From NCBI RefSeq assembly GCF_000426765.1, contig NZ_AUFZ01000022.1:62001-126000 (forward strand): DNA of 64,000 bases, written 5' to 3'. This document shows positions 1-64,000 of the stretch, one piece after another; the stretch's first letter is position 1; every line of letters begins with the position of its first letter. A model generated the notes under the pieces. It made no database searches and was not told the origin of the DNA. It worked only from the letters and a program-made list of their open reading frames with translations. Made by a program: the position numbers and the translations under genes. The DNA comes from Vibrio litoralis DSM 17657 (GTDB lineage: Bacteria > Pseudomonadota > Gammaproteobacteria > Enterobacterales > Vibrionaceae).

Positions 1-45
1 GGTGACGTTAAATTAGTTAAACTACGGATAACTCGTTGCCACAAT

Positions 46-513
46 TCAATAATGGCTTTCCACTGACGTGGCATTTTGCTTGATGGTTTTTGTCACGATA
101 TAGGTAAAATAACGCTCAATTCCAAGATCGGAATCAAGCCATAAGTCCATTAAACGTTGGTATTGATCAATATCTTGCGCCTGTACCTTGATGATGTAGT
201 CAACCCCACCGCCAGTGGCATAGCAATCTGTGACTTCTGGGGTTTCACACATTAATGATTCAAATAGTTTAAACGCTCTCGAATGATGCTCTTTTAAAGA
301 AACTTCTACCAAAACCGAGGTTCGTTTTAATATCTGATTGATGTTTACTCTAGCGCCATAACCTTCAATAATACCGGCTTTTTCAAGCTTTTTAACTCGC
401 TCCCAACATGGGCTAACGGATAAATGAATTTCATCCGCTAATTGCGATTTAGTAATGCGCCCATTTTCCTGCAAGATTTGCAGTATTTTCATATCATATT
501 GATCAAGCTGCAT
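46..513 (-). CDS. Lrp/AsnC-family transcriptional regulator, DoeX-like
   Basis: A 155-residue protein with the standard Lrp/AsnC plan: an N-terminal helix-turn-helix (about residues 5-60, including LQENGRITKSQLADEIHLSV) followed by a RAM ligand-binding/oligomerisation domain. Length is normal for the family. The ATG at 513 is preferred over the GTG one codon upstream because a GGAGG lies four bases before it. It lies 46 bases downstream of the doeA-like gene on the same strand. In Halomonas the ectoine-degradation genes doeA and doeB are accompanied by an Lrp-type regulator, DoeX, so by context this is probably the local regulator of ectoine or diaminobutyrate catabolism. The family assignment is firm; the DoeX role is inferred. 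Confidence 0.85.
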   Translation of the reverse strand: MQLDQYDMKILQILQENGRITKSQLADEIHLSVSPCWERVKKLEKAGIIEGYGARVNINQILKRTSVLVEVSLKEHHSRAFKLFESLMCETPEVTDCYATGGGVDYIIKVQAQDIDQYQRLMDLWLDSDLGIERYFTYIVTKTIKQNATSVESHY

Positions 514-559
514 CACACCTCCAGCCTATTAAATACTTCCATTCCTAGTGCTTTAAATT

Positions 560-1747
560 CTAGTGCTTAATAAACAGGTGACGCGGATAGTCACACAAAG
601 CTTGAGCACCAAATGATGTAATCACAATACTTTCGGTGGTTTCCAATCCCCAACTATCAAACCAAAGGCCGGGCATCAAATGAAACGTCATGCCTTCTTG
701 CAATACCGTTTGATCACCACTGCGTAAGCTCATAGTGCGCTCCCCCCAATCAGGCGGATAACTCAACCCAATCGGATAACCACAACGAGCCCCCGCTCTA
801 TCAAACCCTGCTTTATCTAAGATGGTTTGCAGTACATTGGCTACATCGGCACAAGTATTCCCGGGTTTCGCAACATCCATCGCCGCTTCTAACGCAATAG
901 TTAACGCTTCATCGGCACGTTTAAACTCATCGTCTGGCTCACCTAAAAATATCGTTCGGGATAATGGGCAATGGTAGCGACGATGCACGCCAGCCATTTC
1001 AATAAAGGTTCCTTCCCCCTTATTAAAAGGCTGATCATCCCATGTTAAGTGTGGCGCTGAAGCATCTGCACCAGAAGGTAGCATAGGCACAATCGAAGCG
1101 TAGTCACCAAAGTGTCCTTCATAACCTAATACCGCCTGGCGATTGATCTCCGCAACCAAGTGATGCTTTGGTAATCCAGGTTCAATCATGTCAAAGGCAA
1201 CCCTGTGCATGTTTTCAACGATACGAGCAGCATAATACATGTACAGTAACTCTTGCTCAGATTTCACCGCACGGCACCAGTTAACCAAGCCTGTTGCATC
1301 TAATAATTGAGCATTCGGTAAGCTATCTCTCAGCCACTCAAATGCTGTGGCGCTAAAGTAGTAGTTATCTTTTTCGACGCCAATACGTCCTCTATCCCAT
1401 AATTTAGGTGCAAGAACAGCTTTAACTAGATATTCCATCGGGTGTAATTGAGGGTTCATTACATAATAGTCGGGATAATAAAAGACGCTTTCGGCTGCCA
1501 TATAGACAGTTCGAAATGCTCCGTTAGCATCTAAATATCGACCAAACCAAATGGGCTCACCGCTGGTCGATACCACAACACACTGAGGGACATAGAAAGA
1601 CCAACCATCATAGCCGGTTAACCATGCCATATTGGAAGGATCATGAATGATTAATAAATCCAACTCATTCTCTTCCATTGACTGACGGACTTTAAGTAAG
1701 CGTTGTTGATATTCTTCCAACGAAAACTTAAATACAACTCGTTGCAT
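560..1747 (-). CDS. doeA: Ectoine hydrolase-like M24-fold protein (DoeA)
   Basis: Creatinase/prolidase-fold protein of 395 residues: an N-terminal creatinase-type domain and a C-terminal pita-bread (M24) domain. DoeA opens the ectoine ring to N-acetyl-diaminobutyrate in the cytoplasm, the first step in using ectoine as carbon and nitrogen source. The stretch FIEMAGVHRRYHCPLSRT occupies the place where M24 metallopeptidases carry metal-binding aspartates; here Glu and Cys stand there, as in non-metallo members such as creatinase and DoeA, arguing against a true aminopeptidase. The start at 1747 is chosen because AGAGGA ends six bases before it; a longer reading from 1810 has no such site. It is followed by an Lrp-type regulator. 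An alternative is another Xaa-Pro dipeptidase-like hydrolase. Confidence 0.7.
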   Translation of the reverse strand: MQRVVFKFSLEEYQQRLLKVRQSMEENELDLLIIHDPSNMAWLTGYDGWSFYVPQCVVVSTSGEPIWFGRYLDANGAFRTVYMAAESVFYYPDYYVMNPQLHPMEYLVKAVLAPKLWDRGRIGVEKDNYYFSATAFEWLRDSLPNAQLLDATGLVNWCRAVKSEQELLYMYYAARIVENMHRVAFDMIEPGLPKHHLVAEINRQAVLGYEGHFGDYASIVPMLPSGADASAPHLTWDDQPFNKGEGTFIEMAGVHRRYHCPLSRTIFLGEPDDEFKRADEALTIALEAAMDVAKPGNTCADVANVLQTILDKAGFDRAGARCGYPIGLSYPPDWGERTMSLRSGDQTVLQEGMTFHLMPGLWFDSWGLETTESIVITSFGAQALCDYPRHLFIKH

Positions 1748-2193
1748 ATCCATTCCTCTTTGATAAAAAGCAGCGTCTGATTTGCAATATAAAAATCGCA
1801 ATCCCATCATTTAAAATTCAGAGATCGATTACTGATTATTAGGGTCTGTCTACCTGACCCTAGTACCAATCCAAATTAGTAGATATTCAAACTTATATTT
1901 TGATGAATTAAGCAACTATCGAGCCATTTTTTAAAATGATATTAAGAAGCGATTAGTGATGGCTGATTGCTTAACTCTAGGTTTTGAAATTAAGACTGAT
2001 TACGACTGATTTCGATTGGTCTATCCCTGCCTGATGCAGGTTAAAAAAGGTTGAATAATAAAACCGTCATAATTTTAGTATGGTTCAGGGAATGGAATTT
2101 GCACAAAAAATGTATTTCTAAAAAAAACAGACACGCGATGTGTCTGTTTTTAGGTAGGTTTCTATCAATTTTTATAATGCTGAAATTTTAAAA
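1748..2193. other. Intergenic region between doeA and iutA
   Basis: About 450 bases without a supported gene. The left part must hold the doeA promoter, but no clear -35/-10 pair or regulator site was recognised. The right end carries the iutA terminator hairpin at 2124-2150. Nothing else was seen. Confidence 0.5.
2124..2150 (-). terminator. Rho-independent terminator of iutA
   Basis: An 11-base-pair stem (AAAACAGACAC pairing with GTGTCTGTTTT) around a five-base loop, with A/T runs on both sides. It lies about 44 bases beyond the iutA stop codon and could work in both directions. Confidence 0.8.
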
Positions 2194-4416
2194 TTAGTAC
2201 TTAACCTGATAACTCAGCATATAAGTACGGCCTTGGCCTTTGTAATCAAATACCGAGGCTGGACCGTAATATGGAGAATAGAAGCCTTGCGCTCTTTGCC
2301 CCCACACTGTGGTGTAATCTTCATCAAACAAGTTTTGAATACCAAAACCTAGGCTCCCCACGGGAAGGTTAACCGAAGTCGTTAAGTCAACTGTCGTATA
2401 CCCATCCAACTCCCCGTCAAAATCATCCGTTAAGTCAAACATGGTATTACTTTGCAATCTTGCCGCGAAAGTATCGTCATACCAACCTAACCATGCACTT
2501 GCTTTTGATGCACTAGCATAGTTAACCGATGTTTTAACCCAGTCATTATTACTGTCTTTTTCTTCAGTACGCACTACATGACCAGAACCACCGATTTGTA
2601 GATTGCTTGTTACCCAATAATTCAATTCAGTTTCTAAGCCATAAACACGCTTATCAGAATCTTCAACGGTAACCGAAAGGTTTGAACTGCTGTTCGAAAT
2701 CACTTTATCTGATAACGAAATATATGCGGCAGTCTGAATGCTTAATTCACCAATTTGGTTACGCATACCCACTTCAAAACTGTTAGTCGTCATGCCTTCA
2801 AGTTCTGTATCAGACACATTGATGCTATCGACTAAAGTTAAATGGCCATTAGCTTGTGGCTGATAAGTACCATAACCGTAATATTTTGCAGGATCTGCTA
2901 AATCAAAGCCTTGAGAAAAGTTCGCCCACACTTGGTTAGCTTGGTTAATGTTGTAAATGGTTCCTAAGTTAAATAAACCAACGTTATAATCTGTGCTGCC
3001 GCCATCAATACTATCAGCAGAAGTTGCTTGCCCTAAAGCGATCGCCGTTTGAGCTTTTCCAGCAACAAAGTCATCAATCGTATTGTTGATGTATTGGTAA
3101 CGGTACCCCCCCTGAACTGACCAATCATCGGTAATATTAAACTCAGCTTGAATAAAACCAGCAATCGAGGCGACTTCAGTTCCAGGGTAACGACCAATAG
3201 TCGCATAACTATTATTGACTAGCCCACCAGTAGCAGCACCAGTAACGGGGTCAAAAATAGTTTGGCTGCTATCTAATGAATCAATATAACCATCAACACC
3301 ATATGTTAGGTTAAAGCGGCCAAAGTCTTTTAATAACGCCATACGCAAGCTGACTACTTCTGTATCTTGCTCAGAGGCCGCAAGGTAAGAACCGTAGATG
3401 AAAGGAATGAATGACATATTCTCTTTACGGTAAGAAGCTTGCACCATTAACTGATGATTCAAGAAGTCCGTGTTCAAATAATTAAGATTCAGCATGTAAC
3501 GTTCAGTTCCGCCTTGCTGATCTGATTCGAACCCTTTGCGAACTTCAACCTGACTAGGATCGGCTAAAGCGGCAAAATTCTGACCATAATAGATACCGTA
3601 AGGGCTATCTTGTTGACTATCATAATATTGGGCAAGAATAGAAAGTGTTTGAGTATCGGTTAAATTAATCTCACCAGAAGCCATCAAGTCTAAGGTCGTG
3701 TTGTACTGCAACGAACCTTGAGTAGTGTCAGGCACAATAATGTCGCCATTGCCATCGTATTTACCACCGCCATCATGATATACAGCAGAAATTCGACCAC
3801 GGGCTTTCTCATTACCACCACTGATCGATTGGGCAATTTTTCCATCATAATCATCACTGTTATTAAAGCCTGAGCCACCACTTAGATAAGTTTCACCATG
3901 TAAACCTTCTTGTGTTGCTTTCTTAGTGACAATATTGATTACACCACCGGTTGCCCCTGCCCCGTAAACGGATGTCGCACCTGAAAGCACTTCAATGCGT
4001 TCAATATTAAATGGGTCAATAGAATCAAATTGGCGGCTGATCGAACGAGATGAATTTAGTGATACGCCATCAATCATTACCAAAGCAGAACGACCGCGTA
4101 GGTTTTGCCCATAGTTGGTACGTCCTTGGCTGCCCACATCCAATGAAGGAATAGTGGCCGCTAGAATATCGCCTAGACTCTTACCATTACGTGCTTCTTG
4201 TTCAATACGCTCTTGGTCTACATACCAAACCGTACCCGGAATATCACTAATACTTTTTGGCGCAGTACTTGCCACTACTACCACGGTATCCAATGATGTG
4301 GTTTTCTCTTCGGCCTGAACGGAAAAGTTTGAAACTCCTGCTAACGCTAAAGCCAAGCTGACAGGTGCTAATTTTTTTGGTGGCAAGTTGAGTCCTTTTA
4401 ACGTGTTGATTTCCAT
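2194..4416 (-). CDS. iutA: TonB-dependent ferric aerobactin receptor, IutA type
   Basis: A 740-residue outer-membrane receptor: signal peptide ending near SVQA, a TonB box (DTVVVVAS), plug domain (about 60-170) and a 22-strand barrel ending in an aromatic/charged residue pair (QVKY). Several stretches match remembered E. coli IutA closely, for example IPSLDVGSQGRTNYG in the plug, DSIDPFNIERIEVLSGAT, and the C-terminal DYTTVWGQRAQGFYSPYYG. This supports aerobactin, rather than ferrichrome, as the ligand. No aerobactin synthesis genes are in the window, so it may serve xenosiderophore uptake. A fhuCDB-type importer lies just upstream on the same strand, 276 bases away, and a Fur-like site lies in that gap. 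Confidence 0.9.
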   Translation of the reverse strand: MEINTLKGLNLPPKKLAPVSLALALAGVSNFSVQAEEKTTSLDTVVVVASTAPKSISDIPGTVWYVDQERIEQEARNGKSLGDILAATIPSLDVGSQGRTNYGQNLRGRSALVMIDGVSLNSSRSISRQFDSIDPFNIERIEVLSGATSVYGAGATGGVINIVTKKATQEGLHGETYLSGGSGFNNSDDYDGKIAQSISGGNEKARGRISAVYHDGGGKYDGNGDIIVPDTTQGSLQYNTTLDLMASGEINLTDTQTLSILAQYYDSQQDSPYGIYYGQNFAALADPSQVEVRKGFESDQQGGTERYMLNLNYLNTDFLNHQLMVQASYRKENMSFIPFIYGSYLAASEQDTEVVSLRMALLKDFGRFNLTYGVDGYIDSLDSSQTIFDPVTGAATGGLVNNSYATIGRYPGTEVASIAGFIQAEFNITDDWSVQGGYRYQYINNTIDDFVAGKAQTAIALGQATSADSIDGGSTDYNVGLFNLGTIYNINQANQVWANFSQGFDLADPAKYYGYGTYQPQANGHLTLVDSINVSDTELEGMTTNSFEVGMRNQIGELSIQTAAYISLSDKVISNSSSNLSVTVEDSDKRVYGLETELNYWVTSNLQIGGSGHVVRTEEKDSNNDWVKTSVNYASASKASAWLGWYDDTFAARLQSNTMFDLTDDFDGELDGYTTVDLTTSVNLPVGSLGFGIQNLFDEDYTTVWGQRAQGFYSPYYGPASVFDYKGQGRTYMLSYQVKY

Positions 4417-4518
4417 TTAACTTCGTCTCTCTATACTGTTTTTATTAATAAATGCCCATTCATTCTTCTTAGCGATTAGCGCTATTGATAATCCATCACT
4501 TCAATAAAACACCATTAC

Positions 4519-4549
4519 TGATAATCGAAATATCAATGATAAGCATTCC
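4519..4549 (-). promoter_or_regulatory. Candidate Fur-binding region upstream of iutA
   Basis: Overlapping hexamers of the GATAAT kind are seen here: TGATAATCGAAATATCA followed by ATGATAAGCATT. The site is imperfect compared with the Fur consensus, but lies about 100 bases upstream of the iutA start, where an iron-regulated promoter is expected. Confidence 0.45.
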
Positions 4550-4692
4550 TATATTGAGTAATGGAAATCCCGCTATATTGACTCTATGGCCAACTTCATA
4601 CGGTGTTGTAGCTATCAATTGTTATAATTATCCATTATTCAAGCTACAGGTTTTGGTTGAATCTAAATGCTCAACCTTATTATTCCTACGAT

Positions 4693-6714
4693 TTAACTCT
4701 GCTTTCTTAACAAATAGATAAAGTAACCACCACCAATCAGTGATGCCAGTAAACCCGCGGGTACTTGCCAAGGAAACCAAATATTTCGTCCTAACCAATC
4801 TGCTAGTAGCATGATGTTACTACCTATCACGCAGGACAAGAGCATTTGATGTCGTGCGCTATATTGCCCCATTGATTTAGCCATATGCGGTGCCAATAAA
4901 CCGACAAAACTAAGCGGCCCCACAACGATCACTGCCAACGCAGTAAGCATTGAGGCAAACAACATCAAACATTGTCGAACTCGATAGGTATTTAGCCCTA
5001 AAGCACTCGCGGTAATGTTGCCTAGCGCCATCAAATCTAGCCAGCGGTGGCAGGCAAATAATCCAGTCGCTAACAACACAGTACCAACGATCAAAAGTAA
5101 TGAATCTGACCACGCTACTAAATAAGTCGAGCCGGATAACCAAGCTAATAGGGCTTTCACTTGCTCGTTACCAGAGGCCAATGAAATTCGAATCAATGAA
5201 TCTAATAACGCGCTTAATGCCACACCCGTCAATAACATTTTTACTGGCGAAAGTTGGCTCTTACGGCTAAACCACCACACCATAAACATGATGAATAATG
5301 CCCCGCCACTGCCAAGTAATAACTGTTCAAAACGCGTCACCGAACCAAACAACAACACACCCAGTACTAAAGCAAAAGCAGCACCAGAACTAATACCAAT
5401 CACTTCCGGGCTAGACATTGGATTGCCGGTAATTCGTTGAATAATGCTGCCTGCTAGTGCTAATGCAGAACCAGCAAAAATCGCCACCAGCACTCTTGGA
5501 GATCGTAAATCTAATACGTTCGCAGAAAAATTGACTTGCCAACCTAATTGGCTTTGTCCTAAAAACAAAGACACAAAAGCGAGCAAGGCTAGAACGATGA
5601 CGGCAATAGCAAATACAGGCAAGAAACGCTGTTCAGAAAATTGAGGCTCGGAATCAGGTTGAAATTTTTGAGTGTTTGACCAACTTTTTTGATTTAACAG
5701 CCATAATAAACACGGCGCACCAATCAACGCGGTCACCGCACCTGTTGGTAATAATTCCCCAGCAATTCCAGCAAAGGGCATGACAATAAGATCAGTCAAT
5801 AACAGTAAAACCGCCCCTACTAACGTGCTAAGTAATAGTTGAAAAATCAATCTTCTCGCGCCAAGTAGGCGAGCCAAACTCGGAGCGACTAGGCCAATAA
5901 AACTAATAATACCCACTTCACTGACAATGCTAGAGGTTACAAATACTGCGATCACTAAAGCGGTAATTCTAAGTATTCCTACTTTTACGCCAATAGAAGA
6001 TGCAACATCCTCACCTAGTTGCAACACAGATAACGGACGTTGTATAACCAACAGCAACAGCAACGCAATGCCTAGTTGTGGCATCAAATTAACCACACCG
6101 CTCCAATCGGTTTGATCTAACGCACCTGCCCCCCAAATAAATAGCCCCGCAAGCTGCTGATCATTAAATAAGATCAACACCATATTGAGTGAACCCAAAA
6201 ACAATGTAACAACCATTCCGGCTAATACCATTTGTAATGGTGCAAACCCCTTTCTAGCTGTCAATAAAAACACCAAGGCGGTAGCCAGTAAGCCACCAAC
6301 AAAAGCAAACATCTTAGGTGTCATCCAGAACAGCGCGGTAAGTTCAGAGTGCCAAGCAGATAAAGGCAATAACATAGCAATCGCAACACCCAATTGAGCG
6401 CCAGATGCCACACCGAGCGTTGTCGGTGACGCTAGCGGATTCCTCAGTACAGTTTGCATCACCGAACCAGCCAAAGCCAGACCAGCACCACATAGCACTG
6501 CCATCACTAAACGAGGAAAATAGCTGTAGTGCAAAATCACTTGCTGATAACTATTTTGATCTGGGGAAAACAATGCTTGCCCTAACTGAGATAACGGCAA
6601 TGAATACGGCATACTAAAACGTAATAGTACGATAATCGCCACTATTACGGCTGCCGCAATAGTCCAATATTTCATAAAGCCTACTTTTGAAGGGCTTGCT
6701 ATGGCAACGTCCAT
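4693..6714 (-). CDS. fhuB: Fused siderophore ABC transporter permease, FhuB type
   Basis: A 673-residue inner-membrane permease made of two FecCD/BtuC-type halves in one chain (about residues 1-340 and 360-673), as in E. coli FhuB. Each half carries the characteristic glycine-rich helix region (LAGSVMQTVLRNPLASPTTL in the first, LAGSIIQRITGNPMSSPEVI in the second) and the cytoplasmic coupling loop (GLVAPSLAR; GLLAPHMAK). It would pass ferric hydroxamates such as aerobactin from FhuD into the cytoplasm, powered by FhuC. Its ATG overlaps the fhuD stop by one base (TAATG), so translation is coupled. In Vibrio vulnificus the related VatCDB system imports ferric aerobactin, a good model for this set next to iutA. 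Confidence 0.92.
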   Translation of the reverse strand: MDVAIASPSKVGFMKYWTIAAAVIVAIIVLLRFSMPYSLPLSQLGQALFSPDQNSYQQVILHYSYFPRLVMAVLCGAGLALAGSVMQTVLRNPLASPTTLGVASGAQLGVAIAMLLPLSAWHSELTALFWMTPKMFAFVGGLLATALVFLLTARKGFAPLQMVLAGMVVTLFLGSLNMVLILFNDQQLAGLFIWGAGALDQTDWSGVVNLMPQLGIALLLLLVIQRPLSVLQLGEDVASSIGVKVGILRITALVIAVFVTSSIVSEVGIISFIGLVAPSLARLLGARRLIFQLLLSTLVGAVLLLLTDLIVMPFAGIAGELLPTGAVTALIGAPCLLWLLNQKSWSNTQKFQPDSEPQFSEQRFLPVFAIAVIVLALLAFVSLFLGQSQLGWQVNFSANVLDLRSPRVLVAIFAGSALALAGSIIQRITGNPMSSPEVIGISSGAAFALVLGVLLFGSVTRFEQLLLGSGGALFIMFMVWWFSRKSQLSPVKMLLTGVALSALLDSLIRISLASGNEQVKALLAWLSGSTYLVAWSDSLLLIVGTVLLATGLFACHRWLDLMALGNITASALGLNTYRVRQCLMLFASMLTALAVIVVGPLSFVGLLAPHMAKSMGQYSARHQMLLSCVIGSNIMLLADWLGRNIWFPWQVPAGLLASLIGGGYFIYLLRKQS

Positions 6715-7688
6715 TAATTCGCCTTGCTCTTCATCGCCGTATTCAAAACTTCAGTATCTTGTTTCTTTAATGAGGTGCTACCTGATTGAGTTAATTGTCT
6801 TGTCACCTCATCACTTAATTTTTGCGCAGCTAATAAGCCACCATAAGTCCAAACTGGCGGTAGCGCATGTACTCTTTGCTCACGAACAAACGCCATCACT
6901 TGCCAAATAGGATTATGGTTCAGCACTTTTCTCTCATCTTCCGTTAACGGCCCAAAATAGAATACTTCTGAGCTTTGAAGCGGTGCTAATTGCTGAATAG
7001 TGGCTGAACTAAACCCCCAATTATTACCTTGTTGTTGCCATGCATTGGTTAAACCCATTCGCTGGATCATTTCACCGGTTAGCGAATTTTCACCATGGAC
7101 TCGAATATGCTTTTCACCAATAAATCGAATAAATAACAACGGATTAATCGGCCTTTTTTGGGCCTGTGAAAATTGCTCTATTTGACGTTTATTCGCTTGT
7201 AATGTTTGATCAAATTTGGCAATAATTTGCTCAGCCTGTTCGGTACGGTGTAACACTTTACCCAAACTGCGTAGCTGAGATTTTGCATTTGCTATCGGCT
7301 GATGCGAATCGGTATAAACACTCATCACCATGGTCGGCGCAATTGAATTCAGCTTTTGATAAGCAGGGCTCATCTCTGCACTCATCAAAATCAAATCGGG
7401 TTTCATTTGAGCCAGTAGTTCTAAATTCGGCTCTCGTCTTGAGCCTACACTCACAACACTGTCTGGCAATTCAGGGCTAACAACCCAGGATTGATAACCT
7501 TTTACATCTGCAACCCCAGCCGGCGTAACCCCTAATGCTAAGAGTTGCTCAGCCATCACCCAATCTAAAGCCACTATTACACTTGGTACTGCTTTAAATT
7601 CAACACGACCTAATTCATGCTTAAAACTTTCAGCATGAACACTGAACGATGTCCATAATAGTAGGAATGAAACTAGCCACGCTTTCAT
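6714..7688 (-). CDS. fhuD: Periplasmic siderophore-binding protein, FhuD type
   Basis: A 324-residue class III substrate-binding protein with a signal peptide (MKAWLVSFLLLWTSFSVHAE) and the iron-siderophore binding fold. Motifs such as VALDWVMAEQLLALGVTPAG and SRREPNLELLAQMKPDLIL are typical of FhuD/FecB proteins. The ATG at 7688 was chosen because AAGGAAG lies five bases upstream and the signal peptide begins there; a longer open frame reaches back into fhuC. It is the second gene of a fhuC-fhuD-fhuB operon (22 bases after fhuC, one-base overlap with fhuB). Given the IutA-type receptor downstream, ferric aerobactin and related hydroxamates are the likely cargo. Confidence 0.9.
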   Translation of the reverse strand: MKAWLVSFLLLWTSFSVHAESFKHELGRVEFKAVPSVIVALDWVMAEQLLALGVTPAGVADVKGYQSWVVSPELPDSVVSVGSRREPNLELLAQMKPDLILMSAEMSPAYQKLNSIAPTMVMSVYTDSHQPIANAKSQLRSLGKVLHRTEQAEQIIAKFDQTLQANKRQIEQFSQAQKRPINPLLFIRFIGEKHIRVHGENSLTGEMIQRMGLTNAWQQQGNNWGFSSATIQQLAPLQSSEVFYFGPLTEDERKVLNHNPIWQVMAFVREQRVHALPPVWTYGGLLAAQKLSDEVTRQLTQSGSTSLKKQDTEVLNTAMKSKAN

Positions 7689-7710
7689 ACAAACTTCCTT
7701 TTTAGTGGTA

Positions 7711-8478
7711 TTAACGGATATAGCTGATCGAATGGCCCGTTTCAGGGTGAATAAACAAATCCAATGGAATCCCGTATATTTTCTGTAAAACATCTTGCTG
7801 CATTAACTCATCAGGCGCGCCACTGGCTAATACTTTTCCCGAATGTAACGCCACCATATGATCGCTGAATCTCGCCGCCATATTGATATCGTGAAGCACC
7901 ATAATCACCGTTAACCCCAGTTCTTGATTCAGCTCTCTAACTAACGCCAATAATTCATATTGATGCGCAACATCTAATGCCGACGTAGGTTCATCCAATA
8001 AAATGCATTCACTCTTCTGTGCCAGTAACATCGCCATCCAAGCACGTTGTCTTTCACCACCAGAAAGGGTCGCGACAAAACGGTTTTTCATATGGGTTAA
8101 CCCGACTTGCTCAATAGCTTGATCGATATACTCATCATCTTGAGCGCTATACCTACCAAATAATCCTTTCCACGGATAACGACCAAAACGCACCAGCTCT
8201 CGGACTTTTACACCATCGGTTAACGGGGGATGTTGCGGTAAATAGGCAACTTTAAGCGCAAACTCCTTAGCAGATAATTCAGACAATGGTTGCTCACCCA
8301 AAAGAATACTGCCCTGGCTGACTTGCTGTTGCCTTGCCAGCATCTTGATCAGTGTGGATTTACCACTACCATTATGGCCAAGCAAACTGGTGACCTTGCC
8401 CTTTTCAAAGCTTAAAGACGTCGGGCTCAAAATCGTCTTATCTTGAGCCTCAAACGTAACACCTTGTAATCGAAACAT
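7711..8478 (-). CDS. fhuC: Siderophore ABC transporter ATP-binding protein, FhuC type
   Basis: A 255-residue ATPase with Walker A (GHNGSGKST), signature (LSGGERQR), Walker B (CILLDEPTSALD) and the H-loop (VLHDINMAARF), all in the order and spacing of FhuC/FepC proteins. It energises uptake of ferric hydroxamate through FhuB. The ATG at 8478 fits the family N-terminus; an in-frame TTG at 8499 would add seven residues. It is first in the fhuCDB operon, and a strong Fur-box match lies about 40 bases upstream, so the operon is probably iron-repressed. Confidence 0.92.
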   Translation of the reverse strand: MFRLQGVTFEAQDKTILSPTSLSFEKGKVTSLLGHNGSGKSTLIKMLARQQQVSQGSILLGEQPLSELSAKEFALKVAYLPQHPPLTDGVKVRELVRFGRYPWKGLFGRYSAQDDEYIDQAIEQVGLTHMKNRFVATLSGGERQRAWMAMLLAQKSECILLDEPTSALDVAHQYELLALVRELNQELGLTVIMVLHDINMAARFSDHMVALHSGKVLASGAPDELMQQDVLQKIYGIPLDLFIHPETGHSISYIR

Positions 8479-8515
8479 ATCTTTAAGCTCACTAAGCAAA
8501 ACAAATTATGCAAAT

Positions 8516-8534
8516 AGTAATGATTATCATAACC
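8516..8534 (-). promoter_or_regulatory. Fur box upstream of fhuCDB
   Basis: AGTAATGATTATCATAACC matches 15 of 19 positions of the Fur consensus GATAATGATTATCATTATC, including an unbroken central 13 bases. It lies 38 bases upstream of the fhuC start, in promoter position. Regulation by iron is inferred from this match. Confidence 0.8.
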
Positions 8535-8729
8535 AGTATCAATAGCATATTTGCTTTATATTCATTTCGAAGGTTATTTTGTGGTGTTTTCAGTAGAGTT
8601 AACGATCAGAGGTAGGTCAATTAAATAGAGAGACACCAATAAAGGTGACACTGTCATCAATATGGCAAGTATTGTTCTGATATCTAAAATAAATCAGGTT
8701 ATTTACATTGTAAATTCGAAGGGACATTT

Positions 8730-8810
8730 ATGAGAGTTAGGCTTTTGAACCACAGCATAACTTTGCCGCGCAAGCTCTATATGATTGAAATAAATAAAGA
8801 TCTAGTCTAA
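8730..8810 (+). CDS. Possible small protein of 26 residues, function unknown
   Basis: A short frame reading MRVRLLNHSITLPRKLYM and eight further residues. It begins six bases after an AAGGGA ribosome-binding site and its stop lies inside a strong terminator hairpin (8792-8826), so the arrangement resembles a small transcript with its own terminator. It lies divergent from fhuC and convergent with benE. No family is recognised. It could instead be chance coding in the fhuC-benE gap; the ribosome-binding site and basic composition are the only direct support. Confidence 0.35.
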   Translation: MRVRLLNHSITLPRKLYMIEINKDLV

Positions 8811-8826
8811 AGCTAGATCTTTATTT
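8792..8826 (-). terminator. Terminator hairpin downstream of benE
   Basis: A 14-base-pair perfect stem (AAATAAAGATCTAG pairing with CTAGATCTTTATTT) around a seven-base loop. It lies 24 bases past the benE stop and is symmetrical enough to serve both benE and any transcript from the left. Confidence 0.8.
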
Positions 8827-8849
8827 TGAACTATAAACCTGATAACAGA

Positions 8850-10028
8850 CTACTTCCCCATCACCTTTTTATGCACAAGCCCAGCGATTAAACCCCAAAG
8901 TGTCGATCCGATACCGAACAAGGTAATGCCCGATAAGGTCACTAAAAACGTATATAGCGATGATTCTCGTAAGCTTTCATCTGAAAATGCACTTTGCATG
9001 CACATTAATAGAGTTCCAAGTAACGCAAGGCCAGCCAGAATATTCGAGATCTCTTTTGGTAGTGCTAAGAAAATCGTTACTACTGCGGTCGCCCATAAAC
9101 CGGCGATCACATAAAACATCCCCGCCCACATCGCTGAGCGGTAACGCTGCTTTCTATCTTCATCCACCTCTTCATTCATGCAAATCGCAGCTGAAATTGC
9201 AGCAAGGTTTAGGCTAAAACCACCAAATGGAGCGAAGAGCATATTAAGGATGCCAGTACCAATAAATACAGGCTTGGCAGGAACGTGATATTGATAACTG
9301 CGCATCATGGCAAAGCCGGGTAAGTTCTGCGACAGCATGGTAATAATATAAAGCGGTACACTCAGGTTAAGCATCGCCATCAGGCTAAATTCAGGAGTTA
9401 CCCACATCGGCTTCGCGATATCTAACGAAATACTTTGCCCGACAAATGCACCAGAGAAAATAGCAATCGCCACACCGACAATAAGCAGCAACATCATGGC
9501 ATAACGTGGTAGATAACGTTTCGCCACAAAAAAAGTCACCACCATTAATCCAAATGTCGCAGGGCTACTCATCACAGGAGTAAACGCTTTAAGGCAAAAT
9601 GGAATTAAAATAGCAGCCAGCATAGCGGTTGCGAGTTGAGATGGGATCTTTTCAATCAGGCGACTAAGGGGAGAAATTAAGCCAGTAAGCACAATCAACA
9701 AGCCTGAAATGATGAAAGCGCCAATCACTTCAGATAAAGCGTATTGCCCTACTACAGCCACCAACATCGCCGCACCGGGGGTTGACCACGACATCAATAC
9801 CGGCATTTTGTAATACCAAGAATAAGCAATCGAACTGACCCCGACCATTAAACCTAATACCAATAACCAACTGGCAATTTGTAAAGGGCTTGCTCCGGCT
9901 GAGGTGGCGGCTTGTATGATGATAACAATCGAGCTGGTATAACCAATTAACACTGCGGTAAAGCCTGCGGAAATATGGCTAATATTGCCCCACGACTTTA
10001 AGTGATCTAACTTTGCATAATCCATCAT
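8850..10028 (-). CDS. benE: Benzoate/H+ symporter family protein, BenE/YdcO
   Basis: A 392-residue, very hydrophobic protein with about 11-12 membrane segments and the BenE family signatures (MSWSTPGAAML near residue 80; FGGFSLNLAAISAAICM near 275). BenE proteins are proton-coupled inner-membrane carriers; benzoate was shown for Acinetobacter BenE, while the E. coli homologue YdcO has no confirmed substrate. No aromatic-degradation genes are nearby, so benzoate is not supported by context. The start has a GGAAG eleven bases upstream. A LysR-type gene ends 108 bases upstream on the same strand and may control it. Confidence 0.85.
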   Translation of the reverse strand: MMDYAKLDHLKSWGNISHISAGFTAVLIGYTSSIVIIIQAATSAGASPLQIASWLLVLGLMVGVSSIAYSWYYKMPVLMSWSTPGAAMLVAVVGQYALSEVIGAFIISGLLIVLTGLISPLSRLIEKIPSQLATAMLAAILIPFCLKAFTPVMSSPATFGLMVVTFFVAKRYLPRYAMMLLLIVGVAIAIFSGAFVGQSISLDIAKPMWVTPEFSLMAMLNLSVPLYIITMLSQNLPGFAMMRSYQYHVPAKPVFIGTGILNMLFAPFGGFSLNLAAISAAICMNEEVDEDRKQRYRSAMWAGMFYVIAGLWATAVVTIFLALPKEISNILAGLALLGTLLMCMQSAFSDESLRESSLYTFLVTLSGITLFGIGSTLWGLIAGLVHKKVMGK

Positions 10029-10136
10029 GTGCGTCGACGCTTCCTTGTCATCCGTGGCTCAATTTAAGCCATCATATCCAAATTTATCTAATCAAGTAAC
10101 TCTATAGCAACTCTACTGAAGCACGCAACGAAAGCA

Positions 10137-11018
10137 TTAAAGCTGAATACTTTTAAGTTGAGCAATCAACTCTTGGGTAGCCTTACCCTGTGGATGTTGA
10201 GTTGACCAAATAAGATCGATTCCTTGATTCCATGGCTGAGATTCAAAAGACAACTCTAGTCGCTTTAATTGATTCGAAGAAACAAAATCGTTGACTACTT
10301 GAGCCGGTAATGAAGCCCAACCTAGCCCTTGTTGTAACATAGGAATAGTCGAATGTGCACTTTCTGTACGCCATACTTGATCAGACACGCGCCATCTTGG
10401 CGTATCTTGATTGTACCGACTAGTGATTAAAAACTGACGGTAATTCTCTAGCATTTGCCATGTCAGTTTTTCTTCCTTGGCCAGAGGGTGATCGACACCA
10501 GTTACACACCAAAACTCCAAAGATCCCAACCCATAGACTTCAATTTCTCCGGGATACATCAATTCTAACTGCTGCAAAACGGCCAGTTGCGCTCGACCAT
10601 CGCGAATGAATTCTAACACTTCGCTCTCATTCACATGCAAAATTTCTATTTCGACTAATGGGTATTGTTGTTCAAAATGAAATAGTGCCTCAGCCACCGC
10701 CTGCGTCATCGCCATTGATTCCACCACTAGTGTGATCTTCTCTTCAACGCCCATTTGATAAGCATCGGCTGTCGATAAAAAGACGCCACATTCATTTAAA
10801 ATGCGTCTTGCACGTACCAACAATGCTTCTCCATGCACTGTTAACGTTGGCGAACGAGTAGAACGGTCAAACAAGTTTAAATTCAAATCCGCTTCCAGGT
10901 TAGCAACCGCTGTACTCACGACCGATTGCGCTTTACCTAAATGCCGGGCAGCTGCGGAAAATGAACCTTGTTCTGCAGCTGCCACAAAAGATTGCAGCTG
11001 CTCAATTGAAAAACGCAT
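10137..11018 (-). CDS. LysR-family transcriptional regulator
   Basis: A 293-residue regulator: winged helix-turn-helix at residues 1-60 (FVAAAEQGSFSAAARHLGKA) and a LysR substrate-binding domain from about 88. The start is preceded by GAGGGA. It is divergent from a PACE efflux gene (122 bases between starts) and upstream of benE on its own strand. Because LysR regulators commonly control the divergent gene, the PACE pump is the likelier target, as with AceR and AceI in Acinetobacter, but benE is also possible. Confidence 0.85.
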   Translation of the reverse strand: MRFSIEQLQSFVAAAEQGSFSAAARHLGKAQSVVSTAVANLEADLNLNLFDRSTRSPTLTVHGEALLVRARRILNECGVFLSTADAYQMGVEEKITLVVESMAMTQAVAEALFHFEQQYPLVEIEILHVNESEVLEFIRDGRAQLAVLQQLELMYPGEIEVYGLGSLEFWCVTGVDHPLAKEEKLTWQMLENYRQFLITSRYNQDTPRWRVSDQVWRTESAHSTIPMLQQGLGWASLPAQVVNDFVSSNQLKRLELSFESQPWNQGIDLIWSTQHPQGKATQELIAQLKSIQL

Positions 11019-11140
11019 CTTATTCCCTCATTTTAAACCTATCTAATAAAGCGATAGTTATTAACTAGAATATATCTCATATAACATTAATAATAGCGAC
11101 AGTTTTGAGTATTAGATTAGAAATTGAGTTAGAGGAAAAA

Positions 11141-11578
11141 ATGCGTACAACGTTCGATAGATTAAGACACACCATTTGCTTTGAGTTGATTGGTCTGGTG
11201 ATTTTGACCTTAGGTGTGGCAAAACTGATTAATATGGATATGACCAAAATAGGCGTTTTGGCGGTTGCGTTTTCAATCATCGCAACCGTGTGGAATTACT
11301 TCTACAACATATTATTTGATAAAGCGATGTTAAAGCGTACTGGCCAACTGAATAAAACCGTTGCGATACGAGTGTTTCACGCTTGTTTATTCGAATTAGG
11401 GTTACTAGTGATTACACTACCCATTATGGCCTGGTGGTTAGAAATAGGCTTGGTAGAAGCCTTCATTTTAGATTTAGGCATGGCGCTATTTTATCTTATC
11501 TATGCTTTTATCTATAACTTGGCTTACGACCGAATTTTCCCGATTCCGCAAACCAAGCAAGTGAGTTCTAACGCTTAA
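11141..11578 (+). CDS. PACE-family efflux transporter (bacterial transmembrane pair protein)
   Basis: A 145-residue inner-membrane protein made of two tandem bacterial-transmembrane-pair domains, each with two helices. The first contains RLRHTICFELIGLVILTLG with the conserved Glu in helix 1, and the second repeats the pattern (RVFHACLFELGLLVITLPIM), also with Glu. PACE proteins such as AceI export chlorhexidine and other biocides, probably by proton exchange; natural substrates may be short diamines. The ATG at 11141 follows AGAGGA; an upstream TTG frame start is rejected. Its stop codon overlaps the convergent TauE gene by four bases. Confidence 0.85.
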   Translation: MRTTFDRLRHTICFELIGLVILTLGVAKLINMDMTKIGVLAVAFSIIATVWNYFYNILFDKAMLKRTGQLNKTVAIRVFHACLFELGLLVITLPIMAWWLEIGLVEAFILDLGMALFYLIYAFIYNLAYDRIFPIPQTKQVSSNA

Positions 11579-12342
11579 GCAGTAAAAAAGCTCCAGATAA
11601 GGTTAAACGCAATAAAGGTTAATGCAAATTTCAGCACAACATGGAAGTGCTGATTTGATACTTTATCCAGCACCTTCTTACCCACAAACGTACCGAAAAA
11701 TCCGACTAGGATCATCAGCCCTATCACGCCAACCCATTGCTGATAGGCAAAGCCCAACATACCAAAAATAACTGCCTTGATAATATGTTGAATCGACATA
11801 AAACAAGACATAGTTGCGCCGAGTTCACGACGATCGGGTAGAATATTCTTAACCGTTGCAATCAAAAATGGCCCCGTTGCGCCAACAAACATAGTCAAAA
11901 AAGCAGTAAACGCTCCGATACCAAGTAGTCCTTTTTTTCCTTGCAAACTCAACTTGATAGGTACCCAACTGCTGATCAAAATGAATACCGCTAAAATGAG
12001 TTCTAAGTACTTGGTAGGTAGATTTAAAGCAAGGTTACCGCCAATCACAGCTCCTACGGCACTACCAACAAAAAACCAGCCTAAATATTGCTTTTGAATA
12101 TGGCGTCGCATCAACACAGCACGCCCCGCATTCGAACCTAGTTGCACAATAGCGTGAACCGGAATCACCGCCGCCGCTGGCATCATAGTGATCATAAAAG
12201 CAATTAACGTCGCTCCACCGCCTACTCCAATAATGACATTGAGCATAGACGTCATACCGCTTAAACCAATTAAGGAGAAAAACTGTATCGTGCTGAGATC
12301 ATCGGGTTTTAAATGAAGGACTAGATCAGTAAGAGCTTGCAT
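11575..12342 (-). CDS. TauE/SafE-family membrane transporter
   Basis: A 255-residue protein with about eight membrane segments and the two-repeat TauE/SafE plan: an N-terminal glycine-rich stretch (GVGGGATLIAFMITMM) and a later one (AFLTMFVGATGPFLIATV). The family exports or imports small sulfur-containing or organic anions such as sulfite or sulfoacetate; the substrate here cannot be read from sequence. It stands alone, convergent with the PACE gene, with no sulfur genes nearby. Confidence 0.8.
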   Translation of the reverse strand: MQALTDLVLHLKPDDLSTIQFFSLIGLSGMTSMLNVIIGVGGGATLIAFMITMMPAAAVIPVHAIVQLGSNAGRAVLMRRHIQKQYLGWFFVGSAVGAVIGGNLALNLPTKYLELILAVFILISSWVPIKLSLQGKKGLLGIGAFTAFLTMFVGATGPFLIATVKNILPDRRELGATMSCFMSIQHIIKAVIFGMLGFAYQQWVGVIGLMILVGFFGTFVGKKVLDKVSNQHFHVVLKFALTFIAFNLIWSFFTA

Positions 12343-12483
12343 AAAATCGATTCGGGAAAAAGAACAAGCCGCGATTATATACCCAAGTCGTCGTTAAATG
12401 CGATTTGGATGTGGGTGTTAATTTTTCAGTTTTGTAGCTTAGTAAATAATGATTTAAACAAGCTATTCGCAGCAACCCTTCCC

Positions 12484-12540
12484 AACCTTCCCTTAGCTTT
12501 CAGCTCTTCTATCAATTAGCTATCACAGGTAAAGGGAAGG
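12484..12540. repeat. Inverted repeat between tauE-like and GST genes
   Basis: CCTTCCCTT at 12484-12492 is matched by AAGGGAAGG at 12532-12540 with about 39 bases between. It may fold into a long hairpin and act as a terminator for the GST gene, but there is no clean T-run. The rest of the 250-base gap shows nothing recognisable. Confidence 0.4.
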
Positions 12541-12592
12541 AGCTGTTTTTACGGAGGTAATTAGATTAAACGACAACCACACCTAATCTGTA

Positions 12593-13189
12593 CTAACTCA
12601 TCCCCACATAGCCTTCCATACTCGCGATAGCATCAATCCAACGCTCGATATTTGGGTAACCCGTCAAGTCGAAACCACCTTCATGGGCGACATGAGTGTA
12701 TGCATACAAAGCAATATCGGCGATCGAAATGCTATTCCCAACCAAGAAAGCAGATTGAGATAATTGTTTTTCCATAATTTTCAGGGCTTTGTGACCACCA
12801 GATTGCAATGATTGGTATTCTTCAAGTCGGTGCTCTGGCATGCCTTGGTACTTTTGAATAAACCGTGCAACGGCAATATAAGGTTCATGTGAATATTGTT
12901 CAAAGAAAAGCCACTCATAAACTTTGGCTTTCTGGTATCTATCGGTTGGTAAGTACGGTGTCCCTTCAGCAAAGTAGCTTAATATGGCGTTAGATTCACA
13001 CAACACCTGACCATCATCAAAAACGACGGTAGGTATTTTTCCATTTGGGTTAAGTGACAAAAACTCGCTTGTTTGAGTTTCTTTGTTGAGGATATTAATA
13101 TGCTGCCAATCGTGTTGAATATTTAAAAATGACAGCAATAGTTTTACTTTCAAGCAGTTTCCCGACTGCAAATCGCCATATACGAGCAT
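12593..13189 (-). CDS. Glutathione S-transferase family protein
   Basis: A 198-residue cytosolic GST: thioredoxin-like N-domain (residues 1-80) with SGNC in the catalytic Ser/Cys position, the cis-proline motif NGKIPTV and the glutathione-contacting ESNAI; the all-alpha C-domain contains the N-capping motif SIADIALYAYTH. It would conjugate glutathione to electrophiles or act as a reductase; the substrate is unknown. It lies 24 bases downstream of a GNAT gene and may be co-transcribed with it. Confidence 0.85.
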   Translation of the reverse strand: MLVYGDLQSGNCLKVKLLLSFLNIQHDWQHINILNKETQTSEFLSLNPNGKIPTVVFDDGQVLCESNAILSYFAEGTPYLPTDRYQKAKVYEWLFFEQYSHEPYIAVARFIQKYQGMPEHRLEEYQSLQSGGHKALKIMEKQLSQSAFLVGNSISIADIALYAYTHVAHEGGFDLTGYPNIERWIDAIASMEGYVGMS

Positions 13190-13213
13190 TCCATTCTCCG
13201 TATTTATTAAAAT

Positions 13214-13642
13214 TTAGACCAGCGGCTTTTCCATATAGAAAAACCGATCATCTTCTTTTACCACAACAAAGCCACTACGCCGATATAAATGAAACGCAGG
13301 GCTAATCTTAAACACTCTCAATTTCACTTTTTGAATATCAGATTGCAGCGTTAATCGTTCTACTTCTTTCAAAACCTCAGAACCTACCCCTTTATTTTGG
13401 TAGGAAGAACTGACTTGTAGATCTCTTAAATAACAACTATCTGCTTCAAAAGCTAAGCGAAATGTTCCAATAATTTGACCTTCTGCGACTATGTCCCAAT
13501 TATCTAAACGTTTAACTTGCTCAGCTATCTGCTGTTGTTGCCATTCAACGCCATATTGCTCGTAGTACGGCGACATGTTTTGGTAAGTGATCTCGGCTGA
13601 AAAGGCTAAATCGTCAGTTGGCTGGTATAAAATATTCATCAT
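13214..13642 (-). CDS. GNAT-family N-acetyltransferase
   Basis: A 142-residue acetyltransferase with the acetyl-CoA loop VSSSYQNKGVGSEVL (Q/R-x-x-G-x-G/A) and the preceding strand CYLRDLQV. The C-terminal part (LYRRSGFVVV) is the usual strand beta6/7 region. The acceptor substrate is not predictable. It lies 13 bases downstream of ppsR and 24 upstream of the GST gene, all on one strand, so ppsR-GNAT-GST may share a transcript. Confidence 0.85.
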   Translation of the reverse strand: MMNILYQPTDDLAFSAEITYQNMSPYYEQYGVEWQQQQIAEQVKRLDNWDIVAEGQIIGTFRLAFEADSCYLRDLQVSSSYQNKGVGSEVLKEVERLTLQSDIQKVKLRVFKISPAFHLYRRSGFVVVKEDDRFFYMEKPLV

Positions 13643-13655
13643 AAAGCTACCCTAA

Positions 13656-14489
13656 TTACCACATCGAGCGTTTCAAGCCACTCAATTCCAATAAACGTGT
13701 CGAGATTTCTTCGACCGATAAGGTAGTGGTATTGAGATAAGGAATAGCTTCACGGCGAAATAAAGACTCCACACGGTTCAGCTCTTTTTCACATTGCTGC
13801 TGACTGGCGTAGTCACTATTGGCGTAGCGTTCGTGGCGAATGGCCATTAAACGTTCGGTATCAATCGTTAGCCCAAAAGTTTTGAAGCGATAAGGTTCGA
13901 TTTCTTTCGGGAGTTTTAGCGCCGCCATATCATCTTCAATAAACGGATAATTCACCGCGCGAATGCCAAATTGCATCGCAAGGTACAAGCTGGTCGGAGT
14001 TTTTCCGCAGCGAGAAACGCCAAGCAAAATGATATCCGCTTGATCCAGGTTATTCAGCGACACTCCATCATCATGCGCCAATGTGTATTCCACCGCAGCA
14101 ATACGGTTTTGATAGCTTGCTGCATCTTTTTCAATACTGTGAGAACGGTGTAATTGTGGACTAGGCTCTAAACCTAAATCTTGCTTTAACGGCTCGACTA
14201 AGGCATTTAACACATCATAAAAATGCGCATTCGCTTGCTCAATAATCGCTTTCACTTCTGGAATGACAATTGAGAAAAACACCAAAGGTTTTTGTCCCGT
14301 CGCTTGATATTTTTCTTCAATCAAACCTTTTACGTATTCAGCTCGCTCAATGGTTTCCACAAAAGGTAAGGTAGTCTGTGAAATTTGCAGAGGAAACTGG
14401 CCAAGGACAGCATGACCTAACGTTTCAGATGTGATCGCAGTCCCATCCGAGACATAAAATACATCACGAAAATCTTTCTTTATTTCCAT
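13656..14489 (-). CDS. ppsR: PEP synthase regulatory protein (kinase/pyrophosphorylase), PpsR/PSRP
   Basis: A bifunctional enzyme of 277 residues, the same length as E. coli PpsR. It inactivates PEP synthase by ADP-dependent phosphorylation of a threonine next to the catalytic histidine and reactivates it by phosphate-dependent dephosphorylation. Key features are the N-terminal [19 protein letters not shown] and the P-loop-like [15 protein letters not shown] near residue 155. The start at 14489 is chosen because it gives the family length and follows AAGGAT; an upstream in-frame ATG at 14555 adds 22 unrelated residues. It is divergent from ppsA, its target. Confidence 0.95.
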
Positions 14490-14742
14490 AACAAACTGAT
14501 CCTTAAGATTATTTAATTGCGCGCTATCACACAAAATAAATTTGTAAATTTTCACAACTATAATTACACAGAAAGTTCACATATGGTGTAACAAGCGAGG
14601 TTCATTGTGAAGTAGCGATTAAATTAACACTAAAATAAAGGTCGATATTGAGACATAAGGCCATAAATTCGTTACCACATTGAGCAGCCATAAACGCACA
14701 AACTTGAATTAATCCAATACAAAATAGTCTAGGAGACACGCC

Positions 14743-17127
14743 GTGGATAAGAATGTGGTTTGGTATGATGCTTTATCAATGAATGATGTTGATAAGGTCG
14801 GGGGCAAGAATGCATCTCTCGGTGAGATGGTTGCCAATCTTTCTAATGCAGGGGTGAAAGTGCCGAATGGGTTTGCCACTACCTCTTTTGCCTTTAACCA
14901 ATTTCTAGAAACCAACCAACTTAACGACCGCATATACCAACTGTTAGACGCACTCGATGTCGATGATGTGAGCGCGCTAAAAGCCGCAGGTGAAACTATC
15001 CGTAACTGGGTACTTGAAGCCCCACTTCCTACCCAACTTGAAAACGATATTCGTGACTACTACCAAGAGCTCAGTAATGGCGACGACATGCTTTCTGTCG
15101 CAGTACGCTCTTCCGCCACCGCCGAAGATTTACCTGATGCCTCTTTTGCTGGCCAGCAAGAAACCTTCTTAAACGTGCGTGGCATTGAGGCGATTATCGA
15201 AGCCACCAAACATGTCTTTGCTTCCCTATTTAATGATCGGGCTATCTCCTACCGAGTTCATCAGGGATTTGACCATAAAGGTGTTGCGCTATCGGCTGGT
15301 ATTCAACGTATGGTGCGCTCCGATAAAGCGGCCTCTGGCGTCATGTTTACCCTAGATACAGAATCTGGCTTTGACCAAGTCGTCTTCATCACTTCTTCTT
15401 GGGGCTTAGGTGAAATGGTCGTACAAGGCGCGGTTAACCCTGACGAGTTCTACGTTCACAAACCAACGCTACAAGCAGGTAATCCAGCCGTTGTACGTCG
15501 CACGATTGGTTCAAAACTAATTAAGATGATTTACGCCGAAGGTAAAGCGCTCGGCACCCAAGTAGAAATCATTGATACCGATTCAACAGAACGCAGCCAA
15601 TACTCACTAACTGATGATGAAATTCAAGAGCTAGCAAAACAAGCCTTAATCATTGAAAAACACTACGGTCGCCCGATGGATATCGAGTGGGCTAAAGATG
15701 GCATTACCGGTGAGTTATTGATCGTTCAAGCACGCCCTGAAACGGTTCGTTCTCGTGATAACCAACAAGTGATGGAGCGTTTTCAATTAAACGAAAATAG
15801 CCAAAACTTAATTGAAGGCCGTGCAATTGGTCAGCGTATTGGCGCCGGTGTCGTACGCGTCGTTCAAAGCCTAGATCAAATGGATCAAGTACAAACTGGC
15901 GATGTGTTAGTGGCCGATATGACCGACCCTGATTGGGAACCGGTGATGAAGAAAGCGTCTGCCATTGTCACCAACCGTGGCGGTCGAACTTGTCATGCGG
16001 CGATCATTGCGCGTGAACTCGGCATTCCTGCGGTCGTCGGTTGCGGTGATGCCACCAGCAAATTAAAAGATGGACAGGCTGTGACCGTTTCATGCGCCCA
16101 AGGTGAAACTGGTTATGTGTTTGAAGGTGAGCTCGATTACGAAATCAAACGATCTTCGGTGAGTGACCTACCCGACCTACCACTCAAAGTAATGATGAAT
16201 GTCGGTAACCCAGATCGCGCCTTCGATTTTGCATGTATTCCAAACGAAGGAGTTGGCCTTGCTCGACTCGAATTCATCATTAATAAAATGATCGGCATTC
16301 ACCCGAAAGCACTACTGAATTACGATGAGCAATCAGCAGAACTTAAAGCTGAAATTGACCAACGTATTATTGGTTATGCTAACCCTGTTGAGTTTTACAT
16401 TGAGAAGCTCACCGAAGGGATTTCTACCCTCGCCGCCGCATTCTGGCCTAAGCGCGTGATTGTGCGTATGTCTGATTTCAAATCCAATGAATATCGTAAT
16501 CTAGTGGGTGGCATAAACTTTGAACCAACTGAAGAAAACCCGATGCTTGGCTTCCGTGGCGCTTCTCGTTATATCTCACCGAAATTCCAAGACTGTTTTG
16601 CTCTGGAATGTGAGGCGATTAAACGGGTTCGCAATAAAATGGGCCTCAAGAACGTCGAAATCATGATCCCATTTGTGCGCACAACCAATGAAGCAGCATC
16701 GGTGATTGATTTACTGGCTAAGTTCGATCTACGTCGTGGTGAAGATGGCTTAAAAGTCATCATGATGTGTGAGCTTCCATCCAATGCAATCTTAGCGGAA
16801 GACTTCCTAAAATACTTTGACGGGTTTTCCATTGGTTCAAACGACATGACCCAATTAACACTAGGGTTAGACCGGGATTCTGGTGAAATCGCTCACATGT
16901 TTGATGAACGAAATGCCGCAGTAAAAGCTATGTTATCCATGGCGATTAAAGCGGCCAATAAAGCAGGAAAATACGTAGGAATTTGCGGCCAAGGCCCATC
17001 AGATCACGATGACCTAGCCCAATGGTTAATGGAACAAGGCATCGATTCAGTGTCTTTAAACCCTGACACGGTTCTAGAAACCTGGGTACATTTAGGAACC
17101 AAAGTGCCAAATAATTTATCTAACTGA
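14743..17127 (+). CDS. ppsA: Phosphoenolpyruvate synthase
   Basis: A 794-residue enzyme that makes PEP from pyruvate and ATP (giving AMP and phosphate) for gluconeogenesis. The N-terminal ATP-grasp domain begins [17 protein letters not shown] and has [20 protein letters not shown]; the swivelling domain has the phospho-histidine site GGRTCHAAI, where the Thr is the PpsR target; the C-terminal barrel ends with CGQGPSDH. All are intact. The start is a GTG at 14743, supported by AGGAG nine bases upstream. It is divergent from ppsR across 253 bases. A terminator follows at 17147. Confidence 0.97.
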
Positions 17128-17146
17128 TCATTTCATGCCATAAATC

Positions 17147-17177
17147 AAAAAACGAGGTCATCATGATCTCGTTTTTT
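17147..17177 (+). terminator. ppsA terminator, first copy of a duplicated block
   Basis: AAAAAACGAG pairs with CTCGTTTTTT around an 11-base loop and ends in a T-run. It lies 20 bases after the ppsA stop. A related hairpin followed by near-identical sequence occurs again at 17691. Confidence 0.85.
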
Positions 17178-17234
17178 CTTATCAAAATACATTACAATTC
17201 ATCTATTATTTTCTCTTCTGAAATAGACATTCCC

Positions 17235-17591
17235 ATGAATAAAAAACGACTCGGCATAATTTTGATCATCATTGTAGTGGCCTACTTTGTTCATAGTAAG
17301 ATGGAAGCCAATAAATCACGCCTAAAGATGTCGGCTTTTATCTCAGCGTACGGTATTGCATTAGATCAAGGCTGGATAGCCATAGGTTCAGATATCAATC
17401 CGCAAAACGCCCCAAATTTAAAGCTCATCAGTGATAGTGAATCTGATGGCTTACACATCACAACCGGTGAGTTCACCTACTTTCCTGATATGGGTCCAGT
17501 ACAACAATGCAAGCGCATAACCTTTAGTTGGAGTCATCAAAAGGGAGCCGAAGAAGATCAACTACTCAACCAAGAAAACTGCCAACTCTAA
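17235..17591 (+). CDS. Small membrane-anchored protein, first of a tandem paralogous pair
   Basis: A 118-residue protein of unknown function: a short N-terminal membrane segment or uncleaved signal (about residues 5-20, LGIILIIIVVAYFV) followed by a soluble, probably periplasmic part. It shares with the gene at 17776 the pattern A-x-x-QGWI, then G-x-H-x-TTG-x-F-x-Y, then QCKRITFSW and a C-terminal LL-x-Q-x-NC. The two conserved cysteines suggest a disulfide. The ATG at 17235 is preferred because an earlier in-frame start at 17163 lies inside the ppsA terminator and gives no membrane start. I do not recognise a named family; a resemblance to pilin-like or periplasmic anchored proteins is only in outline. 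Confidence 0.7.
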   Translation: MNKKRLGIILIIIVVAYFVHSKMEANKSRLKMSAFISAYGIALDQGWIAIGSDINPQNAPNLKLISDSESDGLHITTGEFTYFPDMGPVQQCKRITFSWSHQKGAEEDQLLNQENCQL

Positions 17592-17690
17592 TCGTATTTA
17601 ATAAACACAACATTCGTTGACTATGGTTGTTTGAACAAAAAAGCGAACACTACTTGGTAAACTTGATACTTTCTTACCCTAGATCAAATA

Positions 17691-17717
17691 AACGAGGCCA
17701 ACATAGCCTCGTTTTTT
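17691..17717 (+). terminator. Terminator between the two paralogous small genes
   Basis: AACGAGGC pairs with GCCTCGTT around a seven-base loop and runs into seven T residues. It resembles the hairpin at 17147, and the following 20 or so bases are also shared between the two places. It is directly followed by a TATAAT at 17733-17738, a likely -10 element for the second gene. Confidence 0.8.
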
Positions 17718-17775
17718 TCTACCAAAATACACTATAATCCTCAACAATCTAATCTCACATCAAGAACTAATCACC

Positions 17776-18147
17776 ATGAACCTAAAATTTCTCGGACTTG
17801 TTTTTATCATCGGCGCTGGCGTATATGTTTACCATCACAAAGATGAATTAATGGCTACGGATGTACCAGCAAGTGCAAGTCGTGCAGCAGATAATATCGC
17901 CTTTGCTCAAGGTTGGATTGATGATCCTTTTGATAACATTACTACGGGTGTACAGGCAGAAGATGATGGCTCGCCAAGCTTTAAAATCATTAAAGACACA
18001 GAAAACAATGGCGTACACACAACGACGGGTATTTTTAAGTACTACCCAGTGAAGAACCATGTCGCTAAATGCAAACGTATGACTTTCACTTGGGCGGATA
18101 AAGTTGGTTCAAAAGAAGAGAAATTGCTCAAGCAAACCAATTGCTAA
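17776..18147 (+). CDS. Small membrane-anchored protein, second of a tandem paralogous pair
   Basis: A 123-residue paralogue of the preceding gene, with an N-terminal hydrophobic segment (FLGLVFIIGAGVYVY) and a soluble part ending LLKQTNC. Shared landmarks are QGWI, GVHTTTGIFKYYP and KCKRMTFTWADK; the two cysteines are conserved. The gene has its own likely promoter (TATAAT at 17733) directly behind a terminator that seals off the first copy. Function unknown. The pair probably arose by tandem duplication of a unit including terminator and promoter. Confidence 0.75.
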   Translation: MNLKFLGLVFIIGAGVYVYHHKDELMATDVPASASRAADNIAFAQGWIDDPFDNITTGVQAEDDGSPSFKIIKDTENNGVHTTTGIFKYYPVKNHVAKCKRMTFTWADKVGSKEEKLLKQTNC

Positions 18148-18183
18148 GTCTCTCTCACCTTTACCCTGCACCAAAATTTAGAC

Positions 18184-18226
18184 AAAAAAAACCGAGCATA
18201 TTTCCTGGCCGGGAAATGTTGCTCGG
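18184..18226 (-). terminator. malQ terminator
   Basis: Read on the minus strand, CCGAGC pairs with GCTCGG and an inner ATTTCC/GGAAAT extends the stem, followed by eight T residues. It lies about 120 bases beyond the malQ stop. A second weaker hairpin (CAACTC with GAGTTG) lies nearer the gene at about 18243-18270. Confidence 0.8.
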
Positions 18227-18343
18227 GTAGGTAGGATTAATACAACTCTTTCCCTTGTAACAAGGAGTTGAAAGAAGGAGTATTAGTGCACCAAACGGTG
18301 CGACCTATACAATGAATTTGGTATCAAGCCGTCTTAAGTCGTA

Positions 18344-20545
18344 TTAACTACCACGACGCGCTTGAGTTAATTTCGCTTCAAGTTGCAAAATATCGTCTCT
18401 TGCAAACATGTCTTCTAATGTAGACACCAATTTTCGTCTCCAGTTCGGATATTCATCCATTGTTCCTGGAATATTTACCGGTGTATCCATTTCAAGCCAA
18501 TCTTCCAGCTGCAAACTGAGCAAAGCACTACTTCCGGTTGCCATGTGAACTTGCATTGCTTCACTTAGCGCCTGATTGATCACCACCTCGCCCGCTTGGT
18601 TATACTCTAGCTCTGGAAGATGATTATGTTGGCCTAATGTTTCAATAATATGTTGTCTTCGTGACTTTCTATCTTCAAACAACACATTTAATTGTTCTTC
18701 ATCTGGGTACAAGCCAATCTCACGACCCAAAGTTAAATCTGCACTATTCCAAAAGCCTCGTAGTGTCGGCATATCATGGGTGCATAATGCGGTCATCGAT
18801 TGCTGTTTGTACTGATCCGGTGCGATATATTGCCCATCTTGCTCAGTTTCAAAAAAGAATACTTTGTAAGAGTGGATGCCCGCATCATTGAGTTTTTCAA
18901 CAATCTCTTCAGGAACCGTTCCTAAATCCTCACCAATCACCGCACATTGATGACGATGACTTTCCAGTGCCAATATCGACATTAAATCATCAACTGGGTA
19001 GTAGATATATGCGCCATCTTTGGCAGTTTTGCCTTTTGGGATCCACCACAAACGCAATAAACCTAAAACGTGATCGATTCGTAATGCGCCACAGTTACGC
19101 ATGTTAGCTCGCAGCAAATCGATGAAGGGTTGATAAGCTAACGCTTTAAGTTGATACGGGTTTAACGGCGGCAAGCCCCAGTTCTGCCCTAGTGGTCCGA
19201 AGATATCAGGCGGCGCACCAATACTCACATCTTGGCAAAGGGCACCATGGTCTGCCCAAGTATCCGCTCCCGAGTCGCACACGCCGACGGCCAAATCGCG
19301 ATACAACCCTAACGCCATGTCCTTTTGTTCTGCTAACTGTTGCACTTGGGTAAGTTGTTCATCGGCAAGCCATTGCAAGTACATAAACAACTGCACTTTT
19401 GACTGATTATTTTTGATGTAGCTTTGCACTTCTGGATAGTCGAAATGCTGAAGGCTTTCATCAAACACTGGCCAGCCCCAAACCGAATCATCTTGCGCTT
19501 TTAAATCTGCATGTAATGCATCAAAAGCCGCTTGATGAAGCAAACTCTCGCCACCTAGTTCAACAAAATGGGAGAAATCTTGAGCGCGTTTTGTTTCCTT
19601 ATTAACTTCTTGGTCAATAAAGATTGTAAATAGTTCCGGCAAGATTGCCATTTTGAGCGCAGAAACTTCAGTGTAGTCGACCCACTCTTTCGCGCGGTTA
19701 TCAGCTAGACGCTGTTGGAATGCCGCCTCTGCTACCATTTCCTGTGCTTTTTCACTTTTCGTAAATTCAGGCACCGCTTCCACGTCAATGTACATCACAT
19801 TCAACCAGCGACGTGACGATGGGCTATATGGGCTCGCGCCTTCTGGATTAGCCGGAAAGAGAGAATGAATTGGATTCAAACCGACAAAATCACCACCGCC
19901 TTCGGCAATTTTTTCCACTAGGTATTTGAGATCAGAAAAGTCGCCAATCCCCCAATTAGTTTTTGAAGTAACGGAATAAAGCTGAATACTCGGGCCCCAT
20001 AAACGTTCGCCTTCAACCAACTCTGGTTGTTTAAAGCAAGCCTTTGGCGTCACAATCAACGACATCACAAACGGCTTATTGCGGCGCTTACGGAAAAGAG
20101 ACAGTTGATGATAACCAAGCGGTAAGTTATCGGACAATGAAAAAACTAAGTAACCTTCCTGCTCTCGACGATCTTCAACGATTTGGGACTCTAGATAACC
20201 TTCAAAGCACTCACCTTGTTCGGTTTCAATCAGCCACGAAAACTCACTTACTCGTGCGGATGCACTGATATGTAATTCAACCTGCACTTCTTTACCAGCA
20301 TGCACCACTTTCACGCTTGGTAGTACATCGACCTTATGACGTTGCTCGGCTTGCTCTAATAAAGTGGATTGATCTGTCGTGTCATAACCAAGTGCTTGCA
20401 GTAGTTCTTCGATGGTTTGTTCGCTCACATAGGCTTCATCGCCCCACGCGCTAATATAACGGTCAACAATGCCCTCTTGAGTGGCCACTTGTTTTAATAC
20501 TGAATGAGATTGCGCTGAATTTAAGTCTTGCATCGAATGCTCCAT
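18344..20545 (-). CDS. malQ: 4-alpha-glucanotransferase (amylomaltase)
   Basis: A 733-residue GH77 enzyme that disproportionates maltodextrins in the cytoplasm, releasing glucose and building longer chains. The catalytic residues are visible: nucleophile Asp in LRIDHVLGLLRLWW, acid/base Glu in GEDLGTVPEEI and the transition-state Asp in THDMPTLRGFW. The N-terminal 130 residues are the extra domain typical of enterobacterial and Vibrio MalQ. Two close ATG codons (20545 and 20533) both have purine-rich sequence before them; the first is given. It is divergent from malT, and MalT-box sequences lie in the gap. Unlike the malPQ operon of E. coli, no malP is next to it. Confidence 0.95.
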   Translation of the reverse strand: MEHSMQDLNSAQSHSVLKQVATQEGIVDRYISAWGDEAYVSEQTIEELLQALGYDTTDQSTLLEQAEQRHKVDVLPSVKVVHAGKEVQVELHISASARVSEFSWLIETEQGECFEGYLESQIVEDRREQEGYLVFSLSDNLPLGYHQLSLFRKRRNKPFVMSLIVTPKACFKQPELVEGERLWGPSIQLYSVTSKTNWGIGDFSDLKYLVEKIAEGGGDFVGLNPIHSLFPANPEGASPYSPSSRRWLNVMYIDVEAVPEFTKSEKAQEMVAEAAFQQRLADNRAKEWVDYTEVSALKMAILPELFTIFIDQEVNKETKRAQDFSHFVELGGESLLHQAAFDALHADLKAQDDSVWGWPVFDESLQHFDYPEVQSYIKNNQSKVQLFMYLQWLADEQLTQVQQLAEQKDMALGLYRDLAVGVCDSGADTWADHGALCQDVSIGAPPDIFGPLGQNWGLPPLNPYQLKALAYQPFIDLLRANMRNCGALRIDHVLGLLRLWWIPKGKTAKDGAYIYYPVDDLMSILALESHRHQCAVIGEDLGTVPEEIVEKLNDAGIHSYKVFFFETEQDGQYIAPDQYKQQSMTALCTHDMPTLRGFWNSADLTLGREIGLYPDEEQLNVLFEDRKSRRQHIIETLGQHNHLPELEYNQAGEVVINQALSEAMQVHMATGSSALLSLQLEDWLEMDTPVNIPGTMDEYPNWRRKLVSTLEDMFARDDILQLEAKLTQARRGS

Positions 20546-20660
20546 AACTTCTTCTTAGAAACATCTGTCGTCGAAATCTTTACCTTCAAAACATAAAGAA
20601 CTTCGAGGAGTCGTGTTCATTTTCGTTACATTCAATATTGCCGATTAACATAAAGTGTCA

Positions 20661-20705
20661 CATCCTCCCTTTTAACGGCGTAGAGGGATGAGAGTTAGGG
20701 CGTAG
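20661..20705. promoter_or_regulatory. MalT boxes between malQ and malT
   Basis: Three matches to the MalT box core (consensus GGGGAKGAGG) occur close together: GGGAGGATG on the minus strand at 20661-20669, GAGGGATGAG on the plus strand at 20683-20692 and a weaker TAGGGCGTAG at 20696-20705. They lie about 115-160 bases upstream of malQ and fit MalT activation of malQ. Confidence 0.7.
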
Positions 20706-20757
20706 CTGAAAGAAAGTTCGAACAAAATGAGATCTATAGCAGGATTTACAAGATAAA

Positions 20758-20773
20758 CCTGAGTCAGATCACA
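20758..20773. promoter_or_regulatory. Candidate CRP site upstream of malT
   Basis: CCTGAGTCAGATCACA carries a perfect right half (AGATCACA) and a partial left half of the CRP palindrome TGTGA-N6-TCACA. malT of E. coli is CRP-activated, so the position (about 155 bases upstream of the malT start) is plausible. The rest of the 380-base gap shows nothing else clear. Confidence 0.45.
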
Positions 20774-20926
20774 TCATCTTGCCGATCGCATGGTATGTTA
20801 AAGCGAAATACTGGCTTATTACTAAAATTAAAATTGATAAAAACATGAGCTAGATAACAAAAAATATTTGCTGAATTTCACGCTTACTCTTTAAACCGTC
20901 AACTTTTTCAGAGAATCATCGCTGCC

Positions 20927-23647
20927 ATGTGGATACCTTCCAAACTCAATAGACCAGCCCGACTACACAATGCCATTTTGCGCTCTCGCCTACTTGAAGC
21001 TTTAGCCCATGCGCCTTTCTATAAGTTAGTGTTGTTTCGTTCCCCCGCCGGTTACGGTAAAACCACTATGGCTGCACAATGGTTGAACAATCATTCAAAC
21101 CTAGGTTGGTTCAACATTGATGAAAGTGACAACGATGCCTTTCGCTTTGCTAACTACTTTCTACAAGCCTTCAATAAAGCAACTAATGACGCTTGTCCAA
21201 ATACTCAAGCACTGGCAGAGCGTCGTCAATTTGCTAGCTTAACCAGTTTATTTAGCGAACTATTTGCCGAGTTTGGTTTCAACGACACTCAAACCTACCT
21301 AGTACTCGATGATTATCATTTAATTACTAACGATGAAATCCACGAAGGGCTGCGCTTTTTCTTAAAACACATGCCCGACAACATTACCCTAGTGGTGACC
21401 AGCCGAACTCATCCACCGCTCAACACGGCGAACTTACGAGTACGCGATTTATTAATCGAAGTTGATAATGCTCTGCTGGCGTTTGATAAAGAAGAAACTG
21501 AACGCTTCTTCCATAAGCGCATTACGGATAACCGCTATCAAGCCGATATATTAGAAACCATCCGTACTCAAGTTGAAGGTTGGGCATCGGCGTTACAATT
21601 GATTGCACTACATGCTCAACAATTTCCCGGCACGTTAGAAAACTCTGCGGTCTCGATTGCCAACTTCAATCAAGACCATATTTGGGACTACCTAGCCGAA
21701 GAAGTGTTTGACCAATTAACCCCAGAACTACAAACCTTCTTGTTGCAATGTTCGGTGCTGGATATGTTTAACGCTGAACTGATTACCGAGCTAACCGGCA
21801 GAGATGATGCGCTGGCAATGCTGGATTCACTTAACCGCTTTGGGCTGTTTCTTCACCCAATGGAAGGAGCGGATAACTGGTTCCGTTTTCATAATTTGTT
21901 TGCTGAGTTTTTACGCCACCAGCGTTACACCCAAATTCCGGGGCAGCGTAGTCAACTGCACTACAACGCCGCCAAAGCCTGGCTTAAACAACAAAATCCA
22001 CAAGCGGCCCTCACCCACGCGCAAAAAAGTGGCGATGAAACACTCGTCAGCCAAATTTTATCTGATCATGGTTGGAATATGTTCAACCATGGTGAGCTAC
22101 AAGTAGTGGAATCAGCAATCAACAATTTAAGCGATGATGTGCTGTTTATCTCACCACGTTTGTGTCTATTGCGCGCTTGGTTAGCACAAAGTCAGCACCG
22201 CTATAACCAAGTATTCGACTTGATCGTAGAAGCCGAAGAAAAAATGGCTGCGCGTAATATTGATTTGACCGACACACAAATTGGTGAATTCAAAGCGCTT
22301 TCAGCTCAAGTTGCCATCAACCAAGATAACCCTGCGCTTGCATTAGAAACCGCCGAGTTTGCCTTGCAACAACTACCCCATTCGAGTTTTCGTAGCCGTA
22401 TTGTTGCGACCTCTGTCATTGGCGAGGTGTACCATGTGATCGGTGAGCTTGATAAAGCCTTCGAGACAATGCAAAAAACAGAAGTAATGGCGCGAGAAGA
22501 TGGCGTATTCCACCAAGCGTTATGGGCGATTTTGCAACAAAGTGAAATTCAACTGGCGCGCGGTTATGGTCAAGCAGCATTTGAATTACTAAATAAAGCC
22601 GAACAATTGATTAAAGAACAACACCTACATCAGCTGCCTTTGCATGAGTTTATGCTACGCATTAAGGCGCAAATTTTATGGTGTTGGAATCGCTTAGATG
22701 AAGCCGAGCAATGTGCTCACCTAGGCTTAGAAACCATGGCACCATTTGAAGATTCTAAATCCTTACATTGCTATTCAATGCTAGCGCGAATCGCTATTTC
22801 TCGTGGCGAGCTAGATAAAGCCGCCCGCTATTTAGACACTTGTAATCAGCTAAAAGCCAATAATCGATACCACATAGATTGGCGCGCCAATGCTGATCTA
22901 TCTAACCTACTTTATTGGCAAGCAACCAGCCATCAGCCAGCCATTGAGCAATGGTTAAATGAATGCGAAGAACCTCGCTCAGCGGTCAATCACTTCCAAC
23001 AATTACAATGGCGCAACATTGCCCGTGCCGCCTTGTTAGTCGGTGATTTAGAGCGTGCGGAAAATATTCTGACATATCTACAAAATCAAGCCTCAAAATT
23101 AAAACTGGTTGCCGATAAAAACCGTAACCTAGTACTCGAAGCAGTACTTGCAGAGAAACAAAACCAGCCACAACAAGCGCAGCAATGTATTCACGAAGCG
23201 TTATCACTCACCAATAGCACCGGCATGATAGGTAACTTCTTATGCAATGCTGAGACGGTATCACCACTGATTAAATCATTAGTGAACGAGAAGAAACTTG
23301 CCGAACTCGAACTACACCGAGCGCAAAACTTGCTGCAATTAATGACCAATAAAGAACGGGTCCGCGCCGTACATTTTGATGAAGAATTTGTACAAAAACT
23401 GCTAACGCTGCCAGACTTACCAGAGCTTATTCGCACTAGCCCACTGACTCAACGTGAATGGCAAGTGTTAGGCTTAATTTATGCAGGGTTAAGTAACGAT
23501 CAAATCGCTGCCGAGTTTGATGTTGCGCCGACAACGATCAAAACGCACATTCGTAATCTCTACCAAAAAATGGGATTAGATAACCGACAGCATGCGATTA
23601 AAACTGCTGAGCACTTAATTCAATTAATGGGGTTTACGGCCCGTTAA
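20927..23647 (+). CDS. malT: MalT, ATP-dependent maltotriose-responsive transcriptional activator
   Basis: A 906-residue STAND-type regulator that binds ATP and maltotriose, multimerises and activates the mal promoters. In order: N-terminal NTPase with Walker A ([10 protein letters not shown]) and Walker B ([10 protein letters not shown]), winged-helix region, a long TPR-like superhelical sensor (about residues 430-810) and a C-terminal LuxR-type helix-turn-helix ([20 protein letters not shown] onward). Length matches E. coli MalT. It is divergent from malQ. Its predicted targets here are malQ, malEFG, malK and lamB, each with a MalT-box cluster. Confidence 0.97.
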
Positions 23648-23701
23648 TAAACGCTATCTCGTGCTATAAAGAAGCAAAGCCACCTGATTAAGGATGATCT
23701 T

Positions 23702-24073
23702 ATGGCCACGTTTTTGCCCAATAAACCGCATCACAATAAACCTAAACCCACGTTCACTCTCAGCCGGAGTGAACGTTATTTATTCCTATTACTAACAGCA
23801 CTTCTCACCCTTGGAGTAGTCTGGAAGATCAATGATAGCGCCACACAACGCAAAGCCATCACCCCACTCAAACAGCACCAATACTTATTTAATCAAGCCT
23901 GTCAACAAGCACTGAATAACGGTGCAGATCGCAATGTCTCCTATTGCACCACCGCGCAACATTACGACTATGTTTTGAGGTTAGCGTTAAAAGACAACCA
24001 TATAGATTTAAGTGAAGCGGTTGAGTTGGAAGGTTATTTTCAGAGGCAGTATCGGGAGTTTAGTAATAACTGA
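23702..24073 (+). CDS. Single-pass membrane protein, function unknown
   Basis: A 123-residue protein with a basic N-terminus, one membrane segment (about residues 29-47, YLFLLLTALLTLGVVW) and a periplasmic tail of about 75 residues with two cysteines (QACQQA; VSYCTTA), which could form a disulfide. It starts at an ATG preceded by AAGGATGA and lies 54 bases after malT on the same strand. No family is recognised; its link with the mal genes is only positional. Confidence 0.65.
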   Translation: MATFLPNKPHHNKPKPTFTLSRSERYLFLLLTALLTLGVVWKINDSATQRKAITPLKQHQYLFNQACQQALNNGADRNVSYCTTAQHYDYVLRLALKDNHIDLSEAVELEGYFQRQYREFSNN

Positions 24074-24348
24074 AGTTTGGTTTTTTGAACCACATATTTG
24101 TTTATTTTCTACCTTCATCCCACTTTTTTTGCTTTGCGACCTACCGAAATAACGAATTCTCAACCACACTAGATGTGTCAGTTTAGAGAAAACACTAAAA
24201 CACTGACGAAACACAAGCTCAACTAAGACTTTTGCACACCTTTATAACCTTAGTTGCTCTGCTTGTTACAAACTCTTGGCTTTAGTTGCAGACCTCCCCA
24301 CCTTTGCAGCTAAAGCCAATTTTTGATCATGAGTCACGAGGGATCCCG

Positions 24349-26139
24349 ATGACCAATACACTTTCTAAAACACTACACCATAATCATTCCGTTTCTATTC
24401 TCAGCAGCTTTACCAAGCACAGTTCTATCAAAAAAGCCTTATTCGGCGTTGTCTGCTTATTTAGCGCAGGCACTTATGCGCAAACCCCTGCTATTTATTC
24501 CAGCGACAGCATTCACCATCCAGTTTGGGCTGAACATGGCATGGTGGCGAGCCAAGAAGAACTGGCTTCAAAAATCGGTGTTGAGATCCTAAAACAAGGC
24601 GGTAATGCGGTGGATGCTGGTGTCGCGGTCGGTTTTGCTTTAGCCGTCACACTACCTCGCGCGGGCAACATTGGCGGTGGTGGTTTTATGATGATTTACG
24701 ATGCCAAAAAGAAACGCACCTTTGCGCTAGATTATCGTGAAATGGCGCCCTCAAAAGCGTACAAAGATATGTACCTTGATGAAAGTGGCAATGCGATTGA
24801 AGAACTGTCGCGCTTTCATGGTTTAGCGGTTGGTGTACCGGGTACGGTTGCGGGTCTGATTACTGCACTCGAAAACTACGGCAGCATGGACTTAAAAACC
24901 GTAATGGCTCCAGCAATCAAATTAGCAGAGCAAGGCATTATCGTTACCCCTGATTTATATACCTCGCTACAAAGTGCCAAAGATCGTCTACAAAAATGGG
25001 ATAGTAGTAAACCTGTATTCTTTAAAGATGGCGGTCAATCCGACTACCAAATTGGCGATAAACTGATTCAAAACGATCTCGCTAATTCCCTTAAAATGAT
25101 CGCTAAAAATGGCCGTGATGGTTTTTATAAAGGCAAAACCGCCAAAGCAATTGCCGACTCCGTGACTGCGGCAGGCGGCTTAATGACAGTTGAAGATTTG
25201 GCGAGTTATAAAGCGGTGATACGTGAACCGGTAATGGGAAGTTATCGAGGTTACAGTATTGCCTCTATGCCGCCGCCATCATCGGGTGGGATTCATATTA
25301 TTCAAATCTTAAATATTTTGGAAAACTATCGCATCGGCGAAATGGGTCATAACACCGCCGAGACCATCCATGTGATGGCTGAAGCAATGAAACTCGCTTA
25401 TGCAGATCGAGCAGAATATTTGGGCGATCCTGATTTTGTAAAAGTACCCATGAAAGGCTTAACCAACAAAGACTACGCCCATAGTTTGCAGCAGCAGATC
25501 TCACAAGACAAAGCACGCCCAGCCAAAGAGATTAAACATGGTCAGCCGATGCCTTATGAAAGTGACCAAACGACTCACTTCTCTGTCATGGATAAAGATG
25601 GCAACGTAATTTCTAACACCTACACCTTAAACTTCTCTTACGGTACGGGTATGGTCGCCAATGGCACTGGCATTTTACTCAATAACGAGATGGATGACTT
25701 TTCTGCCAAGCCCGGCGTACCGAATGGTTATGGTTTGATTGGCGGTGAAGCGAATGCGGTCGAAGGCGGTAAACATCCACTTTCTTCCATGAGCCCGACA
25801 TTGGTATTTAAAAACGGTAAGCCTATCCTAGCAACCGGTAGCCCCGGTGGTAGCCGCATTATTACGACTACCCTACAAATAATCATGAATGTGATCGACC
25901 ATAGTATGAATATCGCTGAAGCGACTCATGCAGTGCGTGTTCACCATCAATGGTTGCCTGATGAATTACGTATTGAGAAAGGTTTGAATCAAGACACTAT
26001 CAAACTACTGCAAGCGAAAGGACAAAGCGTCGTCGAAAAAAGTGCAATGGGTAGCACTCAATCGATTATGCATACAGATAAAGGATTCTTTGGATCGTCG
26101 GACCCAAGAACGCCAAGCGCATTAACTACAGGATATTAA
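24349..26139 (+). CDS. ggt: Gamma-glutamyltransferase (glutathione hydrolase)
   Basis: A 596-residue periplasmic Ntn-hydrolase that cleaves or transfers the gamma-glutamyl group of glutathione. It has a long signal region ending near TYAQ, the large-subunit motifs GNAVDAGVAVGFALAVT and RAGNIGGGGFMMIYD, and the self-cleavage/catalytic threonine in DQTTHFSVMDKDGN (about residue 408), followed by small-subunit motifs such as GSPGGSRIITT. The ATG at 24349 is preferred because GAGGGAT lies just before it; an earlier ATG at 24286 adds 21 residues. The 275-base gap upstream holds its promoter but no recognised site. Confidence 0.93.
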   Translation: MTNTLSKTLHHNHSVSILSSFTKHSSIKKALFGVVCLFSAGTYAQTPAIYSSDSIHHPVWAEHGMVASQEELASKIGVEILKQGGNAVDAGVAVGFALAVTLPRAGNIGGGGFMMIYDAKKKRTFALDYREMAPSKAYKDMYLDESGNAIEELSRFHGLAVGVPGTVAGLITALENYGSMDLKTVMAPAIKLAEQGIIVTPDLYTSLQSAKDRLQKWDSSKPVFFKDGGQSDYQIGDKLIQNDLANSLKMIAKNGRDGFYKGKTAKAIADSVTAAGGLMTVEDLASYKAVIREPVMGSYRGYSIASMPPPSSGGIHIIQILNILENYRIGEMGHNTAETIHVMAEAMKLAYADRAEYLGDPDFVKVPMKGLTNKDYAHSLQQQISQDKARPAKEIKHGQPMPYESDQTTHFSVMDKDGNVISNTYTLNFSYGTGMVANGTGILLNNEMDDFSAKPGVPNGYGLIGGEANAVEGGKHPLSSMSPTLVFKNGKPILATGSPGGSRIITTTLQIIMNVIDHSMNIAEATHAVRVHHQWLPDELRIEKGLNQDTIKLLQAKGQSVVEKSAMGSTQSIMHTDKGFFGSSDPRTPSALTTGY

Positions 26140-26167
26140 AGAATATTATTTGATACTTTAGCTATAT

Positions 26168-27055
26168 TTACGGCTCTAAAATGAGCTTATCTTGAATAAA
26201 ATCTAGGAACAGTGAAATTCGTGACGCTAGCGCACTTTGCTTGTAGTACACCGCTTGAATCGATTCCCTTCGGTTTGGGTGGTGTATTGCATTAGGTAAC
26301 ACTTCGACTAACGAACCATCGTTTAATTCACGGTGAATCATGTAATACGATAAAGCGGTAATCCCCATCCCATTCATACATAGCTGTTTAATGATTTCCC
26401 CACTACTCGCATGAAGCTCAAACGTTAGAGGATTCTGTGCATGTTTAAAGTGCCAGTTATTAAGGTGAGATGCCTGAGAAAAACCGAGCAGGGTATGTTC
26501 TGATAATTGTTGAACTTCCGTAGGCGTGCCGTTCACTTGCAAATAATCAGGGCTTGCGACGACGACTAATGGGCTCTGACCTAAAGCTCGCGCGTGCAAT
26601 GTGGAATCTTTTAAATCCCCAATACGAATTGCCACATCAACCTTGTTATCTAATAAATCCACAACCCTATCATTGGTGGTGAGTTCCAATTCCACTTTAG
26701 GATACAGTTTCCTAAATTCAGGTAAGAGCGGTACCAATTGATGGCTAATAAATGCAAATGCAGCATCAATTCTTAGCTTACCTACCGGCTCTTTCTGATG
26801 GGAAAGTAAATGTTGCTGACCAAGATCAAGCGTATTTAAGGCTTGTTGAGCGTAGCCCTTAAACACCGCCCCTTCTTCGGTCATCACTAGCTTTCGAGTG
26901 GTTCGGTTAAATAATGTCGTTTCTAATTGCTTTTCTAACCGTGAGATCGCTCTTGATAAGGTAGCAATCTGAATTCCTTCTTTCACTGAAGCTTTCGAAA
27001 AGCTCTCACTTTCCGCTACCGCTAAAAAAGCCATTAAATCTTCGGTTTTAATCAT
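26168..27055 (-). CDS. LysR-family regulator, probable controller of the adjacent Old Yellow Enzyme
   Basis: A 295-residue LysR protein of the CrgA/AaeR-like group: N-terminal helix-turn-helix (LAVAESESFSKASVKEGIQI) and a substrate-binding domain starting about residue 90 (GKLRIDAAFAF). Members of this group often sense quinones or electrophiles and control a divergent oxidoreductase. It is divergent from the flavin enene reductase at 27205; a dyad in the shared 150-base gap may be its operator. Confidence 0.88.
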   Translation of the reverse strand: MIKTEDLMAFLAVAESESFSKASVKEGIQIATLSRAISRLEKQLETTLFNRTTRKLVMTEEGAVFKGYAQQALNTLDLGQQHLLSHQKEPVGKLRIDAAFAFISHQLVPLLPEFRKLYPKVELELTTNDRVVDLLDNKVDVAIRIGDLKDSTLHARALGQSPLVVVASPDYLQVNGTPTEVQQLSEHTLLGFSQASHLNNWHFKHAQNPLTFELHASSGEIIKQLCMNGMGITALSYYMIHRELNDGSLVEVLPNAIHHPNRRESIQAVYYKQSALASRISLFLDFIQDKLILEP

Positions 27056-27106
27056 TCACACTCTCTCACCTCAAGTCAGTTATCGAGATCATAGCTTTCT
27101 TTGCAT

Positions 27107-27142
27107 ATTAATCAAAAGTAATTTGTATTTTTTGATATTAAT
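27107..27142. promoter_or_regulatory. Candidate LysR operator between the regulator and the Old Yellow Enzyme
   Basis: An imperfect dyad, ATTAATCAAAA on the left and TTTTGATATTAAT on the right, lies about 63 bases upstream of the oxidoreductase start. LysR regulators bind such AT-rich dyads in divergent promoters. Binding is inferred only. Confidence 0.4.
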
Positions 27143-27204
27143 GAAAATATTATCCTCTGATACCATGCCTGCAATCAATAAGAAAACAAATATTAGGATA
27201 TCCC

Positions 27205-28296
27205 ATGACAAACTCTCTTTTTACGCCAATCCAATTCGGTGATTTAATCTTAAACAACCGTATCGTCATGCCACCAATGACTCGATCTCGTGCTAAAGAT
27301 GGTTGCGCTAATGCCATGATGGCGGAATATTACGCACAACGTGCAGAAGCTGGTCTTATCATTTCTGAAGGCACACAAATCTCTCAACTAGGTCAAGGTT
27401 ATGCTTGGACTCCGGGTATTTATAGCCCAGAGCAAGTTCAAGGCTGGAAGCTAGTAACTTATGCAGTACATGAAAAAGGCGGCAAAGTTTTTGCTCAACT
27501 TTGGCACGTAGGCCGTGTAACTCACCCAAGCAATACTGGTGGTTTACAGCCTATTTCCTCAAGCGAACAAGCGGCAAAAGGCGTAAAAGTGTTCATTGAT
27601 GAAGAAGACCAACCTAACTTTGTTGATACGGTATTACCAAGAGCCATGACTCACGAAGATATCGAACATGTGAAAGCAGAATTCCACCAAGCAGCCTTAA
27701 ATGCCCTAGAAGCTGGTTTTGATGGTGTTGAATTACACGCGGCGAATGGCTACTTAGTGAATCAATTTATCGATTCTGAAGCGAACCTTCGTGATGATGA
27801 ATACGGCGGCAACACTGAAAACCGTCTGCGTTTCCTAGGAGAAGTGGTGGATCAATTGGTAGCTGTTGTGGGTAAAGAGCGCGTCGGTGTTCGCCTTGCC
27901 CCATTCACTTGCTTAAATGGCACTGTCGACTCTGATCCTGAAACCACTTATGTAGAAGCGGCGAAATTACTGAACAGTAAAGGCATTGGCTACATTCACA
28001 TTGCAGAAGTAGATTGGGATGACGCGCCAGATACGCCAGTATCATTCAAACAAAACCTACGTCAGGCTTTTGATCAAACCATCATTCTGGCAGGAAAATA
28101 TAACCCAGAAAAAGCCCAGCAAGCGTTAGAGCAAGGTTTTGCCGATATGGTTGCGTTTGGTCGTCCATTTGTCGCTAACCCAGACTTGGTGACTCGCATT
28201 AAAAACCAATATCCATTAGCCGAGCATAATCCAGATACTTTGTTTGGCGGTGCTGAGCAAGGGTTAACGGATTACGCGACTTATTCTGAAGTCTAA
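27205..28296 (+). CDS. Old Yellow Enzyme family alkene reductase (NemA-like)
   Basis: A 363-residue FMN-dependent TIM-barrel oxidoreductase that reduces activated alkenes, N-ethylmaleimide or nitro-compounds with NAD(P)H. Visible motifs are MPPMTRSRA at the FMN face, WHVGRVTHPSN, the active-site His and Asn in ELHAANGYLVNQF, RDDEYGG and the C-terminal phosphate-binding GRPFVANPDL. Full length, no damage. The ATG follows AGGAT. It is divergent from a LysR regulator likely to sense electrophilic stress. Alternative names in the family are NemA and XenB; the exact substrate is unknown. Confidence 0.9.
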   Translation: MTNSLFTPIQFGDLILNNRIVMPPMTRSRAKDGCANAMMAEYYAQRAEAGLIISEGTQISQLGQGYAWTPGIYSPEQVQGWKLVTYAVHEKGGKVFAQLWHVGRVTHPSNTGGLQPISSSEQAAKGVKVFIDEEDQPNFVDTVLPRAMTHEDIEHVKAEFHQAALNALEAGFDGVELHAANGYLVNQFIDSEANLRDDEYGGNTENRLRFLGEVVDQLVAVVGKERVGVRLAPFTCLNGTVDSDPETTYVEAAKLLNSKGIGYIHIAEVDWDDAPDTPVSFKQNLRQAFDQTIILAGKYNPEKAQQALEQGFADMVAFGRPFVANPDLVTRIKNQYPLAEHNPDTLFGGAEQGLTDYATYSEV

Positions 28297-28310
28297 CTGA
28301 AATAAAAAAC

Positions 28311-28351
28311 AAACGCCGCAGGCTTCCAAAAAGGAGTTACCTGCGGCGTTT
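28311..28351. terminator. Bidirectional terminator between the Old Yellow Enzyme and the immunity gene
   Basis: A 12-base-pair GC-rich stem (AAACGCCGCAGG with CCTGCGGCGTTT) and an internal loop of 17 bases. On the minus strand it runs into TTTGTTTTTT, so it mainly ends the DUF2931/Tle1 transcript; it may also stop the oxidoreductase transcript. Confidence 0.75.
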
Positions 28352-28382
28352 GCTAGTAAACGACTATTCTATATATCAATGT

Positions 28383-29546
28383 TTATAAACACATCTCATC
28401 AACATACTGCTTTATCGACTTTTGCCCTTTTTCTGTCACTTTCAATTCTTTATATAATTTATCAAGCGGATAATCAGACAAGGCGACTAAACGAGCGAGT
28501 ACCCAAGTTTGAGTATGGTCTTGATCTAAGCCTTTTCGCGTTGCTTCATTCCACGCATCGTTGAGGGTGCTATCGGAAGTTGAAATTTGCCTAATAAGAT
28601 CGGGGCTGTAATTCCACAACAAACGTTGCAGCGCATATTGAGGTGAAGATTTATCTAACTTAATTGCCCGATCAGGTACAGGTGGCTTGTCCTCCCAGCA
28701 ACGATAACTAGCTTTGGGCGGTTCAGGCTTAACTGGCTCGACCCTTGGGTTAATTAATTCACCTTGGTCGTTGTAGTCATTAATGGAATAGACATGGGTA
28801 ATATCTTTTCGCCAATAGGTTTTATTGACTTTATCCCAAGGGATTGGAAACAGAGGATAGCCTAGATCATTGGCTTGTTTTTGACGATTAACAAATACAT
28901 CATATACAGCACTTTTTTTATAAGTATCAACGCCAAAACCTTCATAATCCTTTTGCATAGTTTTGAACGGTTCAAGTTCCCCTACGTAGATATAATCTAA
29001 GCACCCCGACAACCACACTTTAACATGACCATTGGGTAACATCCCCAATGAAAAATTATTGATATAGCAAGGAATATCACTTCCTGCATATTGATAAGAT
29101 TTTTTTTTCAACATCAAAGCTTTAATCTTGTCTGATAAATCAAACTTGGTGACATAAAATTTTAAATCGTGCATTGACGTCCAGTACACATAAATCGAAT
29201 CCGGCAAATGATTGGTTCCACCTATTTGGGCAGGAGCGACGCCAGCACCTGGATTTAAAGCAATTCCAAAACCGTCATAATTCGGAAACCATTGTTGAAT
29301 GTTTTTTAAGTTATTAAAATTAGACAGTTGAGAGTAACTAAATAAAACGCTTGTCCAATCTTCTTGTTCATTGATGCCATAAGCTTGACTCACCTCTACA
29401 TTATAAAAACTAGGTGTCGTCACCCCGATACTCCATTTAGGCTTGTCTTTGGGTACTTCCGGCACCTTACTGAACGCGCCACACGGTAACGAGACTAGCG
29501 TCAGTAACAGTAACGATCGTTTACACTGTCGGATCATATTGTTCAC
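28383..29546 (-). CDS. DUF2931-family protein, probable periplasmic immunity to the Tle1 lipase
   Basis: A protein of about 387 residues with an N-terminal hydrophobic signal (KRSLLLLTLVSLPCGAF) that sends it to the periplasm or makes it a membrane-attached protein. The middle part carries DUF2931-type landmarks (KWSIGVTTPSFYNVEV; LPDSIYVYWTSMHDLKFY). DUF2931 proteins are repeatedly found beside type VI lipase effectors as immunity proteins. The GTG at 29546 is chosen because AAGGAG lies nine bases upstream; it lies inside the end of the lipase gene, so expression is coupled. An alternative ATG at 29537 gives nearly the same product. Neutralising the Tle1 lipase in the periplasm is inferred. 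Confidence 0.7.
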   Translation of the reverse strand: MNNMIRQCKRSLLLLTLVSLPCGAFSKVPEVPKDKPKWSIGVTTPSFYNVEVSQAYGINEQEDWTSVLFSYSQLSNFNNLKNIQQWFPNYDGFGIALNPGAGVAPAQIGGTNHLPDSIYVYWTSMHDLKFYVTKFDLSDKIKALMLKKKSYQYAGSDIPCYINNFSLGMLPNGHVKVWLSGCLDYIYVGELEPFKTMQKDYEGFGVDTYKKSAVYDVFVNRQKQANDLGYPLFPIPWDKVNKTYWRKDITHVYSINDYNDQGELINPRVEPVKPEPPKASYRCWEDKPPVPDRAIKLDKSSPQYALQRLLWNYSPDLIRQISTSDSTLNDAWNEATRKGLDQDHTQTWVLARLVALSDYPLDKLYKELKVTEKGQKSIKQYVDEMCL

Positions 29547-31590
29547 GGTCAAACGCTCCTTGTGCGTTAGTATTCGGGTGGTTGGCAATGCCATCATCCG
29601 ATGAATGATGAATTAAGCTATAACGCATAAAAGCATCTAAAAATTTGCTCGAAGACAAGTAAGTCGTTAGCTCACCAATGTTGCCTTGTTTGCTCATTTG
29701 CAGTATAGAGTCACACAGCTTACCAAAGATCATGCTAGGGTTGTTTTGAGTGCAACTAATTAACTCAGGTACTTTGTACTTATGCTGCTTTGGATCTACC
29801 CATACGGAAATAGATGAACCTGCTTGATATTCCGTCAAAGGCACTTGCATTGATTCAGCCAGACCGTACATTACCCGTAAGTACAAACGCGATAAATCGC
29901 CTTGCACAAGTCGTTGTAAATACAGCTCTCCAATCATTTGCTGTTGGTCGTTTTTTCCTCTGCGCGGCCCTTTTTCTATCGAAATAAAATAATCATCACG
30001 ATTCCAACCTTGCACCACTTCTTGTTCCAATGATGTTTGCAACTCTTGCTCTATTCGTTGTTTGACATTATTAACGTCAAACCGAGGACAATCACGAACA
30101 ATACGTTTAATACGCTTACGCTCAACAAGCGGTAACAGGTATTCCGTTTGATCAAATGCATATTGCGAATAATAGCCGCCCCCCACATCGGAGTGCGCAC
30201 CATACACCATGATTTCATGGAAGTTATCAGCGGGATTTAGCTTATTGCTACTAAAGTTATAACGATACTCGGTTTTTGGGGAAGCGGTTAAATGCACCGC
30301 ATGGCGTACTCGCTGTGGATCCAGCCATAAACGAACATCACCGTTATCCTGGTTATGCGGGGTAAAATCTAGAGAGCTAAAATCGGCAATCGCTGCCACA
30401 GTATCAAACAATCCCACAAAGGTGGCTTCACAATGCTCATTACTGCTCCAATCAAAGCCCGCTTGCAACGCTAACTTAGTTTGTTGGCACGCTTCAACAA
30501 ACTTAGGCACAAATTCGCCTTGCTCACCATCGAGTGCCACATTAATAAAATGACGAGCAGCAGCGGCTCCGCGACTAAAGCCAAATACATCCAATTCAAC
30601 TTTATTAATCCCATCAATAGGGGTCGATATTAGATTTCTCATTGTAGTGGCAACTGAATCAAAATGATCATTTAAGTTTTGAATGCTTGTTGTGACTTTG
30701 GCTTCTACACCATATTCACCTAACCCTAATGCTTGGCCTTTTAGTGATTCATCCGCTTTAGCAATATCGGTGCTATTACCTGTGCCAATACCAGTGATGT
30801 ATTCCGGATGATAAAACACTGTCTGATCTTGGTTAAATTTATCTGTAATATAGCGTTCGTACAACTTTTGAATATTGGTCAATTCATTGGCGGCACTGCT
30901 TGCCACTTTTTCATCATCCTCCCAGAACCAATAGAAATCGTCTTGATTTGGGTATTGATAGGTCTCCGCTTGCCAATCTCTTACTGGCTTGTTGCCTTCT
31001 AAATTCTTTCGAGATTTCCAGTGCAGATAATACTTTTCTAACTGTTGCTTACCCCATTGTGCGCTGTAGGTGTTATTGGCAGTACCATCAAAAAACAAGC
31101 CAAAACGCAGGGTAATATAATTAAACCCTTGCACGCACAACACATGGCATTTATCAGTAACAAGCTGACCGGTTAGTTTACTTTGGGCTTGGTGGCGTTT
31201 GGGGAGATCTTGAGCTTGTTCGCCGATTAATAAGTCTCCGGCAGTCACATTGATACGAGCTCGCTCTCCATTATTATGACCTAGCGGCTTTTGTGTGATC
31301 CATTCATCTACTGGGTTGCTTTCTGACTCGTTGATTAACGGTCTACGTTGCTGTGATTGTTTTAACCACCCTATCGGATCGAGTTCTAACGTCACAAAGC
31401 CTGAAGGAAGACCGCTTACAACAGTAGGAGCATGGTTTAAAAGAATCGGATGACGAACACCTTCTGCATCAATTAACTCACCTTTTACATTATCAAAAGG
31501 TTGATTGTGCTCATCGACTACCATTAACTCAATCCAGTGAGTTCGGTTTTCACACACTGTGCAATGTGGACTTAACCCTAGCATTCCCAT
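29521..31590 (-). CDS. Type VI secretion lipase effector, Tle1/DUF2235 family
   Basis: A 689-residue protein. The first ~110 residues look like a beta-sandwich (transthyretin-like) accessory domain with a CTVC pair. From about residue 166 a DUF2235 alpha/beta-hydrolase begins with FFDGTANN. A likely triad is visible: Ser339 in GFSRG, Asp396 in VGLFDTVAA and His466 in GAHSDVGGGY. Tle1 enzymes are injected into competitors and cleave membrane phospholipids. The start at 31590 follows AAGGA with nine-base spacing and overlaps the upstream DUF4123 gene by 13 bases. No VgrG, Hcp or PAAR gene is nearby, so delivery would rely on a VgrG elsewhere. Confidence 0.82.
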   Translation of the reverse strand: MGMLGLSPHCTVCENRTHWIELMVVDEHNQPFDNVKGELIDAEGVRHPILLNHAPTVVSGLPSGFVTLELDPIGWLKQSQQRRPLINESESNPVDEWITQKPLGHNNGERARINVTAGDLLIGEQAQDLPKRHQAQSKLTGQLVTDKCHVLCVQGFNYITLRFGLFFDGTANNTYSAQWGKQQLEKYYLHWKSRKNLEGNKPVRDWQAETYQYPNQDDFYWFWEDDEKVASSAANELTNIQKLYERYITDKFNQDQTVFYHPEYITGIGTGNSTDIAKADESLKGQALGLGEYGVEAKVTTSIQNLNDHFDSVATTMRNLISTPIDGINKVELDVFGFSRGAAAARHFINVALDGEQGEFVPKFVEACQQTKLALQAGFDWSSNEHCEATFVGLFDTVAAIADFSSLDFTPHNQDNGDVRLWLDPQRVRHAVHLTASPKTEYRYNFSSNKLNPADNFHEIMVYGAHSDVGGGYYSQYAFDQTEYLLPLVERKRIKRIVRDCPRFDVNNVKQRIEQELQTSLEQEVVQGWNRDDYFISIEKGPRRGKNDQQQMIGELYLQRLVQGDLSRLYLRVMYGLAESMQVPLTEYQAGSSISVWVDPKQHKYKVPELISCTQNNPSMIFGKLCDSILQMSKQGNIGELTTYLSSSKFLDAFMRYSLIHHSSDDGIANHPNTNAQGAFDREQYDPTV

Positions 31591-32375
31591 AATGCGGTTT
31601 CCTTTTCTAGCTGTTGTAGTTGCTGTACGTCTTCATGAGTCAGTAATAATGCTTGTGCCAGCGAGGCGTAATCGGTTTGTGTTTGTTGAGAGAATTTAAC
31701 CAGCGCAAAACTTTCGGCTTGTTCGAAATCGTTGCCATGCTCTAAGGCTTGCTGCAATGCTTGTTGAATAAAGATGAGTGGCGAAGCCAGCTGGCACATT
31801 TGATCGGGTAGTTTTTCCCATAAGCGACGTTCAATCACCTTTGCATGATGCGCAACTTGATAAGTTGGAGCGAGGTGGTAAGGTTCCATTTTCCACCATG
31901 GTTGGTTTTGCAATTGATATTCAAGCTGGCTCGTGTTGCGGTATATCTTCAATTCATCATCTTGTATTAACACCAACTGTTGTGCATTGCCTAGCCAAGC
32001 GTTGATTTCACTTTGTGTGAAGGTAGGTAAAACAGCGGCTAATACGTTTTTATCGTAATAACGAAATAAGACTTCCTCTCCATCCATTGCCACAAATAGC
32101 AAACTTCTTAAATGCACTACGACATCCCAAATGGGCGCATTACTGACGATTACCATGCCTTGTGAAAACGTGGAGGGTTCAACATTGTTGAATGAATCTT
32201 GTATCGGAATGAGCCAAGGAGATAGAGGCATAACCTCTTTAAAAGATTCACCATGAAACAAAGGCAGCGCATCGTTAAAACCAATTTGCTGATTTTGTTT
32301 TATCGCTTGCTGATGAAGCTCGTCAGTCGCTAACCAATAGGCATTAGCTTGCTGACAGAACCATGATTTGAGCAT
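31578..32375 (-). CDS. DUF4123-family type VI effector chaperone/adaptor
   Basis: A 265-residue protein with the DUF4123 outline: an N-terminal part with ANAYWLATDEL, a middle with the LRSLLFVAMDGEEVLFRYYD stretch, and an acidic C-terminal extension. DUF4123 (Tap/TEC) proteins bind effectors and load them onto their VgrG or PAAR carrier without being secreted. Its stop overlaps the start of the Tle1 gene directly downstream, which fits a dedicated adaptor. The gap upstream (32376-32643) contains only the terminator of the nfr operon and its own promoter region. Confidence 0.78.
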   Translation of the reverse strand: MLKSWFCQQANAYWLATDELHQQAIKQNQQIGFNDALPLFHGESFKEVMPLSPWLIPIQDSFNNVEPSTFSQGMVIVSNAPIWDVVVHLRSLLFVAMDGEEVLFRYYDKNVLAAVLPTFTQSEINAWLGNAQQLVLIQDDELKIYRNTSQLEYQLQNQPWWKMEPYHLAPTYQVAHHAKVIERRLWEKLPDQMCQLASPLIFIQQALQQALEHGNDFEQAESFALVKFSQQTQTDYASLAQALLLTHEDVQQLQQLEKETALWEC

Positions 32376-32565
32376 GGTGAAACCCTTTTATTAAAGTATT
32401 GAAACAATGAGCAAATTTTTTACTGCGCTTAAATTAACGAGCAATCTCAATGAGGCGTTTCATACTAATAAATTCAATGAATTAATTTAAATAAAAACTA
32501 ATTAAATATGCATATATCAGAGCGTTAACTTTTATTTTTTAGACACATATATAATCTAGCCATGC

Positions 32566-32600
32566 AAAAATGCCGCAAATTCTCATCTGCGGCATTTTTT
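32566..32600 (-). terminator. Terminator of the wecB-nfrB-nfrA-ybcH operon
   Basis: AAAAATGCCGCA pairs with TGCGGCATTTTT around a ten-base loop, with T-runs on both strands. Its stem and loop nearly repeat the malG terminator at 40001, on the other side of the nfr operon. Confidence 0.85.
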
Positions 32601-32643
32601 ATTATTAACCAATATATGAATAAGTAAGTATTAGGAAGCTATA

Positions 32644-33549
32644 TTAATCGCCCAGTTTCAATGGATTATTCAAAACGGGTAAGTAACGTAATGAGAAAAG
32701 ACTGGATAGATGACAAGATGTATCACTTCGTACTTGTTGATACTCTTGTTTCGTCAATCTACTTGCGGAAAAATCGGTATCGTCCGGATTTTGCTTAAAA
32801 ATCTCTTCTATTCTACCAATATTACAGTCTAATGAATTTAAATAATCTAACCTTGTTTCATCTTCTAAACTTCCAGTTCCAGCACCATCTTGAACAAAAA
32901 CAATTAAGCCAATATCAGATAACTGTTGTGTCCACTCAGCCATTTCATCTGGAGTAATAGTGCCGGACATATACAAACTAATCATCACTGGGTGTTGATA
33001 AAATTTGAGTTGTTGGGCAAGCATCCGGTTGACCTGAGATCTCTGCTGTTTAGTCGAAAAATCATAATCGCTCAACTCTAGAGGGAAGTAAACTCCTTCA
33101 ATATGTTTATCATGTTGATTTAACCATGGTTTCCAATTTTGATATTCTTGTTTCATGGTTAAAAAGTATTGATCAAGATAACGAGCTTGTTGATTTATAT
33201 CACTATGGATAGCTTTAAAATAATTAGGATCTGAATACAAGCCAAACCATAAGGTAAGGTCATTTCCCAGAAGAACTTCGAACCGTTCAGCTAACCAACC
33301 AGTATTACCACCAAATTGTTCATCACCATACCGACTCCATTGAGTAATAACTCGGGTAATATTCTCTGTTGGCAATTGAGCAGAAAACCGCTGCCATTCT
33401 TGATCTGAAACGGATAAATCTCTATTTAAAGGTTGATAAAAAATGCCAACCTCTGTGCTTTTGCATCCTGTCAGAAGTAAGATGAAAATCGTAATAAAAT
33501 AGAATCGTCGGAATCTGAAACATTGTCGCTGTCGAGTACATGTTGCCAT
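32644..33549 (-). CDS. ybcH: DUF4434-type lipoprotein, YbcH-like, partner of NfrAB
   Basis: A 301-residue protein with a hydrophobic N-terminus ending in a lipobox (LLLTGC), so a lipid-anchored periplasmic protein. The body looks like a TIM barrel of the DUF4434 type (IFYQPLNRDLSVSDQEWQRF; ITRVITQWSRYGDE; LTLWFGLYSDPNYF). In E. coli ybcH follows nfrB and nfrA in the same order, supporting the call by synteny. The start overlaps the end of nfrA by 79 bases; no ATG, GTG or TTG lies nearer the signal peptide. Function is unproven; a sugar-binding or glycoside-hydrolase-like role on the NfrB glycan is possible. Confidence 0.7.
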   Translation of the reverse strand: MATCTRQRQCFRFRRFYFITIFILLLTGCKSTEVGIFYQPLNRDLSVSDQEWQRFSAQLPTENITRVITQWSRYGDEQFGGNTGWLAERFEVLLGNDLTLWFGLYSDPNYFKAIHSDINQQARYLDQYFLTMKQEYQNWKPWLNQHDKHIEGVYFPLELSDYDFSTKQQRSQVNRMLAQQLKFYQHPVMISLYMSGTITPDEMAEWTQQLSDIGLIVFVQDGAGTGSLEDETRLDYLNSLDCNIGRIEEIFKQNPDDTDFSASRLTKQEYQQVRSDTSCHLSSLFSLRYLPVLNNPLKLGD

Positions 33550-36527
33550 TCTAAACCTACCTCTGAATTAACTTTAAACCCATCATAATGAGTTTTATAC
33601 CATTCCCACGACCAGCTTAAACCAATACCTGCGAGTAAATCGGTCTGATTGTAATCTTCCAACTCGCTACTACTCCATTGAGTAAAAGCATAAGGGGTTA
33701 TACGCTGTAAATTATTATCAAATGTTTTGAATGTTTCACCTGCTTCATAACGCCCATATAAAGAGTATTTGTCATTTGAAGTTAAGTATACTAAAGCATC
33801 CAGATATAAATTTTGATAAAACCAATGCGACCGATTATCTTTCCAACCTTTGCTCCAATTATCATTGGAAAAGATATCAGAGCTTACTCTTAAGTAAGGT
33901 CTTGTATAATCATTTCCATTTATTGATTGCTTTATACCAAGCTTAAAATAAGTGTTATGGAAAGATAATGGTTGAACTTGGTAGGCAAGGTCAGCTTCTG
34001 CACCGAAATCATCCGGACTATCTGTTAATCCACTTTGCAAGCTCGATATACTTATCGCACTTCGAGGAACCCAAGGGTCTTCAAAAGTATATAACCCTTC
34101 TTCATATAAAAAGAAATTTCCGTCTGTAGATGAAAAACCAGGAACCGTTTGAACACGACTCTCACCTATCCAACCTGCTACAGTAAATTTCCACCCCAAA
34201 TCAATATCTCTATGAGCTTGTTGTAAATATTTCAATAGAGTTTGTTTTTGTTCAGTCATTGATCTTGCAGAGTAGACTTCATCAATAGCCGTCTCATACA
34301 ATAATTTAGCTTTAACTTCATTGCCATTAAGACCAGATACTCTTGCATATTCAGAAAGTAGTATAGGATCAGAGTGATATTTCGAATATGTATACGCATG
34401 AGAAAGTAACGTTTCTGCTTGCTCTGTATTCTTATTAAGTAGAACGTAACCTAATTCACTACTGGAATCTCCTGTTCTATCTGTCACTAATACTTCATTA
34501 ACCAAAGCATTTAACTTTTCTGTTTGCCCTGATTCTTGATAATGAAGCCCTATTTTCCTGACAATATCCGAGGAATGAGAAACTGAGAAGCCTTTCTCTA
34601 ATCGCTGATATGCAAGTTCTTTGTTATCTAAATTATCGGCAATTTTAAAGCCTAGTAACCACCATTGGTCATTTTGTTTATTAAAATTTGTTTTTCTCCA
34701 TAAAGAATCAGCCTGTTGCGTATACTCCATTTCATTTAATGTTGTAATATAAAGGTAACGGCTGTAATTATCTAAATTACTCAACTCAACATCTGACCAA
34801 TATTGGTAGCTTTTGGAATACTGTGAGGCAATTGCATACCATTTAGCGATAATAATACGCTCCGCTTCACTAGAAGAAGGCGTTAAAGTTTCAACATAGA
34901 GATCGGCTGCAGCACGTGTATCTTGAGCCGAAATACAATAAGCTTCTGCTTGTTTTTTATAATCGTGGCGTGGTGATATATCTTGGCTCAAGTCATCACA
35001 TTTTTTTTGGTTTTGCCAACTGGATGCTGGAATTTTACTTTCTAGTCTTAACTTAGTATTTAAAGTCTCTATAATTTGAACTGGAAATAAAGATACATCT
35101 TCATTAGCCAAAATTGCCACTCGTTGCACTAAATTATGACTAGTTAGAAATTCTGAAGATGAATATGAAAAAGATTCATTTAACATTTCAGCAGTTTCAA
35201 TTTTTCTATTTGGTAAATTCAATCGAGTATAAGTAGCAAAATCCACATCAGAAAGAACATGTTCTTTTTGATATAAAGTAAACATCAAATCGCTAGAACG
35301 CAGGTAATCTCCTAAGTGGGAATAAGCATAAGCTAACGTTCGAGTATGGCGAGATAATAATCTATTGTTATCCAGTAACTCCGTAATTTCTAACCATTTT
35401 TGTGTGTTTGAGTAGTAAGAAATCAAAATATCTCGGCGTTTATTCTCATATAAAGGCGTTTGAAATTTAGTACTTCTTAATTCAGAGTAAGCTTGTAATT
35501 GTTCTGCGACGGTAAGCCATGTATAGGGTGTATTTTTAGGAGAACAGTGAGAAAAATTAATTTTAGCTTCTTTTATTAAATTGGATAAAGTCAAGTCAAT
35601 CACTTTATTGAGGCAACTATCAATATTAGGTCCCTCTACTTCAAAATGGTTCAATTGGGTTGAACTGAGAGAATTGAGATAATCTCTTTGATTTTTCATC
35701 TCAGCTGTCAAAATGTTTGATTTATATAACCTATTAAGTTCACTTCTTGCTTCACTGAGTCGGCTGGCGTCTAATAGAGACGCAATGTAGCTTGCATAAA
35801 TCTTTTGTTTCCCTTGTTTAGAGGGAATGTCTTTCACTATCACAAGCGCTTCTTGATCTTGCTCTAATGATAAGTATAGTGAAGCAAGGTATTCTAAGTC
35901 TTTATCATTTTCTTGATTATTTTTCTTAATATTTTTTAAGATGCTCAATGCCTCTGGGTATTTATTACTACCAGATAAAGCATAAGCTTCATAACGTTGC
36001 GCACCTAAATTCTTATATTTTGTTTGCTGATTTAAAGCCCAGTTTAAAGCAGATTGACGGCCTCTTACTTTTTCAATTTGATATAAGTGATTTTCATACC
36101 ATGTTTGTGATTGAGTCTTCGATAATCCACTTGTCATTACATCGACTTCATGAGGCGTATATAACTTCCCTGACTTTGATTCCTTAATTCTAATTTCAAG
36201 TAAAAGGTTTCCACTATCTGGTTGCGGCAAACGCTCAACTAAAGCAATTAACTCTGAATCAGGTCTCCCTGCCAACAGACTCAATGTATAGGTGTACTTA
36301 ATATAAGGTGCATGATTTGGGACAATAACTAAGGCTCGTTGCATTTCCTCTAGAGCTTCATTGTATTGTTTATCATTTTCATCTCGAAAGGCTTTATCAA
36401 CATAAGGATAAGTACGAAAATGCTGGGAGTCTGTTAACCCTAAATAAATATCATCACTTGAAGAAAAAGCTTCAAAGCTTATGCACACAAAATACAATGT
36501 TATTAAGATCTTAGATAAAGATTTCAT
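33471..36527 (-). CDS. nfrA: Outer-membrane export/receptor protein, NfrA type
   Basis: A 1018-residue protein: signal peptide (SKILITLYFVCISFEAFSSS), a very long TPR-like helical periplasmic region (about residues 30-780) and a C-terminal beta-barrel (from about 790, with many alternating aromatic residues, ending LLRFSSYF). E. coli NfrA is the outer-membrane receptor of phage N4 and, with NfrB, secretes a ManNAc-containing glycan; the TPR-plus-barrel plan is like PgaA and BcsC. The ATG at 36527 follows AAGGA and begins the signal peptide; it overlaps the nfrB end by 17 bases. Strongly AT-rich. Confidence 0.83.
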   Translation of the reverse strand: MKSLSKILITLYFVCISFEAFSSSDDIYLGLTDSQHFRTYPYVDKAFRDENDKQYNEALEEMQRALVIVPNHAPYIKYTYTLSLLAGRPDSELIALVERLPQPDSGNLLLEIRIKESKSGKLYTPHEVDVMTSGLSKTQSQTWYENHLYQIEKVRGRQSALNWALNQQTKYKNLGAQRYEAYALSGSNKYPEALSILKNIKKNNQENDKDLEYLASLYLSLEQDQEALVIVKDIPSKQGKQKIYASYIASLLDASRLSEARSELNRLYKSNILTAEMKNQRDYLNSLSSTQLNHFEVEGPNIDSCLNKVIDLTLSNLIKEAKINFSHCSPKNTPYTWLTVAEQLQAYSELRSTKFQTPLYENKRRDILISYYSNTQKWLEITELLDNNRLLSRHTRTLAYAYSHLGDYLRSSDLMFTLYQKEHVLSDVDFATYTRLNLPNRKIETAEMLNESFSYSSSEFLTSHNLVQRVAILANEDVSLFPVQIIETLNTKLRLESKIPASSWQNQKKCDDLSQDISPRHDYKKQAEAYCISAQDTRAAADLYVETLTPSSSEAERIIIAKWYAIASQYSKSYQYWSDVELSNLDNYSRYLYITTLNEMEYTQQADSLWRKTNFNKQNDQWWLLGFKIADNLDNKELAYQRLEKGFSVSHSSDIVRKIGLHYQESGQTEKLNALVNEVLVTDRTGDSSSELGYVLLNKNTEQAETLLSHAYTYSKYHSDPILLSEYARVSGLNGNEVKAKLLYETAIDEVYSARSMTEQKQTLLKYLQQAHRDIDLGWKFTVAGWIGESRVQTVPGFSSTDGNFFLYEEGLYTFEDPWVPRSAISISSLQSGLTDSPDDFGAEADLAYQVQPLSFHNTYFKLGIKQSINGNDYTRPYLRVSSDIFSNDNWSKGWKDNRSHWFYQNLYLDALVYLTSNDKYSLYGRYEAGETFKTFDNNLQRITPYAFTQWSSSELEDYNQTDLLAGIGLSWSWEWYKTHYDGFKVNSEVGLEWQHVLDSDNVSDSDDSILLRFSSYF

Positions 36528-38721
36528 TGTTTTCCTTACTAAAAACTTCAATCAAACCTTTCATACTCTTTTGCTGTTCTTTTTGTAAGCTCAAAGCACG
36601 ATCAACTTGTTGCTTCGTTATATATTGATGCTCAATTAAAAACTCACCAAAAGAAAGTGTTGACTCATTTTCAAAAGCTAATATCGCTTGATTTAATACT
36701 GCAGGTTCAATCAAGCGTTCAGATAGCAAACATCGACCTAATTGACTTTGTGAAGATAAGTAAATATCCATTATCCACTGAGTTTGATTATCTTTTATTT
36801 TTCCGTCACATAATGCTTGCTTAAGTAAATCATCTGGATTATCCGATTCTAAATTTAAATACCAATACCGTATTCCTACTGTAACCGCACCATTAGTTGT
36901 AATAACCCATTTAATAGGCCTTTTTAACCTTCTTTCTATAGCAGCCAGCCCCACAGGACTCAGGGGTGATTCTTTTCCTAAAACCAAAGTATCCCCTTCC
37001 AGTCGTAACGGAATAACAGAATATTTTAATGCTAATTTTTTTGGGAAAATTTCGATAAGAGAATGGTCTAATGTATATGGATTACAAGCCTCGTACATTG
37101 CTTCATTTTGTATTGCAATTGCACGGCTTAATGCATCATTTGACACTAATTTATTAGAAACTAAGTAACTTCCAATTAGCTGATTGGATGGACAGTTCAA
37201 CAATGCCTCTTCTAATTCTTCAACCATAATATGGCCTGAATCAATTAATATTTGACCAATAGGTGTTTTTCTTGACTCTATTGATACTGAAGGGAAATCA
37301 TGCGTTGTTTTGTCCCATGCGACTCTCCTAGGATCTCCTTGTTCAATAACCTGCCTTATCGCTCGCACATTGGCGGAAAAGTTAATAATTGTCCCCCAAA
37401 ATAAACGTAACAAGGAGAGAGCTCCTTCCAAATAACCATAATATTGGCTAACAAAATAAAATCGTTGAAACAGCCGGTTTAAGAGTAAAAAAGTATTCAC
37501 AACTAATAATGTTTTAGCCATTGCACCTTCAGAGATAATAGATAGAAAGTGGTAACTATTATCAAACAAAGAGTATAACCCTAACCCCAACATTTGAACT
37601 AAAAGTAACATTGCAATAAAGCCAACCGTATTATTTATAACACCTCGCCTATCTCTCCATAAAAAATAATTAATTTTCCAATCTTTTGTCCATTTATGAT
37701 TTTTAAAGCCTTGGAATACAATCCCAATTATCCAACGACTTTTTTGCCTTACTGCTGTTGAATATGTAGTAGGAAAATACTCTCGAACACAAACCACACT
37801 TCCTTCGCGCATTGACACACCAAATGACTCCTCTTTTAAAGTCACCTGATCTTTGCCTATAACCGGAAAGCGTACAAAAACTTCATTCATTCCCCATTGC
37901 TTCAAACGAAAGCCTATATCGTAATCTTCCGTTAGTGATTGAACGTCAAAAGGTAAACCATCACCTTCGATTAAAAGCTTAAGTATTGCTTTACGACTAA
38001 AACAAGTACCAACACCAGCACTCGGCACTTGACCTGCAATAGCTTCACGTACGACAACATCTTTGCCATGTAGCTCAGCAAATTCATCAGCATAATGCCC
38101 CGGTGTCATTTGATACCACTTTCTTGTATATGGATAAACAGGTAATTGAATGAGATCTTTATTAGGTAATAGATAATTAAATAAGCGTAATTCCATGGAA
38201 GATAAGATATCTTCAGAGTCGTGCAAAATAAAGCCTGCGAATTCAACTTTTGCTTTTTTTTCAAATTCAATAATTGAACTAATCACATTATTTAAACAAT
38301 CGGCTTTACTAGTTGGTCCTGGACGAGCACAAACAACTTTATGTACATTTGGGAATTTATCACAAACCTTATCTACATCTTGTTGTGTTTCAGGATCATT
38401 AGGATAAGTACCAACAAAAACTTGGTAGTTTTCATAATCTAGACGAGAGGCCGCCAATTCAGCCATTTTATCGATTACACCATGTTCTTGCCATGCAGGA
38501 ACCATAATAGCTAAAGGTTGTTCTCTTTTTTCGTATAGTTCCGTAGCTTGTTTTCTTGAATATCGACGGTAAACGGTACTTCTGCGCCAAAATCGACGTA
38601 ACCAATAATACATATCGATAAATAGGTCATCTATACCGCAAAGGCATAGAATAACCATCACTACGATTAAAATAAATTTCAGACCATATAAATAGCTGAT
38701 GAAAGCATCAAAAATTGTCAT
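36511..38721 (-). CDS. nfrB: Processive glycosyltransferase with MshEN c-di-GMP motifs, NfrB type
   Basis: A 736-residue inner-membrane protein. It has one or two N-terminal membrane helices, a GT2 domain (LAIMVPAWQEHGVIDKM; HDSED near 167; TEDYD near 264; the processive-type RQKSRW near 325) and further membrane helices (360-450). The C-terminal third carries MshEN-like motifs at about 487 (IGQILIDSGHI), 515 (IGSYLVSNKLV), 661 (LGRCLLSERLI) and 691 (FGEFLIEHQYI), the pattern that binds c-di-GMP in MshE and NfrB. E. coli NfrB polymerises ManNAc from UDP-ManNAc when c-di-GMP is bound. It overlaps wecB by 14 bases and nfrA by 17, so all are coupled. Confidence 0.85.
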   Translation of the reverse strand: MTIFDAFISYLYGLKFILIVVMVILCLCGIDDLFIDMYYWLRRFWRRSTVYRRYSRKQATELYEKREQPLAIMVPAWQEHGVIDKMAELAASRLDYENYQVFVGTYPNDPETQQDVDKVCDKFPNVHKVVCARPGPTSKADCLNNVISSIIEFEKKAKVEFAGFILHDSEDILSSMELRLFNYLLPNKDLIQLPVYPYTRKWYQMTPGHYADEFAELHGKDVVVREAIAGQVPSAGVGTCFSRKAILKLLIEGDGLPFDVQSLTEDYDIGFRLKQWGMNEVFVRFPVIGKDQVTLKEESFGVSMREGSVVCVREYFPTTYSTAVRQKSRWIIGIVFQGFKNHKWTKDWKINYFLWRDRRGVINNTVGFIAMLLLVQMLGLGLYSLFDNSYHFLSIISEGAMAKTLLVVNTFLLLNRLFQRFYFVSQYYGYLEGALSLLRLFWGTIINFSANVRAIRQVIEQGDPRRVAWDKTTHDFPSVSIESRKTPIGQILIDSGHIMVEELEEALLNCPSNQLIGSYLVSNKLVSNDALSRAIAIQNEAMYEACNPYTLDHSLIEIFPKKLALKYSVIPLRLEGDTLVLGKESPLSPVGLAAIERRLKRPIKWVITTNGAVTVGIRYWYLNLESDNPDDLLKQALCDGKIKDNQTQWIMDIYLSSQSQLGRCLLSERLIEPAVLNQAILAFENESTLSFGEFLIEHQYITKQQVDRALSLQKEQQKSMKGLIEVFSKENNEIFI

Positions 38722-39778
38722 AAAACACTCGTTTAATTTTATTTAAAATTATTTTAGATGCGTCCCCATTTCCATATGGATTAATTACATCGTTAGTCTT
38801 ACCCAATTCCAGTAGTGATAACGCAGATTCAACAATTCTACTTTCATCTGTTGCACCTGATAAAAGAGATAGACCTAGGTGCAATGCTTCTGGTCTTTCC
38901 GTAGTTTCTCTTAACACTACTACTCTCGTACCAAAAGTTGGAGCCTCTTCTTGTATACCTCCAGAATCTGTCAATATAAGCGGTGCACTAAGTAATACTT
39001 GTTGTAATTCCACATAATCTAAAGGATCAACTACATCGACAAAATTACAGTCAGCAAGGTTGTCAATAACGGCCTGTTTAACTTTTGGGTTTGGGTGAGA
39101 TGCAAATAAAAATTTCAAATCTGGTTTATGTTGTGCAAGATTTTTCAATGCCTTACAGATGGTTGGTATTGATTCCCAATTTTCTCGACGATGAGCAGTA
39201 ACGAGTACTGTATTTCCTAGCTCTTGACTTAACACTCCACTCTCTATTAAGTACTTTTGAGCATCAATGGCTGTATTTCCAGTAACCAAAATTGCGGATT
39301 CATCAATACCTTCTTTTAATAAAGCTAATTTAGCGGACTCAGTAGGTGCAAAGTGTAAGTTCGCAATTTTTCCAACTAATGTGCGGTTAGACTCTTCAGG
39401 GAAAGGATGTTGTAAATTGCCAGAGCGCAACCCTGCTTCTACATGACCAATAATTGGAATATGATTATAAAAAGCAGCCATTGCTCCAGCAAGTGTAGAA
39501 GAAGTATCGCCATGCACTAAAACACATTGGTATTTTTTCGTATGTAATATATTTTCTACACTTTTCATTAAACCGCCAAGTAAATCAGTTAAACTTGAAC
39601 CCTTTGGCCGATCTAACATATAAGTTGGTTTAATTGAAAAAACGTGAAATGTTTGTTCTGCTAACGAATCATGTTGACCAGTATGACACCAATCTACATT
39701 CATATCCTGCTCTTGAAATGCCTTATAAACAGGTGCCATTTTTATTATTTCAGGTCGCGTACCTGTTACAATTAACAC
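38708..39778 (-). CDS. wecB: UDP-N-acetylglucosamine 2-epimerase, dedicated to the nfr glycan
   Basis: A 357-residue non-hydrolysing epimerase making UDP-ManNAc from UDP-GlcNAc. All family landmarks are present: TGTRPEIIKMAPV at the N-terminus, HTGQH, VHGDTSST, GHVEAGLRSG, the PFPEESNR loop, VTAHRRENW and TDSGGIQEEAP with RETTERPE. The start is uncertain: a GTG at 39778 gives the normal family N-terminus, while a TTG at 39808 would add ten residues and has no ribosome-binding site. First gene of the operon, overlapping nfrB by 14 bases. In E. coli wecB sits in the enterobacterial common antigen cluster; here it is fused by position to nfrBA, pointing to a substrate-supply role. Confidence 0.9.
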   Translation of the reverse strand: MLIVTGTRPEIIKMAPVYKAFQEQDMNVDWCHTGQHDSLAEQTFHVFSIKPTYMLDRPKGSSLTDLLGGLMKSVENILHTKKYQCVLVHGDTSSTLAGAMAAFYNHIPIIGHVEAGLRSGNLQHPFPEESNRTLVGKIANLHFAPTESAKLALLKEGIDESAILVTGNTAIDAQKYLIESGVLSQELGNTVLVTAHRRENWESIPTICKALKNLAQHKPDLKFLFASHPNPKVKQAVIDNLADCNFVDVVDPLDYVELQQVLLSAPLILTDSGGIQEEAPTFGTRVVVLRETTERPEALHLGLSLLSGATDESRIVESALSLLELGKTNDVINPYGNGDASKIILNKIKRVFYDNF

Positions 39779-40000
39779 ATTTGATTCATTACATTTCCCT
39801 ACCAACAAATGACAAAATTAAAACATCAACAATAAAAACAAAGAGTCAGACTCAAATTTCCAGGCATTATAATGTAACAATACCACGAATTGGTGACCGT
39901 AATCACACTTGTAATAAGTTTTATGTATCAATAAAGAGAAATCATCACAAATATTAATAAGCATCAATATGCCATCGTTTTTCGTAGATTTTACACTTAC
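39779..40000 (-). other. Presumed promoter region of the nfr operon
   Basis: About 220 AT-rich bases between wecB and the malG terminator. No convincing -35/-10 pair, activator site or small gene was recognised. It must hold the promoter of the wecB-nfrB-nfrA-ybcH operon. Confidence 0.4.
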
Positions 40001-40032
40001 AAAAAATGCCGCAGACTCTCATCTGCGGCATT
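40001..40032 (-). terminator. malG terminator
   Basis: AATGCCGCAGA pairs with TCTGCGGCATT around a six-base loop; on the minus strand a T-run follows. It ends the malEFG transcript, 40 bases past malG. Confidence 0.85.
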
Positions 40033-40071
40033 CATTTTCAGTTTGAATTTTTAATTCGAGGTGCGTTGTTA

Positions 40072-40962
40072 CTACCCTTTCACACCACCCGCGGTTAAAC
40101 CACCGACTAGGAACTTCTGAGCCAGCAAGAACACAATCGTAATAGGTAATGCAGATAACACAGCGGCTGCGGCAAAGTCACCCCACAGGTAGTTCTGAGG
40201 ATACAAGTACTGTTGCATGCCCACTGCGAGGGTGTATGAATCAACATCTCGTAGTAGTAATGACGCTACCGGCACTTCGGTCACGGCTGCGATGAATGAC
40301 AAGATAAATACTACCGCAAGAATTGGCACTGATAATGGCAGCAATACTAAGCGGAATGCCTGCCAAGGAGTTGCACCATCAAGCGCAGCCGCTTCTTCTA
40401 ACGAATTATCAATCGACTCAAAGTAGCCTTTGATTGTCCATACGTGCAGTGCAATACCGCCCATATAGGCAAACACCACACCACCGTGGGTATTCAAGCC
40501 TAAGAATGGAACATAAGTACCTAGGCGATCGAACAGTGCATATAACGCGACAAGTGCTAGTACTGCTGGGAACATTTGGAAAATCAGCATAGAGCGCAAG
40601 ATGACTGTTTTACCTTTAAACTTCATGCGAGCAAAGGCATACGCACAAGTCGTTGAAAGCACTACAATCCCAATCGCTGTTAAGCCGGCGACTTTCACTG
40701 AGTTCCAAAGCCATAACAATACTGGGAATGGTGGCTTAGTTACCGTGCCATCGGCGTGTACCACATCAAAGCCTAGTGCCAGTTTCCAGTGTTCTAACGA
40801 TGGATTACGGGGGATCAAATCCCCAGCTGCGTAGTTACCTTCACGGAAGGAAATCGCAATCACCATCAAAAGTGGGAACATCATCAAAGCTAAGAAGATC
40901 CACATTCCAATATGCGTTGCCCAAACACGGTATTTCAAAGATTTAGGTTGAACCATAGCCAT
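40072..40962 (-). CDS. malG: Maltose/maltodextrin ABC transporter permease MalG
   Basis: A 296-residue inner-membrane permease with six membrane segments and the EAA coupling loop ([20 protein letters not shown]) that docks on MalK. It forms the MalFGK2 importer with MalF and MalK. It starts 11 bases after malF, with AAGGAG before the ATG, and is followed by a strong terminator. The C-terminus [15 protein letters not shown] is typical of MalG and full length. Confidence 0.97.
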
Positions 40963-40973
40963 GTTGAATCTCC

Positions 40974-42551
40974 TTATTCTGTTTCTAATTTAGTGAACTT
41001 CATATTCAGTAGCGATAAGCCGCCCACTAATAAGAAGATAAGTGTGGCAATCGCACCCGCTAGGCCAAAGTCTTGACCACCAGCACCTTCAAACGCGATA
41101 CGGTAGGTATAGCTCACTAATAAATCGGTATGACCGGCAGGAACGCTGGTGCCAATCATATCTGGCGCACCGTTAGTTAATAATTGAATCAGTACGAAGT
41201 TATTGAAGTTAAAGGCAAAGCTGGCGATTAATAACGGCACCATAGGTTTCACTAATAACGGCAATGTGATTTTCATAAAGTTATCAATTGGGCCTGCGCC
41301 ATCCATTGCTGATGCTTCATATAAATCATCTGGAATCGCTTTTAACATCCCCATCGCTAGAATCATCATGTATGGGTAGCCTAGCCAAGTATTAACAATA
41401 ATGATCATGGTTTTGGCAAGGAACGGGTCGGTAAACCAAGCTGGGCTCAAGCCAAACAAGCCTTGTAATAATTGGTTGATCTCACCAAAGCTTTGGTTAA
41501 ATAAGCCTTTGAATATCAATATAGAAATAAACGCTGGTACGGCATAAGGTAGAATCAATAGCACACGGTACATCCCGCGGCCTTTCAACGCTTCCCAAGA
41601 AACGATTTGCGCTAAAATCACGCCCATTGCCAAAGTCAGAACCACGGTTGCTGCTGCGAATACTACTGTCCAAACAAAGATTTTAAAGAATGGCCCTTGA
41701 ATACCTGGGTCACTGAAAATACGGGTGAAGTTGTCAAAGCCGATATTAACGATAAAGCCCGGTGTGATGTAGTCACCAATAAACTGACCATCTGCATCAA
41801 CCGGTTGGTAATAACCAATTTCATAGTTTGGCTTCAACACTTGTTCAGTTTGGTTATTGACTAAGGTTTCACCGTCAGCATCTAAGCTATAAAGCGGTTG
41901 TACTTGAGCAAATTTACGCAAGCCCGACATCACTAACGCTTCACCGTCCGGTGTTTTTACTTCAAGTTGATTTAACACATTACGGTTTTGGATCACCGTT
42001 TTTAATGGTGCTTTTTTACCCGGCAACTCTGTCGTAGGCATTAAATCAAGATGCCCTTCTAGCTGCTCAACAGAGCCATCCGATAAGGAGATAGGCTGAG
42101 AAACCAACCACTGATCACCTTGCTGTAGTGCTAATGAGTACACATCATCATGTTGGCGAAGATCAAATTTGTAGCTATCTCCACTTTGGAAACTTTGCTC
42201 AAGCAATACGCCTTGAGTTCGTTGGAAGCTAAGCTGATTGGAACCGCTGTAGTTAGTAAATGCCAGTCCAATGGTATAAATTAGCGGAAAAATAATGAAT
42301 AAGATCATGCCCGCCACGCCAGGGTAGATATAGCGGTGAGCATAAGTTCGCTTACGAGCAAAAATGTATACGCCCATCGAAGCCAATACTAAAGTCAGTA
42401 ATGCGAAAGCGAACTCACCGCGCGCATACATCAATACAATCGCATAGCCATTCAAAAGGGTAACAGCTGAAAGCACGAGAGTTTTCAACCAAGGAAAAGG
42501 ACGAGGCTCAGAGTGTGGAGCTAGACTAGATGACATAATATTCGCAGACAT
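40974..42551 (-). CDS. malF: Maltose/maltodextrin ABC transporter permease MalF
   Basis: About 525 residues: N-terminal helices, the large periplasmic P2 loop (roughly residues 95-270) that docks MalE, and a C-terminal permease core with the EAA loop ([20 protein letters not shown]). Sequence follows E. coli MalF closely, for example [20 protein letters not shown] and [11 protein letters not shown]. The ATG at 42551 is chosen because GGAA lies six bases upstream; the open frame reaches 42629 but that extension is not family-like. It is 212 bases downstream of malE, with an mRNA hairpin in the gap, and 11 bases upstream of malG. Confidence 0.95.
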
Positions 42552-42710
42552 ATTAAATTCCGTTTCTGTATCGAGTTCACATGCCACATTAGGTTGCATA
42601 ATAAAACTCGAAAGCTTTTGAAACTGCATAAGTGAAACGCTTTAACGTACACTATTCATGGGCTGAAAATATAAGACCCAAATTAAAGCAGACGGATAAC
42701 TTACAAAATT

Positions 42711-42735
42711 GAGGGAGGAGAGATTTCCCTCCCTC
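42711..42735 (-). terminator. Attenuator or RNA-processing hairpin between malE and malF
   Basis: GAGGGAGG pairs with CCTCCCTC around a nine-base loop just after malE. There is only a weak T-rich tail on the minus strand. Such hairpins behind binding-protein genes protect the upstream message and partly end transcription, giving more MalE than MalF and MalG. A small palindrome CCTCAATTGAGG lies beside it at 42741-42752. Confidence 0.65.
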
Positions 42736-42763
42736 ACAATCCTCAATTGAGGACAATTTGACC

Positions 42764-43942
42764 TTATTTGGTCATGCGCTCCGCAACGGTATTTAGCGCT
42801 TCTTCTACTGATTGACGACCATTTACCACATTGCCAATCGCTGCTTTCTCTGCATACCAGAAGGCAGACATTTGAGAAATATTTGGCATGATTTCACCCG
42901 TTTCCGCATTCGCCATAGTGGCAGCAATGCGTGGGTCTTTCGCCAATTCATCTTGGTAAGATGTTAATGCAACGGCACCTAGTGGCGTATCGTCATTCAC
43001 CGCTTTCAAGCCATCGCGAGTCAGCATGTAGTTTTCAATAAACTCAACCGCTAAATCTTTGTTTGGTGATGCTGAGCTAATGCCCGCCGTTAAAACACCG
43101 ACAAATGGTTTTGAAGGATTACCATTAAACATTGGTAGTTTTGCTACACCGTAGTTGATGCCAGCTTTATCAATGTTTGCCCAAGACCAAGGGCCATTGA
43201 TAGTCATCGCCACTTCGCCTTTGTTAAAGCCAGATTCTGCAATGGTGTAATCTACATCTGGTGAAATAACATCTTGATCAACTAAGCCTTTCACAAAACT
43301 CATCGCATTTCGCGCGCCTTTGTTATTTACGCCGACATCTTTTGGATTGTACGCGCCATTTTCAAACTTAAATGCGTAACCGCCATCAGAGGCTAGAACT
43401 GGCCAAGTAAAGAAAGGTTCAGATAAGTTCCACATGATCGCTTTTTTGCCATCTTTTTGCAGCTGCTTATCTAGTGCAGCAATATCTTCCCAATTCTTTG
43501 GCGGAGTCTTAACAAGGTCTTTGTTATAAATAAGAGATAGAGACTCTACCGCGACAGGATAACCAATGTACTTACCTTCATAAGACACCGCATCCCAAGT
43601 GAAATCTGCAAATTTTGATTTAAAGTCTGCCGATGGTTTTACTTCTGCAAGTAAGCCCGATTGAGCATAGCCGCCAAAACGGTCGTGCGCCCAAAGAACA
43701 ATATCAGGACCATCGCCAGTAGAAGCCAATTGAGGAAACTTCTCTTCGAGTTTATCTGGGTGAGATACCGTTACTTTAATGCCAGTATCTTCTTCAAACT
43801 TTTTACCTACTTCAGCAAGGCCGTTATATCCCTTATCACCATTGATCCAAATGGTAAGTTGACCTTCTTCAATAGCAGCATGTGCACTAACACCACTTAA
43901 GGCTAGGCTACATAAAATGGCAGTGTTGAGGACTTTTTTCAT
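42764..43942 (-). CDS. malE: Periplasmic maltose/maltodextrin-binding protein
   Basis: A 392-residue binding protein that captures maltodextrins in the periplasm and delivers them to MalFGK2. The signal peptide ends near SAHA-A; the mature protein opens [20 protein letters not shown], almost as in E. coli. The ATG at 43942 has AGGA eight bases upstream; a second ATG at 43948 is too close to it. It is the first gene of malEFG, divergent from malK across about 525 bases holding MalT boxes. Full length, ending ERMTK. Confidence 0.98.
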
Positions 43943-44087
43943 TTCCATGATCCTTTCTATTGTTCTTATTTAAGTGCTACGGGCGTCGAAACAAAAAATG
44001 TAGGGTTCGTAACACATGACATACCTTTAATAGGCAAGCAGCCAAGTTTTGGTATGGAAAAATAATGCGATAATTCCTACCCGCCTA

Positions 44088-44299
44088 CATCCTCCTAACT
44101 TCTACGCCCCCCGCCAACAAACTGACTTTTGTGACCTAGATTCACAATATTTTTTATCCCAAGCGAAAAATGGACAATAAACGTGAGCGGGCGCACATCA
44201 TACTCCTGTCTACGCGGCCAATTTGAATCTCAATAAAAAAGTGTGATCTATGCACTCATCCCCCTACGTCCACCAAAAATTAAATGTAGAGGGATGAGG
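44088..44299. promoter_or_regulatory. Divergent malE-malK control region with MalT boxes
   Basis: MalT-box-like sequences in four places: TAGGAGGATG on the minus strand at 44088-44097, GGGGGGCGTAG on the minus strand at about 44102, CGTAGGGGGATGAG on the minus strand at 44255-44268 and GTAGAGGGATGAGG on the plus strand at 44286-44299. A CRP-like dyad TTGTGA-N7-TCACAA lies at 44129-44147, one base too wide for a standard site. Arrangement and content resemble the E. coli malEp/malKp region, where MalT and CRP act together. Confidence 0.75.
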
Positions 44300-44467
44300 T
44301 TTATTGGTGTGTTTTGGGTAAGATAAGTCTCATAGTCGCTTTTTACATTGCAAGAGAGAATGTAAATGACGCAGGAATAAACAATATGTTTGGATGATAG
44401 AAAACTTTTAACATTCATTATCTAGACATTGGAAATCTATTAGAAAAATAATCAGAAGGAAGACCAG

Positions 44468-45577
44468 ATGACGAGTGTGACTCTACGAAAAGTTTGTAAG
44501 GCGTACGGAGACAACCTCATTTCTAAAGACGTGGATTTGGAGATCCAAGACGGCGAGTTTGTGGTCTTTGTCGGTCCATCAGGTTGTGGTAAATCCACCC
44601 TACTACGTTGTATTGCCGGTTTAGAAGATATTACTTCTGGTGAGCTTTTCATCGGCGATACCAAAATGAATGACGTACCACCTTCTGAGCGTGGTGTCGG
44701 AATGGTATTCCAATCTTATGCTTTATACCCTCACTTAAACTTATTCGACAACATGTCATTCGGTTTGAAGCTGGCTAAAGAAGACAAAGTAAAAATCAAG
44801 TCTCGCGTTGATCATGCAGCGGATATTCTGCAACTTGGTCACTTACTTGAGCGTAAACCTAAAGCGTTATCAGGTGGTCAACGTCAACGTGTGGCGATTG
44901 GTCGTACTTTGGTCGCGCAGCCAGAAGTTTTCTTATTAGATGAACCGCTTTCTAACCTAGATGCCGCCCTGCGTGTACAAATGCGAATTGAACTGGCCAA
45001 ACTGCATAAGAAACTTGGCTGTACCATGATCTACGTAACGCACGATCAGGTAGAAGCCATGACCATGGCCGATAAAATCGTCGTATTAGATGGCGGTAGT
45101 GTCTCGCAAGTTGGTAAACCATTAGAGCTTTATCACTATCCTAAAAATCGTTTTGTCGCAGGCTTCATTGGTTCTCCCAAAATGAACTTCATCAATGTCC
45201 AAGTGAAAGAAGTTGAACCAGAACGCGTGAAAGTAGAACTGGCAAGCCAAGCGGCATTCTGGATCCAAGTTGATGGTTCAACGGTTGAAGCAGGCGCTCG
45301 TATGTCACTCGGCGTTCGCCCTGAGCATTTATTGCCAAGCGGTGAAGGTGATGTGGTGATTCAAGGTAAAATCCAAGTGGTCGAGAAACTAGGTAATGAA
45401 ACTCAAGTTTACCTAAGCCTTGATCATGTTGATGCTGATTTCATCTACCGTGAAAGTGATACTCTAGACGTCGATTCTGGCGATACTTTCCAAATCGGTA
45501 TTCCCGCTCACCGCTGCCACCTATTCCACAGCGACGGCCGTGCATGTAAGCGCCTATTTAAAGAACATGGCGTGTAA
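44468..45577 (+). CDS. malK: Maltose ABC transporter ATP-binding protein MalK
   Basis: A 369-residue ATPase that drives MalFG and, in E. coli, also restrains MalT and is the target of glucose-specific enzyme IIA. Walker A (GPSGCGKST), signature (LSGGQRQR), Walker B ([15 protein letters not shown]) and the H-loop ([10 protein letters not shown]) are intact; the C-terminal regulatory domain (about 240-369) is full. AAGGA lies before the ATG. It is divergent from malE and followed by a terminator, so unlike E. coli it is not co-transcribed with lamB, which is 2 kb away. Confidence 0.97.
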
Positions 45578-45649
45578 ACTGTCTCACTTAAGGTATACAA
45601 GAACCTGACAGAAGCTAACTGAGTTAAATTTTTTATCGTAATGCCTTTG

Positions 45650-45683
45650 CCCCAGTCATAGTTTTGATCTGGGGATTTTTTTT
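45650..45683 (+). terminator. malK terminator
   Basis: CCCCAG pairs with CTGGGG around a 13-base loop and runs into eight T residues, about 70 bases past malK. Confidence 0.8.
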
Positions 45684-45951
45684 ACTTTCTCAATACCTTT
45701 TTCATCGGCTGGCAGACTAGGAGCAAAAAGCTTATTGAAAAGGCGAGACCGGCTGCACTTAAAACATTGAGCTGACCATAATTTATGAATAAAAAATGAG
45801 CGCCAGGACCAACAAAAAATATTGAATAAAAATAGACAGAAAAAGGTCTTAACTCCTGAGTGCACTTTTTACACCTGATGGGTTTACTAGGTTGCAGTAC
45901 TGTTTTTTCCCGTACTGAAATAGAACCACCACAATTTGGACACTTAAACAT
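45682..45951 (-). CDS. Zinc-ribbon membrane protein, function unknown
   Basis: An 89-residue protein: N-terminal zinc ribbon with paired cysteines (FKCPNCGGSIS and RCKKC), then two membrane helices (about 37-55 and 62-80) and a short basic tail (KKVLRK). Such small ribbon-plus-helix proteins are common and uncharacterised. The ATG at 45951 follows AAGGTG; longer starts upstream are not supported. It is convergent with malK, with their ends separated by the malK terminator. Confidence 0.65.
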   Translation of the reverse strand: MFKCPNCGGSISVREKTVLQPSKPIRCKKCTQELRPFSVYFYSIFFVGPGAHFLFINYGQLNVLSAAGLAFSISFLLLVCQPMKKVLRK

Positions 45952-46110
45952 CCTCACCTTCTCCCTATACATTAATGATGTTACTTGAGTATAAAGAGTT
46001 GAGAATAGCAACAAGCCAAAGCTGAACGAATGACACCACCATACTTTCCGAGTCAGCTCGACTTATCAAGAAACAAGGAGTAACTGACTCCATTATCAAT
46101 AAGATACAGG

Positions 46111-47106
46111 ATGTCGCTATATTTCCTTTACTTGTTTGTTATTATACCCTTTATCTTTATCTCTTTTGGGCACACCATGAAGCAAGCTTCTGACAACATT
46201 TTCACGCGTCTTCCTATCGTTTTTTCTATCGCAATTTTATGTACTCTTTTATGGGGTAGTGCTTATCCGGCGATCAAAACTGGTTATGCATTATTATCAA
46301 TTGAAGCACATGATGTGGCGTCACAGATGGTGTTTGCGGGGCAACGTTTCTTCTTGGCAGGTGTGTTTTTATTCGTCATTGCGCGTATTATGAAAAAGCC
46401 AAGCATGGAAATGACGCTGCCGAAATTTAGCCAGCTGGCAGCATTAGGCTTGAGTCAAACCACGTTACAGTACATCTTCTTCTATATTGGTTTGGCGTAC
46501 ACCACGGGCGTGAAAGCGTCGATCATGAATGCAACGGGTACATTTTTTAGTGTGCTTTTAGCGCATTTCATTTATCAAAATGATCGCTTAACCCATCGTA
46601 AAGCCCTGGGTTGTGCAATTGGTTTTTTAGGCGTGTTTATTGTTAACTTTCATAGCTCATTGCTTGATTTTCAGTTTAGCTTAGCGGGTGAAGGTTCAAT
46701 TGTTGTAGCGGCGTTCTTCCTCGCTTCAGCTTCTATTTACGGCAAGCGTCTATCACAAAAAATGGATGCGATGCTGATGACTGCATGGCAGCTGGCAATT
46801 GGTGGCGCGGCATTGTTGGTGATTGGTTATTTGTCTGGTGGTCACAGTGGCGAGTTTCATTTTTCGAGCGTGTTATTGCTGATTTATTTAGCTCTACTGT
46901 CTTCGGCGGCCTTTGCCCTGTGGAGCATTTTACTCAAGCATAACCCTGTTGGTATGATCACCATCTTTAACTTTTTAATTCCGATTTTCGGTAGCTTATT
47001 ATCCGCACTATTCTTAAATGAAAGTATTTTAGAATGGAAAAACCTAGTGGCCTTGATGCTAGTGTGTTCGGGGATTTACCTAGTCACTCGCGGTAAGCGT
47101 CAATAA
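46111..47106 (+). CDS. DMT-superfamily (EamA) membrane transporter
   Basis: Up to 331 residues with ten membrane segments in two EamA repeats: LLWGSAYPAIKTGYALL opens the first and SSAAFALWSILLKHNPVGMI lies in the second. EamA proteins mostly export amino acids, nucleosides or other metabolites; the substrate is unknown. The start is uncertain: ATG 46111 and ATG 46177 (reading MKQASDNIF) are both possible; the later one fits the usual family N-terminus but has a poor ribosome-binding site. It sits between malK and lamB without obvious relation to them. Confidence 0.85.
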   Translation: MSLYFLYLFVIIPFIFISFGHTMKQASDNIFTRLPIVFSIAILCTLLWGSAYPAIKTGYALLSIEAHDVASQMVFAGQRFFLAGVFLFVIARIMKKPSMEMTLPKFSQLAALGLSQTTLQYIFFYIGLAYTTGVKASIMNATGTFFSVLLAHFIYQNDRLTHRKALGCAIGFLGVFIVNFHSSLLDFQFSLAGEGSIVVAAFFLASASIYGKRLSQKMDAMLMTAWQLAIGGAALLVIGYLSGGHSGEFHFSSVLLLIYLALLSSAAFALWSILLKHNPVGMITIFNFLIPIFGSLLSALFLNESILEWKNLVALMLVCSGIYLVTRGKRQ

Positions 47107-47134
47107 CTGCTAGCTCCCCTTTGACACTCATTTT

Positions 47135-47172
47135 CCGTGAATAGCACAACGTTAATTTCATGCTATTCACGG
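47135..47172. terminator. Hairpin after the DMT transporter gene
   Basis: A perfect 12-base-pair stem (CCGTGAATAGCA with TGCTATTCACGG) around a 14-base loop, 29 bases past the transporter stop. There is no T-run on the plus strand, so it is either a weak terminator or another structured RNA element. Confidence 0.5.
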
Positions 47173-47318
47173 ACAAAATCAACAAACTACTCCTTAATAT
47201 CTAAAATCCAACTCTGTTCACAAATCCCGATTATTTGAGCGAAAGATCTCATTTTCTTGGGGCCTCATTAGTCTTATCTTGCTTCAAATCTCATTCTGCG
47301 AAGCCTTACTTTGCACCG

Positions 47319-47384
47319 AGTGTGATCGGCACACTCATCCTTTATTCCTACTCCCCCTACGCCCTTATTTCGGGAGGATGTGAG
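47319..47384 (+). promoter_or_regulatory. lamB control region with MalT boxes
   Basis: Three MalT-like boxes: AAGGATGAG on the minus strand at 47335-47343, GGGCGTAGGGGGAGTAGG on the minus strand at 47347-47363 and GGGAGGATGTGAG on the plus strand at 47372-47384. The left end shares a 22-base block, AGTGTGATC-N4-CACTCATCC, with the malE-malK region (44240-44261). They lie 150-215 bases upstream of lamB. Confidence 0.7.
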
Positions 47385-47533
47385 TTCGCCTCACTTCTCG
47401 CAAAATTGCTTCATCGCTGAATGATTCAAATAAAAGCTCATTAAAAGCCGCCACACATTCAGAGAGCCAATCGCTTCACTAGCTTAACAACATAGCCGGT
47501 GAGCAAGATGAAACAATATAAAGGATTAATAAC

Positions 47534-48814
47534 ATGAAAAACCTCAAGGTCTGTTTAACTGCTGCTGCCGTTTCCTCTGCGTTACTTGCTCCTACTGCAA
47601 TGGCGGTAGGTGTCGATTTCCATGGTTATATGCGTGCTGGTGCTGGCGTGAGTGCACATGGTGGCGCAAATGAATCATACGAAAGAAATAAAGTCGGTCG
47701 TCTTGGTAACGAAGATGATGTTTACGGGGAAATCCAACTAGATACCACACCGATTAAAGCCGGTGACAGCGCTGAGTTCATTGTAAGCTCAATGATCGCT
47801 TACGGCTCTGATGGTTCAAACGGTTGGGAATCGGCTCGTGATGACGACAATGGTGCAGATGTTGCGCTTGCCCAGTTTAACGTTCAGGCCAAAGGCTTAT
47901 TTGAATTCGATAAAGAAGCGACACTTTGGGCTGGTAAACGTTACTACCAACGTCAAGATATTCACATTACTGACTTTTACTACTGGAATACCTCTGGTGG
48001 CGCAGGTGGTGGTATTGAAAATGTCACAGCTGGTCCAGGTAAAATCTCATTTGCTTTCATGCGTGATGATGCACTTGGTACTGACCTAGGGGTTGATATT
48101 GATGGTGATGGTGTTAATGACAACCAAAATGTCAACGTTAACAACTTTGATCTACGTTATGCCGACCTAGGTTTATGGCAAGATGCAACATTAGAGCTTG
48201 GTGTTAACTACTACATGGTTAACGAAACTGACGAGCAAGATAATGCTGGTGTTGAAACCGAAGACAGCGTCATGGCAACTGCGGTGATCACTCAAGGTAA
48301 CTTCTTCGGTGGCTTCAACAAAACTGTGTTCCAATTTGCGACAAACGGTGCAGCATCAGGCATGGCTGGACTAGGTTCAGGTAGCTGGATCCCTGCCATT
48401 TCAGATGGGGATACGGGCTTCCGTGTGATTAACTTCGGTGTGGTAGATTTAAGCGAGAACTGGGATTTCGGTCACCAAGTGATGTACGCTCAAAGTTCAT
48501 ACGAAGGAAATAAAGAAGACCATTCTTTTGCCAACGCTGTTGTGCGTCCAATCTATAACTGGTCTGAAATGATGAAAACTGAGTTTGAAGCGGGTTACTA
48601 CACGGAAGAAAATCAGTGGGGAACCGATGGTGCTGACAACGAAGGTGCTAAATTCACCGTCGCTCAAGCATGGACTGCTGGCTCTGGTTTCTGGGCTCGT
48701 CCTGAAATCCGTGTTTACGCCTCTTATGTTGATGATTTCAAAAACGACGACCGCTTTGGTAGCGACCAATCGAATGAGTTTTCAGTTGGTATCCAAGCAG
48801 AAGCATGGTGGTAA
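47534..48814 (+). CDS. lamB: Maltoporin (maltodextrin-specific outer-membrane channel)
   Basis: A 426-residue trimeric 18-strand porin: signal peptide ending PTAMA (about residue 24), the opening VGVDFHGYMRAGAGVSAHGG typical of LamB, the loop WAGKRYYQRQDIHITDFYYW (part of the sugar slide) and the C-terminal aromatic AEAWW. It lets maltodextrins cross the outer membrane. ATG preceded by AAAGGA. MalT boxes lie upstream and a terminator follows at 48836. The gene stands alone except for the amylase 94 bases downstream. Confidence 0.96.
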   Translation: MKNLKVCLTAAAVSSALLAPTAMAVGVDFHGYMRAGAGVSAHGGANESYERNKVGRLGNEDDVYGEIQLDTTPIKAGDSAEFIVSSMIAYGSDGSNGWESARDDDNGADVALAQFNVQAKGLFEFDKEATLWAGKRYYQRQDIHITDFYYWNTSGGAGGGIENVTAGPGKISFAFMRDDALGTDLGVDIDGDGVNDNQNVNVNNFDLRYADLGLWQDATLELGVNYYMVNETDEQDNAGVETEDSVMATAVITQGNFFGGFNKTVFQFATNGAASGMAGLGSGSWIPAISDGDTGFRVINFGVVDLSENWDFGHQVMYAQSSYEGNKEDHSFANAVVRPIYNWSEMMKTEFEAGYYTEENQWGTDGADNEGAKFTVAQAWTAGSGFWARPEIRVYASYVDDFKNDDRFGSDQSNEFSVGIQAEAWW

Positions 48815-48835
48815 TGCAATCGCTTTAGCTTAATT

Positions 48836-48875
48836 CACAACGCCGGCGATAATGCTGGCGTTGTGCATTTTTTCT
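48836..48875 (+). terminator. Terminator after lamB
   Basis: CACAACGCCGGC pairs with GCTGGCGTTGTG (one G-U pair) around a six-base loop and is followed by six T residues. It may let some transcription through into the amylase gene. Confidence 0.8.
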
Positions 48876-48907
48876 TTTTCTATTCTTATATAAATTAAAG
48901 AGGCATT

Positions 48908-50278
48908 ATGTCTGTATTCACAAATCAATCTGTCACTGCAACGCCTGCAGTTTCTTCTGCCGATGTGATTTTACATGCCTTTGATTGGTCGTATCAAAAA
49001 GTGGCCAGCGAAGCCGAGCGCATTGCTCAACTAGGCTATGATTCTGTTTTAGTTTCTCCAGCGATGACATCACCCAACCATTCTGAATGGTGGAACCGCT
49101 ATCAGCCGCAAGATTATCGTGTGATTAATAGCCCACTAGGCAATACACTTGATTTTATCTCGATGCAAAAAGCCTTATCCAAACATGGCATTTCGCTTTA
49201 TGTGGATGTGGTGTTTAACCATATGGCCAATGAATCTCAAGTACGTAGTGACCTCACCTACCCTAATCCACAAACCATGGCAGACTACCAAGCTAAAGCG
49301 GAACACTTTGAATCTTTAAAGCTGTTTGGCGATTTATCTCAGCCATTGTTTACCGACGAAGATTTTGAACCTGCCTTTCCAATTACTAATTGGTTAGATG
49401 CTAAGGATGTGCAAAAAGGCCGACTCAGTGGTAGCGATACCGATCCCGGCTTGCCTACATTAGCGCCGACTGACAATGTAGTGGCTTGCCAGCAAGCTTA
49501 CTTACAAGCGTTGAAAAACTTGGGCGTTGTTGGCTTTAGAATCGATGCTGCAAAACACCTTTCACCAGAACATATTGCTAAAGTGTGGACTGAAGACATC
49601 TGTGAAGGCGTGAAAATATTTGGTGAGATCATTACCGATGGCGGCGAAGGCAAAGCCGAATATGAAGTCTTTTTAAAGCCGTTTATTGAGAGCACCACAT
49701 TTGATGCCAATGACTTCCCGTTATTCCATCGTTTATTAAATGTCTTCAAACATGATCACAGCATGACTTCGCTGTTAAATTTACATCAGCAAGGACAATG
49801 CCTAGACGATAAACGCGCGATTACTTTTGCGGTGACCCATGATATTCCTAATAACGGTGTGTTTCGCAATCAAATGCTATCGCCACAACAAGAACAATTG
49901 GTTTACTGTTACTTACTCGGTTGCAGCGATGGCGCACCTTTGATCTATACCGATTTAAACACCAGTAACGATCTAGATGCATTAGGCTACCCTAGATGGG
50001 AGCAAAGCTGGCACGACACTAGCCTGATCAAGATGATTCAGTTTCATAAGCAAGTACATGGCTCGCCAGTGCAAGTCCTAGAATCAACCGATGATGTATT
50101 GGTTATTTTGCGAGGAACGGAAGAAAAGCCAATTGGCGTAGTGGCGATTAATAAAGGCTCTGAAGAATGTCATATCAGTCTACCAACGAATCGATTTAAT
50201 GTGTGGCTAGGTGGTGATGATCTACTACGTCAAACGCTCACCCTGCCTGCTCAGTCTGGGATTATGTTGTTGGCCTAA
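48908..50278 (+). CDS. GH13-family alpha-amylase, apparently cytoplasmic
   Basis: A 456-residue alpha-amylase family enzyme. No signal peptide is seen, so it probably acts on imported maltodextrins. Conserved regions: DVVFNHMANES (region I), the nucleophile Asp in VVGFRIDAAKHL, the acid/base Glu in KIFGEIITDGG and the third Asp in FAVTHDIPNNG, where the usual Asn-His-Asp is Thr-His-Asp. It follows lamB on the same strand, 94 bases away, behind a terminator; GAGG precedes the ATG. A role in breaking down maltodextrins together with MalQ is likely; specificity cannot be read. Confidence 0.82.
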   Translation: MSVFTNQSVTATPAVSSADVILHAFDWSYQKVASEAERIAQLGYDSVLVSPAMTSPNHSEWWNRYQPQDYRVINSPLGNTLDFISMQKALSKHGISLYVDVVFNHMANESQVRSDLTYPNPQTMADYQAKAEHFESLKLFGDLSQPLFTDEDFEPAFPITNWLDAKDVQKGRLSGSDTDPGLPTLAPTDNVVACQQAYLQALKNLGVVGFRIDAAKHLSPEHIAKVWTEDICEGVKIFGEIITDGGEGKAEYEVFLKPFIESTTFDANDFPLFHRLLNVFKHDHSMTSLLNLHQQGQCLDDKRAITFAVTHDIPNNGVFRNQMLSPQQEQLVYCYLLGCSDGAPLIYTDLNTSNDLDALGYPRWEQSWHDTSLIKMIQFHKQVHGSPVQVLESTDDVLVILRGTEEKPIGVVAINKGSEECHISLPTNRFNVWLGGDDLLRQTLTLPAQSGIMLLA

Positions 50279-50313
50279 AGAATAATTTGCAGTCAATATA
50301 TTGAAATAGACAA

Positions 50314-50348
50314 AAATAAAGCCAGAGTACGAAACTCTGGCTTTATTT
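50314..50348. terminator. Bidirectional terminator between the amylase and ABC permease genes
   Basis: A perfect 14-base-pair stem (AAATAAAGCCAGAG with CTCTGGCTTTATTT) around a seven-base loop, flanked by A and T runs. It serves both convergent genes. Confidence 0.8.
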
Positions 50349-52090
50349 TATTCATCAAACATCAAGTTAATTGCAATTGATATTAAAACCAAACCACATA
50401 TGGGGAATAAAACCGCTTGTGGAGCACGTTCGATGTAAGGTAAATTTTCCGCAATTAAGAGCCCCCATTCAGGCTCTGGCGGTTTTACTCCTAACCCAAT
50501 GAAACTTAATGAGGTTAAACTTAAAGTAATAACTGGAAAGCGTAATAATGCATGTCGAATCAGTGGCGGTAAGACATACGGAAGTATATAAAAACGTAGT
50601 AATTGAAACTTCTCCACCCCCCAAGTTGGGGCTAAGTGAGTATAAGGCTGTGCTTTCGCTTCTAAAATTAAGCTAGAGCAATGTGCTGCAAGTGGTGCCC
50701 AAGATACCAATACGATAGCAATCAATGCACTATCAGGATTCATTCCCGTTAACCCTGCAATTAATAGCCCGGCAACAATATAAGGTACACCTTTAGTTAT
50801 TTCGATAAATCCTTGACTAAATCGAGTCACAAACCCTAGGCACAGACCAAGAAGAAAACTCAATATCGTTGCCAGTAACCCCATTTGGATCGTCGATAAC
50901 ATGCCACTACCAATTCTCGCAAATAAATCTCTCCCTAATGCATCTGCACCAAATGGAATCACCATAGAGGGCCGCTCTAAACGAGAAAACTGAATTAGAT
51001 AAGGGTCTCGAAATAAAGCCAATATAATACAACATGCTAATAGGCTAAATATTCCAACACTGATTATACGCTTAGTCTTACTTTGAGTAAGTCGAAAATG
51101 GCTATGTGTACTTATTAACTTCCCACTTTTGATACTATGACCGAGTAAATAGCGCTGAAGAATGAGACTTCCACTGCTAATAAACATCGAAAATACCAGT
51201 AATATTAATAAACCACCTTGCAATAAGGGAAGGTCTTGAGATTTCGCAGCTCCTAAGATTAAACGTCCAATTCCAGGAATCGAAAAGATCTGCTCAACCG
51301 CAACCGCTCCCCCGGTTAAACCAATCACAATCATTGCAATTTGTGGTAATAAATTACTGATAACACGCCAAAGTGCAAACCGTAATATTTGCCACTGAGT
51401 AACATTGGCAGATAACCAAGTAAGCACCCAAGGCTCAGCTAGAACTCGTTTTAAACTGTCATTCAATAATCGACTAAGTAAGCCTGTTGCAGGTAAAGCT
51501 AGAGCGAACCCCGGTAACCATAAATTTTGTATACCTCCCCAACCATAAGGTGGAAACCAACCTAACCAAATAGCAAAAGCAAGAATCAATAAAGACGCGA
51601 GCACGTATTCTGGTAATGATATCAGTACGGAACTCAAGCTATTATGTCCTCCGTATTGACCCGATATCCGGTTAGACCGCCATTTTTTAACCGTGTAGAG
51701 AACGCTTACCGCACACATAAATAATGTAAAACTGAAAGCACTTATCATGAGAAGCAGTGAGGTTTTAGCTGTCTGTAAAATACTTTGACTCACGGATGAA
51801 CCATCTACCCATGACCCACCGAAATCCCCTTGTAGAGCCAGCAATAACCAATCCCATAAACGCTGCAAAGCGCTACGATTGAGTTGTAAGTCATCTTGAA
51901 TTGCTTGCAAAGCTTCAGCCGTCATGAGTTGTTGAGCCCCTGCCCACGCTCGTAGAATTGATTGGGCTGGATCAATGCCTGCAATTTCTGGCATTAAACC
52001 AATCAATACCACGACCCCCGCTAAAGACAACAAGCGAGATACCCAAGGCATGGACATACTCAAACGCGAGCTCATAGCAACTGACAACAT
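50348..52090 (-). CDS. Fused peptide/nickel/opine-type ABC transporter permease (DppB-DppC fusion)
   Basis: A 580-residue permease in which two usually separate subunits are joined. The N-terminal half (about 1-320) is DppB/NikB-like (LQGDFGGSWVDGSSVSQSI; the coupling region AVEQIFSIPGIGRLI); the second (about 340-580) is DppC/NikC-like (IPFGADALGRDLFARIGSGM; SLSFIGLGVKPPEPEWGLLI). It is the last gene of a four-gene operon and starts three bases after the substrate-binding protein gene. A permease fusion is uncommon in this family. Substrates could be peptides, nickel or a metallophore. Confidence 0.8.
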   Translation of the reverse strand: MLSVAMSSRLSMSMPWVSRLLSLAGVVVLIGLMPEIAGIDPAQSILRAWAGAQQLMTAEALQAIQDDLQLNRSALQRLWDWLLLALQGDFGGSWVDGSSVSQSILQTAKTSLLLMISAFSFTLFMCAVSVLYTVKKWRSNRISGQYGGHNSLSSVLISLPEYVLASLLILAFAIWLGWFPPYGWGGIQNLWLPGFALALPATGLLSRLLNDSLKRVLAEPWVLTWLSANVTQWQILRFALWRVISNLLPQIAMIVIGLTGGAVAVEQIFSIPGIGRLILGAAKSQDLPLLQGGLLILLVFSMFISSGSLILQRYLLGHSIKSGKLISTHSHFRLTQSKTKRIISVGIFSLLACCIILALFRDPYLIQFSRLERPSMVIPFGADALGRDLFARIGSGMLSTIQMGLLATILSFLLGLCLGFVTRFSQGFIEITKGVPYIVAGLLIAGLTGMNPDSALIAIVLVSWAPLAAHCSSLILEAKAQPYTHLAPTWGVEKFQLLRFYILPYVLPPLIRHALLRFPVITLSLTSLSFIGLGVKPPEPEWGLLIAENLPYIERAPQAVLFPICGLVLISIAINLMFDE

Positions 52091-52093
52091 TCC

Positions 52094-53608
52094 TTATTTC
52101 ACCTCGGTAAGCTGATCAATTAAGCGGCGCTCACGTGGAGCTCGTTGAACATGATTCATTCGACTACTTTCTCCCTGAATGACTCGTTCATGCAGTAATG
52201 GAATAGCGGCATATTGCCCTAGGATTTTATTTTCAGCAGCGATGATAGCCTGTTGTCGTAACTCACCTAGTGGTTGACGGTCAGCATATTGCAACGCTTC
52301 ATCAACTTCTTTTGAACAGAATTGACCGAGATTAAAAGAGCCCTTACAACCAAAATCACTTTGCATATATGCAACTGGGTCACCTGAATCCAACACAGTT
52401 GCTCGAGATAACAAGAATGCATCAAATTTACCAGAAAGAGCATCATTTTCGATTTGAGCATACTCGCGAATATCTAGCTCAACCACAAAACCTGCTGCTT
52501 CTAATTGCTGTTTAAGTAACGTCGCCACTTCTGGTAATTCAGCTCTATCGGTAAATGTACCAATGGTAATTTTTTCTCCATGAGCTCGACGTAATTCCTT
52601 GGTTTCTACTAATGGCTGCTTATCACGAATAGGTGCTGCCCATGCTAGTGCTGGCCCTAACAAGCCTTTTGCTATATCCGCATGGTTTTCATAAACCGTA
52701 TTAATAATTTGCTGACGATCAACCGCTTGAGCAGCGGCTTTGCGTAATTTAAATTGACTGAAAACTGGCGATTGATTATTCAAATACAATGTATTGGTGC
52801 GAGGCATCGCGACCTCATGTAACTGTGTTGAATCCATCATTGCTATTTGTGAAACGGGAACAGACTCAACCACATCGGCTTCACCGGTTCTTAATGCAGC
52901 AGCGCGAGCAAACCCATCTGGCACGTATTGAGCAAAGATGCGTTCTACTTTGGCCTTTTCGCCCCAATAGTTATCGTTACGCACTAGTTTTGCGCTTGTT
53001 TGCCCATTAATTTCAGTCAGTATAAACGGCCCTGTTCCCGCTTTAATTGGGCTCACACGACCATTATCTTGATAAGCCACTTGAGAAATAATTGCTAATT
53101 GAGGACTGGATAAGCGACCAGGTAATAAGGGGTCATTAAACGTTGTTTGAATTTCAACCGTAAAATCATCTAAAGCCTTAACTTCCCAGTCAATACCATC
53201 AAGAATTCTTGGTTTAGGCGCGGCATCTAGCGCTTTTTGTAGCGAGTAAACAACAGCGCTAGCATCTAACTTAGAACCATTATGAAACTGAACACCTTGA
53301 CGTATCGTAAATTGCCACTTCTTTTCATCAACTTGTGTCCATTTGGTGGCAAGCATTGGCTCGGCATCAGATTGATCATTCAAGTTAATTAATGTTTCAG
53401 CTGTACTCCAACGCGATAACTTAAAGGCATCATCAGACAAAGGAGATAAGCCCGTTCTCGGCGGTTGCATCATTGCAAGGCGAATTTCAGAAGTCGTTTG
53501 ATTCGCCTTAGCATCATTTGATATATCTTCATCTTTTGAGTCAAAACAGCCTGTTAACATGGTGCTCGCCGCAAGTAATGCAAGCAACTTATGAGGATTA
53601 AATTTCAT
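52094..53608 (-). CDS. Family-5 substrate-binding lipoprotein of the fused-permease ABC importer
   Basis: A 504-residue SBP_bac_5 protein with a lipoprotein signal ending in TMLTGC. Landmarks of the family are KWQFTIRQGVQFHNGSKL, AGTGPFILTEING and NDNYWGEKAKVERI. It captures a solute (oligopeptide, nickel or opine-like metal complex) in the periplasm. The ATG at 53608 starts the signal peptide and follows AGAG; the first codons overlap the end of the upstream ATPase gene by 11 bases. Which solute cannot be read from sequence; the Zur-like site in front of the operon hints at a zinc-related one. Confidence 0.85.
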   Translation of the reverse strand: MKFNPHKLLALLAASTMLTGCFDSKDEDISNDAKANQTTSEIRLAMMQPPRTGLSPLSDDAFKLSRWSTAETLINLNDQSDAEPMLATKWTQVDEKKWQFTIRQGVQFHNGSKLDASAVVYSLQKALDAAPKPRILDGIDWEVKALDDFTVEIQTTFNDPLLPGRLSSPQLAIISQVAYQDNGRVSPIKAGTGPFILTEINGQTSAKLVRNDNYWGEKAKVERIFAQYVPDGFARAAALRTGEADVVESVPVSQIAMMDSTQLHEVAMPRTNTLYLNNQSPVFSQFKLRKAAAQAVDRQQIINTVYENHADIAKGLLGPALAWAAPIRDKQPLVETKELRRAHGEKITIGTFTDRAELPEVATLLKQQLEAAGFVVELDIREYAQIENDALSGKFDAFLLSRATVLDSGDPVAYMQSDFGCKGSFNLGQFCSKEVDEALQYADRQPLGELRQQAIIAAENKILGQYAAIPLLHERVIQGESSRMNHVQRAPRERRLIDQLTEVK

Positions 53609-54431
53609 ATACGATCTCTTTATTCCATTGAGTAAATTTATGATTTTTATTTTGGGCATTCAGTAACGCTTGAGTCATTGAATGTTTTGAGTTTGTTTTT
53701 AAGCCTTTTGCATTGTGGCGATCGACGACTTTTCCGTTTTCTAATACTAAAATTTCATCACATAAATCTTGTGCTGCGCTCAAATCATGAGTGACCAAAA
53801 TTAAACGCATGCAACGCGACTTTTGTAGATGTTTGAGTAAATTAAGAATTTGCTTTCGGCTCACAGGATCAAGACTGCTGGTTGGTTCATCGGCTACCAA
53901 CACACAAGGTTCAACGATTAAAGCTCTAGCGATGGCAACGCGTTGAGCTTGGCCTACTGATAATTGTTGAGGAGAACATTCCAATAAGTTGAGATTTAAC
54001 CCAACATCATTAAGTACCTGTTTGATTTTTTTATCTGCATCTTGCATAAGCCCAAGGTTTTTCAAAGGCTCTAATAAAATATGATAAACGGTATAGTGAG
54101 GGTTGAGGCTCGATTGAGGCTCTTGTGGGATCAATTGAATATGTTGGCATAATTGTCTGCGCTGCTCAGACGAACATGCTGACAAAGAAAAACCACAAAC
54201 AAATACTTCACCTATAGTGGGTTGACGGAGCCCAAATAATAATTCGATTAAGGTTGATTTCCCTGCACCTGAAGGGCCAACAATCGCTAAATTATTCTTC
54301 TCAACGACCAAGTTTAAGTTATCGACTGCTTTAAACACCTTACCACCTAGCCAGCGAGCTCCTGACCAATAATGGACGCTCACCTGCTCAAAGCGAATTT
54401 CGGCTGACTCTGCCTTAATGTGATTATGCAA
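53598..54431 (-). CDS. ABC transporter ATP-binding protein, DppF/NikE type
   Basis: A 277-residue ATPase with Walker A (GPSGAGKST), signature (LSVGQAQR), Walker B (VLVADEPTSSLD) and H-loop (VTHDLSAAQD). It starts at a TTG at 54431, supported by GGAG seven bases before it. Second gene of the four-gene operon, 19 bases after the first ATPase and overlapping the binding-protein gene. It pairs with the first ATPase to power the fused permease. Confidence 0.88.
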   Translation of the reverse strand: MHNHIKAESAEIRFEQVSVHYWSGARWLGGKVFKAVDNLNLVVEKNNLAIVGPSGAGKSTLIELLFGLRQPTIGEVFVCGFSLSACSSEQRRQLCQHIQLIPQEPQSSLNPHYTVYHILLEPLKNLGLMQDADKKIKQVLNDVGLNLNLLECSPQQLSVGQAQRVAIARALIVEPCVLVADEPTSSLDPVSRKQILNLLKHLQKSRCMRLILVTHDLSAAQDLCDEILVLENGKVVDRHNAKGLKTNSKHSMTQALLNAQNKNHKFTQWNKEIVYEI

Positions 54432-54450
54432 AACTTAACTCCAAGGGGCG

Positions 54451-55212
54451 CTAAAGCATGAGTTGCGCAAGCTGCTGACAAAAAGGATGTCCACTCGCTG
54501 TAATCGCCTTTGACGGCTCACCATAAGCCACTACCTGGTGATCTGCGATAACCAAAATCTTATCGCAAGCTAATGCTGATTTAAGATCATGGGTAATTAA
54601 CATGCCGCAGATGTTGCGTTGCTTAACATTGAAATGCAGTAATTCCAGAATCGTTGATTCCGTGATGGGATCAAGCGCACTGGTAGGTTCATCCGCTATG
54701 ATTAAATTCGCATTTCCCAATAATGCAATGGCAATACAAATTCTCTGACGTTGACCACCTGATAATTGGCTTGGACGCTTAATTAGCGCAGCGCTTGGAT
54801 CAGAAAACCCTAGCTGAATAAGAAGTGTATTTATAACGTTATGATCACATGAATTTAAGCGAGTTTTATTCCCAGTTAAAGCTAAGCAAAGTTGCTGCCC
54901 AATTGAAGCCAAAGGGTTTAATGCCTGTAATGCATCCTGAAAAATAATAGCAGGACATTCTATAGCAGTACGTTGAAGCATCGAAATATCGCCGACACTA
55001 CGGCCATTCAAATGAATATTTCCATGTAGCGGCATATCAGGAGGGAGAAAACCTGCTACTGCTTTGGAAAGCATAGATTTACCAATGCCAGAGGGCCCCA
55101 TGACTGCCAGCATTTCTCCTGCAAATATCTCCAAAGAAAGATCCTTAAAGATCGGGCCTCTTAAACTTGAAAGAGACAAATGTTCGATAGTCAGTATTGG
55201 TTGGGGTTTCAT
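54451..55212 (-). CDS. ABC transporter ATP-binding protein, DppD/NikD type
   Basis: A 253-residue ATPase with Walker A (GPSGIGKSM, with Met where Ser/Thr is usual), signature (LSGGQRQR), Walker B (NLIIADEPTSALD) and H-loop (ITHDLKSALA). The residue after the Walker A lysine-serine pair deviates, worth checking. The ATG at 55212 gives a normal N-terminus (MKPQPILTIEHLSLSS). It is the first gene of the operon and has a Zur-like palindrome 22 bases upstream. Confidence 0.87.
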   Translation of the reverse strand: MKPQPILTIEHLSLSSLRGPIFKDLSLEIFAGEMLAVMGPSGIGKSMLSKAVAGFLPPDMPLHGNIHLNGRSVGDISMLQRTAIECPAIIFQDALQALNPLASIGQQLCLALTGNKTRLNSCDHNVINTLLIQLGFSDPSAALIKRPSQLSGGQRQRICIAIALLGNANLIIADEPTSALDPITESTILELLHFNVKQRNICGMLITHDLKSALACDKILVIADHQVVAYGEPSKAITASGHPFCQQLAQLML

Positions 55213-55233
55213 GTAAAACTCAGTAAATTGATA

Positions 55234-55248
55234 TGATATAACATAACA
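55234..55248 (-). promoter_or_regulatory. Candidate Zur-binding site upstream of the fused-permease operon
   Basis: On the minus strand TGTTATGTTATATCA matches 12 of 14 defined positions of the Zur-type palindrome TGTTATANTATAACA and lies 22 bases before the first ATPase start. Repressor binding here would make the operon zinc-responsive. Adjacent repeats of ATAACA make chance matches easier, so support is moderate. Confidence 0.4.
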
Positions 55249-55487
55249 ACAATAACATGTATCTTTACCAAAGAGAATGCTTGATATCATTGGTTATCGC
55301 GTGGTGTTAACCAAATAAACGCATTTTTTGTCTTATCTGAATTAAATAAGCGGATATAAATAAAACGGTTAGAAATAAAATTAAAGTGACCATTGATGAG
55401 TTTCGAATAGAATGAGTCGTCACTATTCCGATGAAAACGCCTAGTACGGTGTGGTTTAAATAATGGCAAAAACTATTATTTTACTCG

Positions 55488-55907
55488 TCACTCTTTATCA
55501 AAACTATCCACCACTATCGCGCCCATGGAGGCTGGCATAGCAATTAAAATTAATCGTTTGAATGCCAATAATGGTTCGGTTTGTAGCGGTAATTTGTCTA
55601 GAGAAAACAATACTAACGCCACCACAAAAATAGTGAGTAGGTAGGCAATGACGATACGCAGAATAAACGCTGACATGCGGCGTTTCACATCACTTTGGAA
55701 TACGCTTTGATAGGCAAAGAAACCAAGGAAGATTATTGAAATAATAAATAGCATTATCACATTTTCCAATGGTAACGTTTTGCTTAAATCCCACGCTTCT
55801 TCCGAAAATGAAATAGGAACCGCCAACGTAAACGCACCAATAATCACTTGGCTTGCATCTTCAAGATTAAAATTCAGTTTCATCAAGCGACTCTTTAGTG
55901 ATGGCAT
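55488..55907 (-). CDS. DUF2391-family integral membrane protein
   Basis: A 139-residue protein with four membrane helices (about 16-34, 47-66, 83-105, 116-134) and the DUF2391/TIGR02587 opening DASQVIIGAFTLAVPISFSEEAW. Function unknown. AAGGAAG stands eight bases before the ATG at 55907; a shorter version from an in-frame ATG eight codons later is possible. It lies 31 bases downstream of the LysE-type exporter gene, same strand, so may share a transcript. Confidence 0.7.
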   Translation of the reverse strand: MPSLKSRLMKLNFNLEDASQVIIGAFTLAVPISFSEEAWDLSKTLPLENVIMLFIISIIFLGFFAYQSVFQSDVKRRMSAFILRIVIAYLLTIFVVALVLFSLDKLPLQTEPLLAFKRLILIAMPASMGAIVVDSFDKE

Positions 55908-55937
55908 TATACGGACTTCCTTTCAATTCTAGTTGGC

Positions 55938-56552
55938 TTACGCAACCCACACCACTCGCAGTGCCAATCCAATTAACACCACACCAGAAATGCGATCAAT
56001 CCAATGGGCTTTATTGCGCAATGTAGAAAGTAGAAGCTGGCTAGATAACATAAAGGTAATTAAGGTGTACCACAGTCCATCGACGATGAATGGAGTCATG
56101 ACAATAATTACTTTGCTACTGGTTTCAGCACTCACAGCAACAAACTGGCTAAATAATGCAGTAAAGAAAATCGCGATCTTCGGGCTAAGAATCGAAATGA
56201 AAAAACCTTCCTTTGCAGATTGAGCTACTGAACAGCTACGCCCTGATTCTAAACGCTCGGCAATGCCACCTTTTGATTGAATCGCATTAAAACCTAACCA
56301 GGCTAAATACGCCGCGCCCGCATAAGTGATCGCCTTAAATACCAATGGAAATTGATGAAGTAAAATCGCCAAACCCAGAATCGTAAATAGCGCGTACAAA
56401 CCAATGCCAAACGCATGAGCCCAAGCGGTGGCTAAGCCATGTTTGCGTCCACCCGCTAAACTATGTTTCGCGACCATCGCCAAACTTGGCCCCGGTGACA
56501 TCGCACCAAGTAAGCAAATAAGCAGTAGCGAAAGCCAGATTGTTAGTGTCAT
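55938..56552 (-). CDS. LysE/RhtB-family amino-acid exporter
   Basis: A 204-residue protein with six membrane segments and the family signature GAMSPGPSLAMVAKHSLAGG near the N-terminus. Members export amino acids such as homoserine, threonine or lysine; which one is not readable. AAGGGA precedes the ATG. It is divergent from the MviM-type gene (126 bases). Confidence 0.88.
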   Translation of the reverse strand: MTLTIWLSLLLICLLGAMSPGPSLAMVAKHSLAGGRKHGLATAWAHAFGIGLYALFTILGLAILLHQFPLVFKAITYAGAAYLAWLGFNAIQSKGGIAERLESGRSCSVAQSAKEGFFISILSPKIAIFFTALFSQFVAVSAETSSKVIIVMTPFIVDGLWYTLITFMLSSQLLLSTLRNKAHWIDRISGVVLIGLALRVVWVA

Positions 56553-56678
56553 TGAATCCCTTCACCTTTTTTAAATATTTAGGGTTATTCTACTGAAAAA
56601 ATTCCGTATGATGGTATTCATTTCTTCAGATACCTCTCTTTCGTATCAAACAGACACTTAGAGTTAAAAGGAAGCGCT

Positions 56679-57626
56679 ATGAAAATCGCATTAATCGGAC
56701 TCGGCGGCATCGCACAAAAAGCCTACTTACCTTTTATCACTCAAATTGAAGGCGTCGAATGGGTATTGTGCACGCGTAATGCAGAAGTACTGCAAGGATT
56801 AGCCACCAAATATAACGTTCGTGAGTATTACAGCGATTATCGCCAACTGGTTCATGCTGGGGTTGATGCGGTGATGATCCACAGCGCGACTTCTAGCCAT
56901 AAAGATATTGCCAGCTTCTTCCTCTCGCAACACATTGCTACTTTTGTCGATAAGCCACTGGTGGATAATGGTTATGACTGCGAAGCCTTATATGAACTCG
57001 CTCAACGTAATAATACGCCGTTATATGTTGGCTTTAACCGTCGCCATATTCCACTATTCAACCAGCATTTAGTCGGTGTTCAATCGGGAATGCCGCTTAA
57101 TCCATTACATTCATTACGTTGGGAAAAACATCGCTTTAACCAACCTGGTGATGTGCGTACTTTTATTTTTGATGACTTTATTCACCCGCTCGATAGCGTG
57201 AATATTTTTGCTAAGGCAGACATTAACGATATGCATATCACCACCCAGTGGAGTGGCAACCAACAACTGGCGAGCATCAATGTGCAATGGCAGCAGCAAG
57301 GTAGTTTGCTTAATGCATCGATGAACCGCGTGTTTGGTCAAACTCAGGAACGAGTATCAGCGGATTTTGCTAATCAATCCTATGAGTTCCGTGGCTTTAT
57401 GGAAGGTACACTGTGGCAAGATGATAACGCGCAGCAATTACAAACCAAAGACTGGATGCCAATGCTTGCCACTAAAGGCTTTGATAACATGGTGCAAGAA
57501 TGGTTAGGTGTCGTAAAAACCGGTCATATGCCATCAGCTTTAGTAGATAGAAATATTGCCTCGCATCTATTAGCTGACGCTTTATGCCAACATGTATTAA
57601 AGCAACAAACTCGTAAGGTGCACTAA
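56679..57626 (+). CDS. mviM: Gfo/Idh/MocA-family oxidoreductase, MviM/YceM type
   Basis: A 315-residue protein with an N-terminal NAD(P)-binding Rossmann domain (LIGLGGIAQKAYLPF) and the conserved VDKPL lysine-proline motif (ATFVDKPLVDNG) of the family, followed by the C-terminal alpha/beta domain. Several stretches match E. coli MviM (YceM), for example GFNRRHIPLF and KHRFNQPGDV. Substrate and physiological role are not known. It is followed by a strong terminator. Confidence 0.85.
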   Translation: MKIALIGLGGIAQKAYLPFITQIEGVEWVLCTRNAEVLQGLATKYNVREYYSDYRQLVHAGVDAVMIHSATSSHKDIASFFLSQHIATFVDKPLVDNGYDCEALYELAQRNNTPLYVGFNRRHIPLFNQHLVGVQSGMPLNPLHSLRWEKHRFNQPGDVRTFIFDDFIHPLDSVNIFAKADINDMHITTQWSGNQQLASINVQWQQQGSLLNASMNRVFGQTQERVSADFANQSYEFRGFMEGTLWQDDNAQQLQTKDWMPMLATKGFDNMVQEWLGVVKTGHMPSALVDRNIASHLLADALCQHVLKQQTRKVH

Positions 57627-57656
57627 TTCTTCACTAGTTGTCGATATTAAACCCAT

Positions 57657-57695
57657 AAAACAAAGGGATCCTATTTCAGGATTCCTTTGTTTTTT
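57657..57695 (+). terminator. Terminator after mviM
   Basis: AAAACAAAGG and GATCC pair with GGATT and CCTTTGTTTT to form a long stem with a one-base asymmetry, followed by T residues, 30 bases past the mviM stop. Confidence 0.8.
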
Positions 57696-57712
57696 AACGT
57701 GCATCGGTATCT

Positions 57713-57840
57713 TATACCCAAAGTAATTGGCGTTGCAGTGAGGCGACAAGCGAATGAGAGCCCATGAGCATAGCTTGCCTATGTGATTGGGCCGAATGAA
57801 CGCCGTCAACAAAACTGCAGTTTCAAGTACAACGGGTATA
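57713..57840. repeat. ERIC-type intergenic repeat, copy 1
   Basis: A 128-base imperfect palindrome beginning TATACCCAAAGTAATTGG and ending CAAGTACAACGGGTATA. It matches the ERIC (intergenic repeat unit) plan of about 127 bases with TATACCC ends. Its partner copy lies at 63068-63194 and differs at only a small number of positions. The element is non-coding, lies between mviM and the GNAT gene and probably moved as a small miniature element. Confidence 0.85.
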
Positions 57841-57855
57841 ATCTTTCGCTAACAA

Positions 57856-58386
57856 TCAGTTTGTTGCTTCAAGTAAGGCTTTCGGGCTTTCCCAGCAATA
57901 AGTATGACATGGTACTTGTGAACCACAGGGCGCCTTCCAAATAAAATCTCTATTATCCTTTGCATCAAGTGACTCATAAAATGCTTTAGCAGGATCATTA
58001 CCTTTCAGTACTTCTAAATAAATTCCTGAATCAGCAAAGTGCTTTTGTGCCCATGTTGCTGCTTCTGCGAGTAAGGCTTTTCCATATCCTTTACCACGCT
58101 GGTCTTTATCGACATGTAAGTTATCAATCATAGTGCCTTGCTCAAAACTATGATTACCATATAGACAAACAAAGCCACACAACGCGCCTGCTTCTTCCAG
58201 TATTAATACACCTTGATTAAGTGGCGGTTGAGTTAAGCGAGTTTGCCACATGGCTAAATGCTCATCTTCCACTCGGCTTGCTAGATAATCATCATCTAAA
58301 AGACCTTGGTAGACTTGCTGCCAACTTGTGGCATGTAATTTGGCTATTTTGGAATAATCCTGAAATTCTGCTTCTCTAACGAACAT
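57856..58386 (-). CDS. GNAT-family N-acetyltransferase
   Basis: A 176-residue acetyltransferase with the acetyl-CoA loop VDKDQRGKGYGKALLAEA and the strand CGFVCLYG before it; the C-terminal part has ESLDAKDNRDFIWKAPCG. Acceptor unknown. AGGAG stands five bases before the ATG. It is convergent with mviM, with the first ERIC repeat between them. Confidence 0.85.
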   Translation of the reverse strand: MFVREAEFQDYSKIAKLHATSWQQVYQGLLDDDYLASRVEDEHLAMWQTRLTQPPLNQGVLILEEAGALCGFVCLYGNHSFEQGTMIDNLHVDKDQRGKGYGKALLAEAATWAQKHFADSGIYLEVLKGNDPAKAFYESLDAKDNRDFIWKAPCGSQVPCHTYCWESPKALLEATN

Positions 58387-58512
58387 CCTTGCTCCTGAGT
58401 TTATATTGTTGTTTTCTCTAATGTATCGAAAAACTGACCAAAGATTGCACTTTTTTACGAATAAATAACAGAATATATGAAGGTGGTAGCAAAGGTAGGT
58501 GGTATAAAACTC

Positions 58513-58544
58513 AAAAAGCCAACAGATTACTCTATTGGCTTTTT
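58513..58544 (-). terminator. Terminator of the 116-residue hypothetical gene
   Basis: AAAAAGCCAA pairs with TTGGCTTTTT around a 12-base loop; a T-run follows on the minus strand. It lies about 40 bases beyond the stop codon. Confidence 0.78.
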
Positions 58545-58585
58545 ATCTACTTATGAAAACAGAGGTTTAACTTACCTCGATTAAC

Positions 58586-58936
58586 TTAACTACGTTTTGG
58601 CTGGGTATACGTTTTGCCAGCAGCGGTGTAAGTTTCTTTCGTTTTCACATCGAACATAATATCGAAGAACCACGCAACGAAACGAATAATGTCATCGCCT
58701 TCATTCATGATGTGCTCAACGTATTCTTGCTCAACGCCGTTGTCATCTTCTTGAGTAGTCACATGGTAAATGCGGTTCTCACCGTCCACTTCTGCTAACG
58801 CAAATTGACCAGATAGCGATTTAGCGGCATCGGCCACGTTGCTGTCGCTGTTCATTTGCAAGAATTTAAGCGCAGTCGGTACTGAATCTAGAGTACATAG
58901 GGTTTTTACGAGTGTTTCGAAATCACTTTGTTGCAT
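58586..58936 (-). CDS. Small acidic cytoplasmic protein, function unknown
   Basis: A 116-residue protein without signal or membrane segment. It opens QQSDFETLVKTLCTLDSV and has a glutamate/aspartate-rich middle with EDDNGVEQEYVEHIMNEGDD followed by an aromatic stretch (RFVAWFFDIMF). I do not recognise a family. The start has AAGG upstream and the end a proper terminator, so expression is credible. It stands alone, just upstream of the CsrB-type RNA on the same strand. Confidence 0.65.
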   Translation of the reverse strand: MQQSDFETLVKTLCTLDSVPTALKFLQMNSDSNVADAAKSLSGQFALAEVDGENRIYHVTTQEDDNGVEQEYVEHIMNEGDDIIRFVAWFFDIMFDVKTKETYTAAGKTYTQPKRS

Positions 58937-59101
58937 GTTCTATTAGCCTTGTATTTAGGTCTTTCACTCTTAATCGAGCATCTTGAGGCGGATTCTACAC
59001 TATACCCAAGTGACTTGGATATATTTCTACGTTGATCAGCAATACAAAGCACAAAGAAATGAATCCTACTTGGTAGTATTTAGTAGAATGCGTAAATAAA
59101 G

Positions 59102-59505
59102 AAAAACCCCGACACTTTCGTATCGGGGTTATAGTCTCACTCGCAGCATTCCGGCTACTATTAATGCTCCATGCATCGAATCCGTGATAGTGCTTATCCT
59201 AAGCTAATCCTGCTTCGCCTTCCTAGCGGTGTCCTTACGTAAATCCTTGCTGCTAATCGTTCCTAATTAGCGCTCATCACTTGTTCCTTGAGCGGTGTTC
59301 CTTCCTCAAACTAGAGGTGTCCATTTATCCGTTTAAGCCGCATCCTGCCGCTCAATTTAATCCGTCAAATGTCCTTTGCTTCCTGCTGACCGTTATCCTA
59401 ACCGTCAAACTTCATCCTGAATAAAACCGTCTTGGTTTTTCTTAAATCCTATGTCGCTTCCTTCCGACACAAATAAGACTACGCTTCTGCTGAAATTCCT
59501 CAAGA
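59102..59505 (-). ncRNA. csrB: CsrB/CsrC-family regulatory RNA (CsrA-sequestering)
   Basis: About 400 bases on the minus strand with 24 GGA triplets (TCC on the plus strand) between 59104 and 59520, many as AGGA inside short hairpins: GTCGGAAGGAAGCGAC, TTCAGGATGAA and GGCAGGATGC. Near the 3-prime end GTAGCCGGAATGCTGCGA nearly equals a stretch of E. coli CsrB (GTAGCTGGAATGCTGCGA). A terminator (AACCCCGA with TCGGGGTT then T-run, 59105-59130) closes it. The RNA would bind many CsrA dimers and release CsrA targets. The 5-prime end is an estimate from a weak -35/-10 pair (TTGCTT, 18 bases, TTGAAT). Which Vibrio paralogue (csrB, csrC or csrD) cannot be decided. Confidence 0.88.
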
Positions 59506-59521
59506 GACCTAATTCAAAGTT

Positions 59522-59542
59522 TTTGCTCTTTCTCTAAGCAAA
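59522..59542 (-). promoter_or_regulatory. Dyad at the csrB promoter
   Basis: TTTGCT and AGCAAA form a perfect dyad with nine bases between, overlapping the putative -35 of the RNA gene. Response regulators of the VarA/UvrY kind control csrB genes through dyads upstream, though this is not the usual TGTAAG half-site. Role is inferred. Confidence 0.35.
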
Positions 59543-59552
59543 GAACACCACA

Positions 59553-59593
59553 AAACAAAAAGACCAGCTATAACAATAAGTTAAAACTGGTCT
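59553..59593 (-). terminator. rhlE terminator
   Basis: On the minus strand AGACCAG pairs with CTGGTCT around a 19-base loop and is followed by a run rich in T. It separates rhlE from the CsrB-type RNA. Confidence 0.8.
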
Positions 59594-59679
59594 CTTCTGA
59601 TTTTTATATTGAATAACCGTGATCGCTCACATAGCTTGTAAGCGATCTCGCACACGGCCAATCCTATATTTTACTGGGC

Positions 59680-61107
<1,428 letters not shown>

Positions 61108-61553
61108 ATATATTGATCTCGATAAAATAGAGAAGCCAAATGGCTCAGAGGTATGAATATCAATATCTTTGTATACCTTATGTTTACTTGTTGTAGTGAC
61201 AAGGTATATGAGAATTTACTCTGCTTTCAGGATTGGTGTCGCTGGAAGTGATATTAATAATCTTGATTGAGCGGCTATTCTGACCGCTTTATCTGAAAGC
61301 AGCAACAAATATCGTGACTTTTATCACAGATAGTTAGCAGCAGTTCTCATTTGCATAGAAATCCACCACTCTCTTACCAATGGCTATACTTGTACTCTTT
61401 ATGCGTAACTTTTATCCCAAAAAATTGCCGTTTCCCTATTTCACTTTGATTAGAAAGTCGGTATTCTTGCCGCCATTGAATAAATCATGGATTGATAGTG
61501 AATAGTTATGCGATGGATTGCGCAATTTTTAAGCATTGTCATTTGAGAGCATA
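61108..61553. other. Divergent control region between rhlE and the YjiH-type gene
   Basis: About 445 bases. The rhlE side has a long AT-rich leader without a recognised element; a short stem (AGCGG with CCGCT, about 61270-61288) may be an RNA structure. A good CRP-like site lies at 61313-61328. No gene was recognised. Confidence 0.5.
61313..61328 (+). promoter_or_regulatory. Candidate CRP site upstream of the YjiH-type gene
   Basis: CGTGACTTTTATCACA matches nine of ten positions of TGTGA-N6-TCACA with the correct six-base spacer. It lies 226 bases before the membrane-protein start, so would serve an upstream promoter. Confidence 0.5.
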
Positions 61554-62942
61554 ATGAAAGATTCTTCAAAACCAACGGGTAACGCCAAGGTAGAAAAAAC
61601 AAGCTACCCACTAAAAACTTACCTTACCTTTATCATTCCATCTTTGATCGGTTTGTTTTTATTCATGGCACCGTTGAGCTACCAAGGCTCATACACGATT
61701 CCAGTCGCTATATTAGCCAAATCTTTGCAAGCAGCACTAGCCAATAGCATCGTTCCTATCATTACGATTGTTATTGCGTTTATGGCTATCGCAACCATTC
61801 TATATAAACTGATTCAACCTGCGTTTATTAAAAATAATGCCTTTTTACACGCGCTAATGACACCATCTTTAATTTGGTTTGTGGTGCGTGTTTTTGGTGG
61901 TATTGCGGCGGTTATGGCGTTTTACCAGGCTGGCCCAGAAATGGTATGGGAAGAAAATACCGGTGGTATGGTATTAAACGGTCTATTACCAACCTTATTC
62001 TGCGTATTCATTTTCGCCGGCATGTTACTGCCTCTTTTACTTAACTTCGGTCTACTTGAACTATTCGGTACGCTATTAAGTAAAATTATGCGCCCAATCT
62101 TCAACCTACCAGGTCGTTCTGCTATCGACTGTATGGCATCTTGGTTAGGTGACGGATCGGTTGGTATCTTACTAACTAGCAAGCAATATGAAGATAAATT
62201 CTATACGCAACGCGAAGCGGCCATTGTTGGTACAACCTTCTCAGCGGTATCGATCACTTTCAGCCTAGTGGTTATCGCACAGGTGAACCTTGAGCATTTA
62301 TTCATTCCTTTTTATGGCGCAGTTTGTTTAGCCGGTTTAGTTGCTGCAATTATTTTGCCGCGCATTCCACCACTACGCTGGAAAAAAGACACTTTCATTG
62401 ATGGTTCAGTGCCAGATATGAAAGCGGATGATTTACCAGAAGGTCACACTAACTTCTCTTGGGGCATGCACTTAGCACTGAGCAAAGCAGATAACGTTGG
62501 TGACTTGCATAAAGTCTTAGTTGAAGGCGTGAAGAATGCCATTGATATGGTGTTTGGTGTTCTACCGGTTGTGATGGCGCTTGGTACTGGTGCTTTAATC
62601 ATTGCAGAGCACAGTTCACTGTTCGAGATTTTAGGTCAGCCTTTCATTCCATACTTAAAACTACTCGGGCTACCTGAAGCAGTTGAAGCATCACAAACGA
62701 TTGTGGTGGGTTTTGCTGACATGTTCATTCCAGCGATTCTTGCAGCGCCGATCCATAGTGATATGACGCGTTTTGTGATTGCGGCGATGTCGGTTACTCA
62801 GCTAATTTACATGTCTGAAGTAGGTGCTCTTCTACTCGGTAGTAAGATCCCAGTGACGCTATTAGAGCTATTCGTGATCTTTATTTTGCGTACTCTCATT
62901 ACCCTACCGGTAATTGTTGCCGTTGCACATTTGATTTTTTAA
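61554..62942 (+). CDS. yjiH: YjiH-family membrane protein with nucleoside-recognition (Gate) domains
   Basis: A 462-residue protein with about ten or more membrane segments. The region around 150-230 has LLLNFGLLELFGTLLSKIMR, then PGRSAIDCMASWLGDGSVGI, landmarks of YjiH/Gate-domain proteins; a second copy-like part lies after residue 330. Substrate unknown. The ATG at 61554 follows GAGAG; a TTG frame start six codons earlier is not needed. A strong terminator follows at 63008. Confidence 0.82.
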   Translation: MKDSSKPTGNAKVEKTSYPLKTYLTFIIPSLIGLFLFMAPLSYQGSYTIPVAILAKSLQAALANSIVPIITIVIAFMAIATILYKLIQPAFIKNNAFLHALMTPSLIWFVVRVFGGIAAVMAFYQAGPEMVWEENTGGMVLNGLLPTLFCVFIFAGMLLPLLLNFGLLELFGTLLSKIMRPIFNLPGRSAIDCMASWLGDGSVGILLTSKQYEDKFYTQREAAIVGTTFSAVSITFSLVVIAQVNLEHLFIPFYGAVCLAGLVAAIILPRIPPLRWKKDTFIDGSVPDMKADDLPEGHTNFSWGMHLALSKADNVGDLHKVLVEGVKNAIDMVFGVLPVVMALGTGALIIAEHSSLFEILGQPFIPYLKLLGLPEAVEASQTIVVGFADMFIPAILAAPIHSDMTRFVIAAMSVTQLIYMSEVGALLLGSKIPVTLLELFVIFILRTLITLPVIVAVAHLIF

Positions 62943-63007
62943 TTGTTCGACTAGTCTTACAAGCCAAGTCCACAAGACTAGGCTCACCAAAGAAGCCCCC
63001 AAAACAA

Positions 63008-63046
63008 GAAAGCCTGCATAAGTTAATTATGCAGGCTTTCGTTTTT
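63008..63046 (+). terminator. Terminator of the YjiH-type gene
   Basis: GAAAGCCTGCATAA pairs with TTATGCAGGCTTTC around a five-base loop, followed by five T residues. Confidence 0.85.
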
Positions 63047-63067
63047 ATTTAGTTTTACTTATTCGAA

Positions 63068-63194
63068 TATACCCAAAGTAATTGACGTTGCAGTGAGGCG
63101 ACAAGTGAATGAGACCCCATGAGCATAGCTCGTCTATGTGATTGGGGCGAATAAACGCCGGCAACAAAGCTGCAGCTTCAAGTACGACGGGTAT
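63068..63194. repeat. ERIC-type intergenic repeat, copy 2
   Basis: A 127-base imperfect palindrome (TATACCCAAAGTAATTGACG at one end, AGTACGACGGGTAT at the other) in the same orientation as copy 1 at 57713, differing in scattered positions only. It lies between the YjiH-type gene and ygiW, ending three bases before the stop of the latter. Confidence 0.85.
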
Positions 63195-63197
63195 CGA

Positions 63198-63599
63198 TTA
63201 TTTAACTTCTAAGCTATCCACATCAATAGTTAAGCTGTTCCAATCTTTATCCACTTCGCCATGCAATATTACGGTATGCTCAGTTGTAACGGTACGCCCA
63301 TGCCATTTGTCGTTATCAATTTCCACAGTAATTTCACCAGTTGAATCTGCAAAGATATAGTCTTCACCACCTAGTGAGCTTTTAATCTTACCGGTTAGTA
63401 CAACCTTAGTATCATCACTGGCATCTTTTGCTTCTTTGATCGTTTCAATGATTGTTGTGCCATGACGTGGGCCATCAAAACCGCCTTGAGTGGATGTCTG
63501 CGCTTTCTCCGCAGGTGCAGGAGAAACCACTTCAGCCATAGCAATAGAAGGAACTGACATTAATGCTGCAAGCGAAATTGTTAATAGTGTTTTGTTCAT
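63198..63599 (-). CDS. ygiW: YgiW-family periplasmic OB-fold (BOF) protein
   Basis: A 133-residue protein: signal peptide (TLLTISLAALMSVPSIAMA) and a bacterial OB-fold domain (about 50-133) with landmarks VVLTGKIKSSLGGEDYIFAD, GEITVEIDNDKW and the C-terminal SLTIDVDSLEV. YgiW-type proteins bind small cationic or sugar ligands and help with stress; in Enterobacteriaceae ygiW lies beside the sensor pair qseBC. Here a sensor kinase gene lies 153 bases upstream on the same strand, so the association is kept, in a different arrangement. Confidence 0.85.
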   Translation of the reverse strand: MNKTLLTISLAALMSVPSIAMAEVVSPAPAEKAQTSTQGGFDGPRHGTTIIETIKEAKDASDDTKVVLTGKIKSSLGGEDYIFADSTGEITVEIDNDKWHGRTVTTEHTVILHGEVDKDWNSLTIDVDSLEVK

Positions 63600-63752
63600 G
63601 GCTTTTACCCTTATTATTGTAAATTTGCGCTAGCCTGTTGGCTGTATATTGCGTCGATGTGAAACAGTATATTTGGGCAAGTGTGAAAAAAGCGTGAAAA
63701 AATCAACATCCCCGAAATGTTCGAAACTAGGTATGTCTCAAACATTGTGATT

Positions 63753-64000
63753 TCAGCTCGCAAACACTACCCTCGCCTTAAATAATTTACCGTCATTTTC
63801 GGTATTAAACTGCCAGTTCATTCGGTTGCATACTCGTTCGATAATGACCAAACCGCAGCCGTAACCAGAATTGTGCATGTCGTTACCATCATGTTGGTTT
63901 GTGACAATTAAGCTTTTATCGGTTAATTCCACGACGATATCGCCGATGCTATAACTAAAGGCATTCTTTAATAAATTCGCCATCACAATATCAATAAAGC
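63753..64000 (-). CDS. Sensor histidine kinase, C-terminal part (cut by window edge)
   Basis: The reading frame runs open to the window end. The visible 82 or so residues hold the end of the HATPase domain: the N-box (NLLKNAFSYS) and the G-box (NSGYGCGLVIIERV), ending RVVFAS. It therefore autophosphorylates and passes phosphate to an unseen response regulator, probably encoded to the right. Next to ygiW it may be QseC-like, but the deciding sensor domain is outside the window. Confidence 0.8.
   Translation of the reverse strand, partial: FIDIVMANLLKNAFSYSIGDIVVELTDKSLIVTNQHDGNDMHNSGYGCGLVIIERVCNRMNWQFNTENDGKLFKARVVFAS

Follow-up and report, generated by a model that had tools for sequence, protein, structure and literature searches.

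The DNA examined is a window of 64,000 nt from Vibrio litoralis DSM 17657 (GCF_000426765.1, NZ_AUFZ01000022.1 positions 62,001-126,000); coordinates below are those of the window. Its ORF list places four genes on the minus strand in the order wecB, nfrB, nfrA and a ybcH-like (DUF4434) gene, with the following features:

40002 to 40030, minus strand: terminator-like hairpin between an ABC-transporter permease ORF and wecB (pattern match)
38708 to 39808, minus strand: wecB (nfrC-type), UDP-GlcNAc 2-epimerase (TIGR00236; WecB clade; sole other match in the genome 31% identical)
36511 to 38721, minus strand: nfrB, GT2 synthase of the processive type, with membrane helices and a C-terminal MshEN region (NfrB model, fold, invariant residues)
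36514 to 37281, minus strand: NfrB tail, residues about 481-736, with motif pair 1 (486-541), the MshEN C part (548-622) and motif pair 2 (655-716)
33471 to 36527, minus strand: nfrA, ATG start, TPR-containing outer-membrane export protein of the phage N4 adsorption protein A family (NfrA_C)
32644 to 33549, minus strand: ybcH-like DUF4434 lipoprotein with the lipobox LTGC, predicted to be TIM-barrel glycosidase-like (DUF4434, lipobox, model)
32566 to 32594, minus strand: terminator-like hairpin past the operon end, near-identical to that at 40002-40030 (pattern match)

The original prediction, made from the sequence alone, was that the four genes overlap successively by 14 (wecB/nfrB), 17 (nfrB/nfrA) and 79 bases (nfrA/DUF4434 gene), and the minus-strand coordinates agree with all three values. 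There are two candidate starts for wecB, TTG at 39808 or GTG at 39778. No diguanylate cyclase or acetylation gene is found among the window ORFs within the operon.

Family assignments followed from model searches. WecB scored 364 bits against Epimerase_2/TIGR00236 (cut-off 210), the model of the non-hydrolysing UDP-GlcNAc 2-epimerases, so that an epimerase of the WecB type is available to the Nfr system from the adjacent gene. NfrB matched GT2 Pfam families and MshEN (PF05157, 37.8 bits, cut-off 23.1). The product of the adjoining gene, NfrA, matched NfrA_C (PF13283, 50.6 bits, cut-off 25), with TPR_19 reaching 21.9 bits but not its cut-off, also 25, and the YbcH-like protein matched DUF4434 (75 bits, cut-off 30). 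Against the equivalog models of NCBIfam, which are E. coli-centred, NfrB (PRK11234, 1074 bits, cut-off 1170), YbcH (PRK09936, 213 bits, cut-off 344) and above all NfrA (PRK09782, 81.5 bits, far under the cut-off of 1223) missed the cut-offs and thus fit only the broader families. The family and MshEN matches bear out, by homology, the earlier reading of the locus as a c-di-GMP-controlled glycan system of the Nfr/NGR type with a built-in substrate supply.

We aligned NfrB in 66 rows (65 of the 79 references plus V. litoralis). The residues of the processive GT2 active site, D168, T264-E265-D266 and Q326..R329-W330, were invariant in all 66. VIA fold matches for full-length NfrB included an archaeal mannosyltransferase (Z 24.3), BcsA (Z 21.5) and hyaluronan synthase (Z 21.1); these matches span residues 6-480 and barely cover the MshEN tail. 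Profile positions 481-620 match solved MshEN domains, such as that of V. cholerae MshE (5htl, E 1e-13). The tail holds four MshEN-like motifs, in pairs at 486-541 and 655-716. Pair 2 was aligned to pair 1 by hhalign with a probability of 98.5%, compared to 0.8% and 0.3% for two control segments, and the predicted helix pattern repeats between the pairs. On a c-di-GMP motif model with a cut-off of 38, the tails of the E. coli (L057) and V. litoralis proteins scored 45.7 and 40.5 bits, and those of two other relatives fell below the cut-off at 26.0 and 36.7 bits.

The c-di-GMP-binding MshEN motif is RLGxx..LxxxLxxQ, of 24 residues, according to the portion of PMC5013675 available. Motif 4 of NfrB is near canonical (Gly in 60/66 rows, Gln in 61/66). 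Motif 3 is degenerate: its Arg place is taken by Leu or Met in 51/66 rows, while Gly occurs in 29/66 and Gln in 2/66. Motif 1 deviates too: Pro replaces Arg in 33/66 rows, and the Gln place is occupied by Arg or Lys in 46/66 and by Cys in V. litoralis. The prediction had counted four MshEN-like motifs and had named a failed alignment to MshEN as one of its two refuting tests. Alignment was obtained (5htl at E 1e-13; pair 2 at 40.5 bits), and the four motifs are present. That they are special to the V. litoralis protein was rejected, since the E. coli protein has four too. E. coli NfrB binds c-di-GMP (PMC8669469, PMC8669472, each from a partial text), and V. litoralis NfrB may sense c-di-GMP through its two MshEN motif pairs.

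We then considered gene order in other genomes. Contigs were scanned with six short peptide patterns of V. litoralis NfrB, and the best 80 of 96 matches gave 79 loci, which are no census. Among these best 80 of 96 matches, wecB lies adjacent upstream of nfrB on the same strand at 41 loci, spread over several proteobacterial groups, out of 76 assessable ones (those with at least 1.1 kb upstream; L008, L058 and L084 were left out for too little upstream sequence). In the same best 80 of 96 matches, nfrA stands directly behind nfrB at 74 of the 75 assessable loci and ybcH comes next after nfrA at 68 of 70, the exceptions being L075 and L086, the latter a locus where NfrA was also not seen. The nfrA and ybcH counts imply that the order of the nfr genes is not due to chance. 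All four genes occur in order in Vibrio, Photobacterium, Enterovibrio, Aeromonas, Halomonas, Betaproteobacteria and Rhodanobacteraceae, and a linked wecB is missing from 26 of the 29 loci that record titles assign to Enterobacterales, again among the best 80 of 96 matches. Within the genus the system is patchy, with an nfrB match in 1 of 36 other genomes searched.

The four-gene order that the prediction proposed to seek in relatives therefore recurs in Vibrio and in other groups, and the genes are not separate in all of them. Two of its emphases did not hold. It had called the operon a self-contained Vibrio version; a Vibrio-specific wecB-nfrB order was rejected on the count of linked loci just given, and the linkage is published: it forms a section heading in the available part of PMC8669469, which states that all organisms found without wecB in another pathway have wecB beside nfrB. 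It had also set the lipoprotein beside the Nfr genes as a candidate glycan-processing or anchoring part; as an added part it was rejected, being YbcH, the third gene of the E. coli nfrBA-ybcH operon (PMC8669469, same partial text). The central inference, that substrate supply is linked to nfr, is thus already published in general form, and the V. litoralis operon, which looks intact, is an ordinary example of a system already known. The analysis adds some modest but testable detail in the form of the trees, the second pair of motifs and the predicted glycosidase.

Compared to E. coli nfrBA-ybcH, the V. litoralis operon is alike in three genes and their order, in the overlap of nfrB and nfrA (17 bases, against the 14 given for E. 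coli in the accessible text of PMC8669469), in its GT2-MshEN synthase and in the epimerase class for the substrate. It differs in that wecB (NfrC) belongs to the common-antigen operon in E. coli and to the nfr operon here, and that YbcH carries a lipobox, which the YbcH of E. coli record L057 lacks. NfrB is 53% and YbcH 28% identical between V. litoralis and L057. The three-gene operon of E. coli should not be taken for the norm, as wecB adjoins nfrB at more than half of the assessable loci (41/76, best 80 of 96 matches). In the accessible parts of the respective papers, wecB also stands beside nfrB in Pseudomonas soli (PMC8669469) and in Achromobacter xylosoxidans, where nfrA, nfrB and wecB are clustered (PMC8669472); unlike other wecB-linked loci, the V. 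litoralis operon is without a diguanylate cyclase or acetylation gene.

In a genome of the same genus (G032), an nfrB of 474 aa (L146:8170-9594) ends before the MshEN region and is immediately followed by nfrA; it would encode a synthase without the c-di-GMP tail, and the WecB match of that genome is on another contig. Photobacterium sp. GB-56 (L018, 2-13142) has tandem nfr operons, wecB-nfrB-nfrA-ybcH and then wecB-nfrB-nfrA to the end of the stretch; their WecBs share 67% and 64% identity with that of V. litoralis. An in-frame stop breaks nfrB in Vibrio rumoiensis (L008:2-2191), Hafnia alvei (L036:7905-10211) and E. coli (L053:7983-10226). This recurrent breakage suggests a cost of the Nfr system, of the kind that PMC8669472 (seen in part) reports for E. 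coli.

The YbcH-like protein was aligned in 65 rows (64 of 70 references plus V. litoralis). By a simple pattern, a lipobox is present in 8 of the 10 Vibrionaceae members and in 2 of the 55 others (Oleiagrimonas, with the pattern inside the signal peptide), so it appears from these sequences to be mostly a Vibrionaceae trait. An AlphaFold2 model built from the 65 rows is a TIM barrel with a pLDDT of 93.7. The putative alpha-L-fucosidase 4h41 was the top match for both Foldseek and VIA (VIA Z 20.0, rmsd 5.0, 251 aligned). In VIA it was followed by a GH164 beta-mannosidase (Z 15.8, rmsd 3.5, 246 aligned), the C-terminal (hydrolase) domain of E. coli PgaB (Z 15.6, rmsd 3.4, 244 aligned) and further glycosidases, in a search where 833 of 999 chains reached Z 8, as for a common fold. 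In the model, E143 (ORF residue 158) lies close to where strand 4 ends and is conserved in 65/65 rows; E234 (ORF residue 249), ending strand 7, is conserved in 64/65. Aromatic and Gln residues are among the invariant positions as well. A glutamate closing strand 4 and another closing strand 7 typify clan GH-A.

It is quite possible that YbcH is instead a TIM-barrel protein without catalytic activity, serving as a scaffold or binding the polymer. The E. coli authors suggest a periplasmic putative scaffold protein, and the phenotype there is mild, with YbcH dispensable for N4 infection and its deletion restoring motility only partly (PMC8669469, as far as the available text goes). The 65 members gave no clear glycosidase family match, only weak Pfam ones (Cellulase in 2/65, best E 0.038), the YbcH alignment, searched by sequence against solved structures, gave no match, and below 4h41 Foldseek ranked mostly other TIM barrels (methanobactin MbnB, TglHI, an isomerase, a flavin enzyme), not glycosidases. 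DUF4434 is not mentioned in the literature collection searched, and the words "hydrolase", "glycosidase" and "lipoprotein" are absent from the available main text of PMC8669469, the only paper that often mentions the E. coli gene among the 20 listed of 22 YbcH matches in that collection. Against a scaffold stand the near-complete conservation of both strand-end glutamates, the invariant aromatic and Gln residues, and the glycosidases heading the VIA list below 4h41. The PNAG, Pel, cellulose and alginate synthases come with glycosidases or lyases in the periplasm (PMC9384988, partial text). Together, the predicted TIM barrel, the strand-4 and strand-7 glutamates and these periplasmic enzymes of other systems argue for an enzyme over a scaffold, a reading to which we give about even chances, and on the strength of the model YbcH may trim the Nfr glycan. 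If YbcH is indeed a glycosidase, it would offer the means to cleave the glycan and work out its structure.

The PNAG (PgaA/PgaB) and cellulose (Bcs) systems share this architecture of a c-di-GMP-gated synthase, a TPR porin and a periplasmic glycosidase-type protein, and the YbcH model resembles the PgaB hydrolase domain at the Z of 15.6 reported above. In those systems c-di-GMP is sensed by PilZ or PgaCD. By contrast, Nfr senses it by MshEN, uses a different sugar and has a YbcH without a deacetylase domain.

The V. litoralis operon is very probably a complete Nfr/NGR synthase-dependent exopolysaccharide system, with a WecB-NfrB-NfrA route and YbcH as a putative glycosidase. Cytoplasmic WecB would convert UDP-GlcNAc to UDP-ManNAc, which the inner-membrane processive glycosyltransferase NfrB would polymerise once c-di-GMP is bound by its C-terminal MshEN region. 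NfrA, which combines a TPR arm in the periplasm with a barrel in the outer membrane, would export the chain. The YbcH-like protein, probably lipid-anchored, would most likely act as a glycosidase in the periplasm, trimming the chain or clearing it away, a role ascribed to PgaB and AlgL in other synthase systems. WecB, NfrA and NfrB are required for phage N4 infection in E. coli, where the Nfr surface glycan is the receptor of that phage (PMC8669469, PMC8669472, both in part), and we infer from sequence that the V. litoralis copy works as the E. coli Nfr system does. A different product, such as a mixed or later modified polymer that is not ManNAc-only, seems unlikely, if well within reason: according to the available text of the same two papers, the ManNAc-based polymer is postulated even in E. 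coli and not isolated, and other nfr loci include acetylation genes. However, the epimerase alone is co-encoded with the V. litoralis synthase genes, and the operon holds no further same-strand ORF of at least 90 aa.

We also examined the phylogeny of WecB, a comparison with the wecB of other pathways that the prediction had called for. A first tree held 84 epimerases (42 linked, 30 unlinked, 2 near and 10 NeuC-like), and a more careful tree of 73 rows left out the NeuC-like rows and L106. Both exclude L117-L139 as copies of linked rows, matches shorter than 280 residues (the split gene of L016 and the cut first copy of L018) and matches without a locus from the 60-relative and 46-genome searches; L116 was set as linked by hand, the V. 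rumoiensis contig breaking there. In both trees 37 of the 42 nfr-linked WecBs, that of V. litoralis included, form one group, which in the 73-row tree is a clade with support of 100/99. All 42 lie on one side of a branch of that tree supported at only 62/82, and those outside the clade are from Halomonas (L078, L080), where the tree carries a long-branch warning, and Enterobacteriaceae (L025, L052, L064). The 37-row clade points to a dedicated epimerase, and V. litoralis WecB is by inference dedicated to nfr. It is highly improbable that this wecB is a recent recruit from an O-antigen or common-antigen locus and a mere convenient neighbour, an origin that we rejected: those pathways use the same enzyme class and the five linked WecBs outside the clade indicate that swaps seem to happen, but V. 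litoralis WecB lies inside the clade, the best WecB among 60 other relatives searched is only 46% identical, and 0 of the 20 WecB-class tree rows from these relatives join the clade, with four further matches unplaced. A dedicated, nfrB-tied epimerase lineage supports UDP-ManNAc as the Nfr substrate.

The genomes of 46 of the 79 loci were searched for WecB, and all 46 have some match. In the 19 searched genomes where nfrB has no adjacent upstream wecB, a WecB at least 40% identical was found in every one. At L050, L051, L056 and L083 a convergent WecB gene lies just downstream of ybcH, and at L085 and L086 one lies about 2 kb upstream of nfrB. A further WecB of at least 40% identity is carried by 8 of 27 linked genomes (L008 counted as linked despite its contig break), so linkage also occurs where the genome has a second WecB. 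In Enterovibrio coralii (L016:6734-7893) the linked wecB is split over two frames, and another WecB-class gene of 44% identity lies elsewhere in the genome.

The only other epimerase match of the V. litoralis genome, at L147:6145-7275, scores 229 bits against the general wecB model, above the cut-off of 210, and could therefore be a second source of UDP-ManNAc. It lies between a glycosyltransferase gene and genes for WbcJ (553 bits, cut-off 500) and an FnlA-like protein (617 bits, below the cut-off of 730), which form a 2-acetamido-sugar synthesis cluster, and we take it to be an FnlC-type enzyme. From this neighbourhood we set it aside as the UDP-ManNAc supplier, although its passing the wecB model counts against doing so, and the operon wecB is likely the UDP-ManNAc source of the genome.

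In an NfrB tree rooted on L085 and L086, the linked state changes 6 times and is found in Vibrionaceae, Aeromonas, Rhodanobacteraceae and several beta lineages. This is consistent with an early wecB-nfrB linkage followed by loss in Enterobacterales, an order of events that depends on a root flagged for long branches. We tentatively propose, as a joint reading that is possible but less than probable, that YbcH represents a new glycoside hydrolase family for the ManNAc-based Nfr glycan, controlling chain length or clearing trapped polymer; that the four-gene operon with its own epimerase clade is ancestral and was lost by Enterobacterales once the common-antigen WecB served; and that NfrB possibly senses c-di-GMP via two MshEN pairs.

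The operon is flanked by the twin hairpins at 32566-32594 and 40002-40030, which might mark an inserted block. The pattern was derived from the same two sites it matched, and the shuffle control is therefore not independent; a general terminator scan reported the 40002-40030 hairpin on the plus strand only and did not list the other. The permease ORF before the 40002-40030 hairpin is presumably malG-like. Rfam and tRNA scans of the 64-kb window found none, and a plasmid search returned 30 records, every one below 60% identity. Adjoining the operon at 28383-32375 on the minus strand are genes for a DUF4123 chaperone-type protein, a Tle1-like phospholipase effector and a DUF2931 protein, a group suggestive of a type VI secretion effector module.
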